DNA of 35,515 nt from Deltaproteobacteria bacterium (GTDB lineage: Bacteria > Desulfobacterota > Dissulfuribacteria > Dissulfuribacterales > Sh68), in the NCBI GenBank assembly GCA_021787835.1, contig JAJYLJ010000001.1:32450-67964 (forward strand). Direction: 5' to 3'. Each line of letters starts with the position of its first letter. The first letter of the stretch is position 1. The notes under the pieces were generated by a model. The model was not told where the DNA came from and did no database searches. It saw only the letters and a list, made by a program, of their open reading frames with translations. The position numbers and the translations under genes are program-made. Shown here piece after piece: positions 1 through 35,515 of the stretch.

Positions 1-174
1 AAAGAGGCCTATGCAGACTGCGACTACGACACCATACTCGTAAAGGTGGAACAGACCGGAGGGGCGGCGTGCCATACCGGATTTAAAAGCTGCTTCCATA
101 ATAAAGTCAGAGATGGCGGCCTTGTAACGGCCGGAGAGCCTGTCTTTGACCCAAAGGAGAGATACGGAAAGTGA
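1..174 (+). CDS. hisI: Phosphoribosyl-AMP cyclohydrolase, C-terminal part (cut by window start)
   Basis: An open frame enters at base 1 and ends at the TGA at 172-174, giving the last 57 residues. They contain the ACHTG and SCF motifs typical of the HisI C-terminal half, where the cysteines bind catalytic zinc. HisI opens the ring of phosphoribosyl-AMP in the third step of histidine synthesis, in the cytoplasm. The stop overlaps the GTG start of hisG (GTGA), so the two genes are translationally coupled in one his operon. The 5' part lies outside the window, so it cannot be seen whether a HisE domain or other his genes precede it. Confidence 0.9.
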
Positions 175-1043
175 ACATACTGAAACTCGGCATACCCAAG
201 GGTAGCCTCGAAAAGGCAACTATCGAACTTTTCGCCAAGTCCGGCTGGAGGATAGACGTCCACAACAGGAGCTATTTCCCCGACATAGACGACCCAGAGA
301 TATCGTGCAGCATATGTAGGGCGCAGGAGATGTCGCGTTATGTGGAGCAAGGGGTCATAGATGTCGGCATTACCGGCAAGGACTGGATACTTGAAAACAA
401 CTCAGAAGTCGTGGCCGTGACCGATCTCATCTATTCAAAGGTCAGCAAACGCCCTGCCAGATGGATACTGGCGGTTGCAGCCGGCGCCCCATACAAATCC
501 ATAGCCGACCTGGAAGGCAAAAAGATAGCCACCGAGCTTGTCAACTTCACCAGACGTTATTTCGCCGAACACAAGATAAATGTACAGGTGGAATTTTCCT
601 GGGGGGCGACCGAGGCCAAGGTTGTCTCCGGGCTTGCCGACGCCATAGTCGAGGTGACCGAAACAGGAAGCACGATCAGGGCCCATGGCCTTGTCATAAT
701 AGCAGACCTGATGGAATCAAACCCTCAACTCATATGCAACAAACTTTCATGGGAAGACCCTTGGAAACGTAAAAAGATAGAACAGATCTCCATGCTTCTT
801 AAAGGTGCGCTCCGGGCCGACAGGCTTGTGGGGCTGAAAATGAATGTGCCCGCTGGCAGCATAAAACCGGTCATGGAAATATTGCCAAGCCTCAATGCCC
901 CGACGGTGTCCCCGCTCTATGACCAGAACTGGTGCTCGGTTGAGACGGTCATAGACGAGGCCGAGGTAAGACAGCTCATCCCAAGGCTTAAGGACGCCGG
1001 GGTGGAGGGGATCATCGAATACTCCCTCAACAAGGTAATATGA
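171..1043 (+). CDS. hisG: ATP phosphoribosyltransferase, long form
   Basis: HisG joins ATP and PRPP to make phosphoribosyl-ATP, the committed and feedback-controlled step of histidine synthesis. The protein has 290 residues, the size of the long, HisZ-independent form. The two-lobed catalytic domain covers about residues 1-210. The phosphate-binding segment [11 protein letters not shown] is at about 164-174. The C-terminal ACT-like regulatory domain that binds histidine covers about 215-288. The start is a GTG overlapping the hisI stop; this agrees with the conserved beginning [11 protein letters not shown]. The gene is followed after 3 bp by engB. No attenuator or promoter is visible inside the window. 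Identification is secure. Confidence 0.95.
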
Positions 1044-1046
1044 GCC

Positions 1047-1640
1047 TTGACGTTTAACCATATAACCAGCATCGATTTTGTAACAAGCGCCTATAAAACA
1101 TCCGGATTCCCTGAGGGCAGCCATCCTGAAATAGCCTTCGCAGGCCGCTCAAACGTCGGGAAATCATCTCTTATAAACGCCCTGCTGTCAAGACGCAGCC
1201 TGGTGAAGGTAAGCTCGCGCCCAGGACTTACGCAGTCCATAAATTTTTTTCTTGTAAACAAGAACATATTCTTTGTGGACCTGCCAGGCTATGGATTTGC
1301 AAAGGCGCCAAAAGAGGTGACGGCCAAATGGAAGACACTGATCGAGGGGTATTTTCAGACAAAAAGGGACTTAAGAAGCGTTGTTTGCATCTTTGACATA
1401 AGACGCCTTCCAGACCAGATGGATGCAGGCCTTCTGGAATACCTGCACAACCTAAAGATCAATACCTTGATAGCGCTCAACAAGGCCGACAAGCTGTCTC
1501 AACCCAAGAGGGCCGCTCAAGTCAAGGCGATCACCAGCCTTCTCCCCCATCTGGCGGCAGAGCCTTTCTTGGTATCGGCGCGCACCGGAGAAGGGATTAT
1601 GATGGTAATGGGCAGACTCATGCGCTCAATTCAGCCATGA
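1047..1640 (+). CDS. engB: Ribosome biogenesis GTPase EngB (YsxC/YihA)
   Basis: A small TRAFAC-class GTPase needed for late large-subunit ribosome assembly. The 197 residues match the family size. Seen motifs: G1 GRSNVGKSS at 33-41, G2 threonine in PGLTQ at about 59-63, G3 DLPGYG at 78-83, G4 NKAD at about 144-147, and a G5-like SAR near the C terminus. The start used here is a TTG directly after hisG; the only nearby purine-rich stretch is AAGG about 11 nt upstream, so the start is somewhat uncertain, but no better in-frame start keeps the full N-terminal strand. Probably co-transcribed with the his genes. Confidence 0.92.
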   Translation: MTFNHITSIDFVTSAYKTSGFPEGSHPEIAFAGRSNVGKSSLINALLSRRSLVKVSSRPGLTQSINFFLVNKNIFFVDLPGYGFAKAPKEVTAKWKTLIEGYFQTKRDLRSVVCIFDIRRLPDQMDAGLLEYLHNLKINTLIALNKADKLSQPKRAAQVKAITSLLPHLAAEPFLVSARTGEGIMMVMGRLMRSIQP

Positions 1641-1838
1641 TCGGCGGGTGTTTCTTGCGGCACTTGTTTATCTTTTAGTTTTATTGGCGCTGTCTGTGCC
1701 TTTTTTGGATCGGGACCCGATCTCACAGGATTGCGATGCTCAGGTTGGGACCCCAAGCCTTGGAAGCAGCCAGCGATTGACCGCAAACCACGCGATAACT
1801 ATGAAAATGAACCAAAGGATGTCTTCCATGTAACTTAC
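1641..1838. other. Intergenic stretch with possible small membrane ORF or gene remnant
   Basis: Between engB and the MerR gene no convincing gene is present. On the + strand a GTG at 1648 opens a 61-codon frame beginning with a leucine-rich hydrophobic segment (about 18 residues) and then losing character. In the adjacent frame, from about 1731, the translation becomes rich in Trp, Pro and charged residues (for example WDPKPWKQP and YENEPKDV) and looks protein-like. A single membrane-anchored small protein broken by a frameshift would explain both, but this is a guess. A perfect dyad GATCGGG-A-CCCGATC lies at 1708-1722. Confidence 0.2.
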
Positions 1839-2264
1839 CTAACTATTAGGGAATATGCCCGAGGAATTATATGCATTACAAACCTTTCTTTTCTCCAGGG
1901 GACACTTAACTATATTCCAGCATGCCATATACTGCAAGAGTCTCTTGAGCCCTGCAATGCTGACCCCGTGGTCATGTATCATGGACCTCAAACACATTAT
2001 CCACTGGATGTCATTCAACGAATAATAACGCCTCTGGCCCTTGCGAAAAGGCTTGATCAACTTTTCATTTTCATAGATCCGAAGGGTCCGCGGATGTATT
2101 TCAAGCATTACAGCCGCAACACCAATGGAGAAAACCGACTTATCGGGGTCAACATTGTTAACCGGCTGCCATAACAACCCGGCTTCGTCAGGGACAAATC
2201 CCGCGCCGGTGCGCCCATCTTCCTTTTGTATATCTACCGCAATGATAGGTGCCATTGGTGTCAT
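1839..2264 (-). CDS. HspR-like MerR-family transcriptional regulator with Cys tail (copy A)
   Basis: A predicted 141-residue DNA-binding protein. An unusual N-terminal stretch of about 44 residues is followed by a MerR-type winged helix: IGVAA, then HPRTLRIYE, RRYYS and NDIQW, the layout of HspR/MerR repressors. The C-terminal part carries ACWNIVKCP and a further Cys, a CW-x4-CP type motif that could bind metal or sense redox state. It is a paralogue of the protein encoded at 4579-4947; about half of the core residues are identical. The gene is downstream of nrfD and reads the same way. An AAGGAT box lies only 2 nt before the first ATG, so the start may be the ATG three codons in. No chaperone genes are nearby, so a classical heat-shock HspR role is not supported. 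Confidence 0.75.
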   Translation of the reverse strand: MTPMAPIIAVDIQKEDGRTGAGFVPDEAGLLWQPVNNVDPDKSVFSIGVAAVMLEIHPRTLRIYENEKLIKPFRKGQRRYYSLNDIQWIMCLRSMIHDHGVSIAGLKRLLQYMACWNIVKCPLEKRKVCNAYNSSGIFPNS

Positions 2265-2313
2265 ATCCTTTCTGCTATCTAATATCTAAGCCTGCGCGAC
2301 CCTTCTCTATGCC

Positions 2314-2349
2314 GGATATGCGAAGGGGCCGCGCACCCTCCGCATATCC
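2314..2349. repeat. Long hairpin between nrfD and MerR copy A
   Basis: GGATATGCG (2314-2322) pairs perfectly with CGCATATCC (2341-2349). After one A/C mismatch, four more pairs form (AGGG 2324-2327 with CCCT 2336-2339), leaving an 8-nt loop. It lies just after the nrfD stop on that gene's strand. There is no T-run after it on either strand, so it is not a standard intrinsic terminator. It may be an mRNA 3'-end stabiliser or processing structure, or an operator. Confidence 0.5.
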
Positions 2350-2375
2350 TTAAGCCTACGGTCCGATCTTTTAAT

Positions 2376-3560
2376 TTAATGATGCGCCGTGTGACGGAAT
2401 ACCTTGCCAAACAACCTTTCGCCGACCAGGAAACCGGCAAATGCCAAACCAATGCCGCCCAACACAACCATAAGCTCGCCAGCGGATGGGCCATATCCAA
2501 GATAGTTCGGCAGGTTATTCCACCCGTAAAAAACAGGTACCTGGTGGCCCGCCACAACAAGGTCATACCTCTGGAAAAAACCGCCCACAAGGACCATGAG
2601 GGATGCTGCCGACATGGCGGCAATGCTTTTCATGCGGGTGAAAACCAATACCGCCATCGGGATAACCATGCCTACAGCCACCTCGAAGAGCCAAAAATTG
2701 GTTGCAAGCGGCCCCTTCAACAGATGATCCGAGGCAATCATCCCTAGTTCAGACCCGCCCGTATACAATGAAACAAACCTCCACACCGTGGCGACAGCCA
2801 GGAGGAAAATGGTCAGCAGAAGTATCTTGCCGGCGCTTACAAGGCCTGCCATGGTGCCTGCATCCACTTCCTCACCCTTTAATTTATAGGATATGTGGGT
2901 GAAAAATATTATTGCGGCTGCGCCAGACATCACCGCCGCGCACAGAAAATACACCGGCAACTGCGCGCCATACCAGAATGGACGGGCCGCAAGCGTGGCG
3001 AATACGGCCCCTAGGTTTGTGTTCGCTCCGACTTCAGACAAGGCGCCTACCGAACCTATAGCTAGGGCTATGCCGAATCTGCCGGTAAGTATCGCAAGAA
3101 ATTCGACCAGCATGCAGCCCACCGCCAGGCCATAGAGGGTACCCATCCACCAGATATTGGATGTAAGATTCGGAGAAATAACATTATAAACGAGCATGCG
3201 CCACGGGCTCTCAAGCTCAAGACCTATCACTGAAAAAGCGGCCAGTATCGTCACGATGGAAAGAAACACCGCCCGGTTGCCGAGAGGGGCTATGGGCGTC
3301 CCGCCAAATGCGTGGCCGATCGCGGCCAAAAGGCACAGCCCTGTGGATGTAATGGCGAAAAAGGCATAGGTGGAGATCAGTATGCCCCACGGGACCTCCC
3401 TTGTCACCGCATAGAGCTTATCGTGCCCCACAAAAAAACCAGCAACCCCGGTTCCAAGCCCTGCCGCCATAAATAATAGCGATAAGAGAGCTAACTTGTT
3501 GACCGCCGGCCCGGCCATTCTTGGTTCGGCCAACGCTCCAATAGATACATTCGCGTCCAT
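2376..3560 (-). CDS. NrfD/PsrC-family integral membrane quinol oxidoreductase subunit (stand-alone)
   Basis: A 394-residue, very hydrophobic protein with about nine to ten membrane spans and the family hallmarks: VPWGILISTYAFF at about 56-68, SPWR near 120, and a conserved C-terminal span ending in charged residues. NrfD/PsrC/DsrP-type proteins exchange electrons with the quinone pool and normally work with an Fe-S and a catalytic or cytochrome subunit. No such partner is encoded in this window, so its electron donor or acceptor is unknown; sulfur or polysulfide metabolism is a guess from family and setting. The start is well supported by AAGGAGG about 7 nt upstream of the ATG. Only 43 bp separate it from the small gene upstream, so it is probably read from the sigma-54 promoter at 4053-4068. 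Confidence 0.85.
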   Translation of the reverse strand: MDANVSIGALAEPRMAGPAVNKLALLSLLFMAAGLGTGVAGFFVGHDKLYAVTREVPWGILISTYAFFAITSTGLCLLAAIGHAFGGTPIAPLGNRAVFLSIVTILAAFSVIGLELESPWRMLVYNVISPNLTSNIWWMGTLYGLAVGCMLVEFLAILTGRFGIALAIGSVGALSEVGANTNLGAVFATLAARPFWYGAQLPVYFLCAAVMSGAAAIIFFTHISYKLKGEEVDAGTMAGLVSAGKILLLTIFLLAVATVWRFVSLYTGGSELGMIASDHLLKGPLATNFWLFEVAVGMVIPMAVLVFTRMKSIAAMSAASLMVLVGGFFQRYDLVVAGHQVPVFYGWNNLPNYLGYGPSAGELMVVLGGIGLAFAGFLVGERLFGKVFRHTAHH

Positions 3561-3603
3561 TTTAGTGTCCTCCTTGATTTAAGTTATATTTTTAAATGCC
3601 GTT

Positions 3604-3840
3604 CTATTCGCAAGATTTAAACGGTTCATCTATTTCATTATCATAGTTATCTTTTGCAAGTGATATTACTCCGAATAAAACAGCTAAAGCTGAAAATGGA
3701 CCAAGCATGAGAAATAAAATAAATGATGTAGTAAACCAAAAAGCTTCACTAAGTCTGAAGTCATCATCTTTACTTCTTGATCTAGATTCATCCTTTCTGT
3801 ACAAATTTATCTTTTGAGCTAATAATGTTAGAGTTATCAT
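3604..3840 (-). CDS. Small AT-rich membrane protein (hypothetical, 78 aa)
   Basis: No family is recognised. The protein has a charged N-terminal third rich in Arg, Lys, Ser and Asp, then a hydrophobic segment at about 33-62 that could form one long or two short spans, and an acidic tail ending CE. The start is supported by a clear AAAGGAG 6-7 nt before the ATG. It overlaps the 3' end of the upstream small gene by 53 bp in another frame, suggesting coupled translation. It is followed after 43 bp by nrfD. The DNA is much more AT-rich than the flanking genes, so it may be acquired, or the stretch may be under unusual selection. An accessory subunit of the NrfD protein is possible but unproven. 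Confidence 0.55.
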   Translation of the reverse strand: MITLTLLAQKINLYRKDESRSRSKDDDFRLSEAFWFTTSFILFLMLGPFSALAVLFGVISLAKDNYDNEIDEPFKSCE

Positions 3841-3997
3841 TGTCTGCTCCTTTCATATATTTCATATAATAATTTGTCCACATCCCTATCAATACGCAGC
3901 AAAACAACAGTGTTGGTCCAATAGATGATTGACTAAATATTGCAGATGAAAACATACCAATCAATGCACATATAAATAATGATTTTAAATTAGTCAT
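3788..3997 (-). CDS. Small AT-rich membrane protein (hypothetical, 69 aa)
   Basis: No family is recognised. Two hydrophobic segments at about residues 6-23 and 29-48 are followed by a polar tail rich in Lys, Asp and Asn, giving a likely two-span inner-membrane protein. The chosen ATG at 3997 has AGGAAA 6 nt upstream; a GTG five codons earlier is less likely because it would lie inside that ribosome-binding site. The start is about 45 nt downstream of the transcription start predicted from the sigma-54 promoter at 4053-4068, so this is the first gene of the proposed operon with the 78-aa protein and nrfD. Base composition is strongly AT-rich. Confidence 0.55.
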   Translation of the reverse strand: MTNLKSLFICALIGMFSSAIFSQSSIGPTLLFCCVLIGMWTNYYMKYMKGADNDNSNIISSKDKFVQKG

Positions 3998-4052
3998 TGC
4001 CTGTTTCCTCACTACTATTTATATAGATGCTATATATTCGCAAGTTATATAG

Positions 4053-4068
4053 TGCAAATTAAATGCCA
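4053..4068 (-). promoter_or_regulatory. Sigma-54 (RpoN) -24/-12 promoter
   Basis: Reading the minus strand from 4068 to 4053 gives TGGCATTTAATTTGCA. Against the consensus TGGCACG-N4-TTGCA, the -24 TGGCA and the -12 TTGCA are exact and the GG-to-GC spacing is exact; only the two consensus bases CG after TGGCA differ. The predicted transcript start is near 4042, about 45 nt before the 69-aa gene. A sigma-54 activator is encoded nearby at 4917-7037. This is a strong match by eye. Confidence 0.75.
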
Positions 4069-4085
4069 TGATATTAAACTTATCA
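4069..4085. promoter_or_regulatory. Dyad TGATA-N7-TATCA, copy 1 (operator candidate)
   Basis: TGATATTAAACTTATCA directly abuts the upstream edge of the sigma-54 promoter. It differs at only two bases from a second 17-bp copy at 4165-4181, 96 bp away (about nine helical turns). A protein bound here would touch the -24 side of the promoter. The 7-nt spacer matches the layout of HspR-type HAIR elements. Confidence 0.5.
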
Positions 4086-4163
4086 TCAAGCAAGGGATTT
4101 TATAGATGATTTTGTTGTTAAAATAAGCTGTTAGTTATTACTAAAGAATTTTAATAAATTAAT

Positions 4164-4182
4164 TTGATATTAAGATTATCAA
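4164..4182. promoter_or_regulatory. Dyad TTGATA-N7-TATCAA, copy 2 (operator or upstream activator site)
   Basis: Perfect 6-bp arms with a 7-nt spacer; its core TGATATTAAGATTATCA nearly repeats copy 1. It lies about 120-140 bp upstream of the predicted sigma-54 start, a usual distance for an enhancer-binding activator site. The TTGA-N11-TCAA spacing equals that of the HspR HAIR consensus CTTGAGT-N7-ACTCAAG. Which of the local regulators binds cannot be told from sequence. Confidence 0.5.
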
Positions 4183-4278
4183 TAAAAATATAAAAATTAG
4201 ACGCATAATGCGCTCTGATTTAAAATAACTAATACTTAATTTGCGCCTGTTTTTTTATTTATTGCCATAAAAAACCAC

Positions 4279-4297
4279 TCGAGAATTTCTGTCTCGA
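4279..4297. promoter_or_regulatory. HAIR-like dyad TCGAGA-N7-TCTCGA
   Basis: Perfect 6-bp arms with a 7-nt spacer, closest of the three dyads to the published HspR site CTTGAGT-N7-ACTCAAG (here CTCGAGA-N7-TCTCGAA). It is GC-richer than its surroundings, which makes it stand out. It is a candidate operator for the HspR-like proteins encoded at 1839-2264 and 4579-4947. Confidence 0.45.
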
Positions 4298-4504
4298 AAT
4301 ATTTATCCAGGATCCAGAACCAGTTTTTTGAAAATGAAAGATATCCCTTGAACAGGCCGCCAGAAAATTATTGTTTGAGTGTGTTTAATGCAGGAATTAT
4401 AAAAAAGGTGCAAAGAAACAAAAAAATATCTTTTTAAATCATGTAATATTTTAATTTTATGAATTAATTAAGGATTATTGCGAGCAAGGCAAAATTCGAT
4501 CAAG

Positions 4505-4537
4505 AATATTGACAATTTTAATATTCAATATTAAAGA
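4505..4537 (+). promoter_or_regulatory. Promoter with nested dyads upstream of MerR copy B
   Basis: A perfect -35 hexamer TTGACA is at 4509-4514, with a weak -10 TAAAGA at 4532-4537 (17-bp spacer). Two overlapping inverted repeats cover it: AATATTGA-N12-TCAATATT (4505-4532) and TTTAATATT-C-AATATTAAA (4517-4535). A dyad between the -35 and -10 boxes is the layout of MerR-controlled promoters, so autoregulation of the downstream gene is plausible. Confidence 0.4.
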
Positions 4538-4578
4538 AATTAATAAGTATAAGTTTTTGAAAAATTAAAAATATAAAG

Positions 4579-4947
4579 ATGATAAAAACAAGGGCCAAAA
4601 AACAAAATATATTGCCTGATGCGCAAACGCCCGTATACCCCATAGGGGTTGCGGCCCGTATGATAGGCGTACATCCAAGAACGCTTCGCATCTATGAGGC
4701 CGAGGGTCTCTTTAGGCCCCAATACAGCGGAGCACGGAGGCTATATTCTCAAAATGACATTCAATGGATTACATGCCTGCGGACGCTGATCCATGAAGAC
4801 GGCATAAGCATACCCGGCATAAGGCGTCTTTTGGATGTCATGCCCTGCTGGGAAGTGGCCGGGTGCCCGCCCGACATACACGAGACATGCGAGGCGAAGG
4901 TTGACTTTTCCATGAATCATTCATCTTCCGGAATATCGAGGCCATAA
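4579..4947 (+). CDS. HspR-like MerR-family transcriptional regulator with Cys tail (copy B)
   Basis: A 122-residue regulator with a MerR/HspR winged helix from about residue 22: IGVAARMIGVHPRTLRIYE, then GARRLYS and NDIQW, followed by the HEDGISIPGIRRLL helix. The tail has PCWEVAGCP plus one further Cys, the same CW-x4-CP type motif as its paralogue at 1839-2264, and no separate ligand domain. The start lacks a strong ribosome-binding site; AAAAATATAAAG precedes the ATG. Its last 31 bp overlap, tail to tail, the end of the sigma-54 activator gene. It sits opposite the small-membrane-gene/nrfD operon and is likely one of its regulators. The Cys motif suggests metal, Fe-S or thiol sensing, which is inference. 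Confidence 0.78.
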   Translation: MIKTRAKKQNILPDAQTPVYPIGVAARMIGVHPRTLRIYEAEGLFRPQYSGARRLYSQNDIQWITCLRTLIHEDGISIPGIRRLLDVMPCWEVAGCPPDIHETCEAKVDFSMNHSSSGISRP

Positions 4948-7037
4948 CGCTGTATCTTGCGCCTCAAGGTGTCCTTTGATATACCAAGTTCCCTGCACGT
5001 GGCAAGACGCCGCCAGTTATTGTGCTCAAGCGCCCCGATAATCGCAAGCTTTTCTATCTCATCGAGGCTGACGGATTTATTCAACCCTAAGACCGCGGGT
5101 TCGTCCCCCGTCATTTTTTGAGAAAACGGCTCCGGCAGGTGCTCAGGCTGGATAAGCCCGTCGTGGCACAAAATAAATGCGTATTCGATTATATTCTCAA
5201 GCTCGCGTATATTGCCCGGGAAATCATACTGCATAAGCTTCCCGAGCGCATCCTGGGATATGCCCGTTATCGCCTTGCCCTGCTGTGCGTCAAACTTGCC
5301 TATGAAGTGTTCAACCAATAAAGGTATGTCTTCCTTGCGCTCTCTAAGGGGCGGAAGCTGTATCTTTACGACATTCAGACGATAATAGAGATCCTCCCTG
5401 AATCTGCCGTCCTTTACAAGAGTCTCGATATTACGGTTGGTGGCGGCAAGTATCCTCACATCGGCCTGAACAGACCTGTTGGAGCCCAAAGGTTCATAGA
5501 CCCTGCCCTGAATCACCCTTAGCAGCTTGACCTGCAGGGCCTGGGATATATCCCCTATCTCATCCAGGAACATGGTCCCCTTCTCGGCTGCCGCAAAACG
5601 GCCCTGCCTATCTTTCTTTGCATCCGTAAAGGCCCCTGCCTTATAACCAAAGAGTTCGGATTCAAGAAGCGTATCAGGAAGCGCCCCACAGTTCACGGCC
5701 ACAAACGGCCCTTTCATGCGCCGGCTGAAATTGTGAATCGCCCTCGCCACAAGCTCCTTGCCTGTCCCGCTTTCGCCCAGTATGAGCACGTTGCTTTCAC
5801 TTCTTGCTATGTCAGGCAGAATATCGAATATGCGTTTCATTACGTTGCTTTTGCTTATTATGTCGCCGAATGTATATCTTTTTGTAAGCTCCTTTCGAAG
5901 CGTCATAATAGCGCTTATGTCCCTGAATGTCTCGACGCCGCCTACCACGTCTCCATTGTTGTCCAGGAGCGGGGCGGCGCTTATGCTTATTGGGATCCTT
6001 TTCCCGTCCGAACGCCTAATAAAGACCGATTTATTCGATGTCTGGATCTTTGTGGTTATACTTCGCGCAAGCACGCAATTCTCTCCACAGATACTTGACT
6101 GAAATATGTCATGACATTGCTTGCCAATGGCCTCGGCCTCGGGATAACCTGTGATATGCTCTGCCGCCCGGTTAAACGATGTAATCCGCCAGTCCTTGTC
6201 CACTGTAAATACGCCGTCGGCTATGCTGTTAAGGATCAATTTCCGTTCTATTTCAGAGGTGATGTCCCTGAATGTCTCGACGCCGCCTATCACGTCTCCG
6301 TTGTTGTCCAGGAGCGGGGCGGCGCTTATGCTTATGGGCACGCTGCGTCCGTCCCGCCTCTTTATAAAAATGGTTTCATTGATTATGGGCCTTCGCATCT
6401 CGATGCTTTTGGCCAGGATACATCCGCCCTGGCATGTATCCGCGCTGAACATATAGCATTGCGATATCTGTCCGAGCGCCTTTTGGATATATCCGGATGC
6501 GCAAACATTGGAATGAAATACCTCGCTGCATATATTCCCGATTGCCTCATTCCTTGACCAGCCGGTAATTTTTTCGGCCGAGAGATTAAAAGAGGTGATG
6601 CGCCAGTCCTTGTCCACGGTGAATACGCCGTCGGCTATGCTGTCAAGAAGCAACTCCGAGATGACGCTTTCATCCGAGGCATTTCTTATGAGCGCCACGG
6701 CGCCGTCGAAGCCCCCGGTCTCATTGAAGCATGGAAGAATGGTCATAAATATATCATGCTCTTTGCCGTTAGAGACATCCGCCGACAAGACGCAGGGGCA
6801 GTTGTGGAATATGCGGCCAGCCTCAAGGGCCTCGCATAGATGGAATTCGGACTCGACAAATTTCCCCATGAATATTGACTGCAAGTCAACGCCTATTAAA
6901 TCTTCAAACTTAAGGCCAGTGAGCCTCTTTGCAGCCTCGTTGAAGTAGATGATCTTGCACTTGGCGCTTAAAATAAACAAGGCGTCGGTTGTTGACCCTG
7001 CCTTCAGACATTGTGACCGCTCTTTATGATCTTCCAT
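4917..7037 (-). CDS. Sigma-54-dependent activator with three PAS domains
   Basis: A 706-residue bacterial enhancer-binding protein. PAS domains lie at about 13-120, 127-260 and 265-375. The AAA+ domain covers about 385-620, with Walker A GESGTGKE (421-428), Walker B LDEIGD (491-496) and the sigma-54 contact loop as GAFTDA (468-473) instead of the usual GAFTGA. A Fis-type helix-turn-helix is at about 672-700. There is no receiver domain, so it senses directly through PAS. Cysteines cluster at equivalent places in PAS2 (170, 179, 202, 206) and PAS3 (308, 317, 321), which suggests a metal, Fe-S or redox sensor. It probably activates the sigma-54 promoter at 4053-4068. The ribosome-binding site is weak. 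Confidence 0.93.
5917..5990. repeat. Direct repeat within the PAS3 coding part (partner 6262-6335)
   Basis: These 74 bp match 6262-6335 with two differences seen by eye. Both encode the [15 protein letters not shown][11 protein letters not shown] segment, in PAS3 and PAS2 respectively. Near identity at DNA level, including third codon positions, points to a recent duplication or gene conversion between PAS units. Confidence 0.85.
6187..6229. repeat. Direct repeat within the PAS coding part (partner 6601-6643)
   Basis: These 43 bp match 6601-6643 with two differences. Both encode the start of a PAS unit ([16 protein letters not shown]). Together with the 74-bp pair it brackets a duplicated module of about 345-415 bp. 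Confidence 0.85.
6262..6335. repeat. Direct repeat within the PAS2 coding part (partner 5917-5990)
   Basis: Second copy of the 74-bp repeat, encoding the last strands of PAS2. Confidence 0.85.
6601..6643. repeat. Direct repeat at the PAS2 start (partner 6187-6229)
   Basis: Second copy of the 43-bp repeat, encoding the first strands of PAS2. Confidence 0.85.
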
Positions 7038-7219
7038 TAATGTTTACTCTTGGATTAAATTTCCCAATAAAGTTTATTTTCAAATATACAGGAAAATTTT
7101 AAATTATGTCTTCATAATTAAATATTGATTCGGATCTTTCAAGTATTGATGATATAAGGCCCGTGGCGGGCTCAAACAAAAAACACTCTCAAAAACCCAA
7201 AAAACTATGGTCCGCATAA

Positions 7220-10200
7220 ATGAAATTGACGGAACTGCTATCAAAAATAGAGGGGCATAAAAAAATTCTCAAACTGGCCGGTCTCCGCGGAAACGTGCAA
7301 TCATGGCTCATCGCGAGGCTGGCTAGGGGCCTTGAGCGCCCTATCGTGTTGATTACGGACGGGCCGGAAAGGGCCGGGAGGGCAGGCTCTGATCTTTCTT
7401 TTTTTACTGACGCCCCAATACTTATATATCAGCGCCACGACTCTCCGCCTTTTACTCCCATAGTCCCTTCTCATGAAACAATGGCGGAGCGCGTCTCAAC
7501 ACTGTACCGGATGACGGCACTCGGCGGCCCGTATATTGCCGTGGTCCCGATACAGGCCCTCTTAGAGTTTACAATCCAGAGGGATGTGCTCATGAAATAC
7601 CCGGAATACATAGAAGAGGGGGAAAGGACGGACAGGGATGCCCTGATCTCATGGCTCATAAAAACAGGTTATGATCGGACGTCCAGCGTGAGATCACGCG
7701 GTGAATTCAATGTGCGGGGCGGCATACTCGATGTCTTTCCGCCATCCACGGCATACCCTGTAAGAATAGATTTCTTTGGGGACACGGTTGAAGAGATGCG
7801 CCTTTTTGATCCTGCCTCTCAACGCTCGGTTGACAAAATCAAGGACCTGACGCTCCTGCCGGCCGGGGAGATAATATTTGACGAAGATATTGCGGACAAC
7901 GCACAAAAAGAGATCTTAAGGCGCGCCAAGGACTTTGACTGGTCCTCCAAAAGGCTTAACGAGACACTTCACCAGATTGAATCAAAGAGACTTGGCGAGG
8001 GTCTGCTCACTCTAATGCCGCTATTTTACCGGCCGCCTTCATCCATTAGAGACTATATACGCCAGGACAGTCTGCTGGCGCTCGAAGAACCCGATGCGCT
8101 CATGCGCAGCCTCGAGGCCTTCACCAAAGATGCACGGGAAGGCTATGAGATAGCGCTAAGAGACATGAAGGTCTTGAGCCCGTTAAAGGAACTCGTCGTC
8201 CCGGAGGAGACCATAAAGGCATGGATAAGAGACCGGGCCGGCCTCATCTTGAGCGGCATGGATATAGAACCGCACTACAGCGAACGCCCGTTTGGAATCC
8301 ATCCTTCAGACATCGAGACGATGACGTTCGAGACATTGATACCGGATCTTCCGCCTGTAATAAAAAACGCAAAAAAAGGGGGGGATCTGCTCGGGCCTGT
8401 GTTTGAAAGGCTTAAGTCGTGGGTTGACAATGGATCAAGGGTGATCATATCCACACCCGGCGAAAGGCGTGGGAAAAAACTGCTCGAACTCTTCAGTCTC
8501 TATGACTGGATGGCGGATTTCGGCTCAACACCAATAAAAGAAGCCCCTGTCATCGAAGACCATGCAGGGGCCGGGCTTGAAATATACTGTGGAGGCCTTT
8601 CCTCGGGTTTTTCACTTCCATCATATTCCCTCGTGGTTATAACAGAGGATGAAATCATCGGGTCGATGGCGCATTCAAGGGAGCCGTCCAGAAAAAAGAA
8701 AAGGACGAAATTCGAAGAGATAGCCTTTGAGGAGCTTAGGCCCGGCGACTTCGTGGTCCACAGGGACCACGGCATCGGAATATATAAAGGGCTTGTAAGA
8801 CTGACGGCGGCCGGCGTGCCAGGCGAATATCTCCATCTTGAATACAGGGATCAGGACAAGCTCTATCTGCCGGTTGACCGCCTTGAGCTCATTCAACACT
8901 ATGCAGGGATAGAAGGTAAGGAGCCAAGGCTTGACAGGCTCTGCGGCTCAACATGGCAACTCGTGAAACAAAAGGTGAAAAAGGCCGTTCATGAAGTCGC
9001 CCACGAGCTTGTCGAGCTCTACGCCGAGAGAATGGTCAGGAATGGTCACGCCTTTTCGCCTCCGGATGCAATCTTCAGGCAATTCGAGGCCTCTTTCCCG
9101 CATGAAGAGACCGACGACCAGGCCGCATCCGTGGAAGAAATAATTTCTGACATGGAAAAACCAAGACCAATGGACAGACTCCTGTGCGGAGACGTCGGCT
9201 ACGGCAAAACCGAGGTCGCCATGAGGGCAGCCTTCAAGGCCGCGGAAGATGGTAAGCAGACGGCGGTCCTGGTCCCGACTACACTTCTTGCCGAACAGCA
9301 CGAAAGGACGTTCAGGCAGAGATTCTCGAAATTCCCGGTGGACATAGCTGCGCTTAGCAGGCTTAAGTCTAGACAGGATCAAAAAGAGATACTGAAAAAG
9401 ACCGAAGAGGGCGCGATAGACATACTGATAGGCACACACAGGCTTCTGCACTCCGATGTGCGCTTTAAGGACCTCGGCCTCCTTATAATAGACGAGGAAC
9501 ACCGTTTCGGCGTAAGGCACAAGGAACGCCTGAAAAGACTTAAACAGACTGTGGACTGCCTGACCCTGACCGCGACGCCCATCCCAAGGACGCTCCAGCT
9601 TTCCCTCCTCGGGCTGAGGGATATGTCGGTCATAAACACGCCCCCTGGGGAACGCCTGCCGGTGAAGACCTATCTTGCGGAATTTGATGAGTCACTAATC
9701 AGAGATGCCATAAACAGGGAAATCAACAGAAACGGACAGGTGTTCTTTGTTCATAACAAGGTGAAGGGGATAGAGCGGATCGCAGACCACATCAGGAGGC
9801 TTGTCCCGGGGGCGCGGGTAGAAACGGCCCACGGCCAGATGGACGCAGAGGCCCTTGAAGACATCATGATCCGCTTCGTGAGGGGAGAAATAGACTGTCT
9901 GGCCTGCACCACCATAATTGAATCAGGCATAGACATACCCTCGGCCAACACCATGATAATCGACAGGGCCGATTCCCTTGGGATAGCCGATCTTTATCAA
10001 CTCAGGGGGAGGGTCGGAAGATCGAATGAACAGGCATACTGCTATCTTATGGTCCCGCGCATAGGGGATCTCGCGCAAGAACCGGCCAAAAGACTCAAGG
10101 CCGTCATGGACGCCACCACATCGGGCGGCGGTTTCAGGCTGGCCATGGAAGACCTAAGATTAAGGGGCGCCGGAAACATCGTAGGCGTTTCCCAGTCCGG

Positions 10201-10759
10201 CCATATTGAAGACGTGGGTCACGAGCTCTATCTCGATCTCCTGCAATCAGCCGTCGAAGAGATAAAGGGCGAACCTGTCAAGGAGATGATAGACCCTGAG
10301 GTCAATCTGGGCGTACCTGCGTTTATCCCTGAAGACTATGTCCCTGACGTCGAAGAACGGCTGAGGCTCTACAGGCGGCTTTCAAGGCTTGAAAATGACT
10401 CGGAGTCCGCGGAATTTTCCAGCGAACTGGAGGACCGCTTCGGACAATGCCCTGCCGAGGTCCTGTCAATCCTCGAGGTCATGGCCATAAAACGCATCCT
10501 CAAGGCCGTAAACTGCATCCGGCTGGACAGGGGGGCACGAAGCGACGGCGCCGATGAAACCTTGATACTGGCCTTCGGACCGGAAGGACCTCCAAATACG
10601 GGAAAACTCATCGAAAAAATAAATAAAAATAACCGCCTAAAGGCATTGCCGGATGGGAGGCTGCTTCTGAAATTCAAAAAAAATCAAGCCAAGCCAAGCC
10701 CGCTCGAAGACATAAGGCATCGACTAACGGAAATTCTGGCGGCACCTGCCGGTAATTAA
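7220..10759 (+). CDS. mfd: Transcription-repair coupling factor
   Basis: Mfd removes RNA polymerase stalled at DNA damage and recruits the UvrABC repair machinery. The 1179 residues are close to the family norm of about 1150. Order: UvrB-like N-terminal modules (RGGILDVFPP at about 165), the polymerase-interacting domain starting near 505 with VVHRDHGIGIYKG, a RecG-like translocase with Walker A GDVGYGKT (657-664), the DEEH box (758-761), TATPIPRTL and QLRGRVGRS, then the C-terminal TRCF domain. The ATG has no clear ribosome-binding site. It is divergent from the sigma-54 activator across a 182-bp AT-rich gap; the first gene of a probable rightward unit with the ClpX-like gene after 103 bp. 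Confidence 0.96.
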   Translation: MKLTELLSKIEGHKKILKLAGLRGNVQSWLIARLARGLERPIVLITDGPERAGRAGSDLSFFTDAPILIYQRHDSPPFTPIVPSHETMAERVSTLYRMTALGGPYIAVVPIQALLEFTIQRDVLMKYPEYIEEGERTDRDALISWLIKTGYDRTSSVRSRGEFNVRGGILDVFPPSTAYPVRIDFFGDTVEEMRLFDPASQRSVDKIKDLTLLPAGEIIFDEDIADNAQKEILRRAKDFDWSSKRLNETLHQIESKRLGEGLLTLMPLFYRPPSSIRDYIRQDSLLALEEPDALMRSLEAFTKDAREGYEIALRDMKVLSPLKELVVPEETIKAWIRDRAGLILSGMDIEPHYSERPFGIHPSDIETMTFETLIPDLPPVIKNAKKGGDLLGPVFERLKSWVDNGSRVIISTPGERRGKKLLELFSLYDWMADFGSTPIKEAPVIEDHAGAGLEIYCGGLSSGFSLPSYSLVVITEDEIIGSMAHSREPSRKKKRTKFEEIAFEELRPGDFVVHRDHGIGIYKGLVRLTAAGVPGEYLHLEYRDQDKLYLPVDRLELIQHYAGIEGKEPRLDRLCGSTWQLVKQKVKKAVHEVAHELVELYAERMVRNGHAFSPPDAIFRQFEASFPHEETDDQAASVEEIISDMEKPRPMDRLLCGDVGYGKTEVAMRAAFKAAEDGKQTAVLVPTTLLAEQHERTFRQRFSKFPVDIAALSRLKSRQDQKEILKKTEEGAIDILIGTHRLLHSDVRFKDLGLLIIDEEHRFGVRHKERLKRLKQTVDCLTLTATPIPRTLQLSLLGLRDMSVINTPPGERLPVKTYLAEFDESLIRDAINREINRNGQVFFVHNKVKGIERIADHIRRLVPGARVETAHGQMDAEALEDIMIRFVRGEIDCLACTTIIESGIDIPSANTMIIDRADSLGIADLYQLRGRVGRSNEQAYCYLMVPRIGDLAQEPAKRLKAVMDATTSGGGFRLAMEDLRLRGAGNIVGVSQSGHIEDVGHELYLDLLQSAVEEIKGEPVKEMIDPEVNLGVPAFIPEDYVPDVEERLRLYRRLSRLENDSESAEFSSELEDRFGQCPAEVLSILEVMAIKRILKAVNCIRLDRGARSDGADETLILAFGPEGPPNTGKLIEKINKNNRLKALPDGRLLLKFKKNQAKPSPLEDIRHRLTEILAAPAGN

Positions 10760-10862
10760 AATCTTGCCAAAGACCTGGGCATAGTTTAATTTTTCGGAAT
10801 ATGTTAGGTTATTATTATATGATCTGCGTGGCAGCTCAATAACTTTGCCGCAATAACTGACT

Positions 10863-12698
10863 ATGGACGAACAAGATAACCATAACAATCTTGAGGGACC
10901 GATCATCAGATACGAAGATGGCAAAAAAAAGACATCTTCCACCCGCATTCCGTCTCAAAAAGACCTGGAAAAAGAGATAGGCGAATATCTCTCGAATAAA
11001 TACGGAGGCAAGGTCAAGGTAATATCGCACATGCTCCTGCCCGAGGATCTTGAAGACGATCAGTCCGGAGCCAAACCCGGAGACGACCGGCGAGGCGGGC
11101 GCAAGGTGTGCTTTAACCTTAAACCAGAAGAGCTGGAGGCGTATCTCAACAGGTTTGTCATAGGCCAGGAAGAGGCCAAATCCATACTGGCAACAAAGGT
11201 CTGCACCCACTTTAACCGCATAGAATATATGAAAAAAAGGGGAGAAGACACCAGGGCCCTGGGCAATATAAAAAACAACATCATACTCATAGGGCCTACC
11301 GGCGTCGGGAAGACATTTCTTGTAAGGCTCATAGCAGACCGCATTGGAGTGCCGTTCGTCAAAGGGGACGCAACAAAATTCAGCGAGACTGGATATGTAG
11401 GCGGCGATGTCGAGGATCTAATCAGAGACCTTGTCAATAAGGCCGATGGTGATATCGAAGAGGCCCAATACGGGATCGTTTATATAGATGAAATAGACAA
11501 AATCGCGTCCTCACGCTACACACAGGGGCCTGACATCTCAAGGACAGGGGTTCAAAGGGCGCTTCTCAAGCTCCTGGAGGAGACGGAAGTGGACCTGCAA
11601 GTACAGCACGACCCGCTCTCTCAGCTTGAGACCATCGAAAGATATAGACGCACGGGTGAACGGAAGAAAAAGACCATCAATACCAGAAATATCCTCTTCA
11701 TCGTAAGCGGGGCGTTTTTCGGGCTTTCCGAGGTGATAAGAAAAAGACTCTCAAGACAAGGCATGGGCTTCGGCGCCGAGATAGAAACGCGGGACGAGAC
11801 GGACTGGATCCGACGCACAGCGCCCCACGACCTTATCGAATATGGATTTGAATCAGAATTTGTGGGCAGGTTTCCAGTCATTGCGCCGCTTCACGGGCTT
11901 AGCGAAGACGACCTTTATAATATACTTAAAAACCCCAACAGCAGCGTGATAACGAGGAAAAAACAGGATTTTAGGGCCTATGGCATAGATTTGAGGTTCG
12001 ATGACGGGGCCATAAGACTCCTCGCAAGTCAAGCCAGTCTGGAACAAACAGGCGCAAGGGCGCTTGTAAGCGTAGTCGAGAAAACGCTGATGCCCTTTGA
12101 GAAAAAACTGCCGTCCACCAGCATATCCCGCATGCTGGTCACAAAAAGCGTAGTGGAGCAACCGTCAATCGAGCTGGAACGCCTGCTAGCCAACCCGGAC
12201 GAGCCCTATCTTGCAGAAAAATATGAAAATGCCCTAAGGTCTGAAAGACATGTCCTGCTTGCGCAACTTTCAAGAGAAGACTTTAATGACTGGCATAAAG
12301 CTGGGATACAGGTAAGCAAAAAACGGATGGACATTATAGCCGGTCTGGCCGCGGAAGAAGACATGCCGCTAGATAAGGCGCTAAAAAGGGTTCTTTCCTG
12401 GATCGTGCAGATAAAAAGACATGAAGACGCATTCTTAAAAAGGTGCGGCATAAAAATCATGTTCGAAGACAACGCCATTGACATATTGCTGGAAGGCTGC
12501 ATTAAAGACAGTTGGGATCTCCATGTCAGGTGCGAGACAATATGCAAGACCCTGGAATATGGCTTGACACTAATAATGGAGAAAACGGGCCAGAGCACAT
12601 TTAGCGTGCCGGATGAAGCGGTGGCCGAAACAGAACCCTACATAAACAGGCTTATATGCGCAAGTTACCGGCCACCAATGGGGAGTGAGGCAGTATGA
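10863..12698 (+). CDS. ClpX-like AAA+ ATPase with extra C-terminal domain
   Basis: A 611-residue relative of the protein unfoldase ClpX. The ClpX-type core covers about 88-415: RFVIGQEEAK (97-106), Walker A GPTGVGKT (144-151), pore loop GYVG (177-180), Walker B VYIDEID (206-212), VGRFPV near 334, and sensor-2 GAR (397-399). The N-terminal zinc-binding domain of ClpX is absent and replaced by about 85 charged residues. An insertion lies between Walker B and the sensor-1 region (about 240-272). The GMGFG at 300-304 falls where ClpX has its ClpP-docking IGF loop. Residues 416-611 form an extra helical domain not recognised. The gene overlaps the next one by 4 bp. It is a paralogue, not the housekeeping clpX; its substrates are unknown. 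Confidence 0.85.
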   Translation: MDEQDNHNNLEGPIIRYEDGKKKTSSTRIPSQKDLEKEIGEYLSNKYGGKVKVISHMLLPEDLEDDQSGAKPGDDRRGGRKVCFNLKPEELEAYLNRFVIGQEEAKSILATKVCTHFNRIEYMKKRGEDTRALGNIKNNIILIGPTGVGKTFLVRLIADRIGVPFVKGDATKFSETGYVGGDVEDLIRDLVNKADGDIEEAQYGIVYIDEIDKIASSRYTQGPDISRTGVQRALLKLLEETEVDLQVQHDPLSQLETIERYRRTGERKKKTINTRNILFIVSGAFFGLSEVIRKRLSRQGMGFGAEIETRDETDWIRRTAPHDLIEYGFESEFVGRFPVIAPLHGLSEDDLYNILKNPNSSVITRKKQDFRAYGIDLRFDDGAIRLLASQASLEQTGARALVSVVEKTLMPFEKKLPSTSISRMLVTKSVVEQPSIELERLLANPDEPYLAEKYENALRSERHVLLAQLSREDFNDWHKAGIQVSKKRMDIIAGLAAEEDMPLDKALKRVLSWIVQIKRHEDAFLKRCGIKIMFEDNAIDILLEGCIKDSWDLHVRCETICKTLEYGLTLIMEKTGQSTFSVPDEAVAETEPYINRLICASYRPPMGSEAV

Positions 12699-13066
12699 GA
12701 CAGAATCAGACCATATTACTCGTTGATACATCCGAAAAAAACATAGAGCAATTCAAGCGGATAACCGAGCAGTTAAAAATAAGGCTCATCCTTGCTGACA
12801 ACGGACAGGAGGCCCTGGACATGGCCAACGGCCAAGGCCCAAACCTTGTAGTTATACGAAGAGACACCCCTGTCCTGGATGCCCTTTCTTTCAGTGTGCT
12901 CTTGAAACAGTCTGCCCTAGGCAGGGATATCCCCATAATTGTAATATGCACGGACGCATCGCCGCACGAACGTGAACGTTTTAGAGACGCCGGCTGTTCG
13001 GGTTGCATGGAAGAGCCGTTTTCAGACAACGACCTCGCCGAAGCGATTAAAAGGTGGCTGCCATGA
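12695..13066 (+). CDS. Degenerate (pseudo) response-regulator receiver protein
   Basis: A single 123-residue CheY-like fold with no output domain. Only one Asp of the acidic pair remains (D11, followed by Thr). The phospho-acceptor position, aligned through P-N-L-V-V-I-x-x-x-x-P, is Arg55. The switch Thr is kept (T86). The conserved Lys before Pro-Phe is Glu107. It therefore should not be phosphorylated at the usual Asp and is probably a protein-binding module. Its ATG overlaps the stop of the ClpX-like gene (ATGA), and its own stop overlaps the hemB start. Receiver-type adaptors for ClpX exist (RssB), so a partner role for the ATPase is reasonable but inferred. Confidence 0.8.
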
Positions 13067-14040
13067 TGTACCCAGAATACCGTCCCAGAAGACTGCGCCG
13101 GACAGAGGCCTTGCGCGCGATGGTGCGTGAGACCGAGCTGACCCCCAGCCACCTTGTATACCCGCTCTTTATAGTGCCTGGCAAGGACGTCAAGAGGCCT
13201 ATAGACGCTATGCCCGGCTGCTTTCAGCTCTCGGTGGACAAGGCCCTGGAAGAGGCAAAAGAGGTCTTTGGCTTAGGGATACCGGCGATCATGCTTTTCG
13301 GCCTGCCTGAACATAAAGACCCCAAGGGTTCCGAGGCCTGGGCCCAGCATGGAGTTGTACAAAAGGCCACAGCCGCCTTAAAAAGGGATGTCCACGGACT
13401 CCTGGTGATAACCGATGTGTGCATGTGTGAATACACCTCGCACGGTCACTGCGGGATCGTCTCGAGGGGAGATGTTGAAAATGACGCCACCCTTGAAAGC
13501 CTTGCAAAGATAGCCCTTTCCCATGCAAGAGCGGGAGCGGACATGGTCGCCCCGTCAGACATGATGGACGGCAGGGTCGAGGCCATAAGGGAGGCCCTGG
13601 ATGAAAACGATTTCAGCCACATACCGATCATGTCCTATGCGGTAAAATACGCTTCGGCCTTTTACGGGCCGTTTCGCGATGCGGCGGAGAGCACGCCTCA
13701 ATTCGGAGACCGAAAGTCCTATCAAATGGATCCGCCAAATCAGCGCGAAGCCCTCAGGGAGGCCACCCTGGACCTCGAAGAAGGCGCCGACATAATCATG
13801 GTGAAGCCTGCCATGTCCTATCTGGACATAATCCATCTCTTGAGACAGGAATTCACGCTCCCCATCGCCGCCTATCAGGTAAGCGGCGAGTACTCCATGA
13901 TAAAGGCGGCGGCCATGAACGGCTGGATAGATGAATCAAGGGTGGTGGAAGAATCCCTGACCGGCATAAGGCGCGCCGGCGCGGACGTGATAATCACCTA
14001 TTTCGCCAAGGACTACGCGAAAAAATACAAAGCTGGTTAA
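13063..14040 (+). CDS. hemB: Porphobilinogen synthase (delta-aminolevulinate dehydratase)
   Basis: HemB condenses two 5-aminolevulinate molecules to porphobilinogen, the first common tetrapyrrole precursor for heme, siroheme and cobamides. The protein has 325 residues from the ATG at 13063, which overlaps the receiver stop (ATGA) and has AGGTGG 5 nt upstream; a GTG at 13054 is possible but poorer. The zinc-type motif is present: Cys120, Cys122 and Cys130 in [14 protein letters not shown]. The two active-site lysines are K195 ([13 protein letters not shown]) and K248 (MVKPAMSY). The gene ends 6 bp from the convergent ABC permease gene with no visible terminator between. Confidence 0.96.
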
Positions 14041-14046
14041 TGTGCC

Positions 14047-15156
14047 TCAATACATCCTGCGCCTGAACATCCAGGCGGCGGTAGACAGGCTCACAGCCCC
14101 TATGACCGCCATAGGCCAATATTGATTGACAAGAAGCCCCGCCCCGGCCCCCTCAAGAAAGACCTCTCTAGCCACCACTAAGAAATACCGGAATGGGTTT
14201 ATGAGTGTAAGTCTCTGCACGATGACCGGCATGTTCGCGATGGGTGTCGCAAAACCTGAAAGCGTCACCGCCGGGACCAAAAACAAAAAGGCGCCTAGCA
14301 GTCCCTGCTGCTGAGTTACAGCAAAAGACGAGATCATCAGTCCAACGCCTATCGCCGAAAGGATGAAAAGGGCAAGTCCGAGATAAAGCGCAAGAATGCT
14401 CCCTCTTAGCGGTATGCCGAACCAATATACGGTCACGATTATTATAAAGCTCGCCTCAAGGAGGCCTATTATCATCCCAGGGATGATCTTTCCGAGAAGT
14501 ATCTCGAATGGACTTAAAGGCGTAACCAAAAGCTGGTCGAATGTGCCCGCCTCCCGCTCCCTTGCAATGGAAAGAGCGGTTACGATAAGGGTTACGACAA
14601 GCGTAAGGAGGCCAACTATGCCCGGCACTATGAACCAGCGGCTCTCAAGGTTTGGGTTAAACCATGCCCGGATGTCGAGCCGCGCAGGGGCACCTCTAAT
14701 CCCGTATCTTCGTGACAGATCCTCGTTAAACCTCTCCACTATCTCGTTTACATAATTCAAGGACAGCATGGCTGTATTGGAATTGCGCCCGTCTATTATC
14801 ACCTGAACCGCGGCATGACGCCCTTGAATGAGATCGCGTTCAAAGTTTCTCTCGATATGGATGGCCAGAAGCGCCTTTTCGTTGTCGATCATCGGCCCTA
14901 TGGAACCCTCATCCAAGACATCGGCCACCTTCTCAAATGCCTTCGAGCCTGAAAAACGCGCGAGAAGTTCCCTTGATGCAAGACTCCTGTCTTCATCATA
15001 GACCACATAAGGGACGTCTTTGAGGTCAAAAGTGGCGGCATAACCAAAGACTATAAGCTGAATAACAGGCGGGCCGATCAGGACGAACCTTCCCTGTTTG
15101 TCCCTCAAGAGGGCCAGAAACTCCTTTATCACAAGCGCTAGCACCCTGCCAAACAT
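14047..15156 (-). CDS. ABC-2 type exporter permease (YbhR-like)
   Basis: A 369-residue ABC-2 permease: one N-terminal span (about 24-44), a large periplasmic domain (about 45-175), then five to six spans ending near the C terminus. The segment AREREAGTFDQLLVTP is the cytoplasmic coupling helix typical of the family. Size and gene order match YbhR, the last gene of the Escherichia coli ybhGFSR exporter set. It forms a channel with the related permease just upstream (3-bp gap). Substrate unknown; the E. coli system is linked to drug and cation efflux. Last gene of the leftward operon. Confidence 0.88.
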   Translation of the reverse strand: MFGRVLALVIKEFLALLRDKQGRFVLIGPPVIQLIVFGYAATFDLKDVPYVVYDEDRSLASRELLARFSGSKAFEKVADVLDEGSIGPMIDNEKALLAIHIERNFERDLIQGRHAAVQVIIDGRNSNTAMLSLNYVNEIVERFNEDLSRRYGIRGAPARLDIRAWFNPNLESRWFIVPGIVGLLTLVVTLIVTALSIAREREAGTFDQLLVTPLSPFEILLGKIIPGMIIGLLEASFIIIVTVYWFGIPLRGSILALYLGLALFILSAIGVGLMISSFAVTQQQGLLGAFLFLVPAVTLSGFATPIANMPVIVQRLTLINPFRYFLVVAREVFLEGAGAGLLVNQYWPMAVIGAVSLSTAAWMFRRRMY

Positions 15157-15159
15157 AAT

Positions 15160-16284
15160 CTACCTCAGACGTTTTTTGCTCTTTATAGCCACAATACCCA
15201 TGAAAAACGACGCTATGACAATAAGCGCCATGGTGTTTGAAAGGATGACCGGATAGACGTCACCGGCCGAAAACACGGTCTGGAGTATCGAGACAAAATA
15301 TCTGGCGGGTATCACGTGTGTCAAGATCCTGATGGGAAGCGGCATGCTGCGTATATCAAATATGAAGCCCGAGAGGATGAAGGCCGGCAGATACGTAGCT
15401 ATGATAGCCACCTGGCCTGCCACGAACTGGCTCCTTGCAAAGGTTGATATCAATAGGCCCATGCCCAGGGCCGCCAAAAGATAAAGAGATGATGCGATAA
15501 AGAGCACGATATATGAGCCATGAAACGGCACATTGAACAGATAAACGGCCATCACGACAGACAGCCCCATGCCGCCCATGCCGAGCACGAAATACGGGAT
15601 GACCTTGCCTGCCAATATCTCGCCTATGGTAACCGGAGTTGACATAAGCGCCTCCATCGTGCCGCGCTCCCACTCCCTTGCCACGACCATGGCCGTAAGA
15701 AGCGCCCCTGTCAAGGTCATGATGACCGCTATAAGGCCTGGGACGAGATAATTTCTGCTCCTGACATCAGGATTAAACCATATCCTTGACTCCAGCACGG
15801 CGCCCTGGCCTGCATCTGTACCAAATGACATAACAGCGCGTCTTTTAAGCCACTGCCCCCAGACCCCTGTCAGATACCCCTCTATCAGACGTGCGGTGTT
15901 GGCGTCAACGCCATTGACAAATACACCTATAGACGCCCCATTGCCCCTGATCTTTCTCCCGAAATCAGATTTCATCCAGATGACTGAATTTACATCGCCC
16001 TTCATCAAGGCCTCCTGCGCCTCAGCCATTGAGCCGAAACCGATCGGCTCAAAATATTCCGACTGTCTGAGGCCGCTTACAAAGTCTGCTGTTTCAGCAC
16101 CTGGATTGTCAGCCACAACCCCGACCGGAACATGTTTTGCATCAAGGGATACACCATAGCCGAATATAAAAAGGAGGACCACGGGGAGGCCGATGGCTAT
16201 GGCTATGCTCGACGGGTCGCGTATGATCTGGAGTGTCTCTTTTTTTATAAGGGCGAAGAGCCTTGCATGGTCAATGCGCATCAT
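15160..16284 (-). CDS. ABC-2 type exporter permease (YbhS-like)
   Basis: A 374-residue permease of the same family and layout as its downstream neighbour: N-terminal span near 27-46, periplasmic domain to about 175, then several C-terminal spans. The coupling motif VAREWERGTMEALMSTP is present. The ATG overlaps the stop of the ATPase gene by 4 bp, so translation is coupled. The pair probably makes the heterodimeric membrane part of the exporter. Confidence 0.88.
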   Translation of the reverse strand: MMRIDHARLFALIKKETLQIIRDPSSIAIAIGLPVVLLFIFGYGVSLDAKHVPVGVVADNPGAETADFVSGLRQSEYFEPIGFGSMAEAQEALMKGDVNSVIWMKSDFGRKIRGNGASIGVFVNGVDANTARLIEGYLTGVWGQWLKRRAVMSFGTDAGQGAVLESRIWFNPDVRSRNYLVPGLIAVIMTLTGALLTAMVVAREWERGTMEALMSTPVTIGEILAGKVIPYFVLGMGGMGLSVVMAVYLFNVPFHGSYIVLFIASSLYLLAALGMGLLISTFARSQFVAGQVAIIATYLPAFILSGFIFDIRSMPLPIRILTHVIPARYFVSILQTVFSAGDVYPVILSNTMALIVIASFFMGIVAIKSKKRLR

Positions 16285-18128
16285 GCCCCCCTCCCTTCCA
16301 GTATCGAGATGAATACGTCTTCCATCGTGACATGAGGAACATCCGGAAGATACCTTGCCTTCAACTCATCAGGCACACCCATAGCCAACACCTCGCCCTG
16401 GGCCATGATGACAAGCCTGTCGCAGTACTCGGCCTCCTCCATGAAATGGGTTGTCACAAGGACAGTCACGCCGCTTTCAGCCAAGACGTTGATCCTTGTC
16501 CAGAACTCCCTTCTGGCGATAGGATCAACCCCTGAGGTCGGCTCATCCAGAAAGAGTATCTGCGGGCCGTGCATGAGCGCGGCTGCAAGGGCGAGGCGTT
16601 GCTTGTAACCAAGCGGCAGGTCGTTGCTCGTTGTATCTTTATAAGGTTCCAGTTCAAATTCTCTGAGCGCCCAATCAATGCGCTCTTTTTTCTGTATCCC
16701 CTTGAGGTTATAGGCCCCTGCAAAAAACTCCAGATTCTGCGCCACGGTCAGGTTGACATAGAGGGAAAACTTCTGGGCCATGTAGCCGATCTTCGCCCTG
16801 GCCCTGGCAGGCGCGTTTCTCAGGTCTTCGGCTGCGACCTCAAGGTGTCCGCCGCTCGGCGGCAAAAGCCCGCAGAGCATCCTGAAGGTAGTTGACTTGC
16901 CCGCGCCGTTTGCGCCCAGAAGCCCGAATATCTCGCCTTTCTTTACTGAAAAACTTACCTTTTTGACCGCGCAAAACCCGCCGAACCACCTCTCAAGGCC
17001 CTTCACCACAATAACATCATGGAGATCATCCAAAGCTGGAGTCCCTTCCGGCTGGCATCCGGCTGCCGGGATATCGACCTCAATCACGCCGTTAGCGGCA
17101 TTCGAAGCGGCAGGGACATCAAAACCGGCATCATGCGTCATGGAATCAGCGGACACCGGAGTCTCTTTCTGCCGGACAAGAAAGACAAAGGCGTCTTCGA
17201 AACGGGCCGGAACAGGGCTGACGCTGGCCTGCGGACAGACGCCTGGCACAGAAGCGGCTGGGTCCATGCCTTTTTGAACTACAAGCCGCACCCCATCGGC
17301 CTGAATAGTGCTGTCAATTACGCCCTTAACACCCGAAAGCCTCTGCCTGAGCGCCCGCTTTCCCAGAGACGGCGCAGTCACCATGAAACTCTGGCCAGCC
17401 ACCATATCTGTAAAATCCTTTGGTCCGGCCTGCCTTATAAGTCTCCCCTCGTGCATAAGTATAACATCAGAGCAGCGCTCGGCCTCATCAAGATAGGCCG
17501 TACTAAGGATAACCGTCATCTCCTCCCGCTCTACCATATGGTCGACTATGGCCCATAATTCCCGGCGCGAGAGTGGATCGACCCCTACGGTAGGTTCATC
17601 CAATACTAGAAGGCGGGGGCTGCTCAAAAGCGTGCATATGAGACCAAGCTTCTGCTTCATGCCGCCGGAAAGCCTCCCGGCAAGGCGCAAAGTGAATGGG
17701 GCGAGGCCTGACATCTTGAAGAGACCCTCATAGCGCGCCTTTCGCATGTCCCTTGAAAGGCCCTTGAGATCTCCATATAGCTCCATGTTTTCCAAAACGC
17801 TCAGGTCTTCATAGAGGCCGAAGCGCTGAGGCATATAGCCCGCGTTCGCCTGGACCTCCCCTGAATCATCCGCTACATCCCTGCCAAAGACCGTTATTTC
17901 GCCTCCATCCGGCGCAAGAAGACCCAGGATCATGCGCATGAAAGTGGTCTTGCCGGCCCCGTCAGGACCAACTAGTCCTGTGATTGCGCGGGGCTTTATA
18001 TCGACACTTAAGTCATCGACTGCCTTTATGCTGCGCCCTCCGGCAATAAATGTCTTGTTGAGACGCCTTGCAGATACGGCGCAAGAAGGCCCCTCGTCCG
18101 AGGCACGATCAGGCCTGGAAGATGGCAT
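16281..18128 (-). CDS. Fused dual ABC ATPase (YbhF-like)
   Basis: A 615-residue protein with two nucleotide-binding domains. NBD1: Walker A GPDGAGKT (54-61), signature LSGGMKQ (153-159), Walker B LLVLDEP (173-179). NBD2: Walker A GANGAGKS (405-412), signature LPLGYKQ (504-510), Walker B ILFLDEP (524-530). The NBD2 signature has Pro-Leu in place of Ser-Gly, so the site that uses it may be less active. A linker of about 70 residues rich in Ala and Pro (about 295-368) joins them; it is longer than expected, since E. coli YbhF is about 578 residues. It powers the two ABC-2 permeases encoded downstream. The gene starts 2 bp after the HlyD gene. Confidence 0.92.
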   Translation of the reverse strand: MPSSRPDRASDEGPSCAVSARRLNKTFIAGGRSIKAVDDLSVDIKPRAITGLVGPDGAGKTTFMRMILGLLAPDGGEITVFGRDVADDSGEVQANAGYMPQRFGLYEDLSVLENMELYGDLKGLSRDMRKARYEGLFKMSGLAPFTLRLAGRLSGGMKQKLGLICTLLSSPRLLVLDEPTVGVDPLSRRELWAIVDHMVEREEMTVILSTAYLDEAERCSDVILMHEGRLIRQAGPKDFTDMVAGQSFMVTAPSLGKRALRQRLSGVKGVIDSTIQADGVRLVVQKGMDPAASVPGVCPQASVSPVPARFEDAFVFLVRQKETPVSADSMTHDAGFDVPAASNAANGVIEVDIPAAGCQPEGTPALDDLHDVIVVKGLERWFGGFCAVKKVSFSVKKGEIFGLLGANGAGKSTTFRMLCGLLPPSGGHLEVAAEDLRNAPARARAKIGYMAQKFSLYVNLTVAQNLEFFAGAYNLKGIQKKERIDWALREFELEPYKDTTSNDLPLGYKQRLALAAALMHGPQILFLDEPTSGVDPIARREFWTRINVLAESGVTVLVTTHFMEEAEYCDRLVIMAQGEVLAMGVPDELKARYLPDVPHVTMEDVFISILEGRGA

Positions 18129-18130
18129 AA

Positions 18131-19177
18131 TTATTTTTTGGCCACCTTGGACGCCCCCGCGCCGTCATTATCTTTCACGGACGCGAGCCTCACCGTGGCC
18201 GGCATCCCGAGACGAAGCTCGCCTTCGGGATTCGATACGAACACGCGCACCTGATACACAAGCTTTGTCCTGAGCTCGGTGGTCTCGACCGGCTTCGGGG
18301 TAAATTCGGCTGTTGGCGAAATAAAGCCTAACCAGCCCTTGTATACCTTGCCGGGGAAACTGTCCGTAGTGACCGACGCTGGCATGCCCAGTGCTATCCT
18401 GCCAAGATCGGGCTCATCAACATACGCTCTGACCCACACTGGATCGGAAAGCGCTATGGTGAAGACAGGGCTCGACGGCGACGCCATGTCGCCTGGTTCC
18501 AATATCCTGTTTTCCACTATGCCGTCAGACGGCGCGTAGAGCTTGGCGTCAACAAACTCCCGCCTGGCAAGTTCAAGTGCGGCTTCATACGCCTTTAACG
18601 TAGCCCGCGCTGCGGCTATATCTTCCCTTCTGGGCCCCTCGACGGCAAGATTAAGGGCCTGGCGCGATGCGTCGAGTGCGGCCCGCGCCGTCTTAAGCCT
18701 GGCCTCGGCGTCATCCATGGACTGTCTCGACACAAGGTTCTTGCCCGCAAGCCCCTTTAAACGTGTATAGCTTACCTCCGCATCCCTTAGGTTGGCCTCT
18801 TCCCCCCTGACGTTCGCCCTGGCCTCGTCTATCTGCTGCCGCCTCGTACCGGCAAGCATGGCTGCCAGCACTTCTTTCTGAGACGCAACCTGGGCCTCGG
18901 CCTTTCTTAGCGCCGCCTCATAGCGTGAAATATCGAGCGCGGCAAGGAGCTGTCCCGCCTTTACGTGATCCCCTTCCTTTACATACATGTCCTCTATCCT
19001 GCCTGTCGCATGAAAGGCAAGGCTCACCTCGCGTATATCCACATTGCCGTATAATGTGATCATGCCGCCGCGTCCGTTTTTATGATTGATCGCATAAAAA
19101 ATCGCAAAGATCAGGATGAACAAAAATACAACCGGCAGGATAAAACGCGCTACCTTTTTCCGTCTCGTCAATCCCAT
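18131..19177 (-). CDS. HlyD-family periplasmic adaptor (YbhG-like)
   Basis: A membrane-fusion protein of 348 residues from the ATG at 19177, chosen because GGAGG lies about 5 nt upstream; an earlier in-frame start nine codons up lies before that site. A single N-terminal span is at about 10-29. Then come the first lipoyl half, a long coiled-coil hairpin at about 70-190 rich in Ala, Arg and Glu, the second lipoyl half (KLYAPSDGIVENR) and beta-barrel domains. It should link the inner-membrane exporter to an outer-membrane channel, which supports a diderm host. First gene of a tight four-gene operon in ybhGFSR order; the TetR regulator found with the E. coli set is absent here. Confidence 0.9.
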   Translation of the reverse strand: MGLTRRKKVARFILPVVFLFILIFAIFYAINHKNGRGGMITLYGNVDIREVSLAFHATGRIEDMYVKEGDHVKAGQLLAALDISRYEAALRKAEAQVASQKEVLAAMLAGTRRQQIDEARANVRGEEANLRDAEVSYTRLKGLAGKNLVSRQSMDDAEARLKTARAALDASRQALNLAVEGPRREDIAAARATLKAYEAALELARREFVDAKLYAPSDGIVENRILEPGDMASPSSPVFTIALSDPVWVRAYVDEPDLGRIALGMPASVTTDSFPGKVYKGWLGFISPTAEFTPKPVETTELRTKLVYQVRVFVSNPEGELRLGMPATVRLASVKDNDGAGASKVAKK

Positions 19178-19201
19178 TATTTTCCTCCGGTCCCAACCAA
19201 T

Positions 19202-19229
19202 CAATCATCCGGACACTATCCGGTTATTG
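19202..19229. promoter_or_regulatory. Inverted repeat in the exporter-operon leader (operator candidate)
   Basis: CCGGA (19209-19213) and TCCGG (19219-19223) are perfect arms around CACTA, flanked by CAAT on the left (19202-19205) and ATTG on the right (19226-19229), giving a nearly symmetric 28-bp element just upstream of the HlyD start. It is a likely repressor site for the exporter operon. Confidence 0.4.
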
Positions 19230-19260
19230 GTCTTATATTCTAGCTTTTTCAATAGATTTT

Positions 19261-19269
19261 TGCTATAAT
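19261..19269 (+). promoter_or_regulatory. Extended -10 sigma-70 promoter for FKBP-tilS
   Basis: TGCTATAAT matches the extended -10 consensus TGnTATAAT exactly. The -35 region is poor (TAGCTT at a 17-bp spacer), as is usual with extended -10 promoters. The start would be near 19276, giving a leader of about 80 nt that contains the palindrome GCGGCGCCGC at 19300-19309. Confidence 0.55.
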
Positions 19270-19357
19270 GCACACAAATGTCAATCCTGTTTATGGAAGG
19301 CGGCGCCGCTTAACTAGCCATTAAGTTTATCATATTTTATTTATCAAGGATAATCAC

Positions 19358-19843
19358 ATGGAAATAGAAGAAAATACGGTAGTCAAGATAAATTATTCAC
19401 TACATTTACAGACAGGGGAACTGCCGGAACGCCTCAGGCAAAGCTTTACTTCAAAATTCATATACGGAAAAGACAGGATACTGCCGGCGCTTGAAAAGGC
19501 CATTGCCGGCCACAAAGAGGGAGATGAACTTGAAGTCTCCGTTCCACCTGAACAGACATACGGTCCGCATGACCCTGGACTTGTAAATGAGATATCCATT
19601 GCCGACATCAGACACCCTGAGAAACTAAGGGTAGGTTCATATTATGAAGAGACGGGGCCGGACGGAAGGACCGTCGGCTTTAGCGTAAACAAAATAAGGG
19701 GAGACTCTGTGCTCGCTGATTTTAATCATCCGGCCGCAGGGAAGGATATTATCCTAAAGGTCAAGATAACTGAGGTCCGCCCTGCCTCGTTTATGGACCT
19801 CGTAGCGTCGATGAATCTGTCCGTGCCGAGAGGCAAGGGGTGA
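19358..19843 (+). CDS. SlyD-like FKBP-type peptidyl-prolyl isomerase
   Basis: A 161-residue cytoplasmic prolyl isomerase/chaperone. The split FKBP domain (about 1-68 and 125-145) encloses an insert-in-flap chaperone domain (about 70-122), the SlyD layout. Family motifs: FIYGKDRILPALEKAI, GHKEGDE, VPPEQTYG and HPAAGKD. The His/Cys metal-binding tail of E. coli SlyD is missing. The ribosome-binding site AAGGA is 7 nt before the ATG, behind an extended -10 promoter. The stop overlaps the start region of tilS, so both are probably co-translated. Confidence 0.92.
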   Translation: MEIEENTVVKINYSLHLQTGELPERLRQSFTSKFIYGKDRILPALEKAIAGHKEGDELEVSVPPEQTYGPHDPGLVNEISIADIRHPEKLRVGSYYEETGPDGRTVGFSVNKIRGDSVLADFNHPAAGKDIILKVKITEVRPASFMDLVASMNLSVPRGKG

Positions 19844-19845
19844 GC

Positions 19846-21339
19846 ATGCTGACAAGGGCCCGTGAGGCCACTACATCGCCCATCTTGAATACCGTTTTGG
19901 AGACAATAGAAAATCACAGGCTCTTTGAGCCAGGGGCCTCCATACTGGTTGCCGTTTCAGGCGGAGCCGACTCGATATGTCTGTTGCATGTGCTATATCT
20001 ACTCAAGTCGAGATACGATCTTAAACTCGAAGCCGCTCATTTTGACCATATGTTAAGGGGTGCGGAATCAAAACGGGATGCCTGTTTTGTAGAAAAAATG
20101 GCCAGCCGCTTTTGCCTTGGCTTCCACCTTGGAAGCGGCGATGTCAAATCATATGCAAGACAAAATGACATGTGCATACAGGATGCGGCGCGCGCCCTGC
20201 GATATGAGTTTTTCCTACGCAAAAGGCTTGAGACGGGGTGCACTCACATTGCAACGGCGCATACGGCAAACGACCAGGCCGAAGAAGTGCTGCTTCGCCT
20301 TTTAAGAGGCGCCTCCCTGGCTGGACTCAGCGGCATACCGCGCAAACGGGACGGCATTATAATAAGACCGCTTCTTGACGTATCGAGGCAGGACATACTA
20401 AAACACCTAGCGGCATCTAATCTGTCCTTTATGGAAGACAGCTCCAATGATGATCCAAAGTACCTGAGGAATCGGGTCCGCAGAGAGCTTTTGCCGCTCT
20501 TGGCGAACAGGTTCAACCCGGCGGTGATAAAGACATTAAACCGCACGGCCGAGATGCTTGCCGAAGAAAACGGGCTTCTTGAAGACATATCGGCCTCGGC
20601 GTTCAGCCGGTGCATAATTTCAGAGCCTGAGACAATAGATGGCGCTGTAGCCCTTGCCATTGACAGAATAAAATCCAACCCGGCACCCATCAGACGAAGG
20701 ATTTACCGGATGGCCCTTAAAGAGACCAGGTATAACGGAGGCGCTGCAAGAAGCAATCATCTGAAGGCCATCGACAACATTGTAACCCGTGACAATCCGG
20801 GAGCGTTATGTCATCTGCCTGGCCGGATACTGGCGGAACGCTGTTACAACAAGCTTGTCTTCACAAAGGCCGGACGCAAGACAACACATGCGCAGATGCC
20901 TCGGCCAGTATATATTACCGGGCCAGGACTTTGGCCATGCCCTTCGGGCAATGGACAACTGGAGATAACCCTCTCAAGCGCCAAGGAGGCTATAAGCCGC
21001 ATTGGACCAAGAAAGACACCACGCACGCTGTGGCTTGACGTGCGGTCGCTGAGTTTTCCGCTGCGCATGGAGCAAAGAAGGCCTGGCCAGATGTTCCAGC
21101 CATTCGGCGCCCAGCAACCTGTAAAACTTAAAGATTTCTTAATCGCCAGAAAAGTGCCGCGCAAAATAAGGGATGAGCTGCCCATAATTTTAGCAGGCGC
21201 TGACGTGGTCGCCATAGCCGGCATAGAAATCGCTCATCCATACAGGATCGACGGGTCAAGCAGCAAGGCCTTGTCACTAAGGTGGACCGGTCATAAATGG
21301 AGCACGGATGTTGCAACGGATAACGATCATTATTTTTAA
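19846..21339 (+). CDS. tilS: tRNA(Ile)-lysidine synthase
   Basis: TilS attaches lysine to C34 of the tRNA-Ile with CAU anticodon, so that it reads AUA; AUA codons are abundant in this window. The N-type PP-loop SGGADS is near residues 38-43, followed by the ATP-pyrophosphatase fold, LRNRVRRELLPLL at about 208, and a C-terminal TilS_C domain with FQPFGAQQPVKLKDFL. About 497 residues is longer than the E. coli protein (about 430). The ATG at 19846 is preferred because AAGGGG lies 5 nt upstream; a GTG at 19840 is also possible. Confidence 0.93.
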   Translation: MLTRAREATTSPILNTVLETIENHRLFEPGASILVAVSGGADSICLLHVLYLLKSRYDLKLEAAHFDHMLRGAESKRDACFVEKMASRFCLGFHLGSGDVKSYARQNDMCIQDAARALRYEFFLRKRLETGCTHIATAHTANDQAEEVLLRLLRGASLAGLSGIPRKRDGIIIRPLLDVSRQDILKHLAASNLSFMEDSSNDDPKYLRNRVRRELLPLLANRFNPAVIKTLNRTAEMLAEENGLLEDISASAFSRCIISEPETIDGAVALAIDRIKSNPAPIRRRIYRMALKETRYNGGAARSNHLKAIDNIVTRDNPGALCHLPGRILAERCYNKLVFTKAGRKTTHAQMPRPVYITGPGLWPCPSGNGQLEITLSSAKEAISRIGPRKTPRTLWLDVRSLSFPLRMEQRRPGQMFQPFGAQQPVKLKDFLIARKVPRKIRDELPIILAGADVVAIAGIEIAHPYRIDGSSSKALSLRWTGHKWSTDVATDNDHYF

Positions 21340-21473
21340 TGAGATATTCTGTTGCGCTAGTTTCACTATCCTGTTTAATTTATAATAATGAAACTCCTTC
21401 AAAAGGCATTGCGCTCGGCAATAGCGTGATGACTCTTGACGATATTGCAAATGTATTGGAGGACCATCCTTGA
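21339..21473 (+). CDS. Possible 44-aa coupling ORF between tilS and ftsH
   Basis: An ATG overlaps the tilS stop by one base (TAATG) and opens 44 codons that end with a TGA overlapping the TTG start of ftsH (TTGA). The product would have a short hydrophobic N-terminal segment (about 5-15) and an acidic tail, [13 protein letters not shown]. There is no ribosome-binding site, so it would depend on re-initiation after tilS. It fills the whole gap and could couple tilS and ftsH translation. A chance open frame of this length is quite possible. Confidence 0.35.
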
Positions 21474-23311
21474 ACACATTCTATAAAAACCTTAGTCTTT
21501 GGCTAGTCATAGGCCTTGTGATGATCTTTCTGTTCAATCTATTCAATAAACCCAGAGAACCTGTGAAAGAGATCACATACAGCGACTTCATAAGTTATAT
21601 TGAAAAAGGAGACGTCTTAAAGGTCGTAATGGAAAACGAAAGGGTAAATGGCCTGTTTACAAACCAGGTTGCATTCCAGACGGCTATACCGGCCAATGAT
21701 CCCGACCTGCTGAAACTCATGAAGGAAAAGGGCGTAACGATTCAGGTAAAACCGGTTGAAGAGACCCCGTGGTACCTCACCCTTCTTATCTCATGGTTTC
21801 CCATGTTGCTTCTTATCGGAGTGTGGATATTTTTCATGCGCCAGATGCAGTCAGGCGGCGGAAGAGCCATGTCATTCGGACGAAGCCGTGCCAAACTCCT
21901 TACCAATCAAAACATAAAAATCACATTTCAGGACGTGGCCGGCATAGAGGAGGCAAAAGAGGAACTCGGTGAAATAGTCTCTTTTCTTAAAGACCCAAAA
22001 AAATTTACACGCCTTGGAGGCAGGATACCTAAAGGTGTCCTGCTCCTCGGGCCTCCAGGCACGGGCAAGACGCTTCTGGCCAAGGCGATAGCCGGCGAGG
22101 CAGGGGTGCCCTTCTTCAGCATAAGCGGCTCTGACTTTGTCGAAATGTTCGTGGGCGTTGGTGCATCGAGAGTGAGAGACCTGTTCATTCAGGCCAAGAA
22201 GAACGCCCCGTGCATCATATTTATAGATGAAATCGATGCGGTCGGCAGGCATAGGGGGGCCGGCCTTGGGGGAGGCCACGACGAAAGGGAGCAGACCTTG
22301 AACCAACTGCTTGTCGAGATGGACGGCTTCGAGACTTCTGAAGCGGTCATAGTTATAGCGGCCACAAACAGGCCCGACGTCCTTGACCCTGCCCTTTTAA
22401 GGCCTGGCAGGTTCGACCGCCAGGTCATGGTGCCCGTCCCTGACGTCAGGGGGCGCGAAGCAATATTGAATGTCCATGCGAAGAAAATACCCCTTGACCC
22501 GCAGGTTGAATTGTCCGTGATCGCGAAGGGCACACCCGGCTTCTCAGGCGCCGACCTCGAAAACCTGGTCAACGAAGCCGCCCTCCTTGCAGCGCGCGAC
22601 AACAAGGAAAGGGTTGAGATGGCCGACTTCGAGGAGGCCAAGGACAAGGTGCTGATGGGCGCTGAACGCAAAAGCCTTATACTTTCAGACGAAGAAAAAA
22701 AGGTTACCGCATATCATGAGGCAGGCCACACACTTGTGGCGAAACTTCTGCCCGGGACAGACCCAATACACAAGGTAACTATTATCCCTAGGGGCCGCGC
22801 CTTGGGGCTCACGCAGCAACTGCCCGAAGACGAACGCCACACCTATCCCAGGTCCTATCTCCTGAACAATCTCGCGATATTGCTAGGCGGCAGGGTGGCA
22901 GAGGAGATCATTCTAAATGAATTCACGACAGGCGCAGGCAACGACATAGAAAGGGCGTCCAGCCTCGCCAGGAAAATGGTCTGTGAATGGGGCATGAGCG
23001 ACAGGCTTGGTCCGGTGGCGTTTGGCAAAAAGGAGGAACACGTATTTCTCGGCAAGGACTTCGGCCAGGTAAAGGATTACAGCGAAGAGACGGCCAAAAA
23101 AATCGACGAAGAGGTATTGGATATAGTAACCAAGGCCTATACCAGGACAAAGGCACTGCTCTCAGAAAATATCGACTGCCTGAATAAACTGGCCAACGCC
23201 CTTCTCGAACATGAGTCCCTTGATACAAAGGCGATAAACGTTATACTTGAGAAATGCCAAACAAAAGATAGCGGACCCAAGGAAAGTGAAGGGCATACTG
23301 CGTCAACATAG
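21470..23311 (+). CDS. ftsH: ATP-dependent zinc metalloprotease FtsH
   Basis: The membrane-anchored AAA+ protease for unneeded or damaged membrane and some soluble proteins. It has 613 residues: span 1 (about 8-25), a small periplasmic domain, span 2 (about 102-122), the AAA+ domain with Walker A GPPGTGKT (194-201), FIDEIDAVG and the second region of homology, then the protease domain with zinc motif HEAGH (416-420). The start is a TTG with GGAGG 7 nt upstream; this gives the usual N terminus [11 protein letters not shown]. It leads a run with folP, cdaA, cdaR and glmM. Confidence 0.96.
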
Positions 23312-23323
23312 CAGAAAACGGCC

Positions 23324-24184
23324 ATGAACGATATGGTCATCAGGGGGCGCTGCTTTCAGTGGGGCGCACAGACCTATACAATGGGCGTCATAAATGTCAC
23401 CCCTGATTCCTTCTCTGACGGCGGATTCTTTCTATCATCGGCCGCGGCGGTCCGGCAGGCGGAGACATTGATTGAAGGCGGGGCTGACATACTCGACATA
23501 GGCGGTGAATCCTCGCGCCCTTTTTCAAGGCCAGTAAGCGCCGAAGAAGAGATAAAAAGGGTGTTGCCAGTAATAAAGGGAACAAGAAAGGTGTCGGACC
23601 ACCCCATCTCAATAGACACGACAAAGGCCGCGGTCGCGGAAGCGGCCATTATGGAAGGGGCCGATATTATTAATGACATAAGCGCCCTGAGATTTGATCC
23701 GGATATGGTCAAGGTAGCCTCTCGGTTTAACTCCAAAGTGGTGCTGATGCACATGCAAGGCACCCCTATGGATATGCAAATCAATCCGCATTATGATGAT
23801 GTTGTCGCTGAAGTAATATCATTTCTGAGGGAACGCATCCTATGGGCCGTAGCCCGCGGCATCCAAAGAGAGAATATCCTGATAGATCCCGGGATAGGCT
23901 TTGGGAAAAGCGGCGGCGACAATTTGACGCTCATAAACAGGGTTTCGAAACTCTCGGAGCTCGATGCGCCGATTGTCATAGGACCGTCTCGAAAGGCGTT
24001 TTTGGGCGCCATAACAGGGATAAAGATACCTGGCCAGAGGGATATACCCACGCTTGGCGCCGTGGCCGCCTCCGCAATGAGAGGCGCGCATATCATCAGG
24101 GTGCATGATGTAGATAAAGCCAAACAGATACTTGGCGTAATAGACGCCATACGCAGAGAAGACATGCAATGTCCGACCCATTGA
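23324..24184 (+). CDS. folP: Dihydropteroate synthase
   Basis: FolP joins p-aminobenzoate to the pterin pyrophosphate in folate synthesis and is the sulfonamide target. The 286 residues show the TIM-barrel signatures GVINVTPDSFSDGG near 21-34, DIGGESSRP near 57-65, MHMQGTP near 144-150, DPGIGFGKS near 193-201, and GPSRKAF with a C-terminal RVHDV. It starts 12 bp after ftsH and overlaps cdaA by 16 bp in a different frame. The ftsH-folP-cdaA order is also seen in other bacteria, so this is probably a stable operon. Confidence 0.95.
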   Translation: MNDMVIRGRCFQWGAQTYTMGVINVTPDSFSDGGFFLSSAAAVRQAETLIEGGADILDIGGESSRPFSRPVSAEEEIKRVLPVIKGTRKVSDHPISIDTTKAAVAEAAIMEGADIINDISALRFDPDMVKVASRFNSKVVLMHMQGTPMDMQINPHYDDVVAEVISFLRERILWAVARGIQRENILIDPGIGFGKSGGDNLTLINRVSKLSELDAPIVIGPSRKAFLGAITGIKIPGQRDIPTLGAVAASAMRGAHIIRVHDVDKAKQILGVIDAIRREDMQCPTH

Positions 24185-24963
24185 ATCAATATCTGATAAC
24201 AATACGCTGGCGGGATATTATCGACATTCTTGTAGTGGCCTACATTATCTACAGGATAATCCTTCTTATAAAAGGCACCAGGGCGGTCCAGATGGCGGCA
24301 GGGCTCGCCGTCATCATAGTCGTATATTTTGCAGCAAAGTCCCTTGAACTCATGACCCTGCACTGGCTCTTGGGAACCGTGCTCAGCTCCCTCTTTCTGC
24401 TCATCGTCATAGTCTTTCAGGATGACATACGCAGGGTGCTTATACAGATGGGACAAAGTCCTTTCCTTAAAACGCAGGTAAAAAACTTTCAGGCCATAGA
24501 AGAACTCTCCAAGGCGACCACAACCCTTGCGGAAAACAAAACCGGTGCAATCATGGTGCTCGAAAGAAGCGTCGGACTGGGAGATTACATAAATTCAGGA
24601 GTGATCCTGGATGCCAATATCACCAAAGACTTGCTTTGCACAATATTCTATAAAGGCACTCCGCTCCACGACGGGGCTGTGATAGTTCAAAACGGCAGGA
24701 TAGCGGCGGGCGGATGCGTGCTGCCGCTGACATCAAACCCTGACATAAGCAGAAAACTAGGCACAAGACACCGCGCCGCAATAGGCATAACCGAACAGAC
24801 CGACACGGTGGCCGTTATTGTATCGGAAGAAACCGGCGGCATCTCCGTAGCAATAGCAGGCAAGATAACGAGAGATATAGACACGGGCACTCTCAGACGC
24901 ATCCTGCACAATACATTCGCCCCTGAAGACGCCGAAACCCCCTGGTGGCGGAGGATTCTCTGA
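24169..24963 (+). CDS. cdaA: Membrane diadenylate cyclase (c-di-AMP synthase)
   Basis: Makes cyclic di-AMP from two ATP. The 264 residues show three N-terminal spans (about 18-34, 40-57, 66-84) and a cytoplasmic DAC domain with the catalytic DGA (168-170) and TRHRAAIG (199-206) motifs, both intact. The gene overlaps the folP 3' end. It is directly followed by the YbbR regulator gene and then glmM, the conserved module that couples c-di-AMP to peptidoglycan precursor supply. No c-di-AMP phosphodiesterase is seen in this window. Confidence 0.95.
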   Translation: MSDPLNQYLITIRWRDIIDILVVAYIIYRIILLIKGTRAVQMAAGLAVIIVVYFAAKSLELMTLHWLLGTVLSSLFLLIVIVFQDDIRRVLIQMGQSPFLKTQVKNFQAIEELSKATTTLAENKTGAIMVLERSVGLGDYINSGVILDANITKDLLCTIFYKGTPLHDGAVIVQNGRIAAGGCVLPLTSNPDISRKLGTRHRAAIGITEQTDTVAVIVSEETGGISVAIAGKITRDIDTGTLRRILHNTFAPEDAETPWWRRIL

Positions 24964-24966
24964 CAA

Positions 24967-25890
24967 ATGCGCTTACAGGGTCTATTTCTCAATAACTGGG
25001 TCTTAAAGTTATTATCCTTGGGATTCGCCGTCTTTCTATGGTTTTTTGTGGTCGGAGAAGAAAAGGCCGAGGTTACCATAACCATGCCTACAGAGATCGT
25101 GAACCTGCCCAAAAACCTTGTCGTGGCCAACGACATACCGGACATGATATATGTCAGGGTATTGGGGCCGCGCAGTGTTATACGGGACATGGTGCTCCAA
25201 AGGCTGCCAAAGATAATAGACCTTAAAAACGCGACGGCAGGCAAGATAGCGGTGCACATAGACTCCGACACATTGCCAATACCAAGCGGCGTCAAGGTCA
25301 CAAGATATCAACCGTCGGAATTTGATATAATGCTTGAGCCGGTTGTGCGCAAAGAAGTTCCGGTCAGGCCTGAAATAACGGGCACTGTAGCCAACGGCTA
25401 TAAGATAAAAAAGATAGAAACAACGCCAGACAGGGTTACTGTTTCTGGAACGGCGAAAGAGCTTAACAAGATAAAAGAGTTAAGAACTCTGCCAATCAAT
25501 ATAGATGGTGCAACCGAAATAGTAAAGGTGCGCTCTGGATTGAATATGCAGAATATCAACAATAACAATGTTAGCGCCAACAATAATGATGTCACTGTAA
25601 CTATAGATATAAAATCCATCAAAACAATAAAAAGATTTCAAAAAATTCCAGTACAAATCTATCCGCTGAATGAAAGGATATCTTTCTGGCCCAAAAAAGT
25701 AAGCGTAACCGTTAAGGGGCCGTTAAAAGAAATAAACGACATGTCAGATGCGGACATAAATATCATTGTGGAAACACAAAATCTAGCTAAAGGCGTCTAT
25801 ATGCTCACACCTAAGGCAATTGTCCCGGAAGGAATATCAGTGATGCGCGTTATCCCGCAAAAAATCAAGGTCTATAAAACAAAAAAATAG
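24967..25890 (+). CDS. cdaR: YbbR/CdaR-like regulator of diadenylate cyclase
   Basis: A 307-residue single-pass protein: N-terminal span at about 10-27 (LLSLGFAVFLWFFVVGE), then three or so extracytoplasmic YbbR repeats (about 30-110, 115-205, 210-305) rich in beta strands. YbbR proteins bind CdaA and adjust its activity. It begins 3 bp after cdaA. The middle of the gene is Asn-rich (about 195-208) and noticeably AT-richer than its neighbours. The name cdaR is by context and family. Confidence 0.85.
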   Translation: MRLQGLFLNNWVLKLLSLGFAVFLWFFVVGEEKAEVTITMPTEIVNLPKNLVVANDIPDMIYVRVLGPRSVIRDMVLQRLPKIIDLKNATAGKIAVHIDSDTLPIPSGVKVTRYQPSEFDIMLEPVVRKEVPVRPEITGTVANGYKIKKIETTPDRVTVSGTAKELNKIKELRTLPINIDGATEIVKVRSGLNMQNINNNNVSANNNDVTVTIDIKSIKTIKRFQKIPVQIYPLNERISFWPKKVSVTVKGPLKEINDMSDADINIIVETQNLAKGVYMLTPKAIVPEGISVMRVIPQKIKVYKTKK

Positions 25891-25957
25891 ACGGATATCA
25901 AAGCTGCCTCATCAGGCATGCAAAAATTGTCCAGCTAGTTTGATTACAGAGGCATAA

Positions 25958-27325
25958 ATGCGCAAACTCTTTGGTACAGATGGCGTCAGAGGTATTGCAA
26001 ACATCCATCCGATGACTGTCGAGACGGCCATGAAGATAGGACGGGCCGTGGCCTATATCTTCAAAAATCAAAAAGGCAGGCGGCACAGGATATTGATCGG
26101 CAAGGACACCAGGCTATCGTGTTATATGCTTGAAAACGCCTTGGCCGCCGGCATATGTTCAATGGGAGCCGATGTATTGCTGGTCGGTCCGATGCCCACG
26201 CCGGCGATAGCCTTCCTTACGGCCAACATGAGGGCTGACGCAGGAGTGGTCATATCGGCGTCCCATAATCCGTTTCAAGATAACGGAATAAAACTTTTTT
26301 CAGGGAATGGCTTCAAACTCCCTGACGAGATAGAGGGCAAGGTTGAAGGCCTCATGGACTCGCCAGTCCTCATCAATGGACAGCCTACGGGCGAACACGT
26401 GGGAAAGGCCTTCAGGATAGACGACGCCCAAGGCAGATATGTGGTCTTCCTCAAACAGACGTTCCCGAAGGAGCTCACCCTTGACGGCCTCAGGATAGTA
26501 ATTGACTGCGCAAACGGGGCCACATACAAGGTGGCTCCGGCTGTCTTCGAAGAACTGGGTGCGGATGTGATAAAACTGGGGATCGCTCCAAACGGCACCA
26601 ATATAAACGAAGATTGCGGCGCACTCTACCCCGAATCCATCCGGCAGGCCGTGCTCGACAACAGCGCCCATATGGGTATAGCCTTTGACGGCGATGGGGA
26701 CAGGGTCATCGTGGTTGATGAAAGAGGCAGGGTGGTTGACGGAGATCATATCATGGCCATATGCGCCAAACACTTAATGGCCGAGAACAAACTAAGAAAC
26801 AATACGCTTGTGGCCACGGTCATGAGCAACATCGGGCTTGAGTTTGCGCTCGAAGGCATGGGAGGCCGCCTCCTGCGCACAAAGGTGGGGGACCGCTACG
26901 TGGTCGAGGCCATGAGAGAGGGTGGATACAATTTCGGCGGAGAACAGTCCGGACACATCATATTTCTGGATTACATGACTACCGGAGACGGCATATTGGC
27001 CGCCCTTCAGCTTCTCGCCATCATGCAGCTTACCGGTCTTCCATTGTCAGAACTTGCAATGGTCATGGAGTCCATGCCGCAGGTCCTATATAACCTTAGG
27101 ACTAAGAATAGAAAATCACTACATGAAATCAAGGGGCTGGATGAAGTCCAAAAAAAATTTCTCAATGAATTAAAAGGCCGGGGCCGGATACTGATCCGGC
27201 CATCCGGCACTGAACCTCTCATGCGGATCATGGTGGAAGGTGAAGACAGGGACCATATAAATCTGGTGGCCCAAGCCATTATGGAATATATCGCGATGGA
27301 CTGCGGTCAGCAGACCGACAACTAG
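25958..27325 (+). CDS. glmM: Phosphoglucosamine mutase
   Basis: Converts glucosamine-6-phosphate to glucosamine-1-phosphate for UDP-GlcNAc. The 455-residue phosphohexomutase has the active-site serine S102 in VISASHNP, the metal loop DGDGDR at about 245-250, the sugar-binding GEQSGH at about 327-332, and phosphate-binding RPSGTEP near 415-421. It follows cdaR after 67 bp and ends 87 bp before the convergent ftsZ stop; no clear terminator is visible there. Confidence 0.97.
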
Positions 27326-27412
27326 ACAACCAGACCGCGCTACCCAGGGTATTACGCCCCCCATCACCTCAGGAAACATCCAATCCGTCCGGCCTTTAGA
27401 CGCGCCTTGAAT

Positions 27413-28609
27413 CTAATCCGCCTTTTTGCGTATAAATGTAGGTATCTCGTATCTATCCCAATTTATCTCGTCAAAACTCCGCTTGCCCGAATCCTGCTTC
27501 TCAGACCTTTTGGAGCCTCCATTGCGGTTCTTGAGATCGCGATAGGCTGATATCAATAACTGCTGGTCATGCTCATCCCTGCCCGCATCCTGCCTCTTTC
27601 TGACAAGCTCCGCTATGGGTGTGACTATAGTTTCTTCCCTTGAGACCGCATCGGCTCCGATGCCAGTGGCTATCACCGTAACCCTTATTTCATCGCCTGC
27701 ATCCTCATCAAACACCGCGCCCCAGATTATATTCGCATCCTCATGCGCCTCATCGTGGATCATGGTTGAGGCCTGGTCCACCTCCTCCATGCTCAAGGTT
27801 GAACTGCTGGCTGTTATATTCATGAGTATCCCGCGGGAGCCGCTGATCGAAATATCTTCAAGAAGCGGGTTTGCTATGGCCATCTGAACGGCCTCCATGG
27901 CCCTTCTCTCACCCCTGGCCACCCCTGTACCCATAAGCGCCATCCCCATCTCGGCCATGACGGTTCGCACATCCGCAAAGTCAACATTTACATATCCCTG
28001 CACCACTATCAGGTCGGATATGCCTCTTACCGCATAATAAAGGACTTCATCCGCCTTGCGGAAAAGCTCATAAAACAGTGTATTGGGCTGGGCCAGCCGC
28101 CTCAATCTGTCGTTGGGTATGGTGATTATAGTATCGACAACATCCCTAAGGCGTTCAAGCCCCTCTTCGGCCTGTTTCATGCGGCGTTTACCTTCAAAGC
28201 TGAACGGCTTTGTAACGACGCCAACGGTAAGGGCGCCCAATTCCTTGCTTATCTCAGCCAGTACAGGCGCAGCCCCGGTACCGGTGCCGCCGCCCATCCC
28301 CGCTGTAATAAAGACCATATCGCTTCCATCAAGGGCCGCCCTTATCTCGTCTATGCTCTCCTCGGCCGCCTCTCTCCCGATGTCAGGCTTGGCCCCTGCC
28401 CCGAGTCCCTTGGTGAGGTTCTTGCCAAGCTGTATCTTTATTCCGGCCCTGGACATATCGAGGGCCTGGCCATCCGTATTGGCCGCTATAAACTCAACGC
28501 CTTTAAGTTCAGACGCTATCATGTTATTAACCGCATTGCCGCCGCCGCCGCCTACTCCAACCACTTTGATTTTAGCGGTATGTTCAATATCTATAAATTC
28601 AAAAGACAT
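27413..28609 (-). CDS. ftsZ: Cell division GTPase FtsZ
   Basis: The tubulin-like protein that forms the division ring. It has 398 residues: GTP-binding [11 protein letters not shown] near 20-30, tubulin signature GMGGGTGTG (104-112), a flexible linker (about 325-378) and the conserved C-terminal peptide [10 protein letters not shown] that binds FtsA. Last gene of the leftward dcw cluster, 26 bp after ftsA. A GA-rich segment precedes the ATG. Confidence 0.98.
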
Positions 28610-28635
28610 CTCTTTCTGGCCCCCTTATACCTGGC

Positions 28636-29859
28636 TTAGATTTTAAACCATGACTTCATGCGCCCTGTCACCCTGTTAAAAATATTACCGTCCCTGATCC
28701 GGAATTTTCTATTCGGCTGATGCTCCAAACCATATAGCACAAGACCCACCGCGGTAGCGAACATAGGCGAATTGACCACATCAATAAGGCCTGATATGCG
28801 CCTTGGATATCCGATCCTGGTGGGCAATTGGAATATCTGGTCGGCCATCTCGCTGAGCCCTGGAAGAAGGGCCGAGCCGCCTGTAATAACGATTCCTGAT
28901 ATAAGGGAATCTTTCATGCCCGTACGTCGTATCTCCTGATCTATAAGACTGAATATCTCCTCGACCCTGGGCTCGAGTATCTCGGCCAAGACCTGCCTTG
29001 AAAGCAGCCTGGGTTTCCGTCCGCCGACGCTTGGCACCTCAACGTTATCATCCCTCGCAACCATCGAACTAAGACAGCAGCCATGAAGGATCTTGATCTT
29101 CTCCGCCTCCTGCATGGGCGTCTTAAGGCCTATTGCTATATCATTCGTGAGATTGTTGCCCCCAAGGCCAAGAACCGACGAATGCCTTATGGTGCCTTCG
29201 GAAAATAGAACCAAATCGGTGGTGCCTCCGCCAAAATCGACAAGCCCGACCCCAAGATCTTTTTCTTCCTGTGTAAGAACCGCTTCGGCTGAGGCGAGAG
29301 GCTGCAAGACTATATCAGACACGTCGAGACCCGCGCGATTGGCGCATTTTATAAGATTCTGCGCAGCGGTCACGGCCCCGGTGACGATATGTATCCTGGC
29401 CTCTAGCCTGACGCCGGCCATGCCCACAGGGTCCATTATCCCTGCCTGGTCATCCACTATATATTCTTGGGGAAGCACATGAATGACCTCCCTGTCAAGC
29501 GGAATCGCGACGGCCCTTGCGGCGTCTATGACCCGGTCTATATCCTCTTGATTCACCTCCTGGCCCTTGATGGCAATGACACCGTGACTGTTAAACCCCT
29601 TTATATGACTGCCGGCAATACCTATATATACCTGTCCTATCTCAATCCCGGCCATCAACTCGGCGTCTTCAACCGCCTTTCTTATGGATTTAACCGTGCT
29701 CTCCACATTTACGACCACGCCTTTTTTAAGCCCTACAGAGGGGTGAAAACCCACCCCTATTATCTCCACTCCATCTTCACGGACCTCTCCGACAACAGCA
29801 CATATCTTTGTGGTGCCTATATCCAAACCGACCACCATATCAGAAACTCTTTCGGCCAT
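28636..29859 (-). CDS. ftsA: Cell division protein FtsA
   Basis: Actin-like membrane tether of FtsZ. It has 407 residues: VGLDIGTTK near 10-18, the 1C domain (about 85-165), FGGGTTD near 209-215, GGSALLPG near 331-338, and a C-terminal amphipathic helix (GRMKSWFKI) for membrane binding. AGGAG lies 5 nt before the ATG. It lies between ftsQ and ftsZ. Confidence 0.97.
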   Translation of the reverse strand: MAERVSDMVVGLDIGTTKICAVVGEVREDGVEIIGVGFHPSVGLKKGVVVNVESTVKSIRKAVEDAELMAGIEIGQVYIGIAGSHIKGFNSHGVIAIKGQEVNQEDIDRVIDAARAVAIPLDREVIHVLPQEYIVDDQAGIMDPVGMAGVRLEARIHIVTGAVTAAQNLIKCANRAGLDVSDIVLQPLASAEAVLTQEEKDLGVGLVDFGGGTTDLVLFSEGTIRHSSVLGLGGNNLTNDIAIGLKTPMQEAEKIKILHGCCLSSMVARDDNVEVPSVGGRKPRLLSRQVLAEILEPRVEEIFSLIDQEIRRTGMKDSLISGIVITGGSALLPGLSEMADQIFQLPTRIGYPRRISGLIDVVNSPMFATAVGLVLYGLEHQPNRKFRIRDGNIFNRVTGRMKSWFKI

Positions 29860-29867
29860 TTGATCTC

Positions 29868-30701
29868 CTAATCTCTCAACTTTGCTATGGCCATATCAGG
29901 ACCATAATTAAGCTCAACCTTGGTGGCTCTTTCATAATTGCCGGACCTGTAAAGCTGGAACAGGATCTTTTCAGCCCTGGCGAACTGGGTCTTGAGGTCC
30001 TGTGCCTGAAAATGGATCAGGACTCCATGATCCGCAGTATAAACAATCAAGTTGTCAGTATCCGCTATATGAATTTCCTTGATATTATTCGCACCAAGTG
30101 TCCTGGCCCCCTGGCTCGCCATTGCTATAAGCTCTATCGCCTTCTTCGCGGTCCCGGAGAGTTTATCGTCCTTGAGGTCGCCAGCGGCCACGCCGGTTAT
30201 AACCGGCAAGGGCCCTGCGTCGCCGGGTGACATCTCCTTAAAAACACAACCCGATCTGTCCACTAGATACATCTTATTATTAGAGTTCAAAATAGCAACC
30301 GGCGTGCGCTCCTTGATTGCAACGATCAGTTGATTCGGCCACTTCCGTCTTAGGCTTGCCCTTTCAACCCACGGATACTTCTCTATGGCCGCGGCCACGG
30401 ATTTAAGGTCAATCTTGAGGAGGTTAACCCTTGATGTAAGCCCTGTAAGTCTGAGCAGCTCTTCATGACTTATATGCCTGCCGCCCTCGACCAATATCTT
30501 GTTAAGACATAGATACTGGCTGTTGGCCATCCAATGCCATGAGCCATAAAAAACAGCCAGCGCAAGGCCGACTATGACAAAATTCTTTAAAAACCCAATA
30601 CCCGCACCAATGGATAAACGGGCACTCTTCCGCGCGCCAATGTTTCCAAGCACCCTTTTATGCGCCCTGTTTGTATCACTGCGGAATGTCCTGATCTTCA
30701 T
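29868..30701 (-). CDS. ftsQ: Cell division protein FtsQ
   Basis: A 277-residue bitopic divisome protein: a basic cytoplasmic tail, one span at about 38-58, a POTRA domain at about 64-135 (from LNKILVEGGRHIS) and an FtsQ-type beta domain to the end. It links the early ring to the septal synthase complex. Its ATG overlaps the murB stop by 4 bp. The ddl gene often found before ftsQ is absent. Confidence 0.92.
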   Translation of the reverse strand: MKIRTFRSDTNRAHKRVLGNIGARKSARLSIGAGIGFLKNFVIVGLALAVFYGSWHWMANSQYLCLNKILVEGGRHISHEELLRLTGLTSRVNLLKIDLKSVAAAIEKYPWVERASLRRKWPNQLIVAIKERTPVAILNSNNKMYLVDRSGCVFKEMSPGDAGPLPVITGVAAGDLKDDKLSGTAKKAIELIAMASQGARTLGANNIKEIHIADTDNLIVYTADHGVLIHFQAQDLKTQFARAEKILFQLYRSGNYERATKVELNYGPDMAIAKLRD

Positions 30702-31612
30702 TGCTTCATTCCCCAGACCACGATCTCAGACGCAAGTCTGACACCGGTAACAGACATGACCCTTTCTTTGACAAATTCCATAAGATCGAGCACCGCGGAT
30801 GAGCTGGCCCCCCCGATATTCAGAATAAAATTTGCGTGTCTGGATGACACCTGGGCGCCTCCTGCCGTATATCCCTTGAGCCCGCATATATCTATAAGTC
30901 TGCCTGCCGAATCCCCTGCCGGGTTTTTGAAAATACACCCGGCGCTAGGCTTTCCCAAGGGCTGGCTCGCAGTCCTTTTTTGCATCATCGTTCTTATTCT
31001 TGAAAATATCCTGACCGGCTCATCACGGCCAAGACGAAATCTTGCAGCCGAGACAACGACTCCATCAGGCATATCAAGCCTTCTGTAGTTGAATTCAAGC
31101 TCATCTCTCAAGACCCAGCGGCTGCCGCCCGGGCCTGTAAAACAGACTGAGTGGAGGATGTCTCCAATGGCCCCGGACGATGCTCCGGCGTTCATGGCGA
31201 CAACACCTCCCACACTGCCCGGAATGCCGCAAAAACATTCCGGGCCGCAAAGCCCTCTCTTTGAGGCCCATGCTATAAAAGCGCCCATACCGCATCCAGC
31301 TCCGGCCGTAGCTGCCAACCACCCCCCGGCATCATTGGATATCGCCGGCCCGCTTATGTCATTTATGCCGGCAAGCGATAGTACGGCCTCAACACCCCTG
31401 TCATCGACCAAAAGATTGCTGCCCCTTCCCAGCACTTTGTAAGCTATCGCCTTGCCATGCAGGTAATCAAGGATGTTTTCAAGGGCGGTGATTGTCATCG
31501 GGCGGATAAAGACCCTGGCCCTTCCGCCTATGCGAAATGTAGTAAGCGGGGCAAGCGGGACATCGCGCCCGACATCGACGTCTTTTATTCTGGCAAGGTC
31601 TCTAAAGGGCAA
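30698..31612 (-). CDS. murB: UDP-N-acetylenolpyruvoylglucosamine reductase
   Basis: Reduces UDP-GlcNAc-enolpyruvate to UDP-MurNAc using FAD and NADPH. It has 304 residues: TTFRIGGRA near 24-32, GRGSNLLV near 61-68, GIPGSVGG near 124-131 and the catalytic SAGCIFKNP near 224-232, the type-II (shorter) MurB pattern. The start is a TTG inside the end of murC (11-bp overlap) with GGGAG 7 nt upstream. Confidence 0.96.
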   Translation of the reverse strand: MPFRDLARIKDVDVGRDVPLAPLTTFRIGGRARVFIRPMTITALENILDYLHGKAIAYKVLGRGSNLLVDDRGVEAVLSLAGINDISGPAISNDAGGWLAATAGAGCGMGAFIAWASKRGLCGPECFCGIPGSVGGVVAMNAGASSGAIGDILHSVCFTGPGGSRWVLRDELEFNYRRLDMPDGVVVSAARFRLGRDEPVRIFSRIRTMMQKRTASQPLGKPSAGCIFKNPAGDSAGRLIDICGLKGYTAGGAQVSSRHANFILNIGGASSSAVLDLMEFVKERVMSVTGVRLASEIVVWGMKQ

Positions 31613-32996
31613 CGGCCATCTCCCTTGGCTCCAATTTATCCATGATCCTCAAACCTATCTGACCTATGGAGCCGGCCCCAAGCGTAAGCACCACATCGCC
31701 TGGGCGGAGGCGCTCAACAACCGCATTCGGAAACTCCTCGCAGGCCTTGACAAAGTACACGGACCCACCCAGCTTGTCTCTTATGACCCTTGCAAGGCGC
31801 TCTCCGCTCACCCCTACTATAGGCGTCTCACTTGCAGGATATATCTCAGTAAGCCATATCTCATCTGCGTCCTTAAAGGCCAGCGCGAATTCATCCATCA
31901 ACGCCTTTGTCCTTGTATAGCGATGCGGCTCAAAAAGCGCCACGATCCTCCTGCCTGGCCAGCAACACCTGGCGGCCTTGAGTGTCGCCTCTATCTCTGT
32001 CGGATGGTGGGCGTAGTCGTCCACGACAGTGACGCCGTCGGCTTCGCCTATAAACTCGAATCTCCTGCCAACCCCCTGATAGGAATTAAGCCCCTCCTGA
32101 ATATGCTTGAAAGGGACCTCGAGTTCGAGCCCAACGGCCATCGCCGCAAGTGAATTGCGCAGATGATGAAGCCCCGGGACCTTGAGACTTATACGCCCGA
32201 GCTCCTCGTCACGCCTGAAAGCCGTATAAGAGACACCAAGGCCCTCAAAGGCTATACATCTCGCCTGGAGTTCAACGTCAGGACCCGTGCCATAACTCAT
32301 TACACGTTTTTTTATCTCAGGCATTATCATGCGGATCATGGGGTCATCGCCGCACAGTATGGCGAGCCCGTAAAAAGGAATGTGGTCGATAAAGGCCGCA
32401 AATGAATCCAGAATCGCATCCTGGCTTGGGTAATAGTCCAGGTGCTCCATATCTATATTGGTCACGACTGCAATGCTCGGCGTAAGGCGCAAGAAACTGC
32501 CGTCACTCTCGTCGGCCTCGGCCACCAGAAATTCCCCCTGACCCCAGCAGGCATTTGTGCCCAGGCTCTTTACCTTGCCGCCTATGACAACGGTCGGATC
32601 AAGCCCTCCCGCAGTCATAACGGATGCCGTCATGGAGGTCGTGCTCGTCTTTCCATGTGCGCCCGCAACGGCTATCCCGAATTTTTTAAGACGCATGAGT
32701 TCAGCCAGCATCTCGGCCCTCGGTATGATCTGCACGCCCTTGGCCTTGGCGGCCTGTATCTCCGGGTTTGTCTGCTTTACGGCCGAGGAATAAACCACCA
32801 CGTCCGCGCCGGCTATGTTATCCGCCGAATGACCTTTATATATAACACCCCCCAATTCTGAGAGGGACCTGGTGATGTCTGTCTCGCGAAGGTCTGAACC
32901 TGAAACTATGTATCCAAGATTAAGAAGCAGCTTGGCAAGCCCGCTCATCCCTATGCCACCAACCCCTATGAAGTGTATATGCTGCTTTTTATACAT
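31602..32996 (-). CDS. murC: UDP-N-acetylmuramate-L-alanine ligase
   Basis: Adds L-Ala to UDP-MurNAc. It has 464 residues from the ATG at 32996, chosen because GAGG lies 6 nt upstream; an in-frame TTG four codons earlier overlaps that site. Motifs: nucleotide fold HFIGVGGIGMSG near 8-19, ATP loop AGAHGKTSTTS near 111-121, EADESDGSF near 170-178, and DDYAHHPTE near 340-348. It lies 17 bp after murG. Confidence 0.97.
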   Translation of the reverse strand: MYKKQHIHFIGVGGIGMSGLAKLLLNLGYIVSGSDLRETDITRSLSELGGVIYKGHSADNIAGADVVVYSSAVKQTNPEIQAAKAKGVQIIPRAEMLAELMRLKKFGIAVAGAHGKTSTTSMTASVMTAGGLDPTVVIGGKVKSLGTNACWGQGEFLVAEADESDGSFLRLTPSIAVVTNIDMEHLDYYPSQDAILDSFAAFIDHIPFYGLAILCGDDPMIRMIMPEIKKRVMSYGTGPDVELQARCIAFEGLGVSYTAFRRDEELGRISLKVPGLHHLRNSLAAMAVGLELEVPFKHIQEGLNSYQGVGRRFEFIGEADGVTVVDDYAHHPTEIEATLKAARCCWPGRRIVALFEPHRYTRTKALMDEFALAFKDADEIWLTEIYPASETPIVGVSGERLARVIRDKLGGSVYFVKACEEFPNAVVERLRPGDVVLTLGAGSIGQIGLRIMDKLEPREMAVAL

Positions 32997-33013
32997 GCTC
33001 GTCCTCAAAGTCT

Positions 33014-34195
33014 TTACTTTTGTCCATGCGTAAGCATATCTCCCAACTCAATATCAGAAACATCCATACCACCAGTTTTTATCATATCCATAAGCACGCG
33101 GACAATTGCATCGGCTGCATCCGGCCTTCCAAGTCCTTTTGCCCTGCAACCAATATTTTTAAGCCTTGTCGGCTCCTCAATCAAGGCCTGAATTTCAGAT
33201 GCCATCTTCACGCCTCCGATCTCTTCTTCACTGAAATACAAGGCAGCGCCTTCATCAGCAAGGGCCTTTGCATTGGCATCCTGATGCCTGCCAGCCGCAT
33301 GCGGATACGGTATAAGAATGGCTGGCTTCCCAAGGGCCGAAAGTTCTGCGATGGTCCCGGCCCCAGCCCTGCAAATAACAAGATCGGCCCACGAATAAGC
33401 CCGGGCCATGTCATTGATGAACGGATAGACCTTGGCGGCAACCCTTGTCTCTTCATACGAGGTCTGCACCATTCCGACATCCGCAGGCCCGCTCTGATGC
33501 ACCACCTCGAGCATTACGCCGGATTTGGAAAGAAGCCCTATGGCTGAAACCACGAGCCTGTTGAGCCCGCTCGCACCCTGGCTTCCACCTATGACCAGGA
33601 GCCTTAAACGGCCATCCTTGACGATTTCATCTTTCTGTCTGCTATTGGCGAAAAGTGACATTCTGACAGGATTTCCGGTTACAACCACCTTGTTTCTTGG
33701 GAAAAACGCCCTTGCCCTTTCAGAGCTGAGAAGCACCACATCCACAAATCTGGATGCGATGCGGTTGGCAAGACCTGATACCAGATTTTGTTCATGGAGG
33801 GCGGCTGGAATGCCAAGGAGCCTTGCAGCCACAAGCACCGGCCCCGAGACATACCCGCCCACTCCAAGGACCACGTCAGGCCTGAATTCCTTAAGACATA
33901 AACATGCCTTCGCCACATAATATGGAAGGGTCGCCATCGACCGCAGGGCTGCAAGGCCGCCCACGCCTAGCATGGGTTTTACAGCCAGCACCCGGTATCG
34001 CCAACGTCTGGCGGCAAGGGCATCCTTTTCGACCAAACGGCCCGTGCCTATCCACATGACCTCAAGGGGCACACGAGCTTGCATGACTTCGGCCACAGCG
34101 ACCCCTGGAAACACATGACCGCCCGTGCCTCCACCAGCTATTACAAGCCTGACAGCGCGTTCAAGGGGTCTGGTTGTATCACTTTTAAGGGCCAA
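33014..34195 (-). CDS. murG: UDP-N-acetylglucosamine transferase MurG (lipid II synthesis)
   Basis: Transfers GlcNAc to lipid I on the inner face of the inner membrane. It has 393 residues: AGGGTGGHVFPG near 20-31, HEQN near 134-137, GGSQGA near 206-211 and CRAGAGTIAEL near 284-294. The start is TTG; GGAGG lies 7 nt upstream within the end of murD, only 2 bp separating the two genes. No ftsW is present between them, unlike the common dcw order. The N terminus is about 15 residues longer than usual. Confidence 0.96.
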   Translation of the reverse strand: MALKSDTTRPLERAVRLVIAGGGTGGHVFPGVAVAEVMQARVPLEVMWIGTGRLVEKDALAARRWRYRVLAVKPMLGVGGLAALRSMATLPYYVAKACLCLKEFRPDVVLGVGGYVSGPVLVAARLLGIPAALHEQNLVSGLANRIASRFVDVVLLSSERARAFFPRNKVVVTGNPVRMSLFANSRQKDEIVKDGRLRLLVIGGSQGASGLNRLVVSAIGLLSKSGVMLEVVHQSGPADVGMVQTSYEETRVAAKVYPFINDMARAYSWADLVICRAGAGTIAELSALGKPAILIPYPHAAGRHQDANAKALADEGAALYFSEEEIGGVKMASEIQALIEEPTRLKNIGCRAKGLGRPDAADAIVRVLMDMIKTGGMDVSDIELGDMLTHGQK

Positions 34196-34197
34196 TT

Positions 34198-35515
34198 CTA
34201 AGCCTCCGTATCGGCAAGCCCGAGTACCGCCTCTTTAAAGACAGCCCCTCGTTCTTTATAGTCGGCAAACATGTCAAAACTTGCACAGGCCGGCGAAAGA
34301 AGAACCGCATCGCCTTTTTGCGCCCTTGAAGATGCGATCTCCACGGCCTCTTTCATCGCGCGCCTGCCGTCACTGGTCTCAGAGACCTCGTACATGGGGA
34401 CCGCGCCCTTAAGCTCTCTCCTTATGGCCGAGGCCTCTTCCCCCATAAGAACCAGCGCCTTAACACCCCCCAGGATCAATGCATCCCGGAGCGGCCCGTA
34501 GCTCTCACCTTTTCCCCTGCCGCCTGCGATAAGGACGACGGGGGCCTCCATGGACTCAATGGCCTTGATGACAGAGCCTACGTTCGTGCCCTTTGAATCA
34601 TCATAATAATTTATGCCACCCCTGGCAGCCACCCACTCTATCCTGTGAGAAGGGGCCTTGAAAGTGGCTATCGCGGCCTGAACCGCAGCGGGCCCGACGC
34701 CCGAGACCCTCGCAAGCAAGACGGCCGCTGCAAGATTTTCAAGGTTATGCCTGCCCTTAAGGGCCCATGAGGATGTATGATATATCTCTTCTCCGCTATT
34801 TTTAATGGATTCCAGCAAGTTAACCCTTATCAGGCCCTTGTCGGCCTCTATAACCGCTCCGTTGCGGCCCATATCATCAAACCCGAAAAAAAGCCTGCCT
34901 CCGGCGCCCCTTTCGATGAATGGCGCAAGGTTCACATCAGCGCCGTTTAATATGCTCCATCCGCCTTCGCCCTGCATATCCAGAAGCCTTGCCTTGCTAT
35001 GACCGTAGGCGTGGAGGTCCTGATAGCGGTCCATGTGATCGGGCGCAAGGTTCAAGATGGCCGCAGCGGCGAACCTGGGCTCGTTGAAAAACGTCTCACC
35101 AAGGGGGAAATAGTCAAGCTGAAAACTGCTCATTTCAAGGATGGCCACCTCTTCGCTTGCACCTTCAAGGATGAGGTTCAAAAGCGGCTCGCCTATATTG
35201 CCCGCCACCCTATAAGGCACCCCTGCGTTTCTGAACATCTCACCCACAAGGCTTGTGGTGGTCGTCTTGCCATTTGTACCTGTTATTGCAATCATCGGTC
35301 CGCGCCACATGGATGCGGCCAGGGCGAGTTCGCCGAGCACAGGCACCCCTGCGTTCCTGGCCGCCTTTAGGGCGGGGATGTCATACGGAATCCCAGGGCT
35401 TGCGATGATCAGGTCTGATGAAAGGCAGGTCTTTTCATCCTGGTGCCCGGCCTCGATAAACACGTGGTTTTTCATGCACCAGTCTACGAAATCTTGAGGC
35501 CAGTCCTCCAAGGGC
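34198..35515 (-). CDS. murD: UDP-N-acetylmuramoylalanine-D-glutamate ligase (5' end cut)
   Basis: Adds D-Glu to UDP-MurNAc-L-Ala. The open frame runs off the window's right edge, so the first few dozen residues, including most of the N-terminal nucleotide-binding fold, are missing; a TTG at 35511 is internal, not a start. Visible motifs: SPGIP, the ATP loop ITGTNGKTTTTS, EMSSFQLDY, NLAPDHMDRY, and DDSKGTN followed by AGGRGKGE. It is the most upstream dcw gene visible. Confidence 0.95.
   Translation of the reverse strand, partial: PLEDWPQDFVDWCMKNHVFIEAGHQDEKTCLSSDLIIASPGIPYDIPALKAARNAGVPVLGELALAASMWRGPMIAITGTNGKTTTTSLVGEMFRNAGVPYRVAGNIGEPLLNLILEGASEEVAILEMSSFQLDYFPLGETFFNEPRFAAAAILNLAPDHMDRYQDLHAYGHSKARLLDMQGEGGWSILNGADVNLAPFIERGAGGRLFFGFDDMGRNGAVIEADKGLIRVNLLESIKNSGEEIYHTSSWALKGRHNLENLAAAVLLARVSGVGPAAVQAAIATFKAPSHRIEWVAARGGINYYDDSKGTNVGSVIKAIESMEAPVVLIAGGRGKGESYGPLRDALILGGVKALVLMGEEASAIRRELKGAVPMYEVSETSDGRRAMKEAVEIASSRAQKGDAVLLSPACASFDMFADYKERGAVFKEAVLGLADTEA

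Follow-up and report, generated by a model that had tools for sequence, protein, structure and literature searches.

NrfD-type complexes account for a large share of energy conservation in bacteria that reduce sulfate or disproportionate sulfur, and little is known about how the choice among these complexes is made. Among the described systems, sulfate reducers have QrcABCD, a cytochrome c3:menaquinone oxidoreductase (PMC13059093). In cable bacteria, a TMH1-DsrOhPh-tetrahaem locus has been described that is tetrahaem and closest to beta/gammaproteobacteria, with no regulators reported (PMC13047784). Our literature search for NrfD combined with MerR and sigma-54, or for a MerR family combined with cytochrome c3, found no paper in the library searched, and the module of an NrfD subunit and regulators presented here apparently has no earlier description.

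We analyzed a stretch of 35,515 nucleotides (here, the window), which holds half of a conserved gene module of sulfur-cycling bacteria. The ancestral locus of this module carries two NrfD clades, A and B. The window encodes a membrane subunit (NrfD-B) of an electron-transfer complex, which a dedicated activator probably switches on and a dedicated cysteine-rich regulator probably tunes; its electron-carrying partners are encoded elsewhere in the genome. The two-NrfD module is widespread, and its nameable promoter, predicted binding sites, and candidate sensors make the question of choice testable; it also points to protein families, namely, sm1, the four-Cys MerR domain, and the tiny partner of NrfD-A. 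The features of the window are as follows.

1839 to 2264, minus strand: MerR1 (Pfam MerR_1, 1.3e-13), putative partner regulator of NrfD-B
2376 to 3560, minus strand: NrfD-B, polytopic quinone-type membrane subunit of the NrfD/PsrC family (PF03916, 5.9e-26)
3604 to 3840, minus strand: sm1, small membrane protein (64 homologues), putatively accessory to NrfD-B
3788 to 3997, minus strand: sm2, candidate hydrophobic ORF of 69 residues between promoter and sm1 (ORF list, hydropathy)
4053 to 4068, minus strand: predicted sigma-54 -24/-12 promoter TGGCATTTAATTTGCA of sm2-sm1-NrfD-B-MerR1, 11/12 consensus positions
4199 to 4215, minus strand: proximal palindrome GAGCGCATTATGCGTCT, putative regulator site, matrix score 19.2, centre 139 bp upstream of -24
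4232 to 4248, minus strand: distal palindrome AGGCGCAAATTAAGTAT, weaker (score 10.2), 33 bp farther upstream
4579 to 4947, plus strand: MerR2 (Pfam MerR_1, 8.6e-17), paralogue of MerR1 and partner of NrfD-A in relatives
4917 to 7037, minus strand: sigma-54 activator with three PAS domains, AAA+, and Fis-type HTH (Pfam), presumed activator of the NrfD-B promoter

NrfD-B and its neighbours

The ORFs, the Pfam matches, and the sigma-54-like site confirmed the parts named in the original prediction. It placed both MerR genes at the flanks, but MerR2 is not outermost. It has the promoter region on one side and the activator on the other, and shares 31 bp with the 3' end of the activator gene. NrfD-B belongs to the NrfD/PsrC family both by profile (92.3 bits against PF03916, gathering score 25.8) and by fold. 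Its AlphaFold model (pTM 0.88) had the alternative complex III (ACIII) subunits ActC and then ActF as best Foldseek matches (TM of 0.74 to 0.84 and 0.59 to 0.63, respectively), menaquinone-bound PsrC was also among the best folds, and the residues of the NrfD fold are conserved. Scores were far below the NCBIfam equivalog cut-offs for nitrite-reductase NrfD (35.4 versus 347.6 bits), HmcC (23.6 versus 550), and DsrP (16 versus 350). In the phylogenetic tree, in which labels such as "Myxococcota" reflect old "Deltaproteobacteria" record names and were disregarded, NrfD-A and NrfD-B formed separate clades, with a support of 100 for the latter.

Far from lying mainly without these neighbours, NrfD-B homologues had a cysteine-rich MerR directly downstream on the same strand in 75/84 loci, sm1 adjoining in 54/76, and homologues of the activator (51 to 65% identity) at up to 7 kb in 35/56. 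This linkage in relatives supports what had been proposed from the window, namely, a membrane module of quinone type that is conserved and has regulators dedicated to it. NrfD-A has a different entourage, with a sigma-70-like promoter, its own tiny membrane protein, which differs from that of NrfD-B, and its own MerR; a MerR2-type gene follows it in 36/37 loci, and sm1 adjoined it in 0/36.

Of the two tiny membrane proteins originally proposed, only sm1 stood, as a member of a small-membrane-protein family whose alignment shows its conservation (consensus SEAFWF..F.LFL.LGPFSAIAV..GL.SLA...EP; E32, W35, L42, F43, G47, P48, and F49 invariant). It was found in 24/46 genomes of the class. Inspection by eye showed a good ribosome-binding site for the sm2 candidate (a GTG start at 4012 is also possible), but it was rejected as a conserved protein, with no homologue in any fetched locus, and it is missing from the sister genome.

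Predicted sigma-54 promoter, palindromes, and MerR regulators

The near-consensus sigma-54 promoter of the original prediction could not be defended from the window alone, where three such sites were found versus 1.5 expected, which is not above chance. The site is convincing because it is conserved in relatives, upstream of NrfD-B in 56/84 loci (0.8 expected), while none was found upstream of NrfD-A (0/41) or of the Fe-S gene (0/50). Its presence was associated with MerR1 among loci (Fisher p = 4e-6). A strict TGGCAC-N5-TTGCA pattern had no match in the window's genome, the predicted site having TGGCAT. The conserved -24/-12 elements, the enhancer-type sites, and the rpoN gene found in this genome together qualify it as a predicted sigma-54 promoter.

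Upstream of the promoter we found palindromes of the form GRCGCA-N3-TGCGYC, usually paired, 33 to 34 bp apart, and located ca. 140 and ca. 173 bp before it, both of which are retained in the window. Matches at 10 or more of the 12 positions were present in 49/59 relatives (0.9 expected), and two or more palindromes in 41/59 regions, with a recurrent spacing of 33 to 34 bp. The sigma-54 site and the phased palindromes were conserved only jointly, together with MerR1 and NrfD-B. Palindromes also precede NrfD-A, where there is no sigma-54 site, and therefore the activator may not be the protein that binds them. Allowing 2 mismatches, the pattern gave hundreds of matches genome-wide, uninformative as a regulon; in the sister genome it included two tandem copies before NrfD-A. 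Counts of 5-mer dyads around the promoter revealed nothing general. The activator itself is of the NtrC family, with a sigma-54 interaction AAA+ domain (Sigma54_activat, PF00158, 5.9e-69), a Fis-type HTH (HTH_8, PF02954, 5.2e-10), and PAS_9 in three stretches.

The two MerR proteins are indeed paralogues, 50% identical over 111 amino acids. The label "HspR-like" that they had received was misleading, since the likeness is limited to the DNA-binding half (63.2 and 67.8 bits versus an NCBIfam equivalog cut-off of 105), and the sensor half is a different domain with four cysteines (C91, C115-W116, C121, and C129 in MerR1). SoxR, for which we used the equivalog cut-off and the cluster motif CxxCxCxxxxxC, was rejected for both proteins: MerR2 scored 17.7 bits versus 116.9, MerR1 was absent from the match list of this equivalog, and the Cys motif differs. 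Neither the four-Cys domain nor sm1 matched any family in the libraries searched. With a profile of the MerR1/2 family, its members scored 140 to 196 bits in these genomes, versus ca. 40 to 54 for other HspR/MerR-type genes. The four cysteines were invariant across 22 aligned proteins, and the motif was present in 116/119, which makes redox sensing by this domain plausible. The AlphaFold model of MerR1 was poor at the Cys region (pLDDT of about 48 to 66), and therefore a metal geometry is unreadable from it.

The proposed Fe-S/cytochrome arm and the two NrfD subunits

A single gene for a TAT-exported Fe-S protein, probably with four Fe-S clusters, and a single c7-type cytochrome gene accompanied the two NrfD clades in 28/37 loci with both A and B, and in 28 loci all these genes lie within ca. 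9 kb; no Fe-S or cytochrome gene was found nearby in 9/37. The pair precedes NrfD-A in some genomes and NrfD-B in others. In the sister genome, which is one contig, a single close homologue was found for the cytochrome and a single full-length one for the Fe-S protein. The original prediction of an NrfD without its usual partner holds locally, but the partners lie beside NrfD in most relatives. In the window's genome, intact Fe-S and cytochrome genes and NrfD-A are found behind nuoN on another contig, so that the island has NrfD-B with MerR1, MerR2, and the activator on their own and NrfD-B is only locally a stand-alone subunit; NrfD-A and NrfD-B are at unlinked places in the window's family.

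We favour a switching model, judged evenly balanced between right and wrong, in which NrfD-B would be the alternative, inducible quinone subunit on an Fe-S/cytochrome arm that it shares with NrfD-A. It is suggested by the single Fe-S/cytochrome pair found for two NrfD clades in most loci and in the sister genome, by the variable position of the Fe-S/cytochrome pair, by the differences between A and B in clade, promoter class, and tiny protein, by the restriction of the sigma-54 site and phased palindromes to MerR1/NrfD-B, and by the fold matches to ActC and menaquinone-bound PsrC together with the presence of rpoN. NrfD-B and sm1 would form the membrane part of a periplasm-facing cytochrome c/menaquinone oxidoreductase, whose redox arm, usually one pair per locus, would normally sit on NrfD-A as the basal subunit. 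The PAS-containing activator would sense a signal, bind the paired palindromes, and switch on sm1-NrfD-B-MerR1, whereupon NrfD-B would replace or supplement NrfD-A; the four-Cys sites of MerR1 and MerR2 may supply a further level of control that responds to metal or redox state and is probably autoregulatory. The more specific proposal, in which one arm docks alternately to two NrfDs, each with a tiny protein and a new-class four-cysteine MerR, and the activator switches the alternative subunit on redox or acceptor state, is possible but more tentative. Counting against the alternative-subunit model are the A+B loci with no nearby arm, the two NrfD-B copies present in some genomes, and the palindromes before NrfD-A, which may have another binder than the activator.

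NrfD-A and NrfD-B could also coexist in one complex with one Fe-S protein and one cytochrome, the regulators setting amount or stoichiometry. ActC and ActF coexist likewise in ACIII, and these two NrfD-like subunits are the best folds for NrfD-B; the clustering of the genes and the palindromes before both NrfDs would also fit. We consider this unlikely, as the promoter classes differ, A and B are unlinked in the window's family, and both are nearer to ActC than to ActF in length.

A still less probable reading is that NrfD-B is mainly a membrane sensor of the quinone-pool redox state, signalling to MerR1 or the activator and not converting energy. In its favour, every NrfD comes with a four-Cys MerR of its own (18/21 MerRs of this family in six genomes were beside or near an NrfD gene), and the regulator-to-enzyme ratio in the window is high. 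However, NrfD-B is adjoined by Fe-S genes in 40/68 loci and by cytochrome genes in 42/68, the NrfD-fold residues are retained, and genuine respiratory complexes commonly have linked regulators too, such as rrf1/rrf2 in the Hmc operon.

MerR2 in the window has lost its NrfD-A neighbour, and this, together with the orphan sm2 and the weak -24 element of the sister genome, might suggest that the whole island is decaying and NrfD-B, deprived of partners, non-functional. We find this very improbable, given the intact frame of NrfD-B (394 residues, 82% identical to that of the sister genome), the retention of the MerR cysteines, sm1, promoter, and site phasing, and the intact arm genes elsewhere in the genome.

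Comparison with known systems

Like QrcABCD, the module combines a multihaem cytochrome, an Fe-S protein probably with four clusters, and a periplasm-facing quinone subunit of NrfD type, and one extended homologue weakly matches the QrcA model. Differences are the second NrfD paralogue, the dedicated MerRs, and the predicted control by sigma-54. Its Fe-S protein was rejected as QrcC (101 to 103 bits versus a cut-off of 400), and in the loci that we read, the interval from the cytochrome gene to NrfD showed no QrcB molybdopterin-like gene. The cable-bacterium locus resembles it, according to its description, in the distal Fe-S, NrfD, and cytochrome genes with a one-helix small protein (PMC13047784); in this comparison, made by description, the cytochromes of the module, which carry 3 or 6 CxxCH and in no case 4, tend to argue against its being a tetrahaem locus of that kind. 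With the DsrJOP part of DsrMKJOP the module shares a triheme periplasmic cytochrome, a TAT Fe-S protein (DsrO model score of 172 bits, under the cut-off of 200), and an NrfD-type subunit; unlike DsrJOP, its cytochrome is c7-type and NrfD-B scores under the DsrP cut-off, and no DsrMK was found beside it in the loci examined. MerR1 and MerR2 resemble SoxR in joining a MerR DNA-binding half to a C-terminal Cys cluster, the spacing of which (C-x23-CW-x4-C-x7-C) is different. No large ActB gene with a molybdopterin-like domain was seen in the locus, and NrfD-B is only ca. 16 to 18% identical to its best ACIII folds; the likeness to alternative complex III (ActABCDEF) lies in these folds and in a gene set with two NrfD-type subunits.

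A regulator-rich block around NrfD-B

The NrfD gene, two small ORFs, sigma-54-like site, three-PAS activator and two MerR genes of the original prediction were all located in the block at 1839-7037, which is bordered on one side by hisG and an engB-like GTPase gene and on the other by an Mfd-like helicase gene, all of them housekeeping genes. The source assembly, in which the window is G000:C142:32450-67964, has 2.03 Mb in 190 contigs and is 88% complete.

Features of the block
7037-4917, minus: sigma-54 activator with three PAS domains, convergent with MerR2
4579-4947, plus: MerR2, divergent from the minus-strand series
4053-4068, minus: predicted sigma-54 promoter, TGGCATTTAATTTGCA
3997-3788, minus: sm2, putative small membrane protein, first frame downstream of the predicted promoter
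3840-3604, minus: sm1, small membrane protein, next after sm2
3560-2376, minus: NrfD-B, NrfD/PsrC-family membrane subunit, next after sm1
2264-1839, minus: MerR1, last of the promoter-to-downstream series

Scanning 84,980 species genomes gave 308 relatives; the 76 best loci (52 to 76% identity) come from Desulfobulbaceae and related "Deltaproteobacteria", as MAGs or isolates. Loci were compared with ORFs called mechanically. Dedicated neighbors recur: NrfD-B has a co-oriented MerR1-type gene behind it in 75/84 testable cases, sm1 next to it in 54/76, and an activator homologue (51 to 65% identity) at most 7 kb upstream in 35/56. The loci are related to one another, so that the counts are not independent events. 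Genes for a TAT-type Fe-S protein (40/68) and a c7-type cytochrome (42/68) also lie upstream. In independent searches over 46 genomes of the class, 24 had sm1 and 32 had NrfD-like proteins; about 21 of the 23 sm1 matches at E ≤5e-10 were directly upstream of NrfD-B, as judged by comparing two result tables.

Two NrfD clades and one redox arm

A paralogue, NrfD-A, is ca. 45% identical to NrfD-B and forms a separate clade (tree support of 87 for A and 100 for B). It is followed by a MerR2-type gene in 36/37 cases and had sm1 beside it in 0/36. Directly upstream of it, most loci encode a one-helix membrane protein, typically of 36 to 41 residues (MxGxxFLVxWxxxAxLHTxxDLKxKP; e.g., L084:6530-6652), which ORF calling at the usual length limits missed. 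Downstream, both genomes of the family have a conserved minus-strand group (L086:1861-5131 and L084:8347-11712), two genes around a short protein that resembles a universal stress protein.

Exactly one Fe-S gene and one cytochrome gene were present in 28 of the 37 loci with both NrfD-A and NrfD-B. The pair precedes NrfD-A in L130 and L016, and NrfD-B in most Desulfobulbaceae. The Fe-S proteins have 16 to 18 Cys (16 in 44/52) and a TAT-like motif in 50/52; the cytochromes have three (35 proteins) or six (17 proteins) CxxCH motifs. In some genomes (L010, L013, L015, and L036), one 7-kb cluster combines two NrfD-B + MerR1 units with one NrfD-A + MerR2, with no Fe-S, cytochrome or activator gene nearby; their sigma-54 -12 box is (A/G)TGCA instead of TTGCW.

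The description of the window's NrfD as stand-alone does not hold for the genome, which encodes an Fe-S protein (73% to that of L030) and a triheme cytochrome (79% to that of the sister genome) immediately behind nuoN at an end of contig C145; NrfD-A is at the start of contig C56. The order is intact in the sister genome, G001, a single contig of 2,025,450 bp from the same family: nuo genes (named by eye), Fe-S, cytochrome, two palindromes, tiny protein, NrfD-A, and MerR. Together, this order and the contig positions indicate that the family keeps the redox arm and NrfD-A apart from NrfD-B, MerR1, MerR2 and the activator, which stay together. The third NrfD of the sister genome has transposase-like frames next to it (L085:7370-8570), not far from a cytochrome gene rich in CxxCH (10 motifs).

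Promoters, palindromes and regulators

Sigma-54 matches like that of the block are not rare inside the window (3 versus 1.5 expected). Within 600 bp upstream of NrfD-B, sites of ≥11/12 occurred in 56/84 regions versus 0.8 expected from dinucleotide shuffles, which control for base composition and not for shared ancestry. None was found in 41 NrfD-A or 50 Fe-S upstream regions; NrfD-A has a conserved TTGACA-N17 promoter-like element (by eye, two alignments). A sigma-54 site accompanied 62 of 70 NrfD-B copies with MerR1, while 8 of 9 copies without MerR1 also lacked the site. In the sister genome, the -24 box is degraded.

Upstream of the sigma-54 site, the palindrome GRCGCA-N3-TGCGYC was found at ≥10/12 in 49/59 regions (0.9 expected). 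By a weight matrix derived from the same regions in which spacing was then measured, 41/59 had at least two copies, mostly 33 to 34 bp apart, with centers ca. 140 and 173 bp upstream of the -24 element. The window pair lies at -139 (score, 19.2) and -172 (10.2), and the sister genome has palindromes in the same phase (L083:8248, score of 16.6; partner near 8279, by eye). Promoter and site phasing are kept in diverged intergenic DNA of NrfD-B relatives, down to ca. 52% identity. At L083:8240-8290, the palindromes are inverted copies, GGCGCAAAATGATCC ... GGATCATTTTGCGC, which could form a hairpin.

Three-helical-turn spacing and such a promoter distance are typical of sigma-54 activator enhancer sites. 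Palindromes, often paired, also occur ca. 430 to 880 bp upstream of NrfD-A, and in divergent loci they are identical with the sites of NrfD-B; hence, the candidate binder could be the activator or a MerR. Site position favors the activator, which could bind the palindromes.

The MerRs had been called HspR-like, but the HspR model cut-off was not reached, and SoxR and metal-sensor models also scored under theirs. An alignment of 22 MerR1/2 proteins has only 14 invariant columns, among them four Cys (C91, C115, C121, and C129 of MerR1) and two Trp, and CW-x4-C-x(6-9)-C is present in 116/119 proteins. Of 21 family members in six genomes, 18 are beside or within ca. 1 kb of an NrfD gene (hand count). 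The cysteine pattern naturally suggests a metal or Fe-S site, and a C-x3-C motif in the activator PAS domains of nearly all homologues is likewise compatible with redox sensing. A third four-Cys MerR is found at L133:8949-12001 (G000:C21), L136:7528-12045 (G003:C7), and L134:8307-8828 (G001). In G003, it comes before NrfD-C (a third NrfD), a gene for a small membrane protein and an FtsH-like gene; in G000, where it has no NrfD, two Gly-rich tiny membrane proteins are encoded ca. 1 kb away, as is an FtsH-like protein.

Proposed subunit exchange and known systems

The finding of one redox arm and two NrfD clades whose promoters differ in class would be most simply accounted for by exchange of the quinone subunit (NrfD-A or NrfD-B) on that arm, under sigma-54 control; all functional steps of the module are ones that we infer. 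The main rival is that both subunits belong to one two-NrfD complex, as in alternative complex III. The AlphaFold model of NrfD-B (pTM, 0.88) matched ActC of alternative complex III (TM, 0.74 to 0.84), ActF, and PsrC with bound menaquinone (2vpw) in Foldseek. NCBIfam models for NrfD, HmcC and DsrP proper scored far under cut-off, placing NrfD-B in the NrfD family but outside these named complexes.

Our literature search, which scarcely covered subscription journals, found nothing on NrfD together with MerR and sigma-54. By composition, the module that may exchange its subunit is akin to QrcABCD (PMC13059093), DsrJOP, and the TMH1-DsrOhPh-tetrahaem locus of cable bacteria (PMC13047784), but such regulators are not described in the parts of these accounts that we consulted. 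The "putative nrfC and nrfD genes" of Desulfurivibrio alkaliphilus, which were not nitrate induced (PMC5516251), may be this same module.
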